From Tabrizicola caldifontis (GTDB lineage: Bacteria > Pseudomonadota > Alphaproteobacteria > Rhodobacterales > Rhodobacteraceae), in assembly GCF_004762095.1 (NCBI RefSeq), contig NZ_SIJH01000006.1, positions 1 through 64,000 on the forward strand: a stretch of 64,000 bases of DNA. The letters run 5' to 3'. A model generated the notes under the pieces. That model worked only from the letters and a program-made list of their open reading frames with translations. It did not search any database and was not told the DNA's origin. The position numbers and the translations under genes were made by a program. Position 1 is the stretch's first letter. The number at the start of each line of letters is the position of its first letter. Of the stretch, positions 1 to 64,000 are shown one piece after another.

Positions 1-64
1 TCTTGGGAAAGAAGGGCTTCAGCCGCGCCATCTGCGCGTCGGTCAGCCAGAAAAGGTTGCTCAT
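1..64 (-). CDS. IS5-family transposase, N-terminal fragment
   Basis: Only the first 21 residues are inside the window, reading MSNLFWLTDAQMARLKPFFP and a following Lys. This matches the N-terminal start of IS5/IS427-group DDE transposases. A purine-rich GAAAGGAGA ribosome site lies 10-20 bases upstream of the ATG at 64. The catalytic domain is off the edge, so activity cannot be assessed. Confidence 0.7.
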   Translation of the reverse strand, partial: MSNLFWLTDAQMARLKPFFPK

Positions 65-126
65 GCTCCAGTCTCCTTTCGGAGATTGAATCAGGCCAAG
101 TCTACAAAATCAATGGGTCCTGACCC
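1..126 (-). mobile_element. End of an IS5-family insertion sequence (cut by window edge)
   Basis: The left window edge cuts an insertion sequence. The reverse complement of the first 64 bases encodes the start of a transposase, and the sequence upstream of that start runs to GGGTCCTGACCC at 115-126, which looks like the terminal inverted repeat (GGGTCAGGACCC read outward). The TAG that follows may be part of the short target duplication typical of the IS427 group of IS5. The other end lies outside the window, so completeness cannot be judged. Confidence 0.7.
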
Positions 127-207
127 TAGCACTGCCAATACGATGGACGGTGGCCACCAAGTGTTGTAGTCATGACGGAACCCTGACGCGCGCGAACGAA
201 AGCCCCG

Positions 208-1437
208 ATGAACCAGCTATCCATGTTTGACCAAGTCAATTTCGCGCCGACATCGGGCGCGTTCATCGACGATTTGATGGCGTTCGATGACTTTGGGCAG
301 ACGACCGCAACTGAGACCGTCGAAGGCATTCCGTATCTGATCAACGAGTTTTGGACGGCTGGGCAACGACAGGCGCATTCCATTCACGAGGTCTCTTACC
401 GTGCTTGCTTCAAGGCGCAGTTGCCGGAGTTCTTCATCAGCCGCCTAACGAGACCTGGGGACGTCGTATTCGACCCGTTCATGGGGCGGGGCACGACCCC
501 CGTGCAGGCCGCGCTGATGCAGCGGCAGGCGTTCGGAAACGACATCAATCCGCTATCCGTCCTTCTGACCCGCCCGCGATTGCGCCCGATCACGTTGCAG
601 GCCGTGTCGTCCGCACTCAAGTCAGTGGACTGGTCGCGTGGTGAGATCGAGCGCGAGGACCTTCTCGCCTTCTACCATCCCGCCACGCTCAAGAAACTGG
701 AGGCTCTGCGCGCGTGGCTCGCCGAACGCGCACCACTCGGTTCCGACGATGTTGACCCTGTGGCAGACTGGATTCGGATGGTCGCGATCAATCGTCTTTC
801 GGGGCACTCGCCGGGCTTCTTCTCGGGCCGTTCGATGCCGCCCAACCAAGCCGTCTCCGTGAAGGCCCAACTGAAGATCAACGAGAAACTGGGCGTGTCG
901 CCGCCCGAGCGTGACGTGGCCGCCGTCATCGTCAAGAAGTCGAAAACACTGCTGAAGGACGGCTGCGCTGAAAGTCAGGTGCGCGCAAGCCTTCACACAG
1001 GCGCTGCTTGGGACCTGCCGGGCATCGCTGATGCTTCGGTCGATCTCACCGTTACGTCACCGCCGTTTTTGGACATCGTGCATTATGCGTCGGACAACTG
1101 GTTGCGCTGCTGGTTCGCTGGCATCGACCCTAATTCCGTCGCCATCGACATGCACCGGACGGAAGAGGCTTGGACCGCGATGGTGCATCGAGTCTTGGCC
1201 GAGCAAGCACGCATTCTTCGCCCCGGCGGCTATGTTGCGTTCGAAGTTGGCGAGGTGCGCAATGGCAAGGTGCTGCTTGAGCGGCTCGTATGGAAGGCCG
1301 CTGAGGGCCTGCCCTTCGCGCGGCTGGGCGTCATGATCAACGACCAAGCGTTCACCAAGACGGCCAACTGTTGGGGCGTGGACAATGGGTCCAAGGGCAC
1401 CAACACCAATCGGATCGTGCTGCTTCAACGGCATTGA
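208..1437 (+). CDS. DNA methyltransferase (amino-methylating, probably N4-cytosine or N6-adenine)
   Basis: This 409-residue protein should transfer a methyl group from S-adenosylmethionine to an exocyclic amine in DNA. The SAM-binding motif DPFMGRGT lies at residues 89-96 and is followed by GNDINPLS. The catalytic motif TSPPF lies at 283-287, and TSPP-type motifs are most common in N4-cytosine enzymes. A strand with RPGGYVAFEVGE follows. The SAM motif therefore precedes the catalytic motif by about 190 residues, room for a target-recognition region between them. The next gene on the same strand starts 54 bases downstream and could be its restriction partner. It lies beside an IS end, as defence islands often do. 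A solitary (orphan) methyltransferase is the alternative; target sequence cannot be read from the protein. Confidence 0.85.
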   Translation: MNQLSMFDQVNFAPTSGAFIDDLMAFDDFGQTTATETVEGIPYLINEFWTAGQRQAHSIHEVSYRACFKAQLPEFFISRLTRPGDVVFDPFMGRGTTPVQAALMQRQAFGNDINPLSVLLTRPRLRPITLQAVSSALKSVDWSRGEIEREDLLAFYHPATLKKLEALRAWLAERAPLGSDDVDPVADWIRMVAINRLSGHSPGFFSGRSMPPNQAVSVKAQLKINEKLGVSPPERDVAAVIVKKSKTLLKDGCAESQVRASLHTGAAWDLPGIADASVDLTVTSPPFLDIVHYASDNWLRCWFAGIDPNSVAIDMHRTEEAWTAMVHRVLAEQARILRPGGYVAFEVGEVRNGKVLLERLVWKAAEGLPFARLGVMINDQAFTKTANCWGVDNGSKGTNTNRIVLLQRH

Positions 1438-1460
1438 CCAAGGCGTCCACGCCTGAGAAA

Positions 1461-1482
1461 CCTTTGGGATTGATCCCAAAGG
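1461..1482. promoter_or_regulatory. Perfect 22-bp palindrome over the ribosome site of the 160-residue gene
   Basis: CCTTTGGGAT and ATCCCAAAGG are perfect 10-base arms separated by TG. The right arm runs into GGGAGA (1481-1486), the ribosome-binding site for the GTG start at 1492. The site could be a protein operator or an RNA hairpin that hides the ribosome site. There is no U-run after it, so it is not an obvious terminator. Confidence 0.6.
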
Positions 1483-1491
1483 GAGAATCTT

Positions 1492-1974
1492 GTGGAGAAG
1501 CGGTTTCAACTGCGGTGGGACGAGGAAGAACTCGCCCGAGCATTCAAGGTCACGACGAAGGACGTTCGTGAGTATCTGACCGATGGTCGGCGCGTCTCGT
1601 TCATCATCGAACGCAGATTGATGTGGGAAAACCCGGGCTGGAAGCTCGCACCGTCAGAGGGTGCTGGCTACGACCTGCTCGACCCCGACGGCGGCATGTG
1701 GGAGGTGCGCTCGATCACGCGGCAGGGCGTGTATTTCAACCCGAGCAATCAGGTCGGGTCTGGGCGCGTGTTCAACGAGGACGGTTTCCAGGCGAAGCTG
1801 TCCGGGATCAAGGGTTTCATCTTGTCCGACATCGTGGGCTTCCCAGTCGTCGACGTCTTCGTTGTGCCGGTCGACAACGTGTTGCGTTGGCATCGTGGTC
1901 GAGCACTCGGCACCAATGCCAAGGTCTCGCGGGACAAGTTCCTTGGCATCCTAGCGCGCGACATTCGATTCTAA
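1492..1974 (+). CDS. Hypothetical protein, candidate PD-(D/E)XK restriction endonuclease
   Basis: This 160-residue protein starts at GTG 1492, six bases after GGGAGA. I do not recognise the family. Residues 58-75 contain GYDLLDPDGGMWEVRS, where D61 or D64 followed by E71-x-R73 resembles the D...ExK metal site of PD-(D/E)XK nucleases with Arg in place of Lys. Residues 108-135 are hydrophobic and beta-like, as in the core of small nucleases. Its length is close to that of compact type II enzymes such as R.PvuII (157 residues, from memory). Position directly after a methyltransferase supports a restriction role. It may instead be an unrelated accessory protein. Confidence 0.45.
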   Translation: MEKRFQLRWDEEELARAFKVTTKDVREYLTDGRRVSFIIERRLMWENPGWKLAPSEGAGYDLLDPDGGMWEVRSITRQGVYFNPSNQVGSGRVFNEDGFQAKLSGIKGFILSDIVGFPVVDVFVVPVDNVLRWHRGRALGTNAKVSRDKFLGILARDIRF

Positions 1975-2044
1975 GCGCAGCAGAGCGCGGAGCGCCGCGT
2001 TCACTGTCATCTTGCGCGTGCAGGGTGCGCGCGGCGTCAGGCTG

Positions 2045-2401
2045 TCAGAGACGACGCGGAGACGCGCTGTGCTGCGCCTGCGGTGCGACCGGCAAGCGCC
2101 ACACGTTCAGTTTGCGGCCCGACCGCTTCGTGGGCTCGACCTCGAACAGGTCGAAACCCTTCTTTTCGTACCACGCGTTGGACGGGAGGTCAGCGGGGCA
2201 CTTGGCTTGGATGAACGTCGCCTCGTGCTCGCGCCCGTATTCGAGCAGGCGTTCGAGCAGTTGCGTGCCGACGCCCGGTTTCGCCGAAACGATGGTGTAG
2301 ATCGTGATCTGGTTGTCGCGGCGCAGGCGGAATTCGCAAAGGCCACCGTCGACGATGAACAGCCACCCCTTGTCGGCGGCTTCACGCATGGCCAGAAGCA
2401 T
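2045..2401 (-). CDS. GNAT-family N-acetyltransferase
   Basis: Read from ATG 2401 (or 2389) this is a 118-residue protein. It contains an acetyl-CoA-binding segment, KPGVGTQLLERLLEYGRE, with the Q/R-x-x-G-x-G/A pattern of GNAT enzymes, then the C-terminal SNAWYEKKGFDLFEVEP strand-helix typical of the fold. The longer reading to 2533 adds an arginine-rich N-terminus that is the shadow of the upstream gene and was not used. The start overlaps the end of the upstream gene by 8-20 bases, so the two are translationally coupled. The substrate is unknown. The antitoxin of known GNAT toxins is a ribbon-helix-helix protein, and none is visible here. Confidence 0.7.
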   Translation of the reverse strand: MLLAMREAADKGWLFIVDGGLCEFRLRRDNQITIYTIVSAKPGVGTQLLERLLEYGREHEATFIQAKCPADLPSNAWYEKKGFDLFEVEPTKRSGRKLNVWRLPVAPQAQHSASPRRL

Positions 2402-2684
2402 CGGCCTTCTCCCAGTATTGCAGCGCACCCTTCGCGCCGGTGTTCGCATATCCGCGCGACGCCAGCACAGCGATTTCGGGCGCGGTCTCGTGCAGACTGA
2501 TCCTGACGCGCCGCCCGCCCGCGATGCGTTCAAGACGCGCCATCAGGTTCAGGGTGGCGGCGTCGTTGAGCGAAAAGAACGCGGTGCTGCTGACGTGATC
2601 ACCATTGTCGGTGAAAGTGAAAAAGGCATCGTCGATGAACTCGACGCGGCCCTTTTGCATGGCGGAATGGAGAACTTCAAACAT
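2382..2684 (-). CDS. Hypothetical protein, coupled to the GNAT gene
   Basis: This 100-residue protein is not recognised. Its N-terminus reads as an alpha/beta segment (MFEVLHSAMQKGRVEFIDDA), followed by a helix rich in Leu/Ala/Arg (residues 45-55) and a C-terminus with SRGYANTGAKGALQYWEK. It lies 14 bases after the 175-residue gene and overlaps the acetyltransferase, so the three minus-strand genes form one unit. It may be a partner or specificity subunit for the acetyltransferase, but nothing in the sequence proves that. Confidence 0.6.
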   Translation of the reverse strand: MFEVLHSAMQKGRVEFIDDAFFTFTDNGDHVSSTAFFSLNDAATLNLMARLERIAGGRRVRISLHETAPEIAVLASRGYANTGAKGALQYWEKADASGHA

Positions 2685-2698
2685 CGGGTGCTACCAAG

Positions 2699-3226
2699 TC
2701 AGAGGCCGGTCAGCCGAATCTTGCGTGCTACGTGTTCGCGTTTGGCTTCCCACTTCTCGCGGCGCTCCCGCCGCCGGTCGGCCCTGTCTTTGAGCTTCTC
2801 GATATATGCGTCTTCTATGTGCTGGTAGCGCGCGCAAAGGCGTTTGAACGCTTCGGGATCGTCGAGCCTCATCTCGCGAAGATGCTCCCAGTACTGCTCC
2901 ACATGCGCGGCGCTGACGGGGCGGTGGCCGAAGAACAGGCGACCGTTTTCGTCGACACGGTCGATAGCCTTGCCGTCCTCTGACCCGAAGAAGATCATGA
3001 GCGGATCACGTGGCGGAATCCAATGATCGTTGTCCCCGAACAGGTGTGTCTGCGTGTGCTTGAATTGGGCGCGGTACTCGTCAAAGGCCTTCTCACGCGC
3101 CTTTCGCTTCTCTTCGGTTTCCTGACGTTCGGACTCCTCGCGCGCTTCAGCACGCGCACGACGCTGTTCGGGAGTCAGCAGGCTCGGGTTCTTTTTCCTT
3201 CGCGGAACAAAATACTCGTCGTCCAT
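2699..3226 (-). CDS. Hypothetical highly charged protein, first gene of a three-gene unit
   Basis: This 175-residue protein has a strong ribosome site (AGGAGG) seven bases before ATG 3226. Residues 10-50 and 145-170 are long Arg/Glu/Lys-rich stretches likely to form coiled coils. The middle (about 55-120) holds a small folded part with HLFGDNDHWIPPRDPLMIFF. I do not recognise a family. It leads the operon that ends with the acetyltransferase. The heavy charge suggests nucleic-acid or ribosome contact, which is inference only. Confidence 0.6.
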   Translation of the reverse strand: MDDEYFVPRRKKNPSLLTPEQRRARAEAREESERQETEEKRKAREKAFDEYRAQFKHTQTHLFGDNDHWIPPRDPLMIFFGSEDGKAIDRVDENGRLFFGHRPVSAAHVEQYWEHLREMRLDDPEAFKRLCARYQHIEDAYIEKLKDRADRRRERREKWEAKREHVARKIRLTGL

Positions 3227-3337
3227 GTAACCTCCTGATTCTGCCTCGTGTTCGAGCGTGGCAAGCGATCAGGGCGTGAATTGGGCGCATGCGTGCGAAA
3301 CAGCAGCGCGTTTAAACGCTTGTTGCAAAAGCGTTGC

Positions 3338-3358
3338 AAAAACGGCCCCTAAGGCCGC
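3338..3358 (-). terminator. Rho-independent terminator downstream of the ancestral tRNA-Asn position
   Basis: On the minus strand CGGCC, a five-base loop and GGCCG are followed by TTTTT. It lies 30 bases beyond the left att repeat, where the 3' end of tRNA-Asn stood before the element inserted, so it is best read as the original tRNA terminator now stranded at attL. The rest of the 3227-3624 gap holds attL, integrase arm-type repeats and no gene. Confidence 0.65.
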
Positions 3359-3387
3359 TCACAACTCATTGTAACTGCTTGATTTTG

Positions 3388-3435
3388 TTGGCTCCGGCGG
3401 TAGGGATCGAACCTACGACCAATTGATTAACAGTC
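3388..3435. repeat. attL: 48-bp direct repeat, copy of tRNA-Asn 3' half
   Basis: This 48-bp segment is identical to 13153-13200. It corresponds to the tRNA-Asn (GTT) 3' half from the anticodon region through CCA, the usual crossover region for tRNA-targeting tyrosine integrases. Sequence diverges right after 3435, so it is only a tRNA remnant and not a functional gene. Confidence 0.9.
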
Positions 3436-3539
3436 GAGATAAGAGGGCTATCAGGGCCTAACAATGCATAACGGTCAACTCGACAAAAAGGCAAGAAATG
3501 CTTGCGGTTACGCGGCAAATCTCTAACACTGCGCAACAT

Positions 3540-3592
3540 CGGGTAACGAGCCAAATCGGCGAAAATGTTACCCCGAAACCGCTCGGGGTAAC
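3540..3592. repeat. Left integrase arm-type sites (GTTACCCC repeats)
   Basis: GTTACCCC occurs at 3567-3574 and, inverted, at 3585-3592 (together GTTACCCCG-N8-CGGGGTAAC). A near copy, CGGGTAAC, lies at 3540-3547. The same 8-mer occurs twice near the right end (13069 and 13081). Matching short repeats inside both ends of a tyrosine-integrase element fit arm-type binding sites for the N-terminal domain of Int. The sites also lie just upstream of int, so they may autoregulate it. Confidence 0.6.
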
Positions 3593-3624
3593 GCCCGCTC
3601 CGCAGTCAAGAGGTCACGAAGGGC

Positions 3625-4863
3625 ATGGCGAAAGCACTCACCGCTACGGCAATTGAGGCGGCCAAGCCGGGCGCGAACCGGCGCGAGATCAGCGACGGCG
3701 GGCAGGATGGACTCTTCCTGATCGTGCAACCTTCAGGCGCGAAGTCGTGGGCTCTTCGCTATAGGGCCGAGGGGAAGCCCGTGAAGCTCACGCTCGGCCT
3801 ATGGCCCGCAATGTCGCTCGCCAAGGCGAGGGGCTCGGCGGCCGCGGCGCTCGAGGCCGTGAAGGCTGGCGACGATCCGGCGGAGAAGAAGAGGGCCGCC
3901 AAGGCCGCGAAACTCGACACCGATCTCTCTGCACGTGACAAAGTGAAGACGCTGATTGGGCAATACGACAAGCTCCGGCTCAAGCACCTTAAGAGCCGTG
4001 CGACGGTGCGCCGGGAACTCGATCGGTTCGTCGTGGCTGCATGGGGCGAGCGAGATATCCATTCGATCGCGAAGCGCGACGTGATCGACCTTCTCGACGG
4101 GATCGCCGAAAGCGGACGGGCTGTCAGCGCGAACCGCGTGCGCGCTTACCTGAACACGTTCCTCAACTGGTGCGTCGAGCGCGATATCCTCGCAATGAGC
4201 CCAGCGACCGGGGTGAAGCGCGTCGCCAAAGAGACGAGCCGCGAGCGCGTGCTCTCCGACGACGAAATCCTTTGGCTTTGGCAAGCGTGCGACGATCTCG
4301 ATCTTTGGGGGCCGTTCACGAGGACTCTGTTGCTCACCGGGCAGAGGCTTGGCGAGGTGGCGGGAATGCGCGAGGCCGAGATTGCCGGGGCAACGTGGCA
4401 CCTCGACGCCAAGCGCACCAAGAACGGCCGGGCGCACGACGTGCCGCTCTCCGAAGCCGTGCTCGAGGTGCTGGCGGGCACGACGAAGATCAAGGGCGCG
4501 GGCTATCTCTTCACGACAACGGGCGCCTCGGCACTTTCCAACTTCCACCGGGGGCGCGAGGCCGTCGCCTCGAAGATGGCCGAGATCGCCGAGAAGGAAC
4601 GCGGCGAGCCCGTGGCGATCCCGCATTGGACCTTCCACGACCTTCGCCGCACGGCCGCAACAGGCATGGCCCGGCTCGGCATTCCCGTTCGCGTCACCGA
4701 GGCCGTGCTCAATCACGTGTCGGGAACGGGGGGCGGGATCGTCGCGGTTTATCAGCGCCACGACTACGCCGACGAGAAGCGAGCCGCGCTCGACTCATGG
4801 GCGCGGTTTGTCGTCTCGATCGTCGAAGGGAAGGCTGACAACGTGGTTCCGATTCGGGCCTAA
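3625..4863 (+). CDS. int: Tyrosine recombinase/integrase (P4 type)
   Basis: This 412-residue enzyme catalyses site-specific insertion into and excision from tRNA-Asn. Residues 1-90 form the arm-binding domain (DUF4102 type, start MAKALTATAIEAAKPGANRR). About 105-195 is the SAM-like core-binding domain. About 205-390 is the catalytic domain with R241 (TGQRLGE), H338-x-x-R341 (HDLRR), H364 (LNHVSG) and nucleophile Y376 (VYQRHDY). All catalytic residues are present, so it should be active. The start at ATG 3625 follows AAGGG. It sits beside attL, while the intact tRNA is at the far end of the element. Leucine codons favour CTC. Confidence 0.95.
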   Translation: MAKALTATAIEAAKPGANRREISDGGQDGLFLIVQPSGAKSWALRYRAEGKPVKLTLGLWPAMSLAKARGSAAAALEAVKAGDDPAEKKRAAKAAKLDTDLSARDKVKTLIGQYDKLRLKHLKSRATVRRELDRFVVAAWGERDIHSIAKRDVIDLLDGIAESGRAVSANRVRAYLNTFLNWCVERDILAMSPATGVKRVAKETSRERVLSDDEILWLWQACDDLDLWGPFTRTLLLTGQRLGEVAGMREAEIAGATWHLDAKRTKNGRAHDVPLSEAVLEVLAGTTKIKGAGYLFTTTGASALSNFHRGREAVASKMAEIAEKERGEPVAIPHWTFHDLRRTAATGMARLGIPVRVTEAVLNHVSGTGGGIVAVYQRHDYADEKRAALDSWARFVVSIVEGKADNVVPIRA

Positions 4864-4920
4864 GTGCTCGATCGGCGCGGAATCGTTTTTCGTGCATGTT
4901 GCTGTGAAGCACCGATCCTT

Positions 4921-4948
4921 GTGACGAGGTGTGACGAGAAGTGACGAG
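4921..4948. repeat. Three 10-bp-phased GTGACGAG direct repeats between int and alpA
   Basis: GTGACGAG occurs at 4921-4928, 4931-4938 and 4941-4948, each exactly one helical turn apart. They lie in the 206-bp gap before the AlpA-like gene. Phased direct repeats of this kind bind a multimerising regulator or serve as iterons. AlpA, Int or the replication protein are candidate ligands. I saw no further exact copy in the neighbouring gap sequence. Confidence 0.65.
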
Positions 4949-5069
4949 AGCGCACGTTCGGAAATGGACGTGTGAGCGCCGGGTTTCAAAGGCTATCACG
5001 AGGCATCTGAACTCTGCATGATCCTTCTCACGCCGGGCAACCCGGCCAAGAGCAAGAGGATCAACCAGA

Positions 5070-5261
5070 ATGACCCGACCGGAATACATGCCCGCCGCCC
5101 GCGCTCGCACCGAGATTCTCGGAGTGTCCGAAATGACGATGTGGCGTTGGCGGCAAGACCCGTCGCTCGGCTTTCCGCCCGGCGTGAAGATCAGGGGGCG
5201 CCTCTACTATGCCCCGAGCGAGCTTCGCGACTGGATGGAGCGCAACCGCGTCGCCGCCTAA
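5070..5261 (+). CDS. alpA: AlpA-family helix-turn-helix regulator/excisionase
   Basis: This 63-residue protein has a MerR/excisionase-like winged helix: ARTEILGVSEMTMWRWRQD is the helix-turn-helix and GVKIRGRLYYAPSELRDWME the wing and last helix. AlpA proteins activate int or act as excisionase in P4-like elements and phage-inducible islands. AGAGGA lies nine bases before ATG 5070. It sits between int and the replication gene, the standard place, and the phased repeats upstream are its likely operator. The fold call is firm; whether it drives excision or transcription is inferred. Confidence 0.85.
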   Translation: MTRPEYMPAARARTEILGVSEMTMWRWRQDPSLGFPPGVKIRGRLYYAPSELRDWMERNRVAA

Positions 5262-5386
5262 GCGAGACCGCCGCGCGGCTGGCGACCACGCGGCGGCATA
5301 TCGAGCGAAAGCCCGGCGAACGATCCGGGCAGGCACACCCTACCATGAATGCGCACAAGCGCCAATAAGAACGAGCGAAAAAGCCA

Positions 5387-7387
5387 ATGAATAACAATGC
5401 TGTGTCGTCGCTTCCTGCGGCGAACCGAACCCCGCGCGAAAAGGCGCTCGCCTACGCCGCCGCCGGTTTTCCCGTGCACCCCGTGCGCGGGAAGATTCCG
5501 CTCACGAAGTGGAAGGACGCCGCCTCGACCGACCCGGTGACGATCAACGCATGGTATGACCGCTGGCCCGAGGCGGGCGTCGCGCTCGTCACTGGCGAGC
5601 GTTCCGGGCTCTTCGTGGTCGATCTCGATATCGACAAAGCGACGGGCGAGGCGACCGGCGAAGCGGCGGCCGATCGGCTCGGGCTCACCGAATGCTTCGA
5701 GGGCGCACCGATGGCGCGCACCGGCTCGGGCGGGCGTCATGTCTTCTTCCGCGCAGAAGAGGGCCTCGACAACTCGGCGGGCAAGCTCGGCGAGGGGATC
5801 GACACCCGCGGCACCGGCGGCTTCGTCGTCGCGGCGGGCTCGCCGGGCTATGAGTGGCTCGGGCCGTCGATCCTCGACCTCGACCCGCCGCCGGTGCCCG
5901 CCAAGCTCCGCGCGGCGATCCGGGCCGGAAAGAGCCCGGCGGAAGCGGCACCGCCCGCGGCCGATCAGAACGTCGTCGAGCTTCCCTTTGCCGTCATGGC
6001 CCGCCAACTTGCGGCCCTGCGCACCTCCGAGCCCGGCGGCAACGCATGGGCCGAGCAAGCCATAGCCGCCGAGGTCGGGCGCGTTGCCGTCGCCGCCGCG
6101 GGCGCCAGAAATCATACCCTCAACCGAGCCGCCTTCGCGCTCGGGCAGATCGTGGCAGGCGGGGGCCTCGAGCGCGATCGCGTCGTCGAAGCACTCTCTC
6201 GCGCCGCCCGGGCGATCGGCCTTGACGAGCACGAGATCGGGCAGACGATCGCCTCGGGCCTCGCAGCCGGTGCCGCCGAGCCTCGTGCCGCACCCGAGAG
6301 GCCGCAAGAGCGAGTCCAGGCATTGCCTCAAGGGCCTCTTTTTACGCCCGCCTCGGCTTTGGCTGGTAAGCCGATCGCACCGCGCTCTTGGCTCGTGCGC
6401 GACCTCGTGCCCGACGGAACCGTGACCCTTCTCGGCGGGGACGGTGGCACCGGCAAGTCGCTCTTGGCGCTGCAACTCGCGGTGGGCACTGCGACGGGAA
6501 GGGCATGGCTACACCGACCGATCGAGAAGCCGGGGCGCGCGCTCTTCCTGACTGCCGAAGACGACCTCGACGAAGTGCACCGCCGCCTCGCCGATATATG
6601 CACCGCCGAGGGCCTCGGGCTATCCGATCTCGGCGGCCTGCTGATCCGGTCTCTCGCGGGCGAAGACGCCTTGCTTGCCGTCTTGGATCGCGGAACGGGG
6701 GCACTCGCCCGCACGCCGCTCTATGACGCCCTCGCTCACGCGATCGGCGAGATCAGGCCGACGGCCGTCTTCCTCGACACGCTGGCCGACCTGCATTCAG
6801 GCGAAGAGAATAACCGAGCCCATGCTCGCCAATTCATCGGGCTCTTGCGTGCTCTGGCGATCCGACACGAGTGCGCCGTCGTGCTTCTCGCTCACCCCTC
6901 TCTGTCTGGCATGGCGAGCGGCTCGGGGCTCTCGGGATCGACGGCATGGAATGGATCGGTGCGCTCGCGGCTCTACCTCGATCGCGTAAAGGAAGAGGGC
7001 TATGAGCCCGATCCCGACGCTCGCAAGCTCACCACGAAGAAGGCGAACTACGGGCCGACCGGCGATGAGATCGCGATCCGCTGGCAAGCCGGGGTCTTCG
7101 TTGCGGAAACGGCGCCGACGGGCCTTGATCGCATGGCGGCGAGCGCCAAAGCCGAGCGCGTCTTCCTCTCGCTTCTCCGCCAGTTCACGGCCGAGGGCCG
7201 TTCGGTGAACCACGCGGGCGGGCGCTACTACGCGCCGAAGGTGTTCGCCGAGCACCCGCAATCCGAGGGCGTGACAAAGCGGGCGTTCGGTGCTGCAATG
7301 AGCACGCTTCTCGCCGGTGGGAAGATCAGCGTCGAGAAATACGGGCCGCCCTCGAAGGGTGCGACCCGCATTGCCGAGGTGAAATGA
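5387..7387 (+). CDS. Primase-polymerase/helicase replication protein of the satellite
   Basis: This 666-residue protein should start and drive replication of the excised element. Residues about 15-180 form a bifunctional primase/polymerase N-terminal domain, with FPVHPVRGKIPLTKWK, the acidic VVDLDID and SGGRHVFF. A linker of about 200 residues follows. Residues about 335-545 form a RepA-like AAA ATPase with Walker A GGDGGTGKS (K357), Walker B-like AVFLDTLADL, and AVVLLAHPS. The C-terminus (about 585-666) looks like a winged-helix DNA-binding part. Ribosome site is weak. In phage-inducible islands the pri-rep gene lies near its own origin; repeats directly downstream fit that. Confidence 0.9.
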   Translation: MNNNAVSSLPAANRTPREKALAYAAAGFPVHPVRGKIPLTKWKDAASTDPVTINAWYDRWPEAGVALVTGERSGLFVVDLDIDKATGEATGEAAADRLGLTECFEGAPMARTGSGGRHVFFRAEEGLDNSAGKLGEGIDTRGTGGFVVAAGSPGYEWLGPSILDLDPPPVPAKLRAAIRAGKSPAEAAPPAADQNVVELPFAVMARQLAALRTSEPGGNAWAEQAIAAEVGRVAVAAAGARNHTLNRAAFALGQIVAGGGLERDRVVEALSRAARAIGLDEHEIGQTIASGLAAGAAEPRAAPERPQERVQALPQGPLFTPASALAGKPIAPRSWLVRDLVPDGTVTLLGGDGGTGKSLLALQLAVGTATGRAWLHRPIEKPGRALFLTAEDDLDEVHRRLADICTAEGLGLSDLGGLLIRSLAGEDALLAVLDRGTGALARTPLYDALAHAIGEIRPTAVFLDTLADLHSGEENNRAHARQFIGLLRALAIRHECAVVLLAHPSLSGMASGSGLSGSTAWNGSVRSRLYLDRVKEEGYEPDPDARKLTTKKANYGPTGDEIAIRWQAGVFVAETAPTGLDRMAASAKAERVFLSLLRQFTAEGRSVNHAGGRYYAPKVFAEHPQSEGVTKRAFGAAMSTLLAGGKISVEKYGPPSKGATRIAEVK

Positions 7388-7407
7388 TGCTCGCGCCTTC
7401 CTACCAT

Positions 7408-7571
7408 ACCCCCTTCATCCCCCCTGCCGAAGTTGGTGCCGAAGTGGGTGCTGAACCCCCTTCATCCCCCCTTCATCCCCCCTGTTTTCGCACACCCCTT
7501 ATACCCCAAGGGTTTGGCACCCCGCTCGGGCGGGTTGCACCCTACCGCGAGGGCCACGGTGAGGCACCGTG
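7408..7571. repeat. Iteron-like repeats and dyads after the replication gene, candidate origin
   Basis: CTTCATCCCCCCT occurs at 7413-7425, 7460-7472 and 7471-7483. GGTGCCGAAGT-like units lie between them. GGGTT/GCACCC dyads follow around 7510-7542, and CACGGTG-N3-CACCGTG lies at 7555-7571. The tract sits in the gap between the replication gene and the next small gene. Repeats plus dyads beside pri-rep suggest the replication origin. A proline-rich frame (7384-7632) runs through it and overlaps the rep stop; I judge that frame non-coding. Confidence 0.5.
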
Positions 7572-7649
7572 TGGTGACATTCTTACGTCTCGACGGCCGA
7601 TTGCCTCGGCGATCTCATGGGTGGCGGGATGAACGAAAAGGAACCCGAC

Positions 7650-7790
7650 ATGACACGCACCGACAAGCTGCACGCCGCCGATCGCCTTCGCGAGATCGCC
7701 GCCGACTTCGAGAAACAAGCGGCCGAACTCGAGGCCGAGGCGCTCGAGGGGTGCGAGGTAGAGGTCGAGCGAACGCACCTCGACGACTGA
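7650..7790 (+). CDS. Small acidic coiled-coil protein of the satellite
   Basis: This 46-residue protein starts at ATG 7650, six bases after AAGGAA; an in-frame ATG at 7629 would add seven residues. The sequence is a single predicted amphipathic helix (residues 5-32) rich in Ala/Glu/Arg, with an acidic tail ending in DD. No family is recognised. It lies between the candidate origin and the 83-residue gene on the same strand and shares the CTC/GAG-rich codon use of the element. Small proteins at this place in satellites often modulate replication or the helper, which is inference. Confidence 0.55.
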   Translation: MTRTDKLHAADRLREIAADFEKQAAELEAEALEGCEVEVERTHLDD

Positions 7791-7862
7791 GAGAACGCGA
7801 GGGGCTCGGCGAGCCGGGCCTCTCGACGCAAAGAGAACAAGAGCTTCGGAAAGGAGCCCCAT

Positions 7863-8114
7863 ATGCGAACGACCTCACTCTTCACCGGGCACTCGGTGCC
7901 ACGCCTAGCGAGCTTCGGCGGATCGCCCGAGCGCAACCTTTGGCTCGCAGTCGTCGCGCTTGCGATCCAGAACGACGAGCCCGATCAACTCGTGCGATGG
8001 CTGCGCTCGGCTGATGGACACGAGGTATGCGCCCTTGCGGGCCTCTCGCCCGAGTGGGTCGAGCACTGCTTCGGGCAGGGCGAAGGCTTCGTGCGACACG
8101 GGCTCGCCGCCTGA
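7863..8114 (+). CDS. Hypothetical 83-residue satellite protein
   Basis: The gene has a clear ribosome site, AAAGGAG, about six bases before ATG 7863. The protein has a helical central part (NLWLAVVALAIQNDEPDQLV) and a C-terminal WLRSADGHEVCALAGLSPEW, which suggests a small DNA- or protein-binding fold. No family is recognised. It is the last gene before the palindrome and the small terminase gene, so it may belong to the early or regulatory part of the element. Confidence 0.65.
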   Translation: MRTTSLFTGHSVPRLASFGGSPERNLWLAVVALAIQNDEPDQLVRWLRSADGHEVCALAGLSPEWVEHCFGQGEGFVRHGLAA

Positions 8115-8186
8115 GCGAGAAAATCTCTCGGGGCTAAAGGGGGCCGACCGCGTGGGATAGTCGAATTTCTCCGTGGTCGAAATGTA

Positions 8187-8198
8187 ATGTTGTAACAT
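8187..8198. promoter_or_regulatory. Palindrome ATGTT-GT-AACAT before the packaging genes
   Basis: A perfect ATGTT/AACAT inverted repeat with a two-base centre lies 14 bases before the terS start, in the most A+T-rich part of the gap. It is a good candidate operator or promoter overlap for the packaging/capsid block. The ribosome site GAGGGA follows at 8200-8205. Confidence 0.4.
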
Positions 8199-8211
8199 AG
8201 AGGGACCCGCC

Positions 8212-8619
8212 ATGCCGGGACGGCCGCGAAAACCGACGCATCTGCACAAGCTCGAGGGCACGCGCACCCGCACTAACCGGCGCCACGAACCCGAACCTAC
8301 CGGGCCGCTCGGCGATCCGCCGTCGTGCCTTCCTGCCGCCGCGGCTGCCGCTTGGCGCGAGATCGCCGAGGCCCTCTCGCCCGGGGTGGCGGGGAACTCC
8401 GATCGGATCGCCGTCGAGATCGTGGCGCGGCTCTTGGCCCGCCTGCGCTCGGCCGACGGCATCACGGCCGCCGAGCTATCGTGCCTTCACCGGGGGCTCG
8501 CCTCGCTCGGCATGACGCCGACGGCGCGCTCAAAGGTGGCGCCGCCGGTGCGCGAGCCGAAGCCCGCGGTGCCCGATCCTTGGGATGCTCTCACCCGGCA
8601 TGGATTGGGAAGGGCTTAA
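8212..8619 (+). CDS. terS: Phage terminase small subunit (P27 type)
   Basis: This 135-residue protein begins MPGRPRKPTHLHKLEGT, the hallmark N-terminus of P27-family small terminases. The family motif with PPSCLP and a Trp-Arg-Glu helix (AAWREIAEAL) follows. TerS recognises the pac/cos site and directs the large subunit to load DNA into the head. No large subunit is encoded in the element, so this TerS would have to redirect a helper phage motor, the known strategy of phage-inducible islands. GAGGGA precedes the ATG. The stop overlaps the stop of the opposite-strand MltR-like gene by four bases. Confidence 0.85.
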   Translation: MPGRPRKPTHLHKLEGTRTRTNRRHEPEPTGPLGDPPSCLPAAAAAAWREIAEALSPGVAGNSDRIAVEIVARLLARLRSADGITAAELSCLHRGLASLGMTPTARSKVAPPVREPKPAVPDPWDALTRHGLGRA

Positions 8620-9131
8620 GTGGGCCACTCTCGGCGCTCTAAGCGCGCTCTCTTTACGTAGGCAGCGCGATTGATGAGGCTCAGAATCAACGCGATCGCC
8701 GCCGACGAAAAGTGATCGAATGGTCGGACTCTCTTGTCATGCGGCTTGATCGAATGGTGAAGATTAGCACTGAGATCGGCGATCCTTTGGCTCGCAAAGT
8801 CGGCCTTGTGATCATGTGCGAGATCGTTCCTGATCTTCCTCAAGGTCTCGCAATCGTCGCGCTCTTTGTCAGAGATCAGGCCGAGGCAATGCGCCATCAC
8901 AATGCGCGAAGAGAACGTGCCGATCGGAGCGTTAAAGCCTTCAAGCAGTTTGTCGCGGGCAGAGTCCGCGATCAAGAAAGCGTCGATGATCTCCCGAAGC
9001 TGGTCGTCGAGAAAGGCACATGACACCAAGACCGCGCCGCGCGGGCTTTCTTGATTGTGCGTCTCGAGCAAGGGCAGGAAGTCTTTCAGGTGCGGGTGGG
9101 TTTTCAAAAACTCGGCGTGACGATCTTCCAT
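8616..9131 (-). CDS. MltR-like protein with HEPN-type Rx4H motif, probable cargo gene
   Basis: This is the only opposite-strand gene in the satellite (171 residues from ATG 9131, after AAGGGAT). Residues 28-110 resemble the MltR/YggD family: RGAVLVSCAFLDDQL, FNAPIGTFSSRIVMAHCLGL and RKIRNDLAHDH. The segment R101-N-D-L-A-H106 also fits the R-x4-6-H motif of HEPN ribonucleases, which often serve as toxins or abortive-infection effectors. Opposite orientation between terS and the capsid genes marks a self-contained cargo. MltR itself is described as a mannitol operon repressor; a defence role here is inference. The first 21 residues of the longer frame (to 9194) were not used. Confidence 0.65.
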   Translation of the reverse strand: MEDRHAEFLKTHPHLKDFLPLLETHNQESPRGAVLVSCAFLDDQLREIIDAFLIADSARDKLLEGFNAPIGTFSSRIVMAHCLGLISDKERDDCETLRKIRNDLAHDHKADFASQRIADLSANLHHSIKPHDKRVRPFDHFSSAAIALILSLINRAAYVKRARLERREWPT

Positions 9132-9260
9132 CGGTGCAAATCCCTTGATGCGAATGGGCTTGTGAGCACGGGGCGAGACCGTGGCCGCGAGCACGCGAAT
9201 ACTTCATGCTCATTTCAACACGAAAGAGAACCCGAGACGCAATCGGGCAAGGAGTCGGAC

Positions 9261-9728
9261 ATGCTGACAATTCGCAAACTTAAAGACCTGATCGCCGAAC
9301 CGTTCGGGCTCTCGGCCGATCCCGCCTATCGCGCCGGGCTCGACATTGGGTTTGATACCGGCGTGCTCGATGGCTCGGGCAAGCGCCAGCGATACAACCT
9401 CTCGGGCCGCGTTCTCGCCGAGCACGTGCTCGTCATGGCGGGGGTAGGTGCAGGGATCGCCACCGACGCCATGAGCTTCCTGATCTCGCTCCGCGCCTCT
9501 GGCGTGGTGCCGATGCTGGCGAACCTGATCGAGCTTGCCGAGGCAGGCGATCGCTCGCACCTCGATGAAGCGCTCTTCACGATCGACGGCGAAGGCCGGG
9601 CTCTCGTTGCCTTCGTTGCTCGCGCCGATCGCTCGAACGTCGAGATCGAGTCCAAGACCTTCGGCGGCAGCCCGCGCGGCCGTGCATTCGTGTTCGACGG
9701 CTTCACGCTCGCCGAGGCTCTCGCCTGA
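9261..9728 (+). CDS. Hypothetical satellite protein upstream of the capsid gene
   Basis: This 155-residue protein starts at ATG 9261, six bases after AAGGAG, which decides the start over a longer frame from 9051. The N-terminus MLTIRKLKDLIAEPFGLSAD looks helical. The middle is rich in small hydrophobics (VMAGVGAGIATDAMSFLISL) and the C-terminal third looks beta-rich. No family is recognised. Position just before the major capsid gene suggests a scaffold, decoration or size-setting role, but there is no motif to support this. Confidence 0.65.
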   Translation: MLTIRKLKDLIAEPFGLSADPAYRAGLDIGFDTGVLDGSGKRQRYNLSGRVLAEHVLVMAGVGAGIATDAMSFLISLRASGVVPMLANLIELAEAGDRSHLDEALFTIDGEGRALVAFVARADRSNVEIESKTFGGSPRGRAFVFDGFTLAEALA

Positions 9729-9908
9729 ACTCTTCCCCGGCCGTGTCGCGCGGCCTGTCGTGCTCACCGCTGATGGCTTCGGGGCAATGGCACGACAAAC
9801 CCGAATACCTCGGAATGTGCCTCTGAGGGAGGGACGCGACGACCTAACCCGCGCCTCGGCGCTCAACCAGAAGCCCGCCAAAAAGGGCCACAGAAGGAAC
9901 GAAGACCC

Positions 9909-11033
9909 ATGAAAACCGTTCGCGAACTCCGCGCCGCCCTCAAGGCAAAGACCGACGAGGCGCGCGCCCACATCAACGACGCCGAGAAGTTCGCCGCCGT
10001 TGACGCCGAAATCCGCGCCATTGGCGAGCAGATCGAGCGGGCCGAGCGCCTTGCCGAGATCGAGCGCAACGCCGAGGGCCGCTCGCTGACCGAGCCCGGG
10101 ACCGAAGGCGCCGTCGAGTGGCGCTCGATCGCCCGCGGCGAGTCCAGGGCGATGACTGTTGCGGCCGACGGTGGCGCGATCGTGCCCGAGCAACTGGCGA
10201 GCCAGATTCAGAACCGGGTGCGGGATATCAGCCCGATCCGCCTGATCGCGAACGTCGTCAACGTCTCGAGCGCCGACTTCACGATCCCGGTGAACGTGCG
10301 CGGCTCGGCGTCTCGCTGGTCCGGTGAGAGCGGCGATCGGAATCCCGAGACTGCGACCCCGACGATCCGCCCGGTCAAGCCGACCTTCGGCGAGGTGAAC
10401 GCTTTCCCCGTGGTGTCGAACCATCTGCTCGACGACTCCGCTTATGACGTGGGCGGCTTCATCGTGAACAATGCGGCGAGCGACTTCTCGGAAGCCGAGG
10501 GTGCGGCCTTCGTAAACGGCAACGGCACCGACAAGCCGACGGGCTTCCTCGCCGTCACCCCCGAGGCCGCCGCCGACGCGACCCGCACTGCCGGTGCTCT
10601 GCAATTCGTCGAGACCGCCGCGGCCGGTGTGATCGTGGCCGACGATCTTATCAACCTGATCTACAAGCTTCGCGCGGGCTACCGGGCGAACGGTGTGTTC
10701 GTCATGAACTCGACCACGGCCGCCGTGATCCACAAGCTCAAGGACGCCGAGGGCCGCTTCATGTGGGCTGACTCCTTGGCGGCTGGCCAACCCGCGCGGC
10801 TTCTCGGCTATCCGGTGGCAATCGCCGAAGACATGCCCTCGATCGCCTCGGGCGCGTTCCCGATCGCGTTCGGCGACTTCAAGGCGGGCTACACGATCGC
10901 GGATCGCACCGGCGTTCGCCTGATCCGTGACGAGGTGACGCGCAAGGGCTTCACCGGCTTCTATCTGTCGAAGCGAGTGGGCGGGATCGTCACCGACGAC
11001 GCGGCGATCAAGCTTCTCAAGATCAAGGCGTAA
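9909..11033 (+). CDS. HK97-type major capsid protein
   Basis: This 374-residue protein starts with a helical, charged scaffold-like region (residues 1-70, rich in Glu/Arg/Ala; compare the HK97 delta domain), followed by the mature capsid domain from about residue 75. Typical family segments are GGAIVPEQLASQIQNRVRDI, WSGESGDRNPE, VKPTFGEVNAFPVVSNHLLD, FVNGNGTDKPTGFL and YPVAIAEDMPSI. The N-terminal region would be removed by the protease encoded four bases downstream. The order capsid-protease-portal is the reverse of the usual HK97 phage order. The length is somewhat short for the family. Confidence 0.92.
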   Translation: MKTVRELRAALKAKTDEARAHINDAEKFAAVDAEIRAIGEQIERAERLAEIERNAEGRSLTEPGTEGAVEWRSIARGESRAMTVAADGGAIVPEQLASQIQNRVRDISPIRLIANVVNVSSADFTIPVNVRGSASRWSGESGDRNPETATPTIRPVKPTFGEVNAFPVVSNHLLDDSAYDVGGFIVNNAASDFSEAEGAAFVNGNGTDKPTGFLAVTPEAAADATRTAGALQFVETAAAGVIVADDLINLIYKLRAGYRANGVFVMNSTTAAVIHKLKDAEGRFMWADSLAAGQPARLLGYPVAIAEDMPSIASGAFPIAFGDFKAGYTIADRTGVRLIRDEVTRKGFTGFYLSKRVGGIVTDDAAIKLLKIKA

Positions 11034-11037
11034 GAAC

Positions 11038-11592
11038 ATGGGGCACGCCGACATTGAGCGGCGTGCCCTCGAACTCCGCGCCGTTGAAGGCGGCCGGATC
11101 GAGGGTTACGCCGCCGTCTTCAACTCGCCGAGCCATGATCTCGGCGGCTTCGTCGAGACGATCGCACCCGGTGCCTTTGCCGCCTCGCTCACGCGGGGCG
11201 ACGACGTTCTTGCGCTTTTCCACCACGACACCCGCGCCGTGCTCGGCCGCTCGAAGTCGGGAACGCTGCGGCTCAAGGAAGATGGCAAGGGCCTCTTCTT
11301 CTCGCTCGACGTGGCAAACACCACGGCCGGGCGCGACGTGCTGGAAAGCGTCGGCCGTGGCGATATCACCGGCGCGAGTTTCGGCTTCCGCGCGATCCGC
11401 GATCGCTGGTCGCACAAGGGGACACCGGCGAAGCGTGAGCTTCTCGAGGTCGAGCTTCTCGACGTGACGGTGACTCCTTCCCCCGCATACCCCGCGACCG
11501 TCGTCTCTCGGCGCTCGCTCGACGCAATCAATGAGGCCGAACGCCGTGCGCGCTACCTCGACCATTTCGGAGGCTATCATGGGCTTCGCTGA
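11038..11592 (+). CDS. HK97-family prohead protease (peptidase S78)
   Basis: This 184-residue protein should cleave scaffold regions inside the immature head. The catalytic His lies in LFHHDTRAVLGRS (H62/H63) and the catalytic Ser in GASFGFR (S114), matching the spacing in HK97 gp4, and the late LLDVTVTPSPAYPATVV strand is conserved. It begins four bases after the capsid stop. The portal gene starts inside its last codons (14-base overlap), so the three are translationally coupled. Intact active-site residues argue against prophage decay. Confidence 0.93.
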   Translation: MGHADIERRALELRAVEGGRIEGYAAVFNSPSHDLGGFVETIAPGAFAASLTRGDDVLALFHHDTRAVLGRSKSGTLRLKEDGKGLFFSLDVANTTAGRDVLESVGRGDITGASFGFRAIRDRWSHKGTPAKRELLEVELLDVTVTPSPAYPATVVSRRSLDAINEAERRARYLDHFGGYHGLR

Positions 11593-12751
11593 TCTCTTCC
11601 GTCGTCGCCCTGCCGAGACCCGCTCGAATGAGACGCTCGCCGCCCTTGGCGCGCATTGGCTCGGGACACCCGGCACGAGGTTTCCCGCCGAGCAACTCGC
11701 CGTAACGGCCGCTTGCGTCGCGGTGATCTCCGGCCAGTTGGCGGGCTTGCCGGTGCGCGTCTACCACTTCGAAGGGAACACCCGCCACGAGACGCCCTCG
11801 CACCCTCTGGCGCGGCTTGTGCGGCGCGGGCCGAACCCGTGGCAGTCGTGGCCCGACTTCGTTGAATGGATGGCTGCGAGCGCGCTTCTGCACGGCAACG
11901 CTCTCGCCGAGATCGTCGCCGATCGTTCGGGCCGCGTCGTCGAGCTTCGGCCGATCCGGTGGGGGCTCGTGCGCGTCGAACTCGTGACCCCGGGCCGCGT
12001 GATCTACCACGTGACCGGCGACGATCTCTCGGCTCCGATGGGCACGACGCGGCGCCTTCTCGCTTCCGAGGTGCTGCACCTCAAGGCCCGCACCGACGAC
12101 GGCGTGATCGGCGTCGCACCCCTTCGCCGCGCTATGGCGGCCGCTGCCCATGCCGTCGAGACCGATGCGCATAGCAAGTCGATGTGGCGGAACTCCGATC
12201 GCCCGTCGGGGGTGCTCATGCACGAGAAGAACCTCTCGGCGGGCGCTGCTGAGCGCCTCAAGGAGTCCTTCGTCTCTCGCTATGGCGGGGAGAACCGGGG
12301 CGCACCCGCGGTGCTCGAGGAAGGGCTCAAGTTCGAGGCGTTCCCGACGATCTCGCCGGAAGACGCGGAAATCCTCGCTGCACGTCGGTTCTCGACCGAA
12401 GAGATCGCCCGGGCGTTCGGCGTGCCTGCGCCTCTGGTGGGTATCCTCGATCATGCCAGCTTCACGAACTCCGAGACGCTGTTGCGGCACTTCGCACAAT
12501 CCACGCTCGCGCATTGGGCGCGGAAGCTCGAGACCGAGCTTTCCCGTTCGATCCTCACCGAGCAAGAGCGTGAGACCTACGAGATCGACGTTGATCTCTC
12601 GGGCCTTCTCCGCGGCGATCATGCGGCGCGGTGGGCGGCGCACAAGATCGCGATCGACGCGGGCGTGCTGACGATCAACGAGGTGCGCGAGGTCGAGGGG
12701 TGGAGTCCTCTCGCCAAGGTTGCATCGCCGGAAGGTGAGGGGGCGGTATGA
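11579..12751 (+). CDS. Phage portal protein (HK97 gp3 family)
   Basis: This 390-residue protein would form the dodecameric portal through which DNA enters the head. GGAGG five bases before ATG 11579 sets the start, inside the protease gene. Family features are VTAACVAVISGQLAGLPVRV near the N-terminus, WMAASALLHGNALAEIV, ARRFSTEEIARAFGVPAPLV and NSETLLRHFAQSTLAHWARK in the clip/stem region. Encoding its own portal and TerS while lacking a large terminase and connectors means the satellite must borrow the motor and tail. The stop overlaps the next gene by four bases (ATGA). Confidence 0.93.
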   Translation: MGFADLFRRRPAETRSNETLAALGAHWLGTPGTRFPAEQLAVTAACVAVISGQLAGLPVRVYHFEGNTRHETPSHPLARLVRRGPNPWQSWPDFVEWMAASALLHGNALAEIVADRSGRVVELRPIRWGLVRVELVTPGRVIYHVTGDDLSAPMGTTRRLLASEVLHLKARTDDGVIGVAPLRRAMAAAAHAVETDAHSKSMWRNSDRPSGVLMHEKNLSAGAAERLKESFVSRYGGENRGAPAVLEEGLKFEAFPTISPEDAEILAARRFSTEEIARAFGVPAPLVGILDHASFTNSETLLRHFAQSTLAHWARKLETELSRSILTEQERETYEIDVDLSGLLRGDHAARWAAHKIAIDAGVLTINEVREVEGWSPLAKVASPEGEGAV

Positions 12752-12999
12752 GCGCCTATGCCAAGATCGCCGAGACCCTCTCGATCGACGAGGTGCTCGT
12801 GCGCGCCGTTGCGGCGGAGCTTCGTCGGCTAGGGCTTGCGAGCACTCACCGGCGCCGGTGCTCGCCCGAGACCGTGAAGCGAATCCGTGAGCTTGCGGCC
12901 GTCGGGCTCAATGCTCGGCAGATTGGGGAGATCGTCGGCTATTCGCGGGCCTGTTGCGACTCGATCATGCGGTGCGCGACGCACAAGCGAGTGAAGTAG
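12748..12999 (+). CDS. Small helix-turn-helix protein at the end of the capsid operon
   Basis: This 83-residue basic protein overlaps the portal stop by ATGA. Residues 45-70 (VKRIRELAAVGLNARQIGEI and the next helix) form a helix-turn-helix like that of resolvases and Trp-repressor-like proteins. The N-terminal half is helical. It may be a transcription regulator of the element or a head-completion factor, though the helix-turn-helix favours regulation. Its place as last gene before the terminator is unusual for a repressor. Confidence 0.65.
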   Translation: MSAYAKIAETLSIDEVLVRAVAAELRRLGLASTHRRRCSPETVKRIRELAAVGLNARQIGEIVGYSRACCDSIMRCATHKRVK

Positions 13000-13023
13000 G
13001 CACCTCGAAGCAGGAAAAAGCGA

Positions 13024-13058
13024 AAGGCCCGTCGGTAGCTCGGCGGGCCTTCTTTCAT
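13024..13058 (+). terminator. Rho-independent terminator of the satellite capsid operon
   Basis: AAGGCCCG and CGGGCCTT form a perfect eight-base stem with a 12-base loop, followed by a T-rich tail (CTTTCATT). It lies 25 bases after the last satellite gene and just before the right arm-type sites. Confidence 0.75.
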
Positions 13059-13068
13059 TGGAAAATCC

Positions 13069-13088
13069 GTTACCCCAAACGTTACCCC
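13069..13088. repeat. Right integrase arm-type sites (GTTACCCC repeats)
   Basis: Two direct copies of GTTACCCC at 13069-13076 and 13081-13088, 12 bases apart, match the copies inside the left end of the element. The second is extended to GTTACCCCGGGG. They lie 65-85 bases from attR. Confidence 0.6.
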
Positions 13089-13152
13089 GGGGCAGATTGC
13101 GGCCGTGGACCTCGAGAGGTTCTGCCGCAAATCTCTGATATTTCAGGGATTT

Positions 13153-13200
13153 TTGGCTCCGGCGGTAGGGATCGAACCTACGACCAATTGATTAACAGTC
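13153..13200. repeat. attR: 48-bp direct repeat inside tRNA-Asn
   Basis: This is identical to 3388-3435. Here the repeat is continuous with the 5' half of the tRNA, so insertion left one complete tRNA-Asn at the right junction and a 3' remnant at the left. Confidence 0.9.
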
Positions 13201-13228
13201 AACTGCTCTACCGCTGAGCTACGCCGGA
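13154..13228 (-). tRNA. tRNA-Asn (anticodon GTT)
   Basis: The minus strand folds into a complete cloverleaf. The acceptor stem is TCCGGCG/CGCCGGA, followed by an encoded GCCA end. The anticodon arm is GTTGA-CTGTTAA-TCAAT with anticodon GTT, and the T arm is GTAGG-TTCGATC-CCTAC. It is the integration target of the satellite. The 3' part is supplied by attR, so the gene stays functional, but its original terminator now lies 9.8 kb away at attL. Confidence 0.95.
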
Positions 13229-13296
13229 ACACGGTGGCGCGTATAGCAAGACCTCTCGGGGGCGGCAAGGGGCAAATCGGTGGAATTTTTGCTCTG

Positions 13297-14166
13297 TCAC
13301 AGGCGACGGAACAGGGCCCCGGGTCCGGGGACGGGATCGGCAGCGACCAGGTTTCTGGATAGAAGATCAAGAAGATGTGCCAGCACGTTGCGCCGGGCCG
13401 CCGGCCACAGGTCTTGCGGCGTGTCGTGGTAGATCAGGGCCGTCAGGGCATCGGGCGTGGCGGCCCCGCGTTCGAGTGCAGCCAGAACCTGCGCCTCACG
13501 CGCAAGGCGGTGGGCGATGAGCGTATCCAGCCGCGCCGCCGGCTCTTCTACCGGATCGCCATGTCCGGGCAGGAAGCGCCGCCAGCTGCCGTCCTGCAAG
13601 CGCCGCAGCGAAGCCATGTAGGCGCCCATGTCGCCTTCGGGCGGCGAGACGATGCTGGTCGCCCAGCCCATGACGTGGTCTCCGGTGAACAGAAGATCGT
13701 CCATGGCAAGGCAGATGTGTCCGCCAAGATGGCCGGGGGTATGCAGGGCGTGAAGTTCCCAGTCGGCACCGGAAAGTCTGTCGCCCTCGCCCAGCTGCCG
13801 GTCGGGTGTGAAGGCGGTATCCAGACCCTCGCCCGAAGTGGCGACCAGACCGGCAATTGCCTGCATCCGGGGGCTCATTCCATCCCGCGCACTTCCGAAG
13901 GCCAGAACCTCGGCCCCTGTGGCGGCAGCAAGCCTCGGGGCCAGGGCGGAATGGTCGCGGTGGGCATGGGTCACGACGATCGCCACGATCCGGCGCCCAC
14001 GGCTGGCCGCGAGAATCGCCTGAAGATGCGTGTCGAGATCCGGGCCGGGGTCGATGACGGCAAGATCCTGCGCACCAAGCAGGTAGGTGTTGGTGCCCGT
14101 GCCGGTCAGCGGCGAGGGATTGGGCGCGCGCAGCCGGCGCAGACCGGGGCCGAGGTGTTCCGTCAT
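13297..14166 (-). CDS. MBL-fold metallo-hydrolase (glyoxalase II/LACTB2-like)
   Basis: This 289-residue protein has the metallo-beta-lactamase fold. The metal-binding THAHRDHSAL motif is in the first third, and the later ligands lie in HTPGHLGGHI, FTGDHVMGW and FLPGHGDPV. The C-terminal 60 residues form the helical extension seen in LACTB2-like and related thioesterase/nuclease members. The substrate cannot be read from the sequence. It is the first chromosomal gene to the right of tRNA-Asn and diverges from the sensor kinase gene across 38 bases, so the two promoters must overlap. Confidence 0.85.
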   Translation of the reverse strand: MTEHLGPGLRRLRAPNPSPLTGTGTNTYLLGAQDLAVIDPGPDLDTHLQAILAASRGRRIVAIVVTHAHRDHSALAPRLAAATGAEVLAFGSARDGMSPRMQAIAGLVATSGEGLDTAFTPDRQLGEGDRLSGADWELHALHTPGHLGGHICLAMDDLLFTGDHVMGWATSIVSPPEGDMGAYMASLRRLQDGSWRRFLPGHGDPVEEPAARLDTLIAHRLAREAQVLAALERGAATPDALTALIYHDTPQDLWPAARRNVLAHLLDLLSRNLVAADPVPGPGALFRRL

Positions 14167-14204
14167 GGCCTTCCCAAGCCCGGCCGGGCCGCATAGTCTG
14201 GCAG

Positions 14205-15521
14205 GTGATGGCTGTGCTGCAACGTATCTTTCCCAGAGGCCTGTACTGGCGCGCGGCGCTGATCCTGATCGTGCCCATCGTGACGATTCAACTGGTCGTG
14301 TCCACTGCCTTCATCCAGCGCCATTACGAAGGCGTGACGCGGCAGATGACGAACGGCGTGGCGATCGACCTAGGCTTTCTATTGTCCGAGATCGAGGCGG
14401 CCGGTTCGCCCCAGGCGGCGATGGCCGAAGTCGGCCCGCTGGCCCGCAATCTGGAGATCACCCTGACGATTCCGGCTGGGGAAGATGCGCCGATGAAAGA
14501 CCGTTTCCTGTTCCTGGACCTGTCCGGGCGGGTAATCGTCGATACCCTGCGCGAACGGCTTCCGGGGCTGGTGGCAGCCGATGTCTCCGACGAGAATCGG
14601 GTGGTTAACCTGAAATTCGACACCGCCGTGGGCCCTGTTCAGGCGCAGCTGACGCGGAGGCGCATGTCGGCCACCAATCCGCATCAGCTGCTGGTGCTGA
14701 TGATCTTCACCTCGCTGCTGATGACGGGGGTGGCCTTTCTGTTCCTGCGCAATCAGTTGAAGCCGATCACCCGGCTTGCCGAGGCGGCCGAGGATTTCGG
14801 CAAGGGACGCATCGTTTCCTACCGACCGCGCGGGGCACTGGAGGTGCGGGCCGCGGGCCGGGCCTTTCTGGACATGCGCGCGCGGATCGAGCGCCAGATC
14901 GAACAACGCACCCTGATGCTGTCGGGGGTGAGCCACGACCTGCGCACGCCGCTGACCAGGCTGCGGCTTGGCCTTGCCATGTTGCCGGACGACCCGGAGG
15001 TAGAGGCGCTGCGGGAAGACGTGCGGCAGATGGAGCGGATGGTGGAAGAGTTCCTGGCCTTCGTTCGCGGGGATGCGATGGAGGGCGCGGTGCCAACGGA
15101 CGCCGTCGCACTGGTGCGCGGGATCGTCGAACGGGCTGGGCCCAAGGTGGTGCTGGCAGGGATCGAAGGCCGGGCCGAGCCCGTGTCGATGCGGCCGCAG
15201 GCCGTCGCGCGCGCGGTGGAAAACCTGGTCTCGAACGCCTGCCGGTTCGGCAACCGGGTCGAGCTTCGCCTTGCGTTCGACGACCGCAGCCTACGGATCT
15301 TAGTCGAGGATGACGGGCCCGGCATTCCCGAAGCGCAGCGGGAAGAGGCGCTGCGCCCATTCACCCGACTGGACGCCTCGCGCGATCCCAATCGGGGCGG
15401 GGGCGTCGGGCTGGGGCTGTCGATCGCCTCTGACATAGCGCTGAGCCACGGAGGTGCTTTGCGCCTTGGGCACAGTGCGCGGCTGGGGGGGCTGCGCGCG
15501 GATCTGATGCTGGCGCGTTGA
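14205..15521 (+). CDS. EnvZ-like sensor histidine kinase
   Basis: This 438-residue inner-membrane kinase has TM1 at about 15-36, a periplasmic sensor of about 125 residues, TM2 at about 161-181, and HAMP at about 180-232. The HisKA site is SGVSHDLRTPLTRLR with H244, and the ATPase has NLVSNACRFGN, EDDGPGIPEAQ and GVGLGLSIA. The layout and HAMP-HisKA link are like EnvZ. No response-regulator gene is adjacent; its partner must be encoded elsewhere. The start is GTG 14205 or the next codon, ATG 14208. Confidence 0.85.
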   Translation: MMAVLQRIFPRGLYWRAALILIVPIVTIQLVVSTAFIQRHYEGVTRQMTNGVAIDLGFLLSEIEAAGSPQAAMAEVGPLARNLEITLTIPAGEDAPMKDRFLFLDLSGRVIVDTLRERLPGLVAADVSDENRVVNLKFDTAVGPVQAQLTRRRMSATNPHQLLVLMIFTSLLMTGVAFLFLRNQLKPITRLAEAAEDFGKGRIVSYRPRGALEVRAAGRAFLDMRARIERQIEQRTLMLSGVSHDLRTPLTRLRLGLAMLPDDPEVEALREDVRQMERMVEEFLAFVRGDAMEGAVPTDAVALVRGIVERAGPKVVLAGIEGRAEPVSMRPQAVARAVENLVSNACRFGNRVELRLAFDDRSLRILVEDDGPGIPEAQREEALRPFTRLDASRDPNRGGGVGLGLSIASDIALSHGGALRLGHSARLGGLRADLMLAR

Positions 15522-15524
15522 GGG

Positions 15525-16010
15525 CTACTTCGAGGCGCCGAAGTTGATCACCCAGTGCAGCTTGTTGTCCGGCGCTTCGCTGAGGGCGATGCCGATGCCG
15601 ACATCCTTTACGCGCGGGAACAGGATATTCTGGCGGTGCTTCGGGGAATTCATCCACCAGTCCACCGCACGGGCACCGGTGCCGAAGCCGCGCCCGGTAT
15701 TTTCTGCCGCTGCGCGAAAGTTGTAGCCCGCCCGCTTCAGCCGTGTCTTCAGTGTGCCGCCGTCCGACGAATCGTGACTGATCGAGCGGCGAAGGGCATT
15801 GTCGCAGGCATGGGCCTGAGCCGCCTTTTCAAGCTTGGGCGCGATCTTGAAGGGTGTCAGGCCATGTGCCTTGCGTTGCGCGTTCAGGTTGGCCAGCACC
15901 TCCTGCTGAAGCGCCTTGGCGTTTGGCGGCATGATGCAGGCGTGCACGGGCAGGCCGAGGCCGATCAGAAGGGCTGCGGCGGTTGCTGCAAGGGTATGGC
16001 GCGTGATCAT
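15525..16010 (-). CDS. Secreted CAP-domain (SCP/PR1-like) protein
   Basis: From ATG 16010 (after GGGGAAAG) this is a 161-residue protein with a signal peptide of about 24 residues (ITRHTLAATAAALLIGLGLP then VHA). The CAP fold follows, with NAQRKAHGLTPFKIAPKLEK, AQAHACDNA, AAENTGRGF and WWMNSPKHRQNIL. In bacteria this SCP domain is exported and of unclear activity. A longer frame to 16172 lacks support. It ends three bases from the convergent sensor kinase stop. Confidence 0.85.
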   Translation of the reverse strand: MITRHTLAATAAALLIGLGLPVHACIMPPNAKALQQEVLANLNAQRKAHGLTPFKIAPKLEKAAQAHACDNALRRSISHDSSDGGTLKTRLKRAGYNFRAAAENTGRGFGTGARAVDWWMNSPKHRQNILFPRVKDVGIGIALSEAPDNKLHWVINFGASK

Positions 16011-16217
16011 GTCTTTCCCCGCAGGATGATGCACTATCTGACTGGCACGGCAGTGCGGCCAGAATCTGGCGTAATCAGGAAGCAAGTGTGAAACCCGTGC
16101 GGGTTCCAGACAATGTCCGGGCTTGCGGCTGCGCGGCAAGTCGCCCGGACCGGCGCATTCGTGACTTTTCAATTCGGCGCTTCTGCGAGAAGGATGCCCG
16201 ATCGGGAGGCGGGCGAG

Positions 16218-16826
16218 ATGCTGGACGGTCTAATGCGAGGCGTGATCGATGCGCCGCTGAACAGGGGCGGGCGCTGGCTGGCGGCCCGGGGGGCTTCGGC
16301 CAATGTGGTGACTCTGGTCGGGCTTGGTCTGGGCCTGTTCGCGGCGGGGCTGCTGGCGATAGGGCTGTCGGGGCTGGTGGTCGCCGCACCGCTTCTGGCC
16401 AGCCGGCTGGCCGACGGGCTGGACGGGGCCGTGGCGCGGGCGCGGGGCAAGTCGGATTTCGGCGGCTACCTCGACATCTGCTGCGATTTTGTCTTCTATG
16501 GCGCGATCCCACTGGCTTTCGTTCTGCGCGATCCGGACGCGAACGGTGCGGCCGGTGCCTTCCTGCTTGCAACGTTCTACATCAACGGTGCGACCTTTCT
16601 GGGCTTCGCAATCCTGGCCGCAAGGCAGGGGATGGAGACGGCAAGCCGGGGGGAGAAGTCGCTGTATTTCACAGCCGGTCTTCTGGAAGGAACGGAGACG
16701 ATCCTGTTCTTCCTGCTGATCGTGTTCTATCCTGCACTTTTAGTGCCGGCGGCCTGGGTCTTCGGTTTCCTGTGCCTGGTGACTGCTGCGGCGAGGGTTC
16801 TTCTGGCGGCGCGGACCTTCCGTTGA
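16218..16826 (+). CDS. CDP-alcohol phosphatidyltransferase family membrane protein
   Basis: This integral membrane enzyme (202 residues from ATG 16218, preceded by GGGAGG; a longer frame begins at 16113) carries the family signature D-G-x2-A-R-x8-G-x3-D-x3-D as DGAVARARGKSDFGGYLDIC then CD. It swaps CMP of a CDP-alcohol for an acceptor alcohol in lipid synthesis. About five or six membrane segments are visible. The acceptor (glycerol phosphate, inositol phosphate or another) cannot be told. It diverges from the CAP-protein gene. Confidence 0.8.
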   Translation: MLDGLMRGVIDAPLNRGGRWLAARGASANVVTLVGLGLGLFAAGLLAIGLSGLVVAAPLLASRLADGLDGAVARARGKSDFGGYLDICCDFVFYGAIPLAFVLRDPDANGAAGAFLLATFYINGATFLGFAILAARQGMETASRGEKSLYFTAGLLEGTETILFFLLIVFYPALLVPAAWVFGFLCLVTAAARVLLAARTFR

Positions 16827-16923
16827 CGGCGGGAAAGCCGATCTCTCCATCGTGAGGGGCTGCCTCCCCCTGTGGCCCGGCCGGGTGGCAAGGAGTGAGA
16901 CAATCAGCGACAAGCCTTGACCT

Positions 16924-18096
16924 TCAGCCCATCACCGCGTCGCGGAAGCGGAAGAAGCCGTGGGTGGCGTGGGGCCAGGCTGCATGGTCATGCGGACGCA
17001 GGGCGCGGACCAGGGCGATTCCCTGGGCGTCGGCAAAGCGGGAAAGTTCGATCAGCCGGGCGGCGATTGGGCCCACGGGCGCGTAGGGGGTGACGATCTG
17101 GCGAACGCCTTCACGCGCGGCATGGGCCACAAGTGCGGCGGTCTCGCCGCCCCGGAAGATCGGCGCCTCGGGTGCGCCAAGGCGGGCAAGCGCATCGGCT
17201 ATTGCGCCTTCGGTAAAACGATGGACCGGTGCGGCAACCGCCAGCGGCGAGCGCCCCGAGACATCGCTCAGCGCCGCCACTGCGCTGGGGCGCAGGCCTG
17301 CGTGCAGCAGGAACTCCGGGCAAAGGTCTTCTTCGGTGACAAGAAGCAGGGTGGGCAGGTCCGGGTCAACCCAGTCACCTGCGGGTGGGGGCAGGGGGGC
17401 GGGGTGGGAAGGCGCGGCAGGGGGCGGGGCGCTGGTGGCGAGCCCCTTGGGCCGGAAGCGGCCGCGCGTGTTCTGTGCAATATTATCCGCGGTGGCGAGG
17501 TAGGTCTTGCCGGTCGTATGCAGCCCTGCGATCCACCGCCACGACAGCGTGTTCGACGCCGGGTCGCCGTCGATGAGGTGCCGAAGGAAGAAGTCGGCCC
17601 CAAGTTCCCACGGCAGACGCAAGGTGAATATCCAGATCGAAGCGAACCACATCCGGGCGTGATTGTGCAGGTAGCCGGTATCCACCAGTTCCCGTGCCCA
17701 GTCATCGAAACCGTCGATCTCTGTTTCGCCCCGCATGGCGGCCTCTGCCCGCGCGGCAAGACCTGGTTCCACGGCCAGCCGGTTCAGCGCAGCGGTCAGG
17801 CCCTGGCGATAGGCGGCCCAGACGCCGGGGCGCAGTTCCAGCCAGCCCTTCCAGTAGGTTCGCCACCAGACCTCGGCCAGGAACCGGTCGGCAGCAGAGC
17901 CGTGCCGGCCACGGGCGGCAGCAATGACCTCGGCTTCGGTGACGAGACGGTGGCGCAGCCAGGGCGAAAGGCACGACACGTGCAGGTGGCCGGGCAGGTC
18001 GAGGTTGCGGAAATGCGCATAATCACGGCCCGCGCGGGGCAGGAAGGCGTGCAGGCGCTCTAGCCCCGCAGTGCGGGTCGGGATCGGGCTGGTCAT
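16924..18096 (-). CDS. Photolyase/cryptochrome-like protein with swapped domain order
   Basis: In this 390-residue protein, residues about 25-220 match the helical FAD-binding domain of photolyases (DTGYLHNHARMWFASIW, NTLSWRWIAGLHTTGKTYLA, then DNIAQNT). A Pro/Ala-rich linker (about 222-245) follows. Residues about 248-390 look like the alpha/beta antenna domain (GVRQIVTPYAPVGPIAARL, DHAAWPHATHGFFRFR). In canonical photolyases the alpha/beta domain comes first, so the order is swapped. It may repair pyrimidine dimers or act as a light sensor. The FAD-contact region looks intact. Confidence 0.75.
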   Translation of the reverse strand: MTSPIPTRTAGLERLHAFLPRAGRDYAHFRNLDLPGHLHVSCLSPWLRHRLVTEAEVIAAARGRHGSAADRFLAEVWWRTYWKGWLELRPGVWAAYRQGLTAALNRLAVEPGLAARAEAAMRGETEIDGFDDWARELVDTGYLHNHARMWFASIWIFTLRLPWELGADFFLRHLIDGDPASNTLSWRWIAGLHTTGKTYLATADNIAQNTRGRFRPKGLATSAPPPAAPSHPAPLPPPAGDWVDPDLPTLLLVTEEDLCPEFLLHAGLRPSAVAALSDVSGRSPLAVAAPVHRFTEGAIADALARLGAPEAPIFRGGETAALVAHAAREGVRQIVTPYAPVGPIAARLIELSRFADAQGIALVRALRPHDHAAWPHATHGFFRFRDAVMG

Positions 18097-18263
18097 GCGT
18101 CAAGGTTAGGAAAGGGTTGCCCGCTTTCAAGGCAGGGCGGCAGGTCGCCGCACCTCTCGATGCCTTTTCCCGGAGCTGCCCTTGCAGCCCCCCGCGCACC
18201 CCACTAAGACTCTGCTAAGAGTTCCGGCGATATTTCTTGCGATAAGACACAGGCAGGCACCGA

Positions 18264-18896
18264 ATGCGCGATCCCGTTGATCACTACATGAACACGCTCG
18301 TCCCCATGGTCGTCGAACAGACGAGCCGCGGCGAACGCGCCTACGACATCTATAGCCGCCTCTTGAAGGAGCGGATCATCTTTCTGGCCGGCCCGGTGCA
18401 TGACGGGATGTCCAGCCTGATCTGCGCGCAGCTGCTGTTTCTGGAGTCGGAAAACCCGACCAAGGAAATCAGCATGTACATCAACAGCCCCGGCGGCGTG
18501 GTGACGGCTGGCCTGTCGATCTACGATACGATGCAATACATCCGCCCGAAGATTTCGACCCTGGTGATCGGACAGGCGGCCTCGATGGGCTCGCTTTTGC
18601 TTACGGCGGGTGAGAAGGGCATGCGCTACAGCTTGCCGAACAGCCGGATCATGGTGCACCAGCCCAGCGGCGGCTATCAGGGCCAGGCCACCGACATCTG
18701 GATCCATGCGCAGGAGACGCTGAAGCTGAAGCGCCGCCTGAACGAGATCTACGTCAAGCACACCGGCCAGACCTACGAGACGGTCGAAGGTGCGCTGGAG
18801 CGCGACAATTTCATGTCGGCCGAGGATGCGAAGGCTTGGGGTCTGATCGACGAGATCCTGGAAAGCCGGGGCAAGGCGGACGATACGTCGAAGTGA
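18264..18896 (+). CDS. clpP: ATP-dependent Clp protease proteolytic subunit
   Basis: This 210-residue serine peptidase assembles as a double heptamer that degrades proteins unfolded by ClpX or ClpA. Catalytic Ser107 lies in IGQAASMGS, His132 in MVHQPSGG and Asp181 in [11 protein letters not shown]. The N-terminus [20 protein letters not shown] is typical of alphaproteobacterial ClpP. clpX follows on the same strand after 139 bases, with a terminator-like hairpin between them. Length and motifs are normal. Confidence 0.97.
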
Positions 18897-18901
18897 TGAC
18901 A

Positions 18902-18938
18902 CACCCCTCCCGCAAGGGCTACCGGCGGGGGGTTTTTC
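18902..18938 (+). terminator. Hairpin with T-run between clpP and clpX
   Basis: A C-rich arm (CCCCTCCCGC), a loop and a G-rich arm (GGCGGGGGG) are followed by TTTTT. It is a probable terminator or attenuator after clpP, so clpX may be served by its own promoter or by read-through. Confidence 0.6.
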
Positions 18939-19035
18939 GGATTGTGGAGACCAGGGGCTTGTCCTAGACTTGCGCTTGGGGGACCGGGGCCGGGCAGCGG
19001 CCGAGTGACAAGGGACAGTGTCCAGAGGGCAATGG

Positions 19036-20298
<1,263 letters not shown>

Positions 20299-20462
20299 TC
20301 CGCTTATCATCTCGCCCCGACAGCGTTCCTTGCCAGCCAAGAGGACGGCGCGAATGGACTGTCGGCAAGGGAAGAGCGGACAAGGACGCCAGCTGTGCCC
20401 ATTCCCCTAGACCTTGGCAGACCTTTGGGCCATATCAGGGCCAAGCGAAGCGGAGACCCGAC

Positions 20463-20837
20463 ATGAATTTCCTGAAACGTCTGCTGACCTGGTGGAACAG
20501 CCAGACCATCGGCACCCAGATCTTCACTGCGCGCAAGGGGGTGAAGGTCGGCCAGGACGAGGCCGGGAACACTTTCTATCAGACCCGCGACGGCAAGCGG
20601 CGCTGGGTTATCTACAACGGCGAGATGGAAGCCTCTCGCATATCGCCCGAATGGCACGGCTGGCTGCACCACACCTGGGACGAACCGCCAACCAAGGCCC
20701 CGCTGAAGCACAAGCCTTGGGAAAAGCCCCATCAGGAGAACCTTACCGGCACCGAAGCGGCTTATGTGCCGCCTGGCTCGATCCGGCGTGCCAAACCCGT
20801 CGCCCGGCGCGACTATGAGGCCTGGCAGCCCGAGTGA
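20463..20837 (+). CDS. NADH:ubiquinone oxidoreductase accessory subunit NDUFA12 (B17.2)
   Basis: This 124-residue homologue of the mitochondrial complex I subunit B17.2 is found in alphaproteobacteria as an accessory subunit. The signature is [20 protein letters not shown] with [11 protein letters not shown] and [17 protein letters not shown] 20463 follows a purine-rich GCGGAGAC. Its stop overlaps the mlaD start by one base (TGATG). The gene is separate from the nuo operon, as is usual. Confidence 0.92.
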
Positions 20838-21331
20838 TGGCCTACGAGCGTGCCGAAATCCTGACCGGGGCCGCCGTTCTAGCCGTGGCGATCGGTTTTG
20901 TGGTCTATGCTGCGCAAGGCGCAGGACTGGTGCGGGAACCCGACAGCTATCCGCTGACGGCGAGTTTCCGGTCTGTCGAGGGGGTGCGCATCGGGTCTGA
21001 CGTGAGACTTGCGGGCGTCAAGGTCGGGACCATCACCGATCTGCGGCTGAATCCCGAGACCTTCTTTGCAGATGCGACGATCACGATCCGCAAGGACATC
21101 CTCCTGCCGGTTGACAGCACCATCCTGATTTCGTCCGAGGGGTTGCTGGGCGGCAATTTTGTCGAGCTTCTGCCCGGCGGTGCGCTGGAAACCCTGGAAC
21201 CCGGTGACGAGATCGAGGACACGCAGGGCGCGGTCAGCGTGATCTCGCTGCTGCTGAAATTCGTGGGCGGAGGGGCCGAGGCTGGCGGAGCCGCTACCCC
21301 CGATGAAAGCACGGATCCTGCGGCGCCATGA
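20837..21331 (+). CDS. mlaD: MlaD-like MCE-domain lipid transport protein
   Basis: This 164-residue inner-membrane-anchored protein has one N-terminal membrane segment (residues about 7-25) and a periplasmic MCE domain (about 38-120, with VRIGSDVRLAGVKVGTITDL and ISSEGLLGGNFVELLPGG). MlaD binds phospholipid in the Mla system that keeps outer-membrane asymmetry. The other mla genes are not in the window. It is coupled to NDUFA12 upstream and DUF2155 downstream (ATGA overlap). Confidence 0.9.
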   Translation: MAYERAEILTGAAVLAVAIGFVVYAAQGAGLVREPDSYPLTASFRSVEGVRIGSDVRLAGVKVGTITDLRLNPETFFADATITIRKDILLPVDSTILISSEGLLGGNFVELLPGGALETLEPGDEIEDTQGAVSVISLLLKFVGGGAEAGGAATPDESTDPAAP

Positions 21332-21708
21332 TTGCCCGGCTTGCCTTGATTGCCGGCCTGCTTTCGACGCTGCCAGCCGCAGCGCAGGACTTTGCGTCAG
21401 CGCCTGGCGCCTCGCTGCGTTTTCTGGACAAGCTGACCAGCGAGACCGGCGATGTGACGCTGGGCGTCGGACAGGCGGCCAGGTTCGGGCGGCTGATCGT
21501 GCAGCTGGACGACTGCCGCTATCCGGTGAGCAACCCCTCGTCCGAGGCCGAGGCCCATCTGACCATGATCGACGAGGCAACTCAGGCACAACTGTTCAGC
21601 GGCTGGATGCTGGCATCTTCGCCCGCGCTGTCGGCTTTGGATCATCCGCGTTATGACGTCTGGGTGCTGTCCTGCGTCCTGCCCGAGGCCAGCCCTTCGG
21701 GCGAATAG
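21328..21708 (+). CDS. DUF2155 periplasmic protein
   Basis: This 126-residue protein has a signal peptide ([20 protein letters not shown]) and a small beta domain with [19 protein letters not shown] and [20 protein letters not shown]. The family is alphaproteobacterial and of unknown function, commonly beside mlaD and NDUFA12. Two conserved Cys (DDC and LSC) may form a disulphide. Its 3' end overlaps the convergent aat gene by 58 bases. Confidence 0.85.
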
Positions 21709-22310
21709 TCCGGCAAGTCGAATGTCGCTTCGCCCTGCAGCGCCTCGGCCAGCAGACGGTGATAGGTGGCGCGGGGAATTTCCACCGCGCCCAGGCTGGC
21801 CAGATGCGAGGTCAGGAACTGGGTGTCGAACAGGCGGAAACCGCCGGCCCGCAGCCGCGCAACCAGATGCGCCAACGCCACCTTCGAGGCATCGGTTACA
21901 CGGCTGAACATGCTTTCGCCGAAGAAGGCAGCGCCCAGCGTGACGCCATAGACCCCACCCACCAGACATTCGTTCTGCCAGACCTCAAGGCTATGGGCGT
22001 GGCCCAGATCATGCAGCGTCTGATACAGGCGCTGGATCCGATGGCTGATCCAGGTGTCGCCCGGGCGGTCGGCGCAGGCCTCCACGACCTGTGCGAAGGC
22101 CCGGTTGGTCGTGACACGGAAATCTGCACGGCGCAGCCGGCGCGCCAGCGAACGCGAGACGTGGAAACCGTCCAGCGGAAGGATGCCGCGCCGGCGCGGA
22201 TCGACCCAGTGGATAGTCTCGTCGCCGCGTGTCTGGGCCATGGGAAAGATTCCCATCGCATAGGCGCGCAGCAGGATCTCGGGGGTGATCTCCTCTACCG
22301 GATCGGACAT
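21651..22310 (-). CDS. aat: Leucyl/phenylalanyl-tRNA-protein transferase
   Basis: This 219-residue enzyme transfers Leu or Phe from tRNA to N-terminal Arg/Lys of proteins, marking them for ClpS/ClpAP (N-end rule). Diagnostic segments are [67 protein letters not shown] and [23 protein letters not shown] 22310 ([11 protein letters not shown]) is chosen over a longer frame. It lies downstream of accBC, and its end overlaps the convergent DUF2155 gene. Confidence 0.95.
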
Positions 22311-22333
22311 CGCAAGATCCTTTGAAGGATTTT

Positions 22334-22381
22334 GCAAAAGTCTTGAAAACTTTTGCGGTGGGGCGCCCGCAAGGGCACCCC
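22334..22381 (-). terminator. Two hairpins between accC and aat
   Basis: GGGGTGCCC/GGGCGCCCC with a four-base loop (22360-22381) is followed on the minus strand by GCAAAAG/CTTTTGC (22334-22356). The pair sits just after the accC stop and may stop or stabilise the accBC transcript before aat. The first hairpin lacks an immediate U-run. Confidence 0.4.
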
Positions 22382-22390
22382 GATCGAGTG

Positions 22391-23737
22391 TCAGCCGAAC
22401 TGCTCGGCCAGCCATTTCTCCAGCCAATGGATGTTGTATTCCCCGTTCTGGATGTCGGGCTCGGCCAGCAGCATGTGGAACAGTGGCACAGAACTGTCCA
22501 CACCGTCGATGATCAGCTCTGACAGGGCGCGTTTCAGGCGGGCCAGCGCCTCGGGCCGGTCGCGGCCATGGACGATCAGCTTGCCGATCAGGCTGTCGTA
22601 ATAGGGCGGGATCGTATAGCCGGAATACAGCGCCGAATCCATCCGTACCCCGAAGCCGCCGGGGGCATGGAACATACGCACCTTTCCGGGGCAGGGCGAG
22701 AAGTTCGGTATCTTCTCGGCGTTGATCCGCACCTCGATGGCGTGGCCGTTGATCTCCAGCTCGTCCTGGGTGAAGGACATCGGCAACCCGGCCGCGACGC
22801 GGATCTGTTCGCGCACAAGGTCAACGCCGAAGATGTATTCGGTGACCGGGTGTTCCACTTGAAGGCGGGTGTTCATCTCGATGAAGTAGAACCTGCCGTC
22901 CTCGTAGAGGAATTCGATGGTTCCGGCGCCGATGTAGTTGATCTTTGCGACCGCATTGGCACAGATCGTGCCGATCTCTGCCCGCATCTTCGGGGTGATG
23001 GCGGGGCCGGGGGCTTCCTCGAACACCTTCTGATGGCGCCGCTGCAACGAGCAGTCGCGCTCTGCCAGGTGGACCGCCCGGCCCTTGCCGTCACCGAACA
23101 CCTGAATCTCGATGTGCCGCGGTTTCTGAAGGTATTTCTCGATATAGACCTCGTCGTTGCCGAAGGCGGCCTTGGCTTCGCTGCGGGCGGTTCGGAAGGC
23201 GATTTCCAGTTCTTCGGCGTTCCTGGCCACCTTCATGCCGCGCCCGCCACCGCCGGCAGTGGCCTTGATGATGACCGGATAGCCGATGCCTTCCGCGACG
23301 CGGCGTGCCGTGTCGAAGTCGGGCACGCCGCCGTCGGAACCCGGAACAACCGGAATGCCAAGCGCCTTTGCAGTTTCCTTTGCCGTGATCTTGTCGCCCA
23401 TGATGCGGATGTGTTCCGCGCTGGGTCCGATGAAGGTGATGCCGTGATCCTCCAGTGCCTGTGCAAAGCTGGCGTTTTCGGACAGGAAGCCATAGCCCGG
23501 ATGCACGGCCTGGGCGCCGGTGATTTCGCAGGCAGAGATGATTGCCGCCTTGTTCAGATAGCTTTCCGAACTGGGTGCCGGCCCGATGCAGACGGATTCG
23601 TCGGCCATGCGCACATGCATCGCGTCAGCGTCGGCAGTCGAATGCACGGCGACCGACTTGATCCCCATTTCGCGGCAGGCGCGGATGACGCGAAGCGCGA
23701 TCTCGCCGCGGTTGGCGATCAGGATTTTCTCGAACAT
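22391..23737 (-). CDS. accC: Acetyl-CoA carboxylase biotin carboxylase subunit
   Basis: This 448-residue ATP-grasp enzyme carboxylates biotin on AccB, the first half-reaction of fatty acid synthesis. [20 protein letters not shown] marks the N-terminus at ATG 23737. The Gly-rich loop is [26 protein letters not shown] and [18 protein letters not shown] followed by LQVEHPVTE carry catalytic residues. It is seven bases after accB. Length is normal. Confidence 0.97.
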
Positions 23738-23744
23738 GGGCGCC

Positions 23745-24239
23745 TCACTCGATGATGAGGAGGGGGGCGCCGTATTCGACCGGGTGGCCATCCTCGACCA
23801 GGATGCGCTTTACCGTGCCCGCGCGCGGGGCGGGGATGTGGTTCATCGTCTTCATCGCCTCGATGATCAGGACGGTCTGGCCTTCGCTGACCTGCGAGCC
23901 CACGGTCACGAAGGGTGCGGCCCCCGGTTCGGGGGCAAGATAGACGGTGCCGACCATGGGCGAGGTCACCGCACCGGGGTGCTGGGCCGGGTCTTCGGGC
24001 GCGGCCGGGGCTGAGACAGCGGCCGGCGCTGTCGCAGCCGAGGCGACCTGGTGGACCACGGGGGCAGGGGCCGCAGCGGCAACCGTCACCACATTGGCCT
24101 GTTTGACGACGCGCACCTCGAGGCTGTCATCCTCGCCATATTCGCGCTTCACCGACAGTTCGGTCAGGTCGTTCTTGTTCAGAAGCTCGGCCAGTGCCGA
24201 GATGAAGGCCACATCCGTGTCGGTCGTCTGCTTGCTCAT
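23745..24239 (-). CDS. accB: Acetyl-CoA carboxylase biotin carboxyl carrier protein
   Basis: In this 164-residue BCCP, residues 1-48 are the N-terminal helical part. About 52-88 is the Ala/Pro-rich swinging linker, and 90-164 the biotinyl domain with the biotin Lys in [11 protein letters not shown] (K130). It is first of the accBC pair. It diverges from preT across 238 bases that hold both promoters; the A+T-rich part (24400-24428) is on the preT side. Confidence 0.97.
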
Positions 24240-24477
24240 GCCGTCCTCTGTTGGCTTTGCGCCATTGGCTTCAAGGCAGGGTGCGCCCCCGCCGCCGCGT
24301 GTGGGGCGCTTATACGCGAGCGGCCGGGGGCTGAAAAGCCGCGAATCCGTGCCTGATCCCCGGGCAGTTGGCGCTAACGATGCAAAATCCTGTGCTGCTT
24401 GAAAATTTACCGTTTGATAAAAAATTCGACCTGTGCCAGCCTTCCATCAAAAGATGAGCCAGGGAGGCCCACAGCCG

Positions 24478-25797
24478 ATGTCGAACAGTCCGTTTACCCC
24501 CGGAATCGTGGCCGGCCGCTTGCCGGACGCCGCCTATGCCCGGAACTTCGCCGATCACGAGCCGCCGCTGGATGCGCACGAGGCCCGCGTCGCCGCCGAC
24601 CGCTGCTATTTCTGTCACGATGCGCCCTGCATCACCGCATGCCCCACGGCGATCGACATTCCGTTGTTCATCCGCCAGATCGCGACCGGCACGCCCGAAG
24701 CCGCGGCCACGACGATCTGGAGCCAGAATATCCTTGGCGGCATGTGCGCGCGCGTCTGCCCCACGGAAACCCTGTGCGAAGAGGCCTGCGTGCGCGAGGC
24801 GGCCGAGGGCAAGCCGGTAGAGATCGGACGCCTGCAACGGTATGCCACGGATGTGGCCATGGCCAAGGGGCTGCATCCTTTCACCCGGGCGCCGCGGACC
24901 GGAAAGCGCGTCGCCGTCGTAGGGGCGGGACCGGCGGGTCTGGCCTGCGCCCACCGCCTTGCGATGCACGGGCATGACGTCGTGGTGGTCGAGCGCCGCC
25001 CGAAGGCAGGCGGCCTGAACGAATACGGCATTGCCAGCTACAAGACTACGGGCGGCTTTGCGCAGAAAGAGGTCGAATGGCTGTTGTCTATCGGCGGGAT
25101 CGAGATCCGCTGCGGAGTCGAGCTTGGCCGAGACGTGACGCTGGCGCAGCTTGAGGCAGAATATGATGCGGTCTTCCTCGGCATCGGTCTTGCGGGCGTG
25201 AACGCACTGCGCACTCCTGGCGAGGACAAGGCGGGCGTGCGCGACGCGGTCGATTTCATTGCCGAGCTGCGCCAGACCGCGGATCTGTCCACGCTGCCCA
25301 TCGGGCGCGACGTGGTGGTGATCGGGGGCGGCATGACCGCAGTGGATGCCGCGGTGCAGTCGAAACTGCTGGGGGCGGAAAACGTCACCATCGTCTATCG
25401 CCGCGGGCAGGAGAAGATGTCTGCCTCGGCCTACGAACAGGAACATGCCACCAGCGCAGGCGTCCGCATCATCTGCAACGCGATGCCGGTGGCCATCCAC
25501 GGCAACGGCGCGGTGCGCGAGGTGGAATTCGCCTACACCCGGGAAACCCCCGAGGGGCTGAAGCCCACCGGCGAGACCTTCCGGTTGAAGGCCGACCAGG
25601 TGTTCAAGGCCATCGGCCAGACGCTGGCAGGGGCACCCGAGGGGCTGGCTGTCGAGGGCGGCAAGCTGAAGGGACATCAGGGCAAGGTCTGGGCGGGCGG
25701 GGATTGTGCCGCCGGGGGCGAGGATCTGACGGTGACGGCCGTGGCCGAGGGCCGCGACGCCGCCGAGGCGATCCATGCCGCGCTGACGGCCGGCTGA
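24478..25797 (+). CDS. preT: NAD-dependent dihydropyrimidine dehydrogenase, PreT subunit
   Basis: This 439-residue flavo-iron-sulfur protein is related to the glutamate synthase small chain. N-terminal Cys clusters (CYFCHDAPCITACPTAIDIP and CARVCPTETLCEEACVRE) bind 4Fe-4S centres. FAD binding uses VAVVGAGPAGLACAHRL and NAD binding VVVIGGGMTAVDAA. With PreA it reduces uracil and thymine to dihydropyrimidines at the expense of NADH (the first step of reductive pyrimidine breakdown). ATG 24478 follows GGGAGG; ATG 24454 is possible. A dedA gene separates it from preA, which is unusual. Confidence 0.92.
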   Translation: MSNSPFTPGIVAGRLPDAAYARNFADHEPPLDAHEARVAADRCYFCHDAPCITACPTAIDIPLFIRQIATGTPEAAATTIWSQNILGGMCARVCPTETLCEEACVREAAEGKPVEIGRLQRYATDVAMAKGLHPFTRAPRTGKRVAVVGAGPAGLACAHRLAMHGHDVVVVERRPKAGGLNEYGIASYKTTGGFAQKEVEWLLSIGGIEIRCGVELGRDVTLAQLEAEYDAVFLGIGLAGVNALRTPGEDKAGVRDAVDFIAELRQTADLSTLPIGRDVVVIGGGMTAVDAAVQSKLLGAENVTIVYRRGQEKMSASAYEQEHATSAGVRIICNAMPVAIHGNGAVREVEFAYTRETPEGLKPTGETFRLKADQVFKAIGQTLAGAPEGLAVEGGKLKGHQGKVWAGGDCAAGGEDLTVTAVAEGRDAAEAIHAALTAG

Positions 25798-25851
25798 TGC
25801 GGGGCGATTTTCCTTGCCAGCCCAAGGCTTTCGCGCCATCAGGGGCGAAGC

Positions 25852-26382
25852 ATGGACGGCTGGACCGACACCTTCATCGCCTTCGTCGAGCGCAACCGCG
25901 ACTGGTTGCCGCTGATCATGATGACCTTTGCCGCGGCCGAGACCACGGCCTTCCTGTCGATCCTGGTGCCATCGACCGTCGTGTTGGTCGGCATCGGCGG
26001 GCTGGTGGCGACCGGGGCGGTGCCGTTCTGGTCGCTCTGGATCGGCACGACGATCGGGGCACTGATAGGCTCGACCTTCAGCTACTGGCTGGGGCGACGC
26101 TATGGCGGCGTGGTGCTGGCGCTGAAGCCGCTGAGCGACCACCCCGAGATGGTGGAAAAGGCGCAGGCGAGTTTTGCGAAATATGGCCCCGCAACCATCT
26201 TCATCGGGCATTTCGCCACGGTTTTCCGGCCCGTTGTCTTCCTGCTGGCCGGGATGAGCCGCATGACCCTGCCGCGGTTCATGTTCTGGAACACGCTGGG
26301 CTGCATCGCCTGGGCGTTCCTGATTCCGAAACTCGGCCAGTTCGGCGGCGACATCATCGGCTGGCTCTGGTCGCTGCTCTGA
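25852..26382 (+). CDS. DedA-family membrane protein
   Basis: This 176-residue membrane protein of the DedA/VTT family has about five hydrophobic segments. The family features are the LVPSTVVLVGIGGL re-entrant region and the HFATVFRPVVFLLAGMSRM motif with a conserved Arg. DedA proteins scramble lipid carriers or keep membrane potential. It sits between preT and preA on the same strand, with 54 and 63 bases of spacing, so is probably co-transcribed with them. Confidence 0.85.
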   Translation: MDGWTDTFIAFVERNRDWLPLIMMTFAAAETTAFLSILVPSTVVLVGIGGLVATGAVPFWSLWIGTTIGALIGSTFSYWLGRRYGGVVLALKPLSDHPEMVEKAQASFAKYGPATIFIGHFATVFRPVVFLLAGMSRMTLPRFMFWNTLGCIAWAFLIPKLGQFGGDIIGWLWSLL

Positions 26383-26445
26383 ATGGGTGCGGGGGAAAGC
26401 TCCGCGCCAAGCAATCGCTCTCTGCTTTCGCCAAGGAGGTCTGCC

Positions 26446-27744
26446 ATGGCTAACCTGTCTTCCGAATTCATCGGCATCAAGTCGCCGAACCCGTTCTGGC
26501 TGGCCTCGGCGCCACCGACGGACAAGAAGTACAATGTCGAGCGCGCCTTCGAGGCCGGCTGGGGCGGCGTCGTGTGGAAGACGCTCGGCTCCGAGGGGCC
26601 GCCGGTCGTGAACGTAAACGGGCCGCGCTATGGCGCGATCTGGGGGGCAGACCGGCGGCTTCTCGGCTTGAACAACATCGAGCTGATCACCGACCGCCCG
26701 CTGGAGGTGAACCTGCGCGAGATCAAGGAGGTCAAGCGCAAGTGGAAGGACCGCGCCTTGGTCATCAGCCTGATGGTGCCCTGCGACGAGGACAGCTGGA
26801 AAGACATCCTGGCCCGGATCGAGGATACCGAGGCCGACGGGGTAGAACTGAACTTCGGCTGCCCGCATGGCATGGCCGAACGCGGCATGGGCAGCGCCGT
26901 AGGTCAGGTGCCGGAATACATCGAAATGGTCACCCGCTGGGTCAAGAAGCATAGCCGAATGCCCTGCATCGTGAAGCTGACGCCGAACATCACCGACATC
27001 CGCCGCCCGGCCGAAGCGGCCAAGCGTGGCGGCGCAGATGCGGTTTCCCTGATCAACACGATCAACTCGATCACTTCGGTCAACCTGGACAGCTTCAGCC
27101 CCGAGCCATCGATCGACGGCAAGGGCACGCATGGCGGCTATTGCGGACCGGCGGTCAAGCCCATCGCGTTGAACATGGTGGCCGAGATCGCCCGCAACCC
27201 GGAGACCCATGGCCTCCCGATCAGCGGCATCGGTGGTGTGACCACCTGGCGCGACGCGGCCGAGTTCATGGCGCTCGGCGCGGGTAACGTGCAGGTCTGC
27301 ACGGCGGCGATGACCTACGGCTTCAAGATCGTGCAGGAGATGATCAGCGGCCTTTCGCAATATCTGGACGACAAGCAGATCGCCTTGTCGGATCTGGTCG
27401 GCCGCGCTGTGCCGAATGTGACCGACTGGCAGTATCTGAACCTGAACTATGTCACCAAGGCGCGGATCGACCAGGATGTCTGCATCAAGTGCGGCCGTTG
27501 CTATGCCGCCTGCGAGGATACCAGCCACCAGGCGATCCTGATGAAGCCTGGCCGGGTGTTCGAGGTGAATGATGCGGAATGCGTGGCCTGCAATCTCTGC
27601 GTCAACGTCTGCCCGGTGGACAACTGCATCACCATGGTCGAGCTGCCGAAGGGCGCGGTCGATCCCAGGACGGGCGTCAAGGTCGGGGATTATGCCAACT
27701 GGACGACGCACCCGAACAACCCCAGCGTGAAGGCTGCGGAATAG
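26446..27744 (+). CDS. preA: NAD-dependent dihydropyrimidine dehydrogenase, PreA subunit
   Basis: This 432-residue protein has an FMN-binding dihydroorotate-dehydrogenase-like barrel (residues about 5-310, with NFGCPHGMAERGMG, IVKLTPNITDI, GIGGVTTWRDAAEFM and GAGNVQVCTAAM) and a C-terminal ferredoxin domain with two 4Fe-4S motifs (CIKCGRCYAACED and CVACNLCVNVCPVDNC). It reduces the pyrimidine ring with electrons from PreT. AAGGAGGT six bases before ATG 26446 sets the start. Confidence 0.95.
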   Translation: MANLSSEFIGIKSPNPFWLASAPPTDKKYNVERAFEAGWGGVVWKTLGSEGPPVVNVNGPRYGAIWGADRRLLGLNNIELITDRPLEVNLREIKEVKRKWKDRALVISLMVPCDEDSWKDILARIEDTEADGVELNFGCPHGMAERGMGSAVGQVPEYIEMVTRWVKKHSRMPCIVKLTPNITDIRRPAEAAKRGGADAVSLINTINSITSVNLDSFSPEPSIDGKGTHGGYCGPAVKPIALNMVAEIARNPETHGLPISGIGGVTTWRDAAEFMALGAGNVQVCTAAMTYGFKIVQEMISGLSQYLDDKQIALSDLVGRAVPNVTDWQYLNLNYVTKARIDQDVCIKCGRCYAACEDTSHQAILMKPGRVFEVNDAECVACNLCVNVCPVDNCITMVELPKGAVDPRTGVKVGDYANWTTHPNNPSVKAAE

Positions 27745-27753
27745 GGCTGCTCT

Positions 27754-27784
27754 GCCCCCTCGTGCGGCTTGCGTGCGGGGGGGC
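27754..27784 (+). terminator. G/C hairpin after preA
   Basis: A GCCCCC arm and a GGGGGGGC arm with a partly paired interior lie ten bases after the preA stop. There is no clear T-run, so it may be a Rho-dependent or processing hairpin. The remaining gap to cysS shows nothing else I can name. Confidence 0.35.
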
Positions 27785-27933
27785 TGGCATGCTAGGCCCA
27801 TGCCATGACGACGTTGCGCAACATCCGCATCTGCTGCATTACCCGCTGACTTCGGTCGCGCGGGCGCTTCGTCATTCCCCATGGAAAGAAGCCGAACCCG
27901 CGCGGCGAAGGCTCGCGTGTCGAAGGGACTGAC

Positions 27934-29328
27934 ATGGTGAAGATCCGCCTGACGAACTCCAGGACCCGGAAGAAGGAGGACTTCTTTCCGATCGACCCGG
28001 CCAATGTGCGGATGTATGTCTGCGGCCCCACGGTCTATGACCGGGCGCACCTGGGCAATGCGCGCCCCGTGGTCGTGTTCGACACTCTGTTCCGTCTGCT
28101 ACGGCATGTCTATGGCGCGGATCATGTGACCTACGTTCGCAACTTCACCGACGTTGACGACAAGATCAACGCCGAGGCGCTGCGGCGGCAGCAGGCCGGC
28201 GCGAAGGGCACCCTGGAAGAGCTGATCCGCGAGCGCACCGAGGAGACCATCGCCTGGTATCATGCCGACATGGACGCCCTCGGCGCGCTGCGCCCGACGC
28301 ATGAGCCGCGGGCGACGGAATACATCGGCCAGATGATCGCGATGACCGAGGAGCTGATCCGGTCCGGCCATGCCTATGCGGCAGAGGGCCATGTCCTGTT
28401 CCGCGTCCGCAGCTACCGGGATTATGGCAAGCTTTCGGGGCGCAGCGTGGACGACATGATCGCGGGCGCCCGGGTCGAGGTCGCCCCGTTCAAGGAAGAC
28501 CCGATGGATTTCGTGCTGTGGAAACCGTCCTCGGCCGCCGAGCCCGGCTGGGACAGCCCCTGGGGCCGCGGCCGGCCCGGCTGGCACATCGAATGCAGCG
28601 CCATGGCGCATGAGCTTCTGGGCGAATCCTTCGACATCCACGGTGGCGGGCTGGATCTGCAATTCCCCCACCACGAGAACGAGATCGCCCAGTCCGCCTG
28701 CGCCCATCCGCACGGCGACTTCGCGCATTACTGGCTGCACAACGAGATGTTGCAGGTCGAGGGGAAGAAGATGTCCAAGAGCTTGGGCAACTTCTTCACC
28801 GTGCGCGACCTCTTGGACCAGGGCATTCCGGGCGAAGTGATCCGCTTCGTCTTCCTGATGACGCATTACCGCAGCCCGATGGACTGGACGGCGGACAAGG
28901 CGCGCGCGGCCGAGGCGACCCTGCGCAAGTGGCGCGCGGCGTCGGCGTCGGTTGCCGCATCGTCGCCCCTGCCGGCTGTGGTCGAGGCGCTGGCCGACGA
29001 TCTGAACACCGCCGGCGCGCTGGCTGCGCTGCATGCCGCAGCGGGCGAGGGGGATTGGGCGGGGCTGAAGGCCTCGGCGCAGCTGATGGGTCTTCTGACC
29101 GAGCATCTGGGCGCTTGGGCCACAGCGCCGCGGGTTGACCTGTCGGGTCAGGCGGAACGGCTGGCCGCGCTTCGGGCCGAGGCAATGGTCTCGAAGGATT
29201 TTTCCGCCGTCGATGCCCTGAAGGCCGCGCTGGTCGCGGCGGGGGTCGAGGTGCGCATGTCGAAGGCGGGGGTCGAGCTGGTGCCCGGACCCGGCTTCGA
29301 TGCGGCAAGGCTGGAGGCGATCAAGTGA
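27934..29328 (+). CDS. cysS: Cysteinyl-tRNA synthetase
   Basis: This 464-residue class I synthetase charges tRNA-Cys. The HIGH-type motif is [10 protein letters not shown], and KMSKS is in [13 protein letters not shown]. The zinc ligands are the early CGPTVYD Cys, [13 protein letters not shown], and the His/Glu of [11 protein letters not shown]. The C-terminal anticodon-binding part is complete. Its stop overlaps the GTG start of cimA (GTGA), so the two are coupled. Confidence 0.96.
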
Positions 29329-31001
29329 CCGTAGAGAAAGAAAAATTTTCGTCCGAAAATTTTTCGGCCCGGCGTAAGCGCCTCTGGCTTTACGACACCA
29401 CGCTGCGCGACGGGCAGCAGACGCAGGGCGTGCAGTTCTCCACCGCCGAAAAACAGCAGATCGCGCGCGCGCTGGATGCGCTGGGGGTGGACTACATCGA
29501 AGGCGGCTGGCCGGGCGCGAACCCCACGGACAGCGATTTCTTCGCCGCACCGCCCGAGACTCGCGCCACGCTCACCGCGTTCGGCATGACCCGCCGCGTG
29601 GGCCGGTCGGCCGAGAACGACGATGTGCTGGCCGCCGTCCTGAACGCGGGCACCCCGGCGGTCTGTCTCGTCGGCAAGACGCATGACTTTCACGTCACCA
29701 CCGCGCTTGGCGTGACGCTGGAGGAAAACCTCGAGGCCATCGCCTCCTCGATCCGGCATCTGGTCGCCAGGGGCCGCGAGGCCCTGTTCGACGCCGAGCA
29801 TTTCTTCGACGGCTACCGCGCCAACCCGGCCTATGCGCTGGCCTGCCTGACGGCGGCGCGGGATGCGGGCGCGCGCTGGATCGTGCTTTGCGATACCAAT
29901 GGCGGCACGCTGCCGGCCGAGGTGGGCCGGGTGACGGCCGAGGTCATCGCCGCCGGCATCCCCGGCGACCGGCTGGGCATCCATTGCCACGACGACACCG
30001 GCAATGCGGTGGCGAACTCGCTGGCCGCGATCGAGGCCGGGGCGCGGCAGGTGCAGGGCACGCTGAACGGGCTGGGCGAACGCTGCGGCAATGCGAACCT
30101 GACAACGCTGATCCCGACGCTCTTGCTGAAGGAACCCTATGCCAGCCGGTTTGAGACCGGGGTCAGCCGCGCGGCGTTGGCGGGGTTGCTCAAGACCTCC
30201 CGGATGCTGGACGACATCCTGAACCGCGTGCCGCTGCGCAGCGCACCTTACGTCGGCGCCTCGGCCTTCGCGCACAAGGCGGGGCTGCACGCCAGCGCGA
30301 TCCTGAAGGATCCCTCGACCTACGAACATATCGACCCGGCGCTTGTTGGCAACGAGCGCGTGATTCCGATGTCGAACCAGGCGGGCCTGTCGAACCTGCG
30401 GGCGCGGCTCGCCTCGGCCGGGATCGAGGTCGATCCGAAGGATCCGCGCCTGGGCCGGATCATCGAGGTGGTGAAGGCGCGCGAGGATCAGGGCTATGCC
30501 TATGACGGCGCGCAGGCGTCGTTCGAGCTGGTCGCCCGGCGCGAACTGGGCCTGTGTCCCGACTTCTTCGAGGTGAAGCGCTACCGGGTGACGGTGGAGC
30601 GGCGGAAGAACAAGTACGACCGGATGATCTCGCTTTCAGAGGCGGTGGTGGTGGTCAAGATCGGCGACCGCAAGATGATGTCGGTCAGCGACAGCATGGA
30701 CGAGACCGGCAGCGACCGCGGCCCGGTCAACGCGCTGGCCAAGGCGCTGGCCAAGGATCTTGGCCCCTATCAGGCCTGCATCGACGACATGAAGCTGGTG
30801 GACTTCAAGGTCCGCATCACCAATGGCGGGACCGAGGCGGTGACGCGCGTCATCATCGACAGCGAGGACGGGCAGGGCCACCGCTGGTCCACCGTGGGGG
30901 TCAGCGCCAACATCATCGACGCCAGTTTCGAGGCGCTGCTGGACGCGATCCAGTGGAAACTGATCCGTGACTTCGGCCAGCCGCAAGGGGCGGCGGCATG
31001 A
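29325..31001 (+). CDS. cimA: Citramalate synthase
   Basis: This 558-residue enzyme condenses pyruvate and acetyl-CoA to citramalate, an isoleucine route that bypasses threonine. The N-terminal catalytic barrel shows [40 protein letters not shown] and [13 protein letters not shown], and the C-terminal about 130 residues form the LeuA-type regulatory domain. It starts at GTG 29325, overlapping the cysS stop; the next in-frame Met is far too late. Codons 6-14 contain a perfect 12+12 palindrome. 2-isopropylmalate synthase is a relative, but the length and VQFS segment favour citramalate synthase. Confidence 0.9.
29340..29365. promoter_or_regulatory. 26-bp A/T-rich perfect palindrome in the first codons of cimA
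   Basis: GAAAAATTTTCG and CGAAAATTTTTC are perfect 12-base arms with TC between. The element lies within the coding sequence, starting 15 bases after the GTG start and just after cysS. It may be an operator, a nucleoid-protein site or an attenuator hairpin for cimA. Confidence 0.5.
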
Positions 31002-31753
31002 GCCTCGACGCCTGCGCCGGGCTGGTGCAGCGGGGCGATCCGGACCGTTTCCTCGCGGTGATGGCCGCCCCCGTCGCGGTGCGCGCGCAGCTCTTGCCGC
31101 TTTATGCCTTCAACCTCGAAGTCGCCCGCGCCCCCTGGGTGACGCAGGAGCCGCTGATCGCCGAGATGCGCCTGCAATGGTGGCGCGACGTGGTGGAAAA
31201 CGCGGCCTCGGGGGCTGCCCGCGCGCATGAGGTCGCGGGTCCGCTGCACGCGCTGATCCGGGATTTCGGCCTGCCAGTCGAGGTCATGGACCGCCTGATC
31301 GCTGCCCGCCGATGGGACATCCACCGCGAGCCGCATGACGGGATCGCCGGGCTGACGACCTACCTGGACGACACCGGGGCGGGGCTGATGTGGCTGGCCG
31401 CCAGGGCGCTGGGGGCGCCGGAGGGGGCGGAACATGCGGTGCGCGCCTATGGCTGGGCCACGGCGGCGGCTTTCTACCTGCGCGCCGTGCCCGAGCTTGT
31501 CGCGCGCGGCCGGCAGCCGTTGCCCGAGGGCGTCGGCGCCGCTGACCTGGCGCGGCTGGGGCTGGAAAGGCTGACGGTTGCGCGCCAGGCGCGCCGGTCG
31601 GTGCCCAAGGGGGTCGCCCCGGCGCTTCTGGCGGGCTGGCAGACAGAAGCACTGCTGCGTCAGGCGCTGGCCGGGGAAAGAGCATCGCTGGGACTTTCGG
31701 ACTTCCGGCGCCGGTGGCTGCTTCTGCGGCAGGGTGTCACCGGGCGCTGGTAA
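30998..31753 (+). CDS. Squalene/phytoene synthase family protein (NDUFAF6-like)
   Basis: This 251-residue protein is related to isoprenoid head-to-head synthases but short. It has LPLYAFNLEVARAPWVTQEP and MRLQWWRDVV where the synthases have their first Asp-rich motif, here without a DxxxD, and YLDDTGAGLMWLAARALG. Loss of the catalytic Asp cluster is typical of NDUFAF6-like members that help assemble complex I, which this organism has (NDUFA12 present). ATGA overlap couples it to cimA. Confidence 0.75.
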   Translation: MSLDACAGLVQRGDPDRFLAVMAAPVAVRAQLLPLYAFNLEVARAPWVTQEPLIAEMRLQWWRDVVENAASGAARAHEVAGPLHALIRDFGLPVEVMDRLIAARRWDIHREPHDGIAGLTTYLDDTGAGLMWLAARALGAPEGAEHAVRAYGWATAAAFYLRAVPELVARGRQPLPEGVGAADLARLGLERLTVARQARRSVPKGVAPALLAGWQTEALLRQALAGERASLGLSDFRRRWLLLRQGVTGRW

Positions 31754-31832
31754 GGGCTGCTCCTCGTTCGGTTGCGTCGCCTCGTCGCGGGACCGAGCGA
31801 TGAGCGCATGCAATGCGGCCAAGAGCGGCCGT

Positions 31833-33038
31833 TCAGGCGCGCGTTTCCTGCGGCCGCAGCCAGAGCCAGATCAGCGCGCCGCCCGCCAGCACCAGGAAGG
31901 GCAGCATGGCCAGATTGACCATCTGCCAGCCCGCCTGGGTCGAGCCGCCGGCGCAATTCATCAGCCCGCCCGACGAAAAGCTCGCCAAGGTCACACCTCC
32001 GAACACGACAAGGTCGTTCAGGCCTTGCAGCCGGCCGCGTTCTTCCGGCCGCTGCGCGTTGGTCAGCATCGTGGTCGCCCCGATGAAGCCGAAGTTCCAG
32101 CCGATTCCCAGCAGGACCAGAGCGATGAAGAAGTTCTCGAGCTGCACCCCGGCCATCGCCACCGCCCCGGCCGCGGCCAGGATGGTCAGCCCAAGCGCGA
32201 TGATCCGCTCGGTCCCGAAGCGGGCGATCAGATGGCCGGTGAAGAAGCTGGGCGCATACATGGCCAGCACATGGGCGGTTACCACATCCGCCGCATCCCC
32301 CGTATCGAAGCCGCAGCCGACCACTGCCAGGGGCGAGGACGTCATCACCAGGTTCATCAGCGCGTAAGAGACGGTGGCACAGATCATCGCCACGGCAATC
32401 ACCGGGGTGCGGATAAGTTCTGCCCGCGAGCGGCCAGACGGCGCCCCAAGTTCAGGCGGCTTCGGCTTCGGAATGTCCAGCGCGGCAAAGATAAACATGC
32501 CGAAAAGATTAAGCCCGATGACCGCGAGATATGAGCCCAGGAACGGCACCACCGCATAGTCCGCGGTCACCTTTACCAGCTGCGGCCCGACGATGGCCGA
32601 CAGCAGCCCCCCTGCCATGACCCAGCTGATCGCCTTTGGACGGAAAGTGTCGGACGCTGTGTCGGCGGCGGCGAAGCGGTAGAAGCCCTGCGCCGACATG
32701 TAGATACCGGTGAACAGCGCACCCAGGCAGAAAAGAAGGAAGCTGCCGCTCGACAATCCCCAGGCGCCGATGGCTGCCCCCAGCGCCCCGCCAAGCGCAC
32801 CAGCCACGAACCCCGCGCGGCGCCCGTGGCGCTGCATGAAGGCAGAGATCGGCGTCGCGGTCAGCATTGAGCCGATGACCGTCATCGAGATCGGCAGCGT
32901 AGCCCAGCAGGCATTCGGCGCCAGCGTGGAACCGGCCAGCCCGGCGATGGTGAAGATCATGGGCATCTGGGCCCCCAGGATCGCCTGGGCGGCGACAAGG
33001 ACGATCACATTGCGGCGGCCGGTGGAGTCGCTGGTCAT
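31833..33038 (-). CDS. MFS transporter
   Basis: This 401-residue protein has about 12 membrane segments and the major-facilitator hairpin QRHGRRAGFVAGALGG between TM2 and TM3, plus a second repeat (ARFGTERIIALGLTIL). It starts at ATG 33038. The substrate is unknown. It shares a short intergenic region with the divergently read DNA glycosylase gene. Confidence 0.85.
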   Translation of the reverse strand: MTSDSTGRRNVIVLVAAQAILGAQMPMIFTIAGLAGSTLAPNACWATLPISMTVIGSMLTATPISAFMQRHGRRAGFVAGALGGALGAAIGAWGLSSGSFLLFCLGALFTGIYMSAQGFYRFAAADTASDTFRPKAISWVMAGGLLSAIVGPQLVKVTADYAVVPFLGSYLAVIGLNLFGMFIFAALDIPKPKPPELGAPSGRSRAELIRTPVIAVAMICATVSYALMNLVMTSSPLAVVGCGFDTGDAADVVTAHVLAMYAPSFFTGHLIARFGTERIIALGLTILAAAGAVAMAGVQLENFFIALVLLGIGWNFGFIGATTMLTNAQRPEERGRLQGLNDLVVFGGVTLASFSSGGLMNCAGGSTQAGWQMVNLAMLPFLVLAGGALIWLWLRPQETRA

Positions 33039-33103
33039 GGGGGCAAGGCGTAGACCTGTGCCGGCCAAGGGGCAAGGGGCAGGGTTGCGACCGGGCGCCG
33101 CGG

Positions 33104-33748
33104 ATGGCAGGAAGGGGCATGGTGGGCCGGATCATCACGTCTCTGGACTGCGTGGCCGAAGGGGCGGAGTGGCTCGCCGCGCGCGAGCCGGCCTTTGCCC
33201 GCGCGCTGCCCGTGGTCGGGCCGCTGCCCCTGCGCCGCGAGCCCGACGGCTTCGCGGCCCTGCTGCGTGCGATCGTCGGCCAGCAGGTCTCGGTCGCCAG
33301 CGCCCGGGCGATCTGGGCGCGGCTGGAAGGCGCGGGGCTGACCGGGGCCGAGGCGATGGCGCGGGCCTCGGACGCGGACCTGCGCGCCGCGGGTCTGTCG
33401 CGGCAGAAGGCGCGCTATGGCAGGGCGCTGGCGCAGGCGGGCATAGATTTCAACGCCTTGCGCGACATTCCCGATGCAGAGGTCGTCCGCACTCTGGTCG
33501 CAGTGCCGGGGATCGGGGTCTGGACAGCCGAGATCTATGCCATGTTCGCGCTGGGGCGGGCCGATGTCTTCGCCCCCGGCGACCTGGCGCTGCAAGAGGC
33601 GGCGCGGATGCTGTTCGACCTGCCCGCGCGGCCCACCGACAAGGCGCTGCGGGCCATGGCCGAGGCCTGGTCGCCCTGGCGCTCGGTTGCGGCGCGGGTG
33701 CTTTGGGCCTACTACCGCGTGGCACGGGAACGGGAAGGGGTGATCTGA
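33104..33748 (+). CDS. DNA-3-methyladenine glycosylase, AlkA/HhH-GPD family
   Basis: This 214-residue base-excision enzyme should remove alkylated purines. The helix-hairpin-helix is LVAVPGIGVWTAEIYAMFAL and the catalytic Asp follows in DVFAPGDLALQEAAR. QQVSVASARAIWARLEG is the typical family helix. It lacks the N-terminal TBP-like domain of E. coli AlkA, as many short members do. ATG 33119, preceded by GGAAGG, is an alternative start. It overlaps the next gene by one base. Confidence 0.88.
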   Translation: MAGRGMVGRIITSLDCVAEGAEWLAAREPAFARALPVVGPLPLRREPDGFAALLRAIVGQQVSVASARAIWARLEGAGLTGAEAMARASDADLRAAGLSRQKARYGRALAQAGIDFNALRDIPDAEVVRTLVAVPGIGVWTAEIYAMFALGRADVFAPGDLALQEAARMLFDLPARPTDKALRAMAEAWSPWRSVAARVLWAYYRVAREREGVI

Positions 33749-34404
33749 TGCGGGAATTGCGGTTCGGGCGGAAGGGCGCGGGGCAGGGGCAGGCGCGGTC
33801 GCTGGTCGTGTTCCTGCATGGCTATGGCGCGGATGGCGCCGACCTTCTGGGCCTGGCCGATGTCCTGGCGCCGCACCTGCCGGAAACGGCCTTCGTTGCC
33901 CCGGACGCACCTGAACGCTGCGCGGGGGGCGGTTTCGGCTATCAATGGTTCCCGATTCCCTGGCTCGACGGGTCTTCCGAAGCTGCCGCCGCAGCGGGAT
34001 TGGCGGCCGCGGTCAAGGATCTGAACGGCTTTCTTGATGCGCGCCTTGCCGAAGAGGGGCTGATGCCCGACCGCATGGCGCTGGTCGGCTTCAGCCAGGG
34101 TGCGATGATGAGCCTGGAGGTCGCCCCCCGCCGCCCCGAGGCCGTGGCCGGGGTGGTCGCGATCTCGGGCCGGTTGCTCAGGCCCGATGCCCTGGCTGCG
34201 GAAGCGCTGGTGAAGCCGCCGGTTTTGCTGATCCACGGCGATCAGGACCCTGTGGTGCCGTTTTCCGACATGGCCAGGGCAGGAGACGCGCTGGTCGCGG
34301 CCGGTTTTCCGACATATGGTCACGTCATGCAAGGCACCGGCCACGGCATCGCACCCGATGGGCTGGGCGTGACGCTGCAGTTCCTGAAGGAGCGGCTGGC
34401 CTAG
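33748..34404 (+). CDS. Alpha/beta-hydrolase, phospholipase/carboxylesterase family
   Basis: This 218-residue esterase of the acyl-protein thioesterase type has VVFLHGYGADGADLL (oxyanion hole) and the nucleophile Ser in VGFSQGAMMSLE. The acid Asp is in IHGDQDPVVPF and the His in MQGTGHGIAP. The substrate is unknown. The start at ATG 33748 overlaps the glycosylase stop (TGATG), so the two are co-translated. Confidence 0.88.
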   Translation: MRELRFGRKGAGQGQARSLVVFLHGYGADGADLLGLADVLAPHLPETAFVAPDAPERCAGGGFGYQWFPIPWLDGSSEAAAAAGLAAAVKDLNGFLDARLAEEGLMPDRMALVGFSQGAMMSLEVAPRRPEAVAGVVAISGRLLRPDALAAEALVKPPVLLIHGDQDPVVPFSDMARAGDALVAAGFPTYGHVMQGTGHGIAPDGLGVTLQFLKERLA

Positions 34405-34447
34405 CCGGATCTGCGCCGGAACAGTTGCCCCCCGACACTGGTGCCGG

Positions 34448-36133
34448 TCAGTTACCGAGTATCCCCGGCAGCCGCAGCCCGTGCTCCTTGGCGCACTGGA
34501 TCGCGGCCTCGTAGCCCGCATCCGCATGCCGCCACACGCCCGAGGCCGGGTCGTTCCACAAGACACGCTCCAGCCGCCGCGCGGCCTCGGGCGTGCCGTC
34601 GGCCACGATCACCACGCCCGCGTGCTGGCTGAACCCCATGCCGACCCCGCCGCCGTGGTGGATCGAAACCCAGGTCGCTCCGCTCGCGGTGTTGACCAGT
34701 GCGTTCAAAAGCGGCCAGTCGGAAACCGCATCCGAGCCGTCCTTCATGCCTTCCGTCTCGCGGTTGGGCGAGGCGACCGAGCCACTGTCCAGATGGTCCC
34801 GCCCGATCACGATGGGCGCCTTCAGCTCTCCGCTGGCGACCATCTCGTTGAACATCAGCCCCGCCCGGTGCCGGTCGCCCAGCCCGATCCAGCAGATCCG
34901 CGCTGGCAGGCCCTGGAAGGCGATGCGTTCCCCGGCCATGTCGAGCCAGCGGTGCAGATGCGCGTTGTCGGGGAAAAGCCGCTTCATCGCCGCATCGGTC
35001 TTGCGGATGTCCTCGGGGTCGCCCGACAGCGCGCACCAGCGGAAGGGGCCGATCCCCTTGCAGAACAGCGGGCGGATGTAGGCCGGGACGAAACCGGGGA
35101 AGGCGAAAGCGTTCTCGAAACCCTCCTCCTTCGCCACCTGGCGGATGTTGTTGCCGTAGTCGAGCGTGGGAATCCCCTCGTTCCAGAAGCCCACCATCGC
35201 CTCGACATGGGCGCGCATCGAATGCCGCGCGGCCTTCTCCACCGCCGCCGGGTCGGTCTCCTGCTTCGCGCGCCATTCGGCGACGCTCCAGCCCGCCGGG
35301 CAATAGCCGTGCAGCGGATCATGGGCCGAGGTCTGGTCGGTCACGATGTCCGGGCGCGGCCCGCCCGCGCGCATCCGGGCGAGAAGTTCGGGAAAGACTT
35401 CTGCCGCGTTGCCCAGAAGGCCCACCGACTTCGCCTCGCCCTTCGCCGTCCAGTCGGCGATCATGGCCAGGGCTTCGTCAAGGGTATGAGCTTTCGCGTC
35501 CAGATAACGCGTGCGGATGCGGAAATCGATCCGCGTCTCGTCGATCTCCACCGCCAGGCAGCAGGCGCCCGCCATCACGGCGGCCAGGGGCTGCGCGCCG
35601 CCCATGCCGCCGAGGCCGCCGGTCAGGATCCAGCGGCCCGTGAGGTTACCGCCGTAATGCTGCCGCCCGGCCTCGGCGAAGGTCTCGTAGGTGCCCTGCA
35701 CGATGCCTTGCGTGCCGATGTAGATCCAGGACCCGGCGGTCATCTGGCCGTACATCATCAGGCCCTTGCGGTCGAGCTCGTTGAAATGCGCCCAAGTGGC
35801 CCAGTGCGGAACGAGGTTCGAGTTGGCGATCAGCACGCGCGGGGCGTCGCTGTGGGTGCGGACGATGGCCACGGGCTTGCCGGATTGGACGACCAGTGTC
35901 TCGTCCGACTCCAAGTCCTTCAGGCTGGCGACGATCCGGTCAAAGTCGTCCCAGGTCCGTGCGGCGCGGCCGATTCCGCCATAGACCACCAGTTCATGCG
36001 GGTTTTCGGCCACGTCGGGATGAAGGTTGTTCATCAGCATCCGCATCGCGGCCTCGGTCTGCCAGGATTTGCAGGTCCGCTCTGGGCCGGTCGGCGGGTA
36101 GATGTCGCGGAGGTTGTGGCGGGGGTTCGTCAT
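34448..36133 (-). CDS. hutU: Urocanate hydratase
   Basis: This 561-residue cytosolic enzyme converts urocanate to imidazolonepropionate with tightly bound NAD. The family motifs are [19 protein letters not shown] (NAD site) and [20 protein letters not shown], with [15 protein letters not shown] near the end. AGGAG lies before ATG 36133. It is third in the hutI-hutH-hutU unit, separated from hutH by an intergenic hairpin repeat. Confidence 0.97.
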
Positions 36134-36157
36134 GGTCGGGCTCCTGGTCTGGTGGAG

Positions 36158-36203
36158 GCCCCGGGGGCGCTTCGCCCCCCGGACCCCCCGAGGATATTTG
36201 GGA
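36158..36203. repeat. Dispersed hairpin repeat, copy 1
   Basis: CCGGGGGCGCTTCGCCCCCC forms a stem with a TTCG-type loop and is followed by GGACCCCCCGAGGATATTTG. Related copies lie at 41965-42015 and 53818-53862, all read on the plus strand and all intergenic. This copy sits between hutH and hutU. Confidence 0.6.
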
Positions 36204-36213
36204 ACGGAAGAAG

Positions 36214-37746
36214 TCAGGCGAGGGCGGGAAGGGGGACGCCCGTGGCGCGGCCAAGCGCGCCCTCGGCCACCAATGCGGCAGCCTTGGCAAGATCAGGGGC
36301 GAGGTAGCGGTCGTCTTCCAGGGCACGCACCTCGGCCCGCAGCACGTGCAGCGCGGCCTGCAGCGGGGCGGAGGTGCGCAGCGGCGCGCGGAACTCCACC
36401 CCTTGCGCGGCGCAGAGCGCCTCGACGCCGAGGATGACGTGCAGATTCGTGGCCATCCGGCCCAAGCGGCGCGCGCCGTGGGCGGCCATCGAGACGTGAT
36501 CCTCCTGGTTGGCGCTGGTCGGCGTCGAATCGATCACCGTGGGATGGGCGAGGTGCTTGTTCTCGCTCATCAGCGCGGCGGTGGTGACCTCGGCGATCAT
36601 CAGGCCGGAGTTCAGGCCGGGCTTCGGAGTCAGGAAGGCGGGCAGGTCGAAGGACAGCGTCGGGTCCACCATCAACGCCACGCGGCGTTGCGCGATGGCG
36701 CCGATCTCGGCGATGGCCATGGCGATCATGTCGGCGGCGAATCCCACGGGTTCGGCGTGGAAATTGCCGCCCGAGACGATCTGGCCATCCGACAGGACCA
36801 GCGGGTTGTCGGTGGCGGCATTGGCCTCGATCTCAAGCGTCCGCGCCGCCATGCGCAACACGTCCATCGCCGCGCCCGTCACCTGCGGCTGGCAGCGGAT
36901 GCAGTAGGGGTCCTGGACGCGGGTATCGCCCTCGCGGTGGCTTTCGCGGATCTCGCTGCCGGCAAGCAGCGCGCGCATTGTCGCCGCCGCCTCGATCTGG
37001 CCGGGATGGCCGCGAAGGGTGTGGATTTCGGGTTCCAGCGGCGCGGTCGATCCCATGATCGCATCGGTGGACATGGCCGAGATCACCAGCGCCTCGCGCG
37101 TGGCAGACCAGGCCTGGAACAGGCCGGCCAGCGCATAGGCGGTGGAAAACTGCGTGCCGTTGATGAGGGCAAGCCCTTCCTTCGCGCCCAGCGTGATCGG
37201 CGATAGTCCTTTCTGCGCAAGGGCTTCGGCGCCGGGCTTCACCTGGCCGTCCACCATCGCCTCGCCATGGCCGATCAGCACTGCGGTCATATGCGCCAGA
37301 GGCGCGAGGTCGCCGGAGGCGCCGACCGAGCCCTGGTCGGGGATGACCGGGGTCACTCCCCGGGCCAGCATGTCCTCGATCAGCGCCACAACCTCGGGCC
37401 GCACGCCCGAGGCGCCGCGGCCGAGCGAGAGGAGCTTCAGCACCATCATCAGCCGTGCCACGTCCTCGGCCATGGGCACGCCCACGCCGCAGCAATGGCT
37501 GAGGATCAGGTTTTTCTGAAGCGTGGCAGTATCTTCCGGCGCGATCTTTATACTGGCGAGCTTGCCGAATCCTGTATTTACACCATAGACCGCGGCCCGC
37601 CCGGTCGCTGCGGCCGCGATGTGGCTTGCGGCGCGCGCGATCCCCGGACGCGCGCTGTCGTGCAGGCGGGCGGGCAGGCGCTGCCTGTAGATACGCTCGA
37701 TCTGGGCAAGGCTGACCTGGCCGGGGATCAGGATTTCAGGCGTCAA
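36214..37746 (-). CDS. hutH: Histidine ammonia-lyase
   Basis: This 510-residue enzyme deaminates histidine to urocanate, the first hut step. The MIO cofactor forms from A143-S144-G145 in [33 protein letters not shown] is the other family motif. The start is set at TTG 37746 ([10 protein letters not shown]), six bases after GGAGG and overlapping the hutI stop by 11 bases. Upstream residues in the longer frame are the shadow of hutI. Confidence 0.95.
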
Positions 37747-38929
37747 GACGGCCTCCGTATATGCGTTGATGCAGCGCGGTGGCGCCGATGCGGTAGCTGA
37801 GTTCCGCCGGATGGTCGGCCTCCCATATCGCCAGGTCGGCGCGCAGGCCCGGCGCGATGCGGCCCCGGTCGCCCAGCCCCAGCGCGCGGGCGGCATGGGC
37901 CGTGGTGCCGAGAAGCGCCTCTTCCGGCGTCAGGCGGAACAGGGTGCAGGCCATGTTCATCGCCAAGGTCAGCGAGGCCATGGGCGAGGAACCAGGGTTC
38001 AGGTCGGTCGCCACCGCCATCGGGACACCCGCCGCGCGCAGGGCGGCGATGGGCGGCAGCTGGCCTTCCCGCAGCGTGTAGAACGCGCCCGGCAGGATCA
38101 CCGCAACCGTGCCCGCCGCCGCCATTGCCGCAATGCCCTTGGGCGAGAGATATTCCAGATGATCCGCAGAAAGCGCCCCGTGCCGGGCGGCGAAGGCGGC
38201 GCCGCCCTGGTCGGAAAGCTGCTCGGCATGGATCTTCACGGGAAGGCCCAGGGCGCGGGCCTCGACGAAGAGGGGCGCAAGCTCGTCCACCGAAAAGGCG
38301 ATGGTCTCGCAGAAGGCATCGACCGCATCGACGACCCCCTCGGCCCGGGCCAGGCGAAGCGAGGGAATGGCGACCTCGGCGATGTAACTGCCCGGGTTGC
38401 CCCAGTATTCCGGCGCAACCGCATGGGCGGCAAGATGGCTGGTCCTTACAGTGATTGGCCGGTTGTCGGCGATGCGTCGCGCAACACGAAGCATCTTCAG
38501 CTCGTCTTCGACCGTGAGGCCATAGCCGGACTTCACCTCGATCGTCGTGGCGCCGCTGGCGATCAGCTGGTCGATCCGGTGCAGGGCTGCAGCAAGCAGA
38601 TCGTCCTCGGACGCCGCGCGGGTGGCGGTCACGGTGGAAAGGATCCCGCCTCCGGCGCGGGCGATCTCTTCGTAGCTTGCGCCCTTCAATCGCAGCTCGA
38701 ATTCGACCGCGCGGTGTCCGGCAAAGACGGTGTGGGTGTGGCAATCGATCAGTCCCGGTGTGACCAGGCGTCCGGCACAGTCGTGCTCGGGCAGGGCGCG
38801 GAAGGTCGCGGGCAGGCTGGTCATTGGCCCGGCCCAGGCGATCCGGTCGCCGTCCATTGCCACGGCGGCATCGGGGATCAGGCCATAGCCGTTGATCATC
38901 GTTGCAAGGGTGGCATGGGTCAGAAGCAT
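37736..38929 (-). CDS. hutI: Imidazolonepropionase
   Basis: This 397-residue metal-dependent amidohydrolase opens the imidazolone ring to give formiminoglutamate. The metal site includes [12 protein letters not shown] and later [19 protein letters not shown] and [10 protein letters not shown]. It is the first gene of the leftward hut unit and starts 31 bases after the predicted -10 box beside the HutC operator. Confidence 0.96.
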
Positions 38930-38948
38930 CGGCGTCTTGCCTTATGAC

Positions 38949-38988
38949 TGGTATAATGGTTAATATGTCTAGACATAATGCAAGTCAA
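38949..38988. promoter_or_regulatory. Divergent hut promoters with HutC-type operator
   Basis: The perfect palindrome TATGTCTAGACATA (38964-38977) contains GTCTAGAC, which fits the GTnTAnAC core of HutC-subfamily GntR regulators. It fills the 17-base spacer between TTGACT (minus strand, 38988-38983) and TATTAA (38965-38960) that would drive hutI. On the plus strand an extended -10 (TGGTATAAT, 38949-38957) would drive hutF, with the operator at its start site. Repressor binding should close both. Confidence 0.65.
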
Positions 38989-38998
38989 GTGAGTCACC

Positions 38999-40339
38999 AT
39001 GATCCTTCACGCCACCTCTGCCCTGTTGCCCGACGGTTGGGCGCGGGATGTCCGCATCCGCGTGGAGGGGGGGCGCATTGCCGAGGTGACGGCCGGGGTG
39101 CCGGGGCAGGGGCACGGTGTCCTGCTGCCCGCTCCGGTGAACCTGCATTCGCACACCTTCCAGCGTGCCATGGCCGGGCTGACCGAAGGCCGTACCGCCG
39201 GGCAGGACAGTTTCTGGACCTGGCGCGCGCTGATGTATCGCTTTCTTGACCGGCTTTCCCCCGAGGACATGCAGGCCATCGCCGCGCAGGCTATGGTCGA
39301 GATGGCCGAGGCCGGGTTTTCGGCGGTCTGCGAATTCCACTACCTGCACCATCCGGTCGGGGGCGGCACCCATGCCGACCCGGCCGAGATGTCCGCCCGC
39401 ATCGCCGAGGCGGCGCGGGAAACCGGGCTTGGCCTGACGCATCTGCCGGTCATCTACGAACAGGGCGGGGTGGACGGGCGGGCCCTCACGGGCGGGCAGC
39501 TGCGCTTCGGCTCCTCGCCCGAGGTCTTTGCGGCGCTGCTGGAAGGGGCGGGGCGGGCGCTCTCCGACTTGCCTGACGTGGTGCTGGGCGTCGCGCCCCA
39601 TTCGCTGCGCGCGGTCCGCCGCGAGACGCTGGCCCGCGTGGCCGGGATGACGCAGGGCCCCATCCACATGCACATCGCCGAACAGGTGGCCGAGGTCGAG
39701 GAGGTCCGCACCGCCTGGGGCGCGCGCCCGGTGGAATGGGCCTGCGCGAACCTGCCCCTCGATGCCCGGTGGTGCATGATCCATGCCACCCAGATGACGC
39801 CCGCCGAGACCGCCGCGCTGGCCCGCACCGGGGCGGTCACGGGGCTGTGCCCGATCACCGAGGCGAACCTGGGCGACGGCATCTTCGACGGCCCGGGCTG
39901 GCTTGCGGCGTGCGGGATCTTCGGGGTGGGCACCGACAGCAACGTCCGCATCTCGCTGGCCGAGGAGTTGCGGCTTCTGGAATATTCCCAGAGGCTTGGC
40001 CACAGGGCGCGGGCGGTGATGGCCGATGAGCGTTCCACCGGGCGGCTTCTCTGGGACCAGGCCGCGCGGGGCGGCGCGCAGGCGGCGGGGCGCGGGCGCG
40101 GCGTGATCGCGGTGGGCGAATGGGCCGATCTGGTGGCGTTGGACACCGGCGATCTGCGGCTCGAGGGGCTGGAAGGCGACCGGCTCCTGGATGCCGTGAT
40201 CTTCGCCGGGCGCGACGGGCTGGTCACGGACCTCTGGTCCGCCGGACGACATGTCGTGCGGGGCGGGCACCACATCGCCCGCGAGGCCGTGGCCCAGCGT
40301 TTCCGCGCCACCATGCGCCGCCTGAGGGACGCGCTGTGA
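38999..40339 (+). CDS. hutF: Formimidoylglutamate deiminase
   Basis: This 446-residue amidohydrolase converts N-formimino-glutamate to N-formyl-glutamate with release of ammonia. The metal ligands appear in NLHSHTFQRAMAGLTEG, GVAPHSLRAV, HIAEQVAEVEE and GVGTDSNVRISL. HutF implies the five-step pathway that needs HutG (formylglutamate deformylase), which is not in the window. The stop overlaps the GTG start of hutC (GTGA). Confidence 0.95.
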   Translation: MILHATSALLPDGWARDVRIRVEGGRIAEVTAGVPGQGHGVLLPAPVNLHSHTFQRAMAGLTEGRTAGQDSFWTWRALMYRFLDRLSPEDMQAIAAQAMVEMAEAGFSAVCEFHYLHHPVGGGTHADPAEMSARIAEAARETGLGLTHLPVIYEQGGVDGRALTGGQLRFGSSPEVFAALLEGAGRALSDLPDVVLGVAPHSLRAVRRETLARVAGMTQGPIHMHIAEQVAEVEEVRTAWGARPVEWACANLPLDARWCMIHATQMTPAETAALARTGAVTGLCPITEANLGDGIFDGPGWLAACGIFGVGTDSNVRISLAEELRLLEYSQRLGHRARAVMADERSTGRLLWDQAARGGAQAAGRGRGVIAVGEWADLVALDTGDLRLEGLEGDRLLDAVIFAGRDGLVTDLWSAGRHVVRGGHHIAREAVAQRFRATMRRLRDAL

Positions 40340-41022
40340 CGCTGGGCTGGGAGGAGATCCGGGCCGAGGTGCTGCGCCGCATACGCGCGCGCGAATGGCC
40401 GCCTGGCGCCCTGATTCCGGGAGAGGAGGCGCTGGCCGAGGAGTTCGGTGTCGCCCGTGCCACGGTGAACCGCGCAATGCGCGATCTGGCCGAGGCGGGG
40501 GTGATAGAGCGCAAGAAGCGGGCCGGGACACGGGTTGCGGAATTGCCGGTGCGGCGCGCCCGCCTGGAAATTCCGGTGATCCGGCTGGATGTGCTGGGCC
40601 GGGGGCTGACCTATGATTTCAAGCTGCTTGCCGACCGCGTGGAACGCGCACCCATCCCTGTTACCGCCCGGCTCGGCCTGCCCGAAGGCACGGCAATGCG
40701 GTATCTCGAGACGCTGCACCTTGCCGGGGGACGCCCCTTCGTGCTTGAGACGCGATGGCTGAACCCGGCCATTCTGCCTGCGCCCCCGCCCGATTTTGCC
40801 GCAGTCAGCGCGAACGAATGGCTGGTCACGCACGTCAGCCTGGTTTCTGGCGACATTGCCTTCACTGCGGAACCGGCAACCCCACGCGAGGCCGAGGTGA
40901 TGGGCATGGCGCCCGGCACGCCGCTGTTGGTGGCCGAACGGACCACGCACGGCACCACGGGACCGGTGACGCTGGTGCGGCTGGCCCACGCGCCGGGGCA
41001 TCGGGTGCAGATGACCTTCTGA
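40336..41022 (+). CDS. hutC: Histidine utilisation repressor, GntR family
   Basis: This 228-residue regulator has an N-terminal winged helix (EEALAEEFGVARATVNRAMR, about residues 30-70) and a UTRA ligand domain (about 85-225, with TYDFKLLADRVE and FVLETRWLNP). In characterised systems urocanate binding releases HutC from hut promoters. It is coupled to hutF and is the likely ligand of the palindrome at 38964-38977. The GTG start at 40336 overlaps the hutF stop. Confidence 0.92.
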   Translation: MTLGWEEIRAEVLRRIRAREWPPGALIPGEEALAEEFGVARATVNRAMRDLAEAGVIERKKRAGTRVAELPVRRARLEIPVIRLDVLGRGLTYDFKLLADRVERAPIPVTARLGLPEGTAMRYLETLHLAGGRPFVLETRWLNPAILPAPPPDFAAVSANEWLVTHVSLVSGDIAFTAEPATPREAEVMGMAPGTPLLVAERTTHGTTGPVTLVRLAHAPGHRVQMTF

Positions 41023-41100
41023 CCCGCCGTTCATGACTTCCCTGCGGTCGGTCTTTGCCGGTGCCTTGGGCGAGGGCCCGCAACTGCGCACCGAGCCGGT

Positions 41101-41946
41101 TCAGCGGAAATGCCGGGCGACCAGCTGGGTCAGCCGGCGATGCAGGGGCAGGGTGCGATGGCGGATGTGAATCGCGGCAAAGACCGGCTGGCGCAGGTCG
41201 GGCGCGTCCTTGACGGCCATGAACCGGCCGCCCGCTATCAGATCCGACGCCGTCTTGGCCAGCACATAGCCCGATCCGCCCATCGCCGTCAGCAGCGAGA
41301 CGACCGACCCCGACTGCCCGACCGAGACAGGCGCCCCCGCCAGGTCCGGCGTGGTCTGGCGGTGCATCTCCTCGAAGGCGGGCGAGAAGTGGGCAAAGAC
41401 GAAGCGGTCGGACCTGACCTCGGCCAGCCGCGGGGTTTCGGTCGAGATCATGCGGTAGGTCACCTCGCCCACGCTGTCGAAATGCAGGTCGGGATGCGGC
41501 TTGGGTGAGAACATCACCGCAAAGTCGAGAATGCCGGTCAGCAGGTCGGCGCACATCTGGTTGGAGTAGTCGGGCTCGATGTAGAAGGCAGTCTCGGGGA
41601 AGGCCGCGCGGAACTCGGCCACCCAGTCGCCCAGATAGACCGCCGCCAGGTCGTTCTGGATGCCCAGCCGCAACAGATGCTGCGCGCCCTGCGGGATCTT
41701 GATCCGCCGCTGCGCCTCGTTCCATTCATGGCGCAGGGCGCGGGCATGCGGCTCAAAGCGCTTGCCCTCGGGCGTGAGGTCCGTGCCCGCGCGCGACCGG
41801 TCGAAAAGCCGCGAGCCCACCGCCTGTTCCAGCGCCGCGACCCGGGCCGAGACGGTGGATTGCGTGATCCGCAGCCGTTCCGCCGTGCGGTGGAAACTGC
41901 GGGTTTCGGCAAGGTCGAGGAAGGTGTCGAGAAGGTCGATCTGCAT
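41101..41946 (-). CDS. LysR-family transcription regulator
   Basis: This 281-residue regulator has its helix-turn-helix at residues 15-40 (SFHRTAERLRITQSTVSARV) and a substrate-binding-protein-like effector domain (about 88-275). It is divergent from the FAD/GcvT operon across 171 bases that hold a TTGATCG-N7-CGATCAA dyad, so it very likely controls that operon and itself. The effector is unknown. Confidence 0.85.
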   Translation of the reverse strand: MQIDLLDTFLDLAETRSFHRTAERLRITQSTVSARVAALEQAVGSRLFDRSRAGTDLTPEGKRFEPHARALRHEWNEAQRRIKIPQGAQHLLRLGIQNDLAAVYLGDWVAEFRAAFPETAFYIEPDYSNQMCADLLTGILDFAVMFSPKPHPDLHFDSVGEVTYRMISTETPRLAEVRSDRFVFAHFSPAFEEMHRQTTPDLAGAPVSVGQSGSVVSLLTAMGGSGYVLAKTASDLIAGGRFMAVKDAPDLRQPVFAAIHIRHRTLPLHRRLTQLVARHFR

Positions 41947-41964
41947 CGGTTTTGCCCTGTGCCT

Positions 41965-42015
41965 GCCCCCTGGGGGCGCTTCGCCCCCCGAGCCCCCAGA
42001 GAGTCTTGGAAAGCA
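41965..42015. repeat. Dispersed hairpin repeat, copy 2
   Basis: GGGGGCGCTTCGCCCCC (41972-41988) with flanking C-rich arms forms the same TTCG-type stem as copy 1, followed by CAGAGAGTCTTGGAAAGCAG. It lies between the LysR gene and its operator. Confidence 0.5.
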
Positions 42016-42025
42016 GCAAGAGGTC

Positions 42026-42094
42026 TTGATCGATTTTCCCGATCAATAGCCCGGTTCCGACCGAATTGAAAGCGGGCGAGTTGCGGCGGATAGT
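42026..42094 (+). promoter_or_regulatory. LysR-type operator and promoter of the FAD/GcvT operon
   Basis: TTGATCG (42026-42032) and CGATCAA (42040-42046) form a dyad of LysR-box size. TTGAAA (42066-42071), 17 bases and GATAGT (42089-42094) form a plausible sigma-70 promoter 20 bases downstream, at the usual activator distance. GGGGAGG before ATG 42118 is the ribosome site. Confidence 0.55.
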
Positions 42095-42117
42095 GGCGCC
42101 GCAAAGGGGAGGCGGCG

Positions 42118-44541
42118 ATGGCGGAATTTGCATCTGCACGGGTGGCGATCATCGGGGGCGGGGCGGTCGGGGCCTCGGCACTGTATCACCTGGCCAAGGC
42201 GGGCTGGACGGACTGCATCCTGTTGGAGAAGAACGAGCTGACCGCCGGATCGACCTGGCATGCGGCGGGCAACGTGCCGACCTTTTCGGCCAGCTGGTCG
42301 ATCATGAACATGCAGCGTTATTCGGCGGGCCTTTACCGGGGCCTCGGCGAGGCGGTGAACTATCCGATGAACTACCATGTGACCGGGTCGGTGCGCCTGG
42401 GCCACTCGAAGGAACGGCTGCAGGAGTTCCGCCGCGTCGTCGGCATGGGCCGCTATCAGGGGATGGATCTTGACATCCTGTCGCCAGAGGAGATCCGGTC
42501 GAAATATCCCTTCGTCGAGACGCACGATCTGACCGGGGCGCTGTATGACCCCTATGACGGCGACATCGACCCCGCGCAGCTGACCCAGGCCCTCGCGGCG
42601 GGGGCCCGGCAAATGGGCGCGCGGGTGGAACGGTTCTGCCCAGTGACGGCGGCGAAGTGGACCGGCAGCGCCTGGATCCTGTCCACCCCCAAGGGCGAGG
42701 TCCGCGCGGAATACGTGGTGAACGCGGGGGGCTACTATGCGGCCCAGGTGGGGGCGATGTTCGGCCGCCGCGTGCCGATGATGGTGATGAGCCACCAGTA
42801 TCTGCTGTTCGATACTATCCCGGAACTGGAGGCCTGGACGAAGGAAGTGGGCCACAAGCTGCCTCTCCTGCGCGACGTGGACTCCTCCTACTACCTTCGG
42901 CAGGAGAAGATGGGCTTCAACCTCGGCCCCTACGAGAACCCCTGCCGCGCGCATTGGGCCACGCCCGACGACCCGATGCCCGAGGACTTTTCTTTCCAGC
43001 TTTTCCCCGACGATCTGGAGCGGCTGGAATGGCACATCAACGATGCCATGGCGCGGGTGCCGCTGTTGCAGAAGGCGGCGCTGCAGAAGGTCATCAACGG
43101 CCCGATCCCCTATACGCCGGACGGCAACCCGCTGATCGGGCCCATGCCGGGCGTGCCGAACGCCTTCGAGGCCTGCGTCTTCACATTCGGCATCTGCCAG
43201 GCGGGCGGAGCGGGCAAGGTGCTGGCGGAATGGGTGACCGAAGGCGGCACCGAATGGGACATGTGGTCCTGCGACCCGCGCCGCTTCACCGGCTGGGAGG
43301 ATCACGACTACTGCGTGCAGAAGGGCATGGAGGTCTATGGCCACGAATATGCCATGCATTTCCCGATGGCCCGCTGGCCCGCCGCGCCCGACCGCAAGCT
43401 TTCGCCGGTTCATGACCGGCTCAAGGCGCTCGGCGCCCAGTTCGCGCCCTACAACGGCTGGGAGCGCGCCGAATGGTTCGCGGCTCCCGGCGACGACACG
43501 AGCTGGGAGGCGACCCAGACCTGGGGCCGCGCAGGCCCGTGGGAGCCGCGCATCCGCGCTGAATGCGAGGCGGTGCGTGACGGGGTCGGCGTGCTCGACC
43601 TGCCGGGCTTCACCAGGCTCAGGCTTGTTGGCCCCGGCGCGCGGGCGCATCTGGCGCGGCTGACGGCATCCAGACTGCCCCAGCCGGGGAGGATCGGGCT
43701 GATCTACTTCGCCGATGACCGCGGGCGCATCGTGACCGAGATGACCTGCATTCCGGCCAGCGACGAGGATGTGGGGCTGATTACTGCCGCAGTGGCGCAG
43801 TCCCACGATGCCGACCTTCTGCGCAAGGGCCTGCCCGAGGGTGTGGAGTTGCAGGACTGGTCGGACCGCGTGCATTGCTTCATCGTCACCGGCCCGAAGT
43901 CGCGCGACCTGCTGGCCTCAATCAGCGAGGGCGATCTGACACTGCCCTGGTTGTCGGTGCAGGAGGCGAAGGTTGCAGGAAAGGACGTGGCGCTGGTGCG
44001 CGTCTCCTTCGCTGGGGAACTTGGCTGGGAGATCCACTGCGACCGCGCTGATGCCCCCGCGATCTTTGATGCGCTGCTGGCTGGCGGTGCGAAACCCTTC
44101 GGGATGAAGGCACTGAACAGCCTTCGCATCGAAAAGGGCTATCGCGCCTGGAAGGGCGATCTTTCGACCGACTATTCCCTGCTGGAAGGCGGGCTTGACC
44201 GGTTCATCGACTGGAACCACGACTTCCCCGGCAAGGCGGCCCTGCTGGCCGAGAAGCAGCGGGGGGTCAGGAAGCGCTTTGTCAGCCTGAAGGTCGAGGC
44301 CGGCGAATGCGACGCGCCCTACATGTCCACCCTCTGGCATCAGGGGCAGGTTGTTGGCGAGACGACCTCGGGCGCCTGGGGCTATCGGGTTGGACATTCG
44401 ATGGCGCTTGGAATGCTCCGGGCAGATCTGGCAGTGCCGGGGACCGAGGTCGAGGTCGAGATCTTCGGCGACAGGGTGAAGGCGACCGTTCTGCCCGACG
44501 GCACGGCCTGGGACGCCAAGAACGAGCGTATCCGGGCATGA
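42118..44541 (+). CDS. FAD-dependent dehydrogenase/GcvT fusion (dimethylglycine/sarcosine dehydrogenase-like)
   Basis: In this 807-residue protein, residues about 8-390 form a DAO-type FAD domain (VAIIGGGAVGASALYHL). H48 in STWHAAG lies where dimethylglycine dehydrogenase attaches FAD covalently. Residues about 430-800 form the folate-binding GcvT and C-terminal barrel domains. Such enzymes oxidise an N-methyl group and pass the one-carbon unit to tetrahydrofolate. It is the first gene of a tightly overlapped operon. Substrate could be dimethylglycine, sarcosine or another methylated amino acid. Confidence 0.88.
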   Translation: MAEFASARVAIIGGGAVGASALYHLAKAGWTDCILLEKNELTAGSTWHAAGNVPTFSASWSIMNMQRYSAGLYRGLGEAVNYPMNYHVTGSVRLGHSKERLQEFRRVVGMGRYQGMDLDILSPEEIRSKYPFVETHDLTGALYDPYDGDIDPAQLTQALAAGARQMGARVERFCPVTAAKWTGSAWILSTPKGEVRAEYVVNAGGYYAAQVGAMFGRRVPMMVMSHQYLLFDTIPELEAWTKEVGHKLPLLRDVDSSYYLRQEKMGFNLGPYENPCRAHWATPDDPMPEDFSFQLFPDDLERLEWHINDAMARVPLLQKAALQKVINGPIPYTPDGNPLIGPMPGVPNAFEACVFTFGICQAGGAGKVLAEWVTEGGTEWDMWSCDPRRFTGWEDHDYCVQKGMEVYGHEYAMHFPMARWPAAPDRKLSPVHDRLKALGAQFAPYNGWERAEWFAAPGDDTSWEATQTWGRAGPWEPRIRAECEAVRDGVGVLDLPGFTRLRLVGPGARAHLARLTASRLPQPGRIGLIYFADDRGRIVTEMTCIPASDEDVGLITAAVAQSHDADLLRKGLPEGVELQDWSDRVHCFIVTGPKSRDLLASISEGDLTLPWLSVQEAKVAGKDVALVRVSFAGELGWEIHCDRADAPAIFDALLAGGAKPFGMKALNSLRIEKGYRAWKGDLSTDYSLLEGGLDRFIDWNHDFPGKAALLAEKQRGVRKRFVSLKVEAGECDAPYMSTLWHQGQVVGETTSGAWGYRVGHSMALGMLRADLAVPGTEVEVEIFGDRVKATVLPDGTAWDAKNERIRA

Positions 44542-45575
44542 ACGGGGTTCCGGCCACGATGTCGGCTGTGCAGCTCGTTGGTCACGGCGGGCCGGAAATG
44601 CTTGTGTGGCGCGATGACCTGCCCGTGCCCCGGCCAGGCCCTGGCGAGGTGCTGGTCAGGGTTCTGGCGGCCGGTGTCAACATGACCGACATCAACACCC
44701 GGCTTGGCTGGTACGGCAGTGGGGATCGCAAGTCGGGCTGGGCGGGCGAACTGGTCTTTCCACGCATCCAGGGTTCAGACCTCTGCGGGCGGATCGTGGC
44801 GCTTGGGCCAGGTGTCGGGGGGCTTTCGCTGGGCGCCCGCGTCATCTGCCCGACGAACCAGCACGAGCCGACCCGCGAAAACCCGATCAACTTTGCGTCC
44901 ATCGGATCAGAATTCGACGGGGCCTTTGCCGACTATTGCCTGGTGAAGGCGCGCCATCTGCATGATGTCTCGGCCTCACCCCTGACAGACATCGAGATCG
45001 GCGCCATGCCCTGCGCCTATGGCACGGCGGAAAACCTTCTGTCCCGTGCCGAAGTTGCCCGGGGCGAACGCGTGCTGGTCACTGGCGCTTCGGGCGGGGT
45101 GGGGCTGGCTGCGGTGCAACTGGCGCTGCTGCGCGGGGCCGAAGTCACGGCGCAGTGCAGTCCGGCGAAATCGGCCCCGCTGCGTGCGCTTGGGGCGGCC
45201 ATCCTGCCGCGCGAGGCAACGCCGCCGGCGCGGGCTTTCGATGTTGTGGTCGATGTCGTCGGCGGCGACGGTTTCCAGGCGCGCCTTGATGCTCTGCGAC
45301 CCGGGGGCCGTTATGCCACTTCTGGCGCGGTCGGCGGACCCCTGGTCAGCGGGGATCTGCGCAGCGTCTATCTGAACGACCTCACGCTTTTCGGCGCCAC
45401 CCACCAGCCGCGCGAGGTCTTCGCGCGTCTTGTTTCCATCATCAACTCTGGCGGGGTCCGGCCGGTCGTCTCGAAGACCTACCCCTTGCGCGACATCGCC
45501 CAGGCGCAGGCCGATCTGGCGACGGGGCGCTATCCCGGCAAACTTGTCCTTGTTCCCTCGGAGGCACTTCCATGA
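44538..45575 (+). CDS. Medium-chain (MDR) zinc-type alcohol dehydrogenase/quinone reductase-like enzyme
   Basis: This 345-residue enzyme starts at ATG 44538, overlapping the previous stop. The NADPH site is LVTGASGGVGLAAVQLALLR. The Cys/His ligands of a catalytic zinc are not obvious, and GVNMTDINTR and GSDLCGRIVALGPGV fit the quinone-reductase branch. A segment CPTNQHEPTRENP is unusual for the family. It probably reduces or oxidises a pathway intermediate. Confidence 0.82.
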   Translation: MNGVPATMSAVQLVGHGGPEMLVWRDDLPVPRPGPGEVLVRVLAAGVNMTDINTRLGWYGSGDRKSGWAGELVFPRIQGSDLCGRIVALGPGVGGLSLGARVICPTNQHEPTRENPINFASIGSEFDGAFADYCLVKARHLHDVSASPLTDIEIGAMPCAYGTAENLLSRAEVARGERVLVTGASGGVGLAAVQLALLRGAEVTAQCSPAKSAPLRALGAAILPREATPPARAFDVVVDVVGGDGFQARLDALRPGGRYATSGAVGGPLVSGDLRSVYLNDLTLFGATHQPREVFARLVSIINSGGVRPVVSKTYPLRDIAQAQADLATGRYPGKLVLVPSEALP

Positions 45576-48007
45576 GCGTCCCCTCGAAAGCGCGCGCCGT
45601 TGTCATCGGTGGTGGCGTTTCCGGCTGTTCGGTGGCCTATCATCTGGCCAAGGCGGGCTGGACCGATGTGGTTCTGCTGGAAAGACGCAAGCTGACCAGC
45701 GGCACGACCTGGCACGCGGCGGGGCTGATCGGGCAGTTGCGCGGCAGCGCCAACATGACCCGACTGGCGAAATATTCTGCCGATCTCTACCGCGGGCTCG
45801 AGGCCGAGACCGGGGTCGCCACGGGAATGCGGCAGGTGGGGTCCATTTCGGTGGCGCTGACGGCCGAACGGCATGAGGAACTGCTGCGGCAGGCAACGGT
45901 GGCGCGAATCTTCGATGTCGAGGTGCACGAAATTTCGCCATCAGAGGTGAAGTCGCGCTATCCGCATCTGAACATCGAGGGCGTTGTCGGGGCCGTCGCC
46001 CTGCCGCTGGACGGCCAGTGCGACCCGGCCAACATCGCCATGGCCCTGGCCAAGGGCGCCCGGATGCGGGGGGCCCAGATTTTCGAGATGACGCGGGTTT
46101 CGCGCGTGACCACCGCCAATGGCCGCGTCACCGGGGTGGATTACGAAACGGCCGAGGGACCGGGCCATATCGAGACCGACATCGTCGTGAACTGTGGCGG
46201 GATGTGGGGGCGCGACCTTGCGGCGCAGAACGGTGTCACCCTGCCGTTGCATGCCTGCGAACACTTCTACCTGGTCACCGAACCGATCGAGGGCCTGGGC
46301 GAGCTGCCCGTTCTCAGGGTGCCCGACGAATGCGCCTACTACAAGCAGGATGCCGGCAAGATGATGCTGGGCGCCTTCGAGCCCAAGGCCAAGCCCTGGG
46401 GGATGGACGGCATCCGGCCCGATTTCGAGTTCGACACCCTGCCCGAGGACTGGGAGCATTTCATGCCCATCCTGGAAATGGCGACGCACCGGATGCCGCT
46501 GTTCCAGACCGCAGGAATCCACACCTTCTTCAACGGCCCCGAAAGTTTCACCCCCGACGACCGCTACTACCTGGGCGAGGCACCGGAACTGAAGGGATAC
46601 TGGATCGCCGCCGGATACAATTCCATCGGGATCGTCAGTTCGGGCGGGGCCGGTCAGGCGCTGGCGCACTGGATCACCGAAGGCGAGCCGCCCTTCGACC
46701 TGTGGGAAGTTGACATCCGCCGCGCCCAGCCCTTCCAGAAGAACCGCCGCTATCTGAAGGAAAGGGTCAGCGAAACCCTTGGGCTGCTTTACGCCGACCA
46801 TTTCCCCTACCGGCAGATGGCCACTGCTCGCGGTGTCCGGCGCAGCCCGATTCACGAACATCTGAAGGCGCGCGGTGCGGTCTTCGGCGAGGTCGCCGGC
46901 TGGGAACGTGCCAACTGGTTCGCCAACCCGGGGCAGGAGCGGGAATACCGCTATTCCTGGAAGCGACAGAACTGGTTCGACAACCAGCGCGCCGAACATA
47001 TGGCCGTGCGCACCGGTGCGGGCCTGTTCGACATGACCAGCTTCGGCAAGATCCGCGTGGAAGGGCGCGATGCCTGCCGCTTCCTGAACCGCATCTGTTC
47101 GGCGCAGGTGGATGTGCCCGAAGGCCGCATCGTCTATACCATGTTCCTCAATGATCGCGCGGGGATAGAGGCTGATCTTACCGTGACCCGCCTTTCCGAG
47201 ACCGCCTTCCTTGCCGTTGTTCCGGGCGCCACACTGCAACGCAACCTCGCCTGGATGCGCGCCCGTGTGGGCGAGGATTTCGCCGTGATTACCGATGTCA
47301 CGGCAGCCGAATCCGTCCTGTGCCTGATGGGGCCGAAGGCGCGGGAGGTTCTGTCCAGAGTTTCTCCGAACGACTTCGGTAATGCCGCGCATCCGTTTGG
47401 TATGGCAAAGGAAATCGAGATCGGCATGGGCCTCGCCCGCGCCCACCGCGTCACATATGTCGGAGAGCTGGGGTGGGAGCTGTACATACCGACCGACCAG
47501 ACCGCCCATGTCTTCGAGACCCTGATGGAGGCCGCGCCCGAGCTGAAGCTGTGCGGCCTTCACACGCTCGACTCCTGCCGGATCGAGAAGGCCTACCGCC
47601 ACTGGGGTCACGACATCACCGACGAGGATCATGTCCTGGAAGCCGGCCTCGGCTTCACCGTCAGTCGGAAGAAGCCCGCCTTCATCGGGCGCGAGGCGGT
47701 CCTGCGCAAGGAACAGCAGGGCCTTGACCGGCGCATGGTCCAGTTCCGGCTGAAGGATCCCGAAGCCCTGCTGTTCCATAACGAGGCCATAGTCCGCGAC
47801 GGCAGGATCGTCGGACCCGTGACCAGCGGCAACTATGGCCACTTCCTCGGCGGGGCCATCGGCATGGGCTATGTGCCCGCCAAGGGCCAGACCGACGACG
47901 ACATCCTGTCGTCGCGCTATGAAATCGAGGTGGCAGGCCGGCGGCACGAGGCCATCGCCTCGCTTGTCCCGATGCACGATCCGAACTCTGAAAGGATAAA
48001 GGCATGA
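45572..48007 (+). CDS. Second FAD-dependent dehydrogenase/GcvT fusion
   Basis: This 811-residue paralogue of the first operon gene has the same layout. FAD motif VVIGGGVSGCSVAYHL, H48 in TTWHAAG for covalent FAD, and a GcvT tail with LMGPKAREVL, YVGELGWELYIPTDQ and DSCRIEKAYRHWGHDI. Two such enzymes in one operon suggest two successive N-demethylations (dimethyl to monomethyl, then to the free amine). It overlaps both neighbours by ATGA. Confidence 0.88.
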   Translation: MSVPSKARAVVIGGGVSGCSVAYHLAKAGWTDVVLLERRKLTSGTTWHAAGLIGQLRGSANMTRLAKYSADLYRGLEAETGVATGMRQVGSISVALTAERHEELLRQATVARIFDVEVHEISPSEVKSRYPHLNIEGVVGAVALPLDGQCDPANIAMALAKGARMRGAQIFEMTRVSRVTTANGRVTGVDYETAEGPGHIETDIVVNCGGMWGRDLAAQNGVTLPLHACEHFYLVTEPIEGLGELPVLRVPDECAYYKQDAGKMMLGAFEPKAKPWGMDGIRPDFEFDTLPEDWEHFMPILEMATHRMPLFQTAGIHTFFNGPESFTPDDRYYLGEAPELKGYWIAAGYNSIGIVSSGGAGQALAHWITEGEPPFDLWEVDIRRAQPFQKNRRYLKERVSETLGLLYADHFPYRQMATARGVRRSPIHEHLKARGAVFGEVAGWERANWFANPGQEREYRYSWKRQNWFDNQRAEHMAVRTGAGLFDMTSFGKIRVEGRDACRFLNRICSAQVDVPEGRIVYTMFLNDRAGIEADLTVTRLSETAFLAVVPGATLQRNLAWMRARVGEDFAVITDVTAAESVLCLMGPKAREVLSRVSPNDFGNAAHPFGMAKEIEIGMGLARAHRVTYVGELGWELYIPTDQTAHVFETLMEAAPELKLCGLHTLDSCRIEKAYRHWGHDITDEDHVLEAGLGFTVSRKKPAFIGREAVLRKEQQGLDRRMVQFRLKDPEALLFHNEAIVRDGRIVGPVTSGNYGHFLGGAIGMGYVPAKGQTDDDILSSRYEIEVAGRRHEAIASLVPMHDPNSERIKA

Positions 48008-49569
48008 CCGAGCTCTCCGACCTTCCGGGCGAGACCTGCGAACCGGCCCGCGCCCGCCGCGCCGGGGGCCGACAGGCCCGCGTGGCGCTGCGGTCCGCGC
48101 CGCTGGCCGAGGACATCCGTCCCGTACGTGCCGGCCTTCCCGGGGGGCAATACAAGCCCCTGACCGATGCGGGCGTTCAGCAGATTCACGCTGCGGCACT
48201 GGATGCGCTGGAACAGATCGGCCTCAGTCAGGCCCCCGCCTCGGGCGTGAAGATCCTGACCGAAGCCGGCGCGATACTGGGCGAGGATGGCCGTATCCGC
48301 TTTCCCCGCGCCCTCGTCGAGGACATGCTGGCCATTGCGGCACGCGACATAACGCTTTACGCCCGAGACCCGAGGCACGACCTTCACCTTTCCGGCAGCA
48401 ACGTGCATTACGGCACGGCAGGTGCGGCGGTGCATGTCGTCGATCCGGTGACGCTGGAGTATCGGGACAGCACCGCGCAGGATCTTTATGATGCGGCGCG
48501 GCTGGTGGACAACCTGGACAACATCAACTTCTACCAGCGCACCATGGTCTGCCGCGATGTGGCGGATAACCGAGAGATGGATCTGAATACGCTTTACGCC
48601 TGCCTGGCCGGCACCGTGAAGCATGTGGGCACCAGTTTTTCCGACCCCTCGCATGTCGCCGATTGTTTCGAGATGATCTACATGGTCGCGGGCGGCGAGG
48701 AGAAGTGGCTTGAACGCCCCTTTGTCAGCAATTCCAACTGCTTCGTCGTGCCGCCGATGAAATTCGCCGAGGAATCCTGCGTCACGATGGAAGATTGTGT
48801 CCGGCGGGGTATGCCGATGCTGCTACTGTCGGCCGGGCAGGCCGGAGCCACCGCACCTGCGCCGATCGCGCTGGCCATCGTGCAGGCGGTGGCCGAATGC
48901 CTGGCGGGCGTGGTCTATGTGAACGCCATCAAGCCCGGTGCGCCGGCAATCTTCGGAACCTGGCCATTTGTTTCCGATCTGAGAACGGGCGCCATGTCGG
49001 GCGGGTCGGCCGAGCAGGCGCTGCTGACGGCAGGATGCGCGCAGATGCACCGGTTCTATGGCCTTCCGGGCGGAGCAGCCAGCGGGATCAGCGACTCGAA
49101 GCTGCCCGACATGCAGGCCGGATGGGAGCAGGGCATCACCAACGCGCTGGCGGGCCTTGCGGGGTTGAACATGTGCTATGAGGCGGTTGGGATGCATGCC
49201 TCGTTGCTGGGGTTCTGTCTGGAAAGCCTGATCCTGGGCGATGACCTGCTGGGCCAGGCGATGCGGCTGGTGCGGGGAATCGACGTGACCCCTGACACCA
49301 CAAGCATCGACGCGATGAAAGAGGTCTGTCTGGGCGGGCCCGGGCATTACCTCGGGTCGGACCAGACGCTGAGGCTGATGCAGACCGAGTACATCTATCC
49401 GCAAACGGCCAACAGAATGTCGCCCAAGGAATGGACAGAGGCAGGCAAACCGCTTCTGCTTGACACCGCCATTGCGCGGAAGAACCATATCTTGTCGAAA
49501 GCCGGTTGCCGCGTTGACCCAGAGATCGACCGCGCGATCCGCGCCCGCTTCAACATCTACTTCAAGTGA
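48004..49569 (+). CDS. Trimethylamine methyltransferase (MttB) family protein without pyrrolysine
   Basis: This 521-residue COG5598-type protein aligns by eye with MttB-like methyltransferases (AGLPGGQYKPLTDAGVQQIH, VHYGTAGAAVHVVDPVTLEY, GVVYVNAIKPGAPAIFGTWP, FYGLPGGAASGISDSK). The frame has no amber codon, so it belongs to the non-pyrrolysine group, of which MtgB demethylates glycine betaine. No corrinoid-binding partner is encoded nearby. It probably removes the first methyl of a quaternary amine ahead of the two dehydrogenases. The start overlaps the previous stop. Confidence 0.85.
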   Translation: MTELSDLPGETCEPARARRAGGRQARVALRSAPLAEDIRPVRAGLPGGQYKPLTDAGVQQIHAAALDALEQIGLSQAPASGVKILTEAGAILGEDGRIRFPRALVEDMLAIAARDITLYARDPRHDLHLSGSNVHYGTAGAAVHVVDPVTLEYRDSTAQDLYDAARLVDNLDNINFYQRTMVCRDVADNREMDLNTLYACLAGTVKHVGTSFSDPSHVADCFEMIYMVAGGEEKWLERPFVSNSNCFVVPPMKFAEESCVTMEDCVRRGMPMLLLSAGQAGATAPAPIALAIVQAVAECLAGVVYVNAIKPGAPAIFGTWPFVSDLRTGAMSGGSAEQALLTAGCAQMHRFYGLPGGAASGISDSKLPDMQAGWEQGITNALAGLAGLNMCYEAVGMHASLLGFCLESLILGDDLLGQAMRLVRGIDVTPDTTSIDAMKEVCLGGPGHYLGSDQTLRLMQTEYIYPQTANRMSPKEWTEAGKPLLLDTAIARKNHILSKAGCRVDPEIDRAIRARFNIYFK

Positions 49570-49576
49570 GGTCTGA

Positions 49577-51010
49577 ATGATCCCCGCCAACATGCTGAAA
49601 TTCTATATAAATGGCCAGTGGGTGGACCCCATTTCGAAGGCCCGGATGGGCGTCGAAAACCCGGCGACCGAGGAAATCGTCTGCGAAGTCGCCATGGGCA
49701 ACCGCGAAGATGCCGACCGCGCCATCGCCGCGGCCCGCGCCGCCTTTGACGGCTGGACCTACACCCCTGTGAAAGAGCGCATCGCCCTGTTGAAGCGCAT
49801 CCTCGAGATCTACAACGAACGATACGAGGATTTCGCCCAGGTCATGTCCACCGAGATGGGCGCCCCGATCACATGGGCGCGCAATGCCCAGGCTTGGGCC
49901 GGGCAGGTGCATATCGAAAGCACGATCAAGGCGGCCGAGGAATTCGCATGGGAATACAACCGCGGCACGACGCGGATCATCCATGAAGGCATCGGTGTCT
50001 GTTCGCTGATCACGCCGTGGAACTGGCCGATGAACCAGATTGCCTGCAAGGTGGCCCCGGCCCTGGTTGCCGGCTGCACCATGGTGCTGAAACCTTCGGA
50101 AATCGCGCCGCTTTCGGGCACGCTCTTTGCGCAGGTCTGCCATGATGCAGGCGTACCGCCGGGGGTGTTCAACCTGGTTCATGGCGCGGGGCCCGAGGTC
50201 GGTGCGCGGATGTCTGAACATCCCGAAGTGGACATGGTCAGCTTCACTGGCTCGACCCGCGCCGGAACCGCGATTGCCGCGGCGGCCGCGCCTACCGTCA
50301 AGCGCGTGGCCCAGGAACTGGGCGGCAAGTCGCCCAACATCATCCTGCCCACGGCCGATCTGGCCGAGGCCATCTCTGCCGGCGTCACTGCGGTGATGTC
50401 GAACACCGGTCAGTCCTGCGACGCACCGACCCGGATGCTGGTGCCGCGTGACCGCCAGGCAGAGGCGCTGAAGATCGCGAAGGAGGCTGCGGACAAGATC
50501 AAGGTCGGCGATCCGCGCGACGAGGCTACCGAGATGGGCCCGCTGGTGTCGAAGCTGCAGTTCGAAAAGGTCCAGCGCCTGATCCAGGCCGGGATCGACG
50601 AGGGCGCCACGCTGGTCACGGGCGGCCTCGGCCGGCCGGCCGACCTGAACCGCGGCTGGTTCGTGCGGCCCACGGTCTTTGGCGATGTGGTCAATTCGAT
50701 GACCATCTCGAAGGAAGAGATCTTCGGCCCGGTGCTGGCGATCCAACCCTATGACAGCATCGAGGACGCCATCGCCCAGGCCAATGACACGGTCTATGGC
50801 CTTGCCGCCTACATCGCTGGCCCGGTTGAGGAAGCAAGGCCCGTGGCGCGGAAGTTGCGCGCCGGAACGGTAAACCTGAACTATCCCGACTGGGACACCT
50901 TCGCCCCCTTCGGCGGCTACAAGCAGTCCGGCAACGGACGCGAATATGCCGACTGGGGCATCCACGACTTCTGTGAGGTCAAGGGCATCGTCGGCTACGG
51001 CGAGGCCTGA
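49577..51010 (+). CDS. NAD(P)-dependent aldehyde dehydrogenase
   Basis: This 477-residue enzyme has the catalytic Cys in NTGQSCDAPTRMLVP, the general base Glu in QELGGKSPNII, and ITPWNWPMNQIACKVAPALV and FTGSTRAG in the cofactor domain. It starts seven bases after the methyltransferase stop. It may oxidise formaldehyde-derived or carbon-skeleton aldehydes of the pathway; the sequence does not fix the substrate. Confidence 0.9.
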   Translation: MIPANMLKFYINGQWVDPISKARMGVENPATEEIVCEVAMGNREDADRAIAAARAAFDGWTYTPVKERIALLKRILEIYNERYEDFAQVMSTEMGAPITWARNAQAWAGQVHIESTIKAAEEFAWEYNRGTTRIIHEGIGVCSLITPWNWPMNQIACKVAPALVAGCTMVLKPSEIAPLSGTLFAQVCHDAGVPPGVFNLVHGAGPEVGARMSEHPEVDMVSFTGSTRAGTAIAAAAAPTVKRVAQELGGKSPNIILPTADLAEAISAGVTAVMSNTGQSCDAPTRMLVPRDRQAEALKIAKEAADKIKVGDPRDEATEMGPLVSKLQFEKVQRLIQAGIDEGATLVTGGLGRPADLNRGWFVRPTVFGDVVNSMTISKEEIFGPVLAIQPYDSIEDAIAQANDTVYGLAAYIAGPVEEARPVARKLRAGTVNLNYPDWDTFAPFGGYKQSGNGREYADWGIHDFCEVKGIVGYGEA

Positions 51011-51062
51011 GACCGGCCATTACGGGGCGGGCCGGTCCCGCCCCCATCCGATCGGGGACATC

Positions 51063-51962
51063 ATGCATTACGGATATATCGGCCTTGGCAATCTCGGGGC
51101 CGCATGCGCCGGCTGTCTGGTGAAGGCAGGATTCAAGGTCACGGTCTTCGACCTGAATCCCGCCCTTGCCGCACCGCTTGTCGCCGCAGGCGCGACGCTG
51201 GCCGACAGCGCTCAGGATCTGGCGGCGGCGGTTGATCATGTCATCACCTGCCTGCCATCCCCGGCCGTTTCGGAAAAGGTGCTGCGCAACATCCTGCCGC
51301 ACATGAAGTCCGGGGCAAGCTGGGTGGAGATGTCCACCCTTGGCCGAGACGAGGTCTTGCGCCTTGCCGCCATCGCTGCCGAAGCGGGGGTGCGCATGAT
51401 GGAACTGCCGGTGACTGGCGGGGTTCATCTGGCACATCAGGGCAAGATCACCATGCTGGCCGGTGGCGACCGCGACCTGTTCGACCTGCATCACGGCGCG
51501 ATGCAGGCGATGGGCGACAAGATCTTCCACATGGGCCCCTTGGGCAGCGCGTCGATCATCAAGGTCATCACCAACATGCTGGCCTTCATCCACCTGAAGG
51601 CCACCTCCGAGGCGCTGATGCTGGCAAGGCGAGGGGGGCTTGACCTCGCTCAGGCCTGGCATGCGATCAAGGCCTCGTCCGGCAATTCCTTTGTACACGA
51701 GACCGAAGGCGCGCTGATCCTGAACGGCAGCTACGACATCGCCTTCAATATCGACCTGGCACTGAAGGATCTGGGCTTTGCGCTGGAGTTCGGCAAGGAA
51801 TTCGGTGTTCCGCTCGACCTCGCCAGCATGACAAATCAGACCTACATCGCCGCCCGGGCGGCCTATGGCGGCGATGCGCAGTCGCCGATGATTGCGAAAC
51901 TGCTGGAGGATCTGCTGCACACCGATCTGCGCGCCCCAGGCTTCCCGGCCCGGCTGGAGTGA
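51063..51962 (+). CDS. Beta-hydroxyacid dehydrogenase (3-hydroxyisobutyrate dehydrogenase-like)
   Basis: This 299-residue enzyme has a Rossmann start YGYIGLGNLGAACAGCLVKA, the substrate-binding MELPVTGGVHLAHQGKITML and the catalytic Lys in IIKVITNMLAF. Members oxidise 3-hydroxyisobutyrate, tartronate semialdehyde, 4-hydroxybutyrate or similar. ATG 51063 is set by the Rossmann start; GGGGAC precedes it. The next gene overlaps its stop (GTGA). Confidence 0.88.
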   Translation: MHYGYIGLGNLGAACAGCLVKAGFKVTVFDLNPALAAPLVAAGATLADSAQDLAAAVDHVITCLPSPAVSEKVLRNILPHMKSGASWVEMSTLGRDEVLRLAAIAAEAGVRMMELPVTGGVHLAHQGKITMLAGGDRDLFDLHHGAMQAMGDKIFHMGPLGSASIIKVITNMLAFIHLKATSEALMLARRGGLDLAQAWHAIKASSGNSFVHETEGALILNGSYDIAFNIDLALKDLGFALEFGKEFGVPLDLASMTNQTYIAARAAYGGDAQSPMIAKLLEDLLHTDLRAPGFPARLE

Positions 51963-53086
51963 CGGCATTGACCGACGACACCGCCGCCCGCTTTGCGCGG
52001 CTTCTGCATCATCGCAAGCCGGCGCTGGGGCAGGGCGACCCGATCGTGCCGCCAATCGTCGCCTCGGCCACCTTCCATCTGCCCACCGTGCAGTCTGGCG
52101 GGCAGTTCTACGGCCGCAATGGCAACCCCAGCTGGGATGCAGTCGAGGCGCAGCTTGCGATACTGGAAGGGGCCGAGGTTGCGGGATTCCCTTCCGGCAT
52201 GGCGGCCATCGCGGCTGCACTGTTCGCCACGCTCAAGGTCGGGGACCGCCTGGTGATTCCCGCTGACGGGTACTATGTCACGCGCATCCTGTCCGACGGC
52301 TTCCTGGTGCCGCTGGGAATCGAGGTCGTGCAGATCGCCACCCGCGATTATGCCACGACCGATTTCTCTGGCGCTGCGGTGGTCTATCTTGAGACGCCAT
52401 CGAACCCGGGGCTGGATGTGGTGGACATTGCCGAGGTGGCGGCCCGGGCAAAGGCCGCAGGCGCCAGGGTGATCGCCGACAATACCACGATGACGGCGCT
52501 GTTGCAGCGCCCGCTGGATCTGGGCTGTGATCTGGTGGTCGCCGCCGATACCAAGGCCCCGGCGGGGCATTCAGATGTGCTTTTCGGCCATGTGGCGGGG
52601 CGTGATTTCGCGCTCATGGCTCGGGTGCGCGACTGGCGGCGCATGGCGGGTGCGATTCCGGGGCCGTTCGAGGCCTTTCTGGTTCACCGTGGGATCGAGA
52701 CGCTGGAGCTGCGGCTGGAACGGATGTGCGCCTCGGCCGCGGTGATCGCCGGGCGGCTGGCGGCGCATCCGGCCGTGCAGGGGCTGCGCTATCCCGGCTT
52801 GCCTGGCGATGCGTCGCATTGGGCCGTGGGCGGGCAGATGGCCAATGGCGGCTTTCTGATCGGCTTCGAGCTGGCCGATGCCGGGCTGGCGGAGCGTTTC
52901 CTTGCGGCCTGTCCGTTGCTGGCTCAGTCAACCAGCTTCGGCGCCACGCATTCGGCAGCGGAACGCCGGGCGCGCTGGGGCGATGCAGTGGCAGAGGGTT
53001 TCATCCGCCTTTCGGTCGGGATCGAACCGGTCGAGGCACTGTGGTCGGCGATCGATGCTGCCCTAGGGGCCGCTCTTCGGCCCTGA
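51959..53086 (+). CDS. PLP-dependent trans-sulfuration-type lyase (cystathionine gamma-lyase-like)
   Basis: This 375-residue aminotransferase-fold enzyme starts at GTG 51959. Segments of the Cys/Met-metabolism family are YGRNGNPSWDAVEAQLAILE, YLETPSNPGLDVVDIAEVA, VIADNTTMTALLQRPLDLGC, and the PLP Lys in ADTKAPAGHSDVLFG. It ends the operon. An elimination reaction (beta or gamma) on an amino-acid intermediate is likely. Its presence is odd for plain glycine-betaine breakdown and hints at a larger substrate. Confidence 0.85.
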   Translation: MTALTDDTAARFARLLHHRKPALGQGDPIVPPIVASATFHLPTVQSGGQFYGRNGNPSWDAVEAQLAILEGAEVAGFPSGMAAIAAALFATLKVGDRLVIPADGYYVTRILSDGFLVPLGIEVVQIATRDYATTDFSGAAVVYLETPSNPGLDVVDIAEVAARAKAAGARVIADNTTMTALLQRPLDLGCDLVVAADTKAPAGHSDVLFGHVAGRDFALMARVRDWRRMAGAIPGPFEAFLVHRGIETLELRLERMCASAAVIAGRLAAHPAVQGLRYPGLPGDASHWAVGGQMANGGFLIGFELADAGLAERFLAACPLLAQSTSFGATHSAAERRARWGDAVAEGFIRLSVGIEPVEALWSAIDAALGAALRP

Positions 53087-53136
53087 GGGGCCTACTCGCG
53101 GGCGATGACGCCCGTCAGGGCGGAAGAGCCCCGGTC

Positions 53137-53793
53137 TCAGAGCAGGTCGAGCAGACGCGCGGCTTCTGCCTGGACGTCGGCGAGCCTTGCGCGGTCTTCA
53201 CCCGGGAAGAAGCGGGCACGGGTGGCGGTGGGCAGGGGCGCCGGTGTCTGGATCATGACCCTGGGCCCGTGTTTCGCCGTCTCGGCCTGCCAGCTGCGTG
53301 CAAGGGCAATCTGGGCAGCTTTCGTCGCGCCATAGGCGCCGAAGAAGGGTTTTCCTGCCTGGGGATCGTCAAGGAACAGGGCCGTGCCCCGATGGGCGCG
53401 CAGCAGCGGTTCAACCATAGGGATCAGCATCCCCGTGGCACGGGTGTTGGTTGCGATGGACTTGTCCCAGTCCTTCGGGTCGATGTGACCCGCCGGGGCA
53501 AGAGGCGCGGCATGAATCGCGGCATGGACCCACAGGCCAAGCCCGCCCCACCGGTCATGGATCGACCGGCACAGATGGCGCATCGCATCGTCGGTTGTCA
53601 CATCCATCGGCGCAAGGGTCAGCCCGCCCGCGCCCGGCAGGCCCGCGCGCTTCACCCTGTCGTCCAGATCCTCCAGGCCGCCCACAGTGCGGGCAACCGC
53701 CACCACATGCCAGCCACGCAGGGCCAGCTGTTCGGCCATTGCAGACCCGAGGCCGCGCGAGGCGCCGGTGACGAGGGCGATCTTCTGGGTCAT
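53137..53793 (-). CDS. Short-chain dehydrogenase/reductase (SDR)
   Basis: This 218-residue Rossmann protein has the TGASRGLGSAMAEQL cofactor motif and YGATK with active-site Tyr/Lys. At the usual place of the catalytic Ser (about 13 residues before the Tyr) the chain reads LFLDDPQAG, so the Ser seems replaced. It may have altered or no redox activity. It is convergent with the preceding operon. Confidence 0.8.
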   Translation of the reverse strand: MTQKIALVTGASRGLGSAMAEQLALRGWHVVAVARTVGGLEDLDDRVKRAGLPGAGGLTLAPMDVTTDDAMRHLCRSIHDRWGGLGLWVHAAIHAAPLAPAGHIDPKDWDKSIATNTRATGMLIPMVEPLLRAHRGTALFLDDPQAGKPFFGAYGATKAAQIALARSWQAETAKHGPRVMIQTPAPLPTATRARFFPGEDRARLADVQAEAARLLDLL

Positions 53794-53817
53794 GTCCGGT
53801 CCTGTGGCTGATGTCGG

Positions 53818-53862
53818 TCCGGGGGTTTCACACCCCCGGACCCCCGTGGGATATTTGCGCAG
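53818..53862. repeat. Dispersed hairpin repeat, copy 3
   Basis: CCGGGGGT-TTCAC-ACCCCCGG (53820-53840) is a perfect eight-base stem, followed by ACCCCCGTGGGATATTTGCG. The tail GGATATTTG is shared with copy 1. It lies upstream of the SDR gene in a 224-base gap that holds no gene I can support. Confidence 0.6.
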
Positions 53863-54017
53863 AGAGGAAAGGGCAAGGGGCGCCGGGGTTCGGACACGGC
53901 GGACTTTTCATTCGCTTGCGCACGCCCTGGATGCGATTCATGTCTCAGGCGCTGCGGCTGCGATGTGTTGGCAGCACAGGGAAGGCACGGTGATGGAGAA
54001 CGGAAGGGAAGGCCCGC

Positions 54018-55481
54018 TCACTCTGCCGCTTTCATCTGGAAGCCCTCCTCGATCTTGTCCGAGGGGATGATCGGGTAATCGCCCGAGAAGCAGGCATCGC
54101 AGAACTTCGGGGCTTTCGGATCGCGGCCGGCAGTTTCGCCAGCAGCGCGGTAAAGCCCGTCGAGCGAGATGAACTTTAGCGAGTTGACACCGATCCAGTC
54201 GCGCATCTCGTCTTCGCTCATCGTGGCGGCCAGGAGTTTGGACCGTTCGGGCGTGTCCACGCCGTAGAAGCAGGGCCAGGCAGTGGGGGGTGAGGCGATG
54301 CGGAAATGGACCTCGGCGGCGCCGGCCTCAAGGATCATGTCCTTGATCTTGCGGCTGGTCGTGCCGCGCACCACGCTGTCATCGACCAGGATCACCCGCT
54401 TGCCCTTGATGAGCGCGCGGTTGACGTTCAGCTTCAGCCGCACGCCCATGTTGCGGATGTGATCCGTGGGTTCGATGAAGGTGCGGCCCATGTACTGGTT
54501 GCGGATGATTCCCATGCCGAAGGGAATGCCGCTTTCATGGGCAAAGCCGATCGCGGCCGGCGTGCCCGAATCCGGCACCGGGCACACCAGATCGGCATCA
54601 ACCGGCGCCTCGCGCGCAAGTTCCACCCCGATCTGCCGGCGGGTTTCATAGACCGAACGGCCGCCGATGATGCTGTCGGGGCGGCTGAAATAGACGTTCT
54701 CGAAGATGCAGAAGCGCGGAGAGGCAGGGGCGAAGGGGCGGGTGGAATGGACAGTGTCGTTTTCGATCACCACCATTTCGCCCGGTTCGATCTCGCGCAC
54801 GAATTCTGCGCCGATGATGTCGAGCCCGCAGGTTTCGGACGAAAGCGCCCAGCCGCTATCGCCGATCCGGCCCAGCACCAGGGGGCGCACGCCAAGCGGG
54901 TCGCGCACGCCGATCAACTTGGTGCGCGTCATGGCGACCACGCTGAACGCGCCCTCTACCCGGCGCAGCGCATCCTTGATCCGTTCGGCAAGCGTCTTCT
55001 GAATCGACCGCGCCATCAGGTGGATGATGCATTCACTGTCCGAGGAGGACTGGAAGATCGACCCGCGCTCGATCAGTTCACGGCGCAGGGCTGCCGCGTT
55101 GGTCAGGTTGCCGTTGTGTGCGATGGCGCAACCGCCCATCGAGAATTCGCCGAAGAACGGCTGCACGTCGCGGATGGCTGTCGCGCCTTTCGAGCCCGCG
55201 GTGGAATAGCGCACATGGCCGATGGCCAGCGACCCCGGCAAGGTGTCCATGACGTCGGCCTTTGTGAAGTTGTCGCGGACATAGCCGAAGCGGCGGGCCG
55301 AGTTGAAGCCATGGTCGGGGTGGTAGCTGACGATCCCCCCGGCTTCCTGCCCCCGATGTTGCAGGGCATGCAGGCCGAGGGCGACGAAGTTAGACGCATC
55401 GGCAACGCCGATCACGCCGAATATCCCGCACTCCTCCTTCAGCTTGTCGTCATCAAAGGGATGCGAGCGGAAGGGGGCCAT
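54018..55481 (-). CDS. purF: Amidophosphoribosyltransferase
   Basis: This 487-residue enzyme makes phosphoribosylamine from PRPP and glutamine, the first committed step of purine synthesis. A 17-residue propeptide precedes the catalytic Cys18 in KEECGIFGVIG; glutaminase segments are HRGQEAGGI and HNGNLTNA. The PRPP motif is VILVDDSVVRGTTS. cvpA and radA lie upstream on the same strand. A 13-base-stem hairpin lies before its ribosome site AGGAGT. Confidence 0.97.
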   Translation of the reverse strand: MAPFRSHPFDDDKLKEECGIFGVIGVADASNFVALGLHALQHRGQEAGGIVSYHPDHGFNSARRFGYVRDNFTKADVMDTLPGSLAIGHVRYSTAGSKGATAIRDVQPFFGEFSMGGCAIAHNGNLTNAAALRRELIERGSIFQSSSDSECIIHLMARSIQKTLAERIKDALRRVEGAFSVVAMTRTKLIGVRDPLGVRPLVLGRIGDSGWALSSETCGLDIIGAEFVREIEPGEMVVIENDTVHSTRPFAPASPRFCIFENVYFSRPDSIIGGRSVYETRRQIGVELAREAPVDADLVCPVPDSGTPAAIGFAHESGIPFGMGIIRNQYMGRTFIEPTDHIRNMGVRLKLNVNRALIKGKRVILVDDSVVRGTTSRKIKDMILEAGAAEVHFRIASPPTAWPCFYGVDTPERSKLLAATMSEDEMRDWIGVNSLKFISLDGLYRAAGETAGRDPKAPKFCDACFSGDYPIIPSDKIEEGFQMKAAE

Positions 55482-55499
55482 TCGTCCGACTCCTGTCTA

Positions 55500-55533
55500 G
55501 GCGCGGTTGCCGGTCATTTACGGCAGCCGCGCC
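55500..55533 (-). promoter_or_regulatory. Strong hairpin between cvpA and purF
   Basis: GGCGCGGTTGCCG (55500-55512) and CGGCAGCCGCGCC (55521-55533) pair over 13 bases with a single imperfect position and an eight-base loop. It ends about 20 bases before the purF ATG, just upstream of AGGAGT, with no U-run. It could attenuate or stabilise the purF message. Confidence 0.5.
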
Positions 55534-55573
55534 CCGGTGTCACGCCCTGAAACGCTATCAGGGATACGCCTCG

Positions 55574-56191
55574 TCAGTTCCCGGTCGCCGGGGGCGCAGG
55601 TTGTGCCGGGGCCGCTTCTGGGGTGACCGGGGCCACCCCGGGGGCGCAGATGTTGGTCAGTTCGTTGTAGCGGTCAACGATCCAGCCCGGCGCGTCCGAG
55701 GGGATGCTCTCGTCGATCTTGCTCTGGAAGTTGGCGAAGACCAGCGCCGTGCGCGATTCGTCGATCATCGGGATCGGGTTGGTCGAGAGTACCCGGTCAT
55801 AGACGATGAATGCGATGGCGATCAGCAGCACACCCCGCGCAGCACCGAACAGGAAGCCAAGCGCCTGGTCGATGCCGCCCAGCGCCGACCGCTGCACCGC
55901 ACCGGAAAATAGCGGCGTGAACAGTGCGGCAACGATCAGGCCGATGACGAAGACGCCGGAAAAGGCTGCGACGACCGAAAGCTCGCAGCTGTCGGACAGG
56001 AACTCTCCCACAACGGGAAGCTCCTTGACCAGCGGCTGGACCGTGGGGGCGAAGTAGTAGGCGGCGATGGCGGCACCGATCCAGCCCAGGATCGCCATCA
56101 GTTCCCGCACCAGCCCGCGCGAGAAGGCGAGGATCGACGAGATGATGATGATGAGCGCTGCACCACCATCAACCGCGGTCAAGTTTTCCAT
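55574..56191 (-). CDS. cvpA: CvpA family membrane protein
   Basis: This 205-residue protein has four predicted membrane segments, including the N-terminal segment ending in AFSRGLVRELMAILGWIGAA, which is typical of CvpA. The C-terminal tail is Pro/Ala-rich. CvpA is needed for colicin V export in E. coli and is commonly next to purF. It lies between radA and purF. Confidence 0.9.
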   Translation of the reverse strand: MENLTAVDGGAALIIIISSILAFSRGLVRELMAILGWIGAAIAAYYFAPTVQPLVKELPVVGEFLSDSCELSVVAAFSGVFVIGLIVAALFTPLFSGAVQRSALGGIDQALGFLFGAARGVLLIAIAFIVYDRVLSTNPIPMIDESRTALVFANFQSKIDESIPSDAPGWIVDRYNELTNICAPGVAPVTPEAAPAQPAPPATGN

Positions 56192-56225
56192 ACTTCAGTC
56201 CCCATTCCCGGTTTCTTGCGAAGGC

Positions 56226-57584
56226 TTATCCTGCCCCGAACATTTCACCCACGAAGGCCGTCAGGTCCGGCATCCGCCTAATTGTCATGGTTTCGCCCTC
56301 GGCTATCCTGGACTGCGAGGGCAAGGTCGCCTGTGAGAAACCAAGTTTCGAGGCTTCTTTCAACCTGTTTTCCGTCTGCCCGACCGGCCGCAGCGCCCCC
56401 GAAAGGCTGATTTCGCCGAAAAGCACCATGTCGGGCGGGATCGCCACATCCTCGCGCGCCGACAGAAGCGCGCCGGCCACCGCGAGATCGGCGGCAGGTT
56501 CAGAGACCCGCAGCCCCCCCGCGACGTTCAGAAACACGTCGAGCCCGGCGAAGGGAATGCCGCAGCGGGCCTCGAGCACGGCAAGAATGGTCGAGACGCG
56601 GCCGCTGTCCAGCCCCACCACGGTGCGGCGCGGGCTTGCAAGGGTGGATGGGGCGACCAGGGCCTGGATCTCGGTCAGCACAGGGCGGGTGCCCTCGATA
56701 CCTGCAAAGACGGCCGACCCGGGCGCCGGCTGGTCGCGGTTGCCCAGGAACAGAGCCGATGGGTTCGGCACCTCGGCAAGGCCCGTGCCTGTCATCTCGA
56801 AGACCCCGATCTCGTCTGCCGGTCCGAAGCGGTTCTTCACCGCGCGCAGGATGCGGAACTGGTGGCCCCGCTCGCCCTCGAAATACAGGACGGTATCGAC
56901 CATGTGTTCGACGACGCGGGGTCCGGCGATCTGGCCCTCTTTGGTGACATGGCCGACCAGCACCACAGCGACGCCCCGTCTCTTGGCGAAGGTCACCAGT
57001 TCGTGCGCAGCGGCGCGGACCTGGGATACGCTGCCCGGCGCGGCCTCGACGCTGTCCAGCCACATTGTCTGGATCGAATCGATCACTGCAAGCGCCGGGC
57101 GTTCGGTGTCCAGCGTGGTCAGGATGTCGCGCAGGGCGGTTTCCGCCCCAAGCTGGACCGCAGCATCGCCCAGGCCAAGCCGCTGGGCGCGCATCCGAAC
57201 CTGGGCGGCGGCCTCCTCGCCGGAAATGTAGAGGCACTTCAACCCCTGTCGGGCAAAGCTGGCAGTCGCCTGCAACAGCAGGGTCGATTTCCCGATCCCC
57301 GGATCGCCGCCCACCAGAATGGCCGAGGCAGGCACCAGTCCGCCGCCTAGCACACGGTCCAGTTCGCCGATTCCCGATGCGGCGCGGGGCGGGGGGGCCT
57401 CGTCAGTGGCAAGGTCGGACAGGGGAATGGCCCGCCCCCTGGCCCCCAGGGCCTTGGGCCCGGTGGACAGCGGCGCCTCTTCGGCAATCGTGTTCCATCC
57501 GCCGCAGGCGTCGCATTTACCGGCCCACTTGCGATAGGCGGCGCCGCAGGCAGTGCAGGTGTATGTGGCAGTCTGTTTCATCAT
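56226..57584 (-). CDS. radA: DNA repair protein RadA
   Basis: This 452-residue protein has an N-terminal C4 zinc finger (YTCTACGAAYRKWAGKCDAC), a RecA-like ATPase with Walker A GGDPGIGKSTLL and the RadA motif KNRFG, and a C-terminal Lon-like domain. It helps branch migration in recombinational repair. ATG 57584 or the next ATG 57581 is the start. It leads the radA-cvpA-purF group. Confidence 0.95.
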   Translation of the reverse strand: MMKQTATYTCTACGAAYRKWAGKCDACGGWNTIAEEAPLSTGPKALGARGRAIPLSDLATDEAPPPRAASGIGELDRVLGGGLVPASAILVGGDPGIGKSTLLLQATASFARQGLKCLYISGEEAAAQVRMRAQRLGLGDAAVQLGAETALRDILTTLDTERPALAVIDSIQTMWLDSVEAAPGSVSQVRAAAHELVTFAKRRGVAVVLVGHVTKEGQIAGPRVVEHMVDTVLYFEGERGHQFRILRAVKNRFGPADEIGVFEMTGTGLAEVPNPSALFLGNRDQPAPGSAVFAGIEGTRPVLTEIQALVAPSTLASPRRTVVGLDSGRVSTILAVLEARCGIPFAGLDVFLNVAGGLRVSEPAADLAVAGALLSAREDVAIPPDMVLFGEISLSGALRPVGQTENRLKEASKLGFSQATLPSQSRIAEGETMTIRRMPDLTAFVGEMFGAG

Positions 57585-57685
57585 GGGGGACAGTGCCTGC
57601 AATCCTTGGCAGCATCAAGGCAGGCGCCAAGACCTCTTGCCGATCCCTCGGGAAAGGATCAGCTTGCTCGCAAAGGAGACCTGAC

Positions 57686-58852
57686 ATGCCGCCCAAGAAC
57701 CGCTTTGCCGAACTTCTGCCGGAAATCACCGCCTGGCGCCGCGATTTCCACGAACACCCCGAGCTTCAGTTCGACGTGCATCGGACGGCGGCAAAGGTGG
57801 CCGGTCTGTGCCGCAGTTTCGGCTGTGACGAGGTGGTGGAAGGTATCGGCCGCACCGGTGTCGTGGCGGTGATCAGGGGCAGGTCCGACACCCGGGGACG
57901 GGTGATCGGCCTGCGCGCGGACATGGACGCGCTGCCCATCACCGAACAGACCGGTGTGCCCTATGCCTCCAAGACCCCGGGCAGGATGCATGCCTGCGGC
58001 CATGACGGACATACGGCCATGCTTCTGGGCGCGGCCAGGTATCTGGCCGAAACGCGGAATTTCGACGGCACCGTGGTCTGCATCTTCCAGCCCGCCGAAG
58101 AGGGCGGCGGCGGCGGCCGCGAAATGGTGCAGGATGGTCTCATAACGCGATGGAACATCCAGGAGGTTTACGGGATGCACAACATGCCCGGCATCCCGGT
58201 GGGCCATTTCGCGATCCGCCCCGGCCCGATGATGGCGGCAGCTGACCAGTTCGAGATCACGGTGACGGGCAAGGGTGGCCATGCCGCCAAGCCGCACGAT
58301 TGCATCGACACGACGGTGGTCGCGGCCCATGTCATCGTGGCAATACAGACCATTGCCAGCCGGAATGTCGATCCGATGAAGCAGGTGGTCGTATCAGTCT
58401 GCACGGTTGAAACCGACAGCCCGGCGCACAACGTCATTCCGCAGACGGTCAAGATGAAGGGCACCGTCCGCACGCTGGACCCCAAGGTGCAGGATTTCGT
58501 CGAAACCCGGCTGGCGCAGGTGGTCGAGGGTACGGCCCTTGCACTTGGCGCCCGGGCCGAGATCAACTACCAGCGCGGCTATCCGGTGACAATCAACACC
58601 CCCGAGAACACCGAGTTCGCGGCGAAGGTCGCGGCCGAGGTCTCGGGCCATGTCGATACCGACACCGCGCCCCTTATGGGGGCCGAGGACTTCAGCTTCA
58701 TGCTGAACGAACGGCCCGGGGCCTATATCTTCCTGGGCAACGGGGACACCGCGATGGTGCATCATCCGGCCTACAATTTCGACGACGCCGCCATTCCCTT
58801 CGGGGCCAGCTGGTATGCCGGCATGGCGGAAAGCCGAATGCCCGTGACCTGA
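57686..58852 (+). CDS. M20-family amidohydrolase (hippurate hydrolase-like)
   Basis: This 388-residue metallopeptidase-fold enzyme starts at ATG 57686 after AAAGGAGAC. Metal-ligand segments are MHACGHDGHTAMLLGAARYL and FQPAEEGGGGGREMVQDG, and DFSFMLNERPGAYIFLGNGD marks the family end. It should cleave N-acyl amino acids. It is read divergently from radA. Confidence 0.9.
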   Translation: MPPKNRFAELLPEITAWRRDFHEHPELQFDVHRTAAKVAGLCRSFGCDEVVEGIGRTGVVAVIRGRSDTRGRVIGLRADMDALPITEQTGVPYASKTPGRMHACGHDGHTAMLLGAARYLAETRNFDGTVVCIFQPAEEGGGGGREMVQDGLITRWNIQEVYGMHNMPGIPVGHFAIRPGPMMAAADQFEITVTGKGGHAAKPHDCIDTTVVAAHVIVAIQTIASRNVDPMKQVVVSVCTVETDSPAHNVIPQTVKMKGTVRTLDPKVQDFVETRLAQVVEGTALALGARAEINYQRGYPVTINTPENTEFAAKVAAEVSGHVDTDTAPLMGAEDFSFMLNERPGAYIFLGNGDTAMVHHPAYNFDDAAIPFGASWYAGMAESRMPVT

Positions 58853-58997
58853 CCGGTCGAAAGGCCCGAATGCCGGGGCGGTCGTTGGCGTCGGCTCGCT
58901 GCTGCTGGTTCTCCCTCAGGCCCAAGGCAGTCGCCCGGGGTTGCGGGACAGGCGCATCTGACGAATACTCGCGGCATGGTTGACGGGCAGGGGCAGC

Positions 58998-61900
58998 ATG
59001 GGACGCACGAAAAGGCCTGACCTGGCGGCGGCGCGTCCGGTGCGGACCGAGCTTCTGGTCATCGACCTGATGAACCGCCTGCTCGATCCCGGGCGCGACG
59101 GGATCGACCTTGCCCTGGACGAGGTGCTTGGGCGGATCGGAATGGCTTTCGGTCTGGACCGGGTGTTCCTGTTCCGCAACCGCCCTGACGGGACGCATTA
59201 CAACAGCCATGAATGGGTCGCGCCTGGGGTGACGCCGCTGAAACCCCGGATGCAGGCGCTGTCGCCCACCGTGCGGGCAAGCTGGCACGCCGCTTTCGTT
59301 GCCGGAAGGCAGGTGCGCATTGCCAACCGCAATGATCTGCCCCCCGACATGCCGGAACGCCGTTTCCTGGAAGAGATCGGGGTCTGGTCCACGCTGATGC
59401 TGCCGCTGATGGACGGCGAACGTCTGATCGGCGTTATCGGCTACGACAGTCAGGTTCCCGACCGCATCTGGACCGAGGATGAGGTCGGACTGCTTTCCAG
59501 CGTGGGGCATGCGGTCTCGGCGGTGCTGGTGCGCCACGAGGCGGCAGCGGCAGAAGCGGCCATGCGGCAACATCTTGAGGCAACCTTGCAGGCGCTGCCC
59601 GATCTCGTGATCGAGATCTGTCCACAAGGTACGATCCTTGCCTGCCACAGCGACAAGCTGCCGTGGCTTTCCGGGCTGGTCCGCGCCGGCATCGGCCGTC
59701 CGCTGGCCGAGGTTCTGCCCGAGGCGCTGGCGCGTGTCCTGGGGCAGATCGTTGCCGACCCGCCGGCACCCCATACCCGCGTCACCCGTCGCGTGGGGCT
59801 TGCCTCGCTGGTCGCGCCGCACTGGTACGAAGTCTCGGTCGCGCAACTGCCGCAGGACAGGTCCGGCGCGCGCGTCGGCCTGGTCGCGGCAATCCGCGAT
59901 CTGGCGGCAGCTGAAACCCCGAGCGCGATGGCTGCCTATCGCGAAGGCCAGTTCACCGCCTTCTTCGAGATGTGCCCGCATCCGATCCTTCTGAACGACT
60001 ATGACACGGGCGAGCTTCTGGATGCCAACCGTGCCTTCCAGAAGGTCTTCGGCCTTGACCCCAAGGCAACGTCGGGCCTGCATCTGCGCAACCTTCTGCC
60101 AGCCGATGCGATGGCGGTGATCGGGCCGGCGATCGACGCGCTGCGCGAACAGCGCGTCTACGGCCCGCTGGAGGCGCGGCTGCGCCGGGTGGACGGCAGC
60201 TGTTTTCCGGCCGTGCTGCGCGGCTTCATGAGCATCGACCCGAACGGCCGCCGCCTTGTCTGGGCGCTGATCGAGGATGTGACCGAGATCCGCGCCAAGG
60301 AGGCGGCCCTGCTGGCCGAACAGAAGGCATTGGAGGAAACCCGCTCCCGCTTCCTGTCGGCCATCGAGGCACTGGACGATGGCTTTGCCATCTTCGATGC
60401 CGAGGACCGCCTGGTGCTGTGGAACAGCGCCTACACGCGCGTCTTTTCGCGGATCGCCGACCGGATCCGGCCTGGCGCGCTGTATGACGACCTGCTGCGC
60501 GCCGCGATAGATCACGGCGTGTTCGGCCCGCCGGGCGAACGCGATGACGCAGCCCTGCAGCGGCGTCTGAACCGCGGTCTGACCGAACCCTGGGATGGCG
60601 AGGACGAACTGGCCGACGGCCGGCTGATCCTGGTGCGCGAACGCTCTACCCCCGGCCGGGAAACGGTGGGGGGTTACGAGGACATCACCGCACGCCGTCT
60701 GGCGGACCGGCGGTTGCAACAGGTCGTGGACGGCGGTGAACTTGCCGTCTGGGATTGGGACATCGACCAGGGCCTTTCCACGATCAACGACCGCTGGCGG
60801 ACAATGCTCGGCCATGACGGGCGATCTGCCACGATCGCCGATCTGTTCCGCCTTCTGCACCATCAGGACAGGTTCAGTGTTCTGGAAGAGCGGCGCCGGC
60901 TGTTCGAAGGCGGGGCGGACGATTTCGACTTTCTTTGCCGGATGCAGCATGCACAGGGACACTGGGTCTGGCTGCTGTCGCGCGGTCGTGTGCTGGCGCG
61001 CCGGTCCGATGGAACGCCGCGGCGCATCTCGGGGGTGACGCTGGATGTATCCGCCCGGATCGAGGCAGAACAGCGCCTGTCGCGGCTGATTGACGGGGCA
61101 CAGGTCGGCACCTGGGAACACGACATGCGCACCGGCGTGACCCTGGTCAGCGAACGCTGGGCGGAAATCCTGGGGTATCGCGCGGCAGAACTGAACCCGA
61201 TGCCGCTGTCGGTCTGGCTGGACCTGCTGCATCCTGATGACAAGCGCGATCTTCTGGAGCACGAGGCGCGGGCCTTCGCCGCCGGCCAGTGGCAGATCGA
61301 GCACGAGATACGCCTGCGCCATCGCGACGGGCACTGGGTCTGGATCCTGTCCCGGACGCAGGCCATCGAATGGGACGCGGCGGGCCGGCCGATCCGCACC
61401 AGCGGCGTCAATCTTGACATCTCGGCTGCCAAGGCCCTGGAGGCGGCGCTGGCGCGCGAACGCGACACGCTGGCGCGGATCATGGAAACGTCGGTCTCGG
61501 GCATCGTTGCGATCGATGGCGCCGGGCGCATCGTCTTTGCCAATGCCGCGGCCGAAGCCGTGCTTGGCCGGCCGATCGCCGCCGGAGATGACCTGCCGCG
61601 GATGCTGATTGAAGCGGCCGATCCTGGCGCAGCCGGCCAGGCGAACCTGCCCCTGATGCGCGCCATGTCGGGCGAGGGCGTCGGGCGGGACATGCGGCAT
61701 GCGATCCGCTGGCCCGACGGCAGCCGCCGGGTGATCCTGGTCAACGCGGCCCGCCTGACAGCTCCTGACACCAGGCTATCGGTTGTCTGCGCCCTGACGG
61801 ACATCACCGATGCCGTAGAAAACGAAGAGCGGCTGCGCGCAGCGATGATCGCGGCCGAGGCCGCGAACCGGGCAAAGTCTGACTTCCTGGCCGCGATGAG

Positions 61901-62987
61901 CCATGAGATGCGCACGCCGCTGAACGGCGTTCTCGGGATGGCGCGGGTCCTGGAAGGGCAGGAACAGGATCCGGACCGGCGCGAGATGCTGGGGATCATC
62001 CGTGAATCGGGCGATCATCTGCTGGCCGTGATCAACGACATCCTGGACCTTGCCAAGATCGAGGCGGGGCGTCTGGTACTGGACAGCCGCCCGCTGGATC
62101 TTTGCAGCCTGGTCGATCGTGTCCTGGGCGTTCATCGCGTTCAGGCCGGGGAAAAGGGGCTTGCACTGCGTCTGGTTTGCCGGGGTGAGAAGCGCGACCA
62201 GATCCGTCTGGGCGACGAGAAGCGGCTGGCGCAGATCCTGCACAACCTGGTCGGCAATGCCGTCAAGTTCACCGACCGCGGCGAGGTTTCGCTTTCGATC
62301 GACGCAACGGACGCCGAGCGGCTGGTGATGGAGGTCGCCGATACCGGACCGGGCATGACAGAGGACGATCTGGAACAGGTCTTCGAGGAATTCACCCAGG
62401 GCCAGGGCGGCCTGGCCCGGCAACACGGCGGCACCGGGCTGGGCCTGACGATCGTGCGGCGCCTTGCGCAGCTGATGGGGGGCGAGGTGGTGCTGTCCAG
62501 CGCGCCCGGCCAGGGCCTTTCGGCGCGGGTTGAAGTTGGGCTGCCCCGGCACGAAGGCCCGTTCGAAGCGGGCGATGCGGCCCGGCTGCCCGACCTTGCC
62601 GGCCTTCGGGTGCTGGCGGCCGAGGACAATGCAACCAACCGCATCATCCTGCACGGCGTGTTGCGCGCCTTGGGCATCGAGGCCGAGATCCTGCCGGATG
62701 GCGCGTCCGCGATCCGGCGCTGGCAGCAGGCGCCCTTCGACGCCGTGCTTCTGGATATTGCCATGCCGGGCTGCGACGGGCTGGCAACGCTTTCTGCCAT
62801 GCAGGCAGCGGCGCAGGCTACGGGGTGTGCGCCTCCGGTCGCGCTGGCCGTGACGGCGAACGCCATGACGCACCAGGTTCAGGACTACCGCGCGAAGGGT
62901 TTTGCCGGTGTCGTGGCCAAGCCCTTGCAACCCGAAGACCTTGCCCGCGCGCTGATCGCCGCGCTGCCGTCGCTGCGAACCACCTGA
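58998..62987 (+). CDS. Multi-PAS hybrid sensor histidine kinase
   Basis: This 1329-residue protein has no membrane segment and is probably cytosolic. A GAF domain (about 20-165) is followed by about six PAS-like units (about 180-950, for example IEALDDGFAIFDAEDRLVLW and IMETSVSGIVAIDGAGRIVF). Then come HisKA with H969 (AMSHEMRTPLNG), the ATPase (NLVGNAVKFTDRG, GGTGLGLTIVRRL) and a receiver with D1253 (VLLDIAMPG). There is no phosphotransfer domain, so the receiver must pass the signal to a separate protein. ATG 58998 follows AGGGG. The ligand is unknown. Confidence 0.92.
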   Translation: MGRTKRPDLAAARPVRTELLVIDLMNRLLDPGRDGIDLALDEVLGRIGMAFGLDRVFLFRNRPDGTHYNSHEWVAPGVTPLKPRMQALSPTVRASWHAAFVAGRQVRIANRNDLPPDMPERRFLEEIGVWSTLMLPLMDGERLIGVIGYDSQVPDRIWTEDEVGLLSSVGHAVSAVLVRHEAAAAEAAMRQHLEATLQALPDLVIEICPQGTILACHSDKLPWLSGLVRAGIGRPLAEVLPEALARVLGQIVADPPAPHTRVTRRVGLASLVAPHWYEVSVAQLPQDRSGARVGLVAAIRDLAAAETPSAMAAYREGQFTAFFEMCPHPILLNDYDTGELLDANRAFQKVFGLDPKATSGLHLRNLLPADAMAVIGPAIDALREQRVYGPLEARLRRVDGSCFPAVLRGFMSIDPNGRRLVWALIEDVTEIRAKEAALLAEQKALEETRSRFLSAIEALDDGFAIFDAEDRLVLWNSAYTRVFSRIADRIRPGALYDDLLRAAIDHGVFGPPGERDDAALQRRLNRGLTEPWDGEDELADGRLILVRERSTPGRETVGGYEDITARRLADRRLQQVVDGGELAVWDWDIDQGLSTINDRWRTMLGHDGRSATIADLFRLLHHQDRFSVLEERRRLFEGGADDFDFLCRMQHAQGHWVWLLSRGRVLARRSDGTPRRISGVTLDVSARIEAEQRLSRLIDGAQVGTWEHDMRTGVTLVSERWAEILGYRAAELNPMPLSVWLDLLHPDDKRDLLEHEARAFAAGQWQIEHEIRLRHRDGHWVWILSRTQAIEWDAAGRPIRTSGVNLDISAAKALEAALARERDTLARIMETSVSGIVAIDGAGRIVFANAAAEAVLGRPIAAGDDLPRMLIEAADPGAAGQANLPLMRAMSGEGVGRDMRHAIRWPDGSRRVILVNAARLTAPDTRLSVVCALTDITDAVENEERLRAAMIAAEAANRAKSDFLAAMSHEMRTPLNGVLGMARVLEGQEQDPDRREMLGIIRESGDHLLAVINDILDLAKIEAGRLVLDSRPLDLCSLVDRVLGVHRVQAGEKGLALRLVCRGEKRDQIRLGDEKRLAQILHNLVGNAVKFTDRGEVSLSIDATDAERLVMEVADTGPGMTEDDLEQVFEEFTQGQGGLARQHGGTGLGLTIVRRLAQLMGGEVVLSSAPGQGLSARVEVGLPRHEGPFEAGDAARLPDLAGLRVLAAEDNATNRIILHGVLRALGIEAEILPDGASAIRRWQQAPFDAVLLDIAMPGCDGLATLSAMQAAAQATGCAPPVALAVTANAMTHQVQDYRAKGFAGVVAKPLQPEDLARALIAALPSLRTT

Positions 62988-63178
62988 AAGCGCCGCGGGC
63001 TGTCCCGTCGGGGCAAGGCGGGGCCAGCCCTCCGCCCCCGGTCGGATTGCGAAATCGGCTTTGACAGGACGATCGACCACGGCGAAACATTGGCCTGTTG
63101 CTTCGGAGATGTCGCAATGCCTTGCCTGCAATTTTCCCTTGCCTGCGACGGGACGGCCCCGCTTCCGGTGATGGACGC

Positions 63179-64000
63179 ATGACCGACCCGATCGCGCGCG
63201 CCCTTTCCCTGCCGATCTGGACCGGCACGCCCCGCGCCGAACCCCTTGGCGGCGGAATCACGAATCTGAATGTTCTCGTCACCGATGCCAGAGGCCGCGC
63301 CGTGGTGCGCATCGGCGACGACATTCCCGTGCACCAGATCATGCGCTTCAACGAACTGGCCGCCAGCCGTGCGGCGCATGCTGCCGGGGTCTCGCCCGCC
63401 GTCCTGCACCATGAGCCCGGCGCGCTGGTGATCGACTTTGTCGCCAGCCGCACGATGAGCGCCGAGGATCTGCGCGACCAGGAGATGCTAGAACAGGCGC
63501 TTGCCTTGGTCATGCATGCGCACCGCGACATTCCGCGCCACCTGCGCGGCCCGGCGCTGACCTTCTGGGTCTTCCATGTCCTGCGCGACTATGCCGCCAC
63601 GCTGAAGGAGGGCCGCTCTCCTCATCGCCCGGCGCTTGCCGGCCTGCTGGACGAGGCGGCCGAGCTGGAACGGGCCGTCGGGCGGATCGAGCTGGTCTTC
63701 GGCCACAATGATCTTCTGCCCGCGAACTTCCTGCACGACGGCACCCGAATGTGGCTGATCGACTGGGACTATGCCGGCTGGGGGTCGCCCCTGTTCGACC
63801 TTGGGGGGCTTGCGGCGAATGCGGGCCTCGACATGACGCAGGAAGAATGGCTTCTAGCCGCCTACTATGGCACCTCGCCCGATGCCGACCTGTGGCGCCG
63901 CTACCGCGCGATGAAGGCGGCGGCGGCGCTGCGTGAGGCAATGTGGTCGATGGTGCAGGAAATCCATTCCGACCTCGACTTCGATTATGCCGCCTATACG
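63179..64000 (+). CDS. Choline-kinase-like phosphotransferase, 3' end outside window
   Basis: This open frame runs 274 codons from ATG 63179 to the window edge without a stop. It shows the aminoglycoside/choline kinase fold: LGGGITNLNVLV (nucleotide loop), FGHNDLLPANFLHDG (catalytic Brenner motif) and LIDWDYAGWGSPLFDL (metal site). It is most like the choline/ethanolamine kinase (LicA) branch, and would phosphorylate an amino alcohol. The 191-base gap before it shows no clear promoter. Confidence 0.85.
   Translation, partial: MTDPIARALSLPIWTGTPRAEPLGGGITNLNVLVTDARGRAVVRIGDDIPVHQIMRFNELAASRAAHAAGVSPAVLHHEPGALVIDFVASRTMSAEDLRDQEMLEQALALVMHAHRDIPRHLRGPALTFWVFHVLRDYAATLKEGRSPHRPALAGLLDEAAELERAVGRIELVFGHNDLLPANFLHDGTRMWLIDWDYAGWGSPLFDLGGLAANAGLDMTQEEWLLAAYYGTSPDADLWRRYRAMKAAAALREAMWSMVQEIHSDLDFDYAAYT

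Follow-up and report, generated by a model that had tools for sequence, protein, structure and literature searches.

What protein, if any, would line up along three perfect copies of the word GTGACGAG that stand between the integrase gene and alpA of a phage satellite? The window, by which we mean the whole stretch of 64,000 nucleotides of Tabrizicola caldifontis DNA that was analyzed, carries these copies at 4921-4928, 4931-4938 and 4941-4948, identical in 8/8 bases and separated by unequal spacer dinucleotides, GT and AA. The claim of three perfect repeats phased at exactly 10 bp between int and alpA was confirmed by the starts at 4921, 4931 and 4941, which have the one-turn direct-repeat spacing of an excisionase (RDF) operator array. 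When the 64-kb window was searched for perfect triples of at least 7 bp at lags of 8 to 13, the GTGACGAG array was the only one found. For each of three Markov models (orders 1, 2 and 5), 400 windows of 64 kb were simulated and none contained an 8-bp triple at lag 10, the analytic expectation for such a triple in the window is 1.3e-4, and shuffling of the 206-bp int-alpA gap produced a 6-bp triple at lag 10 in 1/50,000 cases. Single copies of GTGACGAG with at most one mismatch were not enriched in the window (72 versus 64.6 expected), and it is therefore the arrangement rather than the word count which is unusual. The rest of the 3.48-Mb genome held one two-copy match to the array, with 2 mismatches. 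The array is real and non-random. A mirror-symmetric double array around 4963 was rejected, as a complementarity test gave no support.

The array belongs to an element of 9,765 bp which is bounded by 48-bp direct repeats and inserted in tRNA-Asn (Table 1). Besides int, alpA and a primase-polymerase/AAA gene, the element has genes for the small subunit of a terminase, a capsid of the HK97 type, a portal and a prohead protease. By this gene content, it is a capsid-forming PICI-like satellite. Most of the related loci L151-L185 carry a variable gene of ~140-240 aa between int and alpA, starting near the int end, which recalls the PICMI gene iolg (PMC10803314); the window element and its closest relative are without this extra gene. 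A scan for the sigma-70 promoter consensus found none in the int-alpA gap, and a -35/-10 pair picked by eye (4985/5008) was dropped when the scan gave it no support.

Table 1. Features of the satellite element and its boundaries, in window coordinates.
Feature	Position	Strand	Remark
attL core	3388..3435		48 bp identical to 13153-13200
Phased 10-bp repeats, att left arm, set 1: GGCTATCAGG GCCTAACAAT GCATAACG	3446..3473	+	element's best match to relatives' motif
Phased 10-bp repeats, att left arm, set 2: CTCTAACACT GCGCAACATC GGGTAACG	3521..3548	+	
Putative Int arm sites, GTTACCCC (3567-3574) and inverted GGGGTAAC (3585-3592)	3567..3592		
int, tyrosine integrase with arm-binding domain	3625..4863	+	
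int-alpA intergenic control region, 206 bp	4864..5069		176/206 identical to L027
Three perfect GTGACGAG repeats, start-to-start 10 bp	4921..4948	+	minus strand reads CTCGTCAC
Second, weaker phased triple GGGTTTCAAA GGCTATCACG AGGCATCT	4981..5008	+	strong in L027
Predicted hairpin enclosing alpA ribosome-binding site	5019..5063	+	-23.5 kcal/mol, z -4.3
alpA, 63 aa, HTH_17	5070..5261	+	PHROG 'excisionase and transcriptional regulator'
rep, primase-polymerase fused to AAA_25 ATPase	5387..7387	+	ATPase half differs in L027
CCCCTTCATCCCC repeats (7410, 7457, 7468)	7410..7480	+	just behind rep
Putative Int arm sites, right arm, two GTTACCCC 12 bp apart	13069..13088	+	
attR core	13153..13200		within tRNA-Asn (13154-13228)

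Exact three-copy GTGACGAG arrays were found in IMG/VR in one record only, which is the same element. The closest relative (L003/L027/L150; int 97% and AlpA 95% identical) carries GTGAGGAG, GTGACAGG and GTGACGAG at an unchanged 10-bp phase, and in L027 the array is identical to the window in 25/28 bases, with GTGA intact in all three copies. Approximately 35 wider relatives, the int of most being 58-72% identical and most having an extra gene between int and alpA, were without the GTGACGAG array. Wider genome searches with AlpA returned relatives of at most 45% identity, and the array was absent in those inspected. Judged by the degenerate copy in one close relative and the absence from ~35 others, the GTGACGAG word is lineage-specific. 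Such a narrow distribution would also suit a neutral short tandem duplication devoid of function, an explanation which we consider improbable. Although 3/28 bases have changed in L027, none of its three GTGA cores is lost and the 10-bp phase is preserved, the array sits in a control region where relatives carry phased sites, and the spacers GT and AA differ from one another, unlike those expected of a fresh copy of a 10-bp unit.

L027 also bears on whether the repeats might be replication-origin iterons for the satellite primase/ATPase (Rep). This origin reading was first prompted by GTGACG words at 9-10 bp directly behind rep in the related satellites L130 and L118, and GTGACG words are common in phage contigs as well. 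Two stretches of L027 match the window at 94-95% identity, one running from the left end to ~6322, a position inside rep, and the other beginning at ~9849; between them the sequences are dissimilar save for 76 bp. The cassette replaced between the two elements (~6322-9849) leaves the primase-polymerase in place, exchanges the ATPase half and ends just before the capsid gene. Behind rep, the window element carries the repeats CCCCTTCATCCCC, likely its own replication iterons, while in L027 the repeats at this position are GGGAACGCG and in the more distant L130 they are TGTGACGG. Since the array is retained where both the ATPase half of Rep and the repeats following its gene have changed, the position behind rep is the most likely one for the iterons, to which the array does not belong. 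The primase-polymerase half was not swapped, so this argument is strong rather than complete. Iterons would be at the origin and would co-vary with their initiator, a pattern that the GTGACGAG array does not show with respect to the Rep ATPase half; the origin reading was dropped and is in our judgment decidedly improbable. The replication protein, which the earlier note had listed among the possible binders, is thus an unlikely one.

Several further observations concern repeats of this kind elsewhere. Repeats of the TGTGACGG type at 9-10 bp were present in L130 (5960-6061), L118, L095, L126, L134 and L137, and those of L130, situated in the interval from rep to the large terminase gene, resemble replication iterons. 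Phage contigs very commonly contain GTGACG triples at a 10-bp phase (viral contig loci L029-L147; at least 120 matches). Many of the triples among the matches listed fall inside replication-gene-like open frames, where they would encode R-H-K-A-S-Q-S-V-T-like stretches, and these in-frame triples are perhaps origins embedded in initiator genes.

A role as additional arm-type sites for Int was weighed in the same manner. The array adjoins int, and the att arm contains GTAACGAG, one base from GTGACGAG, within an inverted Int site. Nevertheless, the family consensus for Int arm sites is GTTACCCC (GTTCCCC in another group) at 11-12 bp, with which GTGACGAG agrees in 4/8 bases, and the array is ~1.5 kb away from the core. 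On the consensus, an identity as Int arm sites was rejected, and we regard it as the least probable of the explanations considered here. With respect to the sites themselves, those of the GTTACCCC type flank the att core in the window (3541-3592 and 13069-13088), and one group of relatives has GTTCCCC instead.

The att arms provided a second source of phased repeats. The left arms of 22 relatives were aligned with that of the window (23 arms), and base matching was determined per lag between the core and int. Lag 10 was the strongest in both segments between the core and the Int arm sites (z 7.7 for bases 0-50 and 9.2 for bases 50-110), with a further peak at lag 24 in bases 0-50 (z 6.4), all z values overstating independence since the arm sequences are related. 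In bases 110-170 the peak was at lag 11, corresponding to the pair of GTTACCCC Int arm sites. A motif trained on the att arms of the relatives alone, consisting of three copies at 10 bp with the core TAAC/TATC/AAAC, ranked the element's own att sites top (25.1 at 3446 and 20.4 at 3521). Two phased copies of the att motif also occur before alpA, mostly ~30 bp from the start codon, with 53% of 47 upstream regions at p<0.05 (combined p 2e-22, for sequences that are related and not independent). A motif-free test on 43 non-redundant relatives gave a signal at lag 10 alone (z 6.3) within -60..0 of alpA, and nothing comparable farther upstream than 60 bp. Taking together the lag-10 signals in the att arms and the motif matches and motif-free signal before alpA, the family-wide property at the level of sequence is the presence of sites at one-turn phase, both within the att arm and next to the gene for the putative excisionase. 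Phasing by 10 bp at these two places is the layout of excisionase (RDF) sites.

These data qualify what had been proposed for the locus. The earlier note looked to related satellites for conservation of the spacing, and 10-bp phasing before alpA is indeed family-wide, but mostly in another word and nearer alpA. Relatives with the same genes and no repeats, which it took as the finding that would speak against its idea, exist in part: the word is mostly absent, yet phased repeats of other sequence are present. One-turn phasing and a role in the int/alpA control region are well supported by the family phasing in att arms and before alpA and by published excisionases (PMC7498355, PMC11963761). 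That the array itself would set integration against excision is less secure, as it is ~1.5 kb from the att core in an element whose att arm has phased sites of its own.

AlpA was analyzed as the candidate binder. The protein matched Pfam HTH_17 (3.2e-7) and PHROG 66, and its predicted structure (pLDDT 87) had as best structural match the RdfS excisionase (8dgl; Z 6.7 over 57 residues, rmsd 3.4), a middling score given that a Z under 8 may reflect a common fold. Further matches to the model were another putative excisionase, MerR-type proteins and DNA-bound BldC, and the Xis proteins of Pukovnik and lambda were also listed. Foldseek alone with the AlpA model gave no E-value below 0.1, and the AlpA profile found no match among the sequences of solved structures. 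As modelled, AlpA is a winged-HTH protein of the HTH_17 family. Excisionases bind head-to-tail to direct repeats one turn apart, and a subset also regulates promoters through sites alike in sequence and arrangement (PMC7498355); RdfS binds at attP as well as at its own promoter (PMC11963761). AlpA of an E. coli PICI is a likely positive autoregulator (PMC11773190), whereas PICMI AlpA triggers excision with satellite gene expression unchanged (PMC10803314).

We therefore put forward the array as a putative operator for autoregulation by a winged-HTH protein of the excisionase type, for which AlpA of the satellite is the most likely candidate, and to this reading we assign an even chance. The three copies would be head-to-tail sites, one helical turn apart, for AlpA protomers, which would occupy neighbouring positions along a single face of the DNA, with cooperative binding and a loose sequence preference. 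A short AlpA filament would form upstream of the alpA promoter, perhaps spreading into it, and would adjust the expression of alpA itself. On the separate phased sites of the att arm, AlpA would work with Int in excision. Here we infer both the binding of AlpA to the GTGACGAG array and the sign of the regulation. Geometry supports a binder of the excisionase type, and location together with linkage to int and alpA favours AlpA, the linkage being drawn from L027, where the array is kept with alpA while the Rep ATPase half differs; direct support for the array being kept in relatives comes from this one close relative only.

The sequence of the repeats is less informative. Scored with the att motif, the GTGACGAG array reached 8.3 on the minus strand, a value above that of any other triple within 160 bp of alpA (p 0.03), yet 21-24% of random perfect triples scored as high, and the word thus does not identify AlpA. 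The array has TGAC/TCAC, as opposed to the core TAAC/TATC at the att sites of the element, and gives its better match to the att motif on the minus strand. The L027 equivalent of the second triple at 4981-5008, GGGTCACAAT AGCTATCACG GGATATCG, scored 14.7 on the plus strand (shuffle P 0.001). In view of this good triple, AlpA could operate at that position, with GTGACGAG left to another protein.

That other protein might be a host factor or helper-phage activator which binds the array upstream of the promoter and switches on alpA, with AlpA confined to sites of the TAAC/TATC type. In agreement with this, the AlpA-type sites in relatives are much nearer alpA, GTGACGAG departs from the TAAC/TATC core seen at att in this element, and the copies are perfect over 8 bp, which is beyond the need of excisionases with loose specificity. 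The helper of an E. coli PICI induces alpA even without AlpA (PMC11773190). The operators of such a helper might show a second similar array, and neither the host genome nor, beyond the same element, IMG/VR contained one. Dimeric repressors, moreover, prefer inverted repeats, and direct repeats one turn apart are unusual for them. We consider such a regulator unlikely on balance, and clearly less probable than AlpA as the binder of the array.

Control of alpA may extend to translation. The last 45-60 bp before alpA were folded in ~45 related loci, using single sequences against shuffles since the MAFFT leader alignment was too poor for pair covariation. Across the family, leaders gave more stable folds than their shuffles (mean z -1.95, with 62% of leaders below -1.5; combined p 3e-21, computed without correction for relatedness), and the stem sequences differ between relatives. 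The hairpin enclosing the ribosome-binding site suggests translational control of the satellite switch gene, a putative second layer on alpA. A broader proposal, which we offer tentatively and hold to be rather unlikely as a whole, is a two-layer control of alpA throughout the satellite family, in which phased operators sharing the att-arm motif would couple alpA output to excision and the hairpin would silence alpA until the helper acts. In the window lineage, the operator would then have been relocated and perfected as the GTGACGAG array.

Many phage satellites have AlpA as their switch, and whether it is an excisionase, a transcription factor or both is an unsettled question. Phased sites of one motif at the att arm and before alpA, together with a perfect three-site array in one lineage, bring this question within direct experimental reach, the materials being one 63-aa protein in purified form and two short fragments of DNA.

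By comparison with described systems, the geometry and place of the array are of an already known kind, that of excisionase-type operators. The operators of phage 186 Apl, itself a small HTH excisionase that also regulates transcription, are likewise short direct repeats with a spacing of 10-11 bp, located at att and at the early promoters (PMC7498355). They consist, however, of seven six-bp sites between convergent promoters, as opposed to three perfect 8-bp copies between int and alpA, and in the present element the att motif differs from the promoter word GTGACGAG. Replication iterons share the short phased direct repeats, whereas the array lies before alpA, not behind rep, and shows no co-variation with the Rep ATPase half. 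The PICI and PICMI systems have the same int-alpA-primase order and AlpA as the switch of the satellite cycle; in the available parts of these reports no phased operator is described, and PICMI AlpA is without transcriptional effect (PMC11773190, PMC10803314). Lambda and Pukovnik Xis also bind as head-to-tail protomers with one site per turn (PMC7498355), at sites in the att arms, whereas the GTGACGAG array is ~1.5 kb off, though the element has phased sites in its att arm as well. RdfS of ICEMlSymR7A, the best match of the AlpA model, is a filament-forming winged-HTH excisionase with attP and its own promoter as targets (PMC11963761); the RdfS sites are without a consensus, while here the copies are identical and their binding by AlpA is putative.
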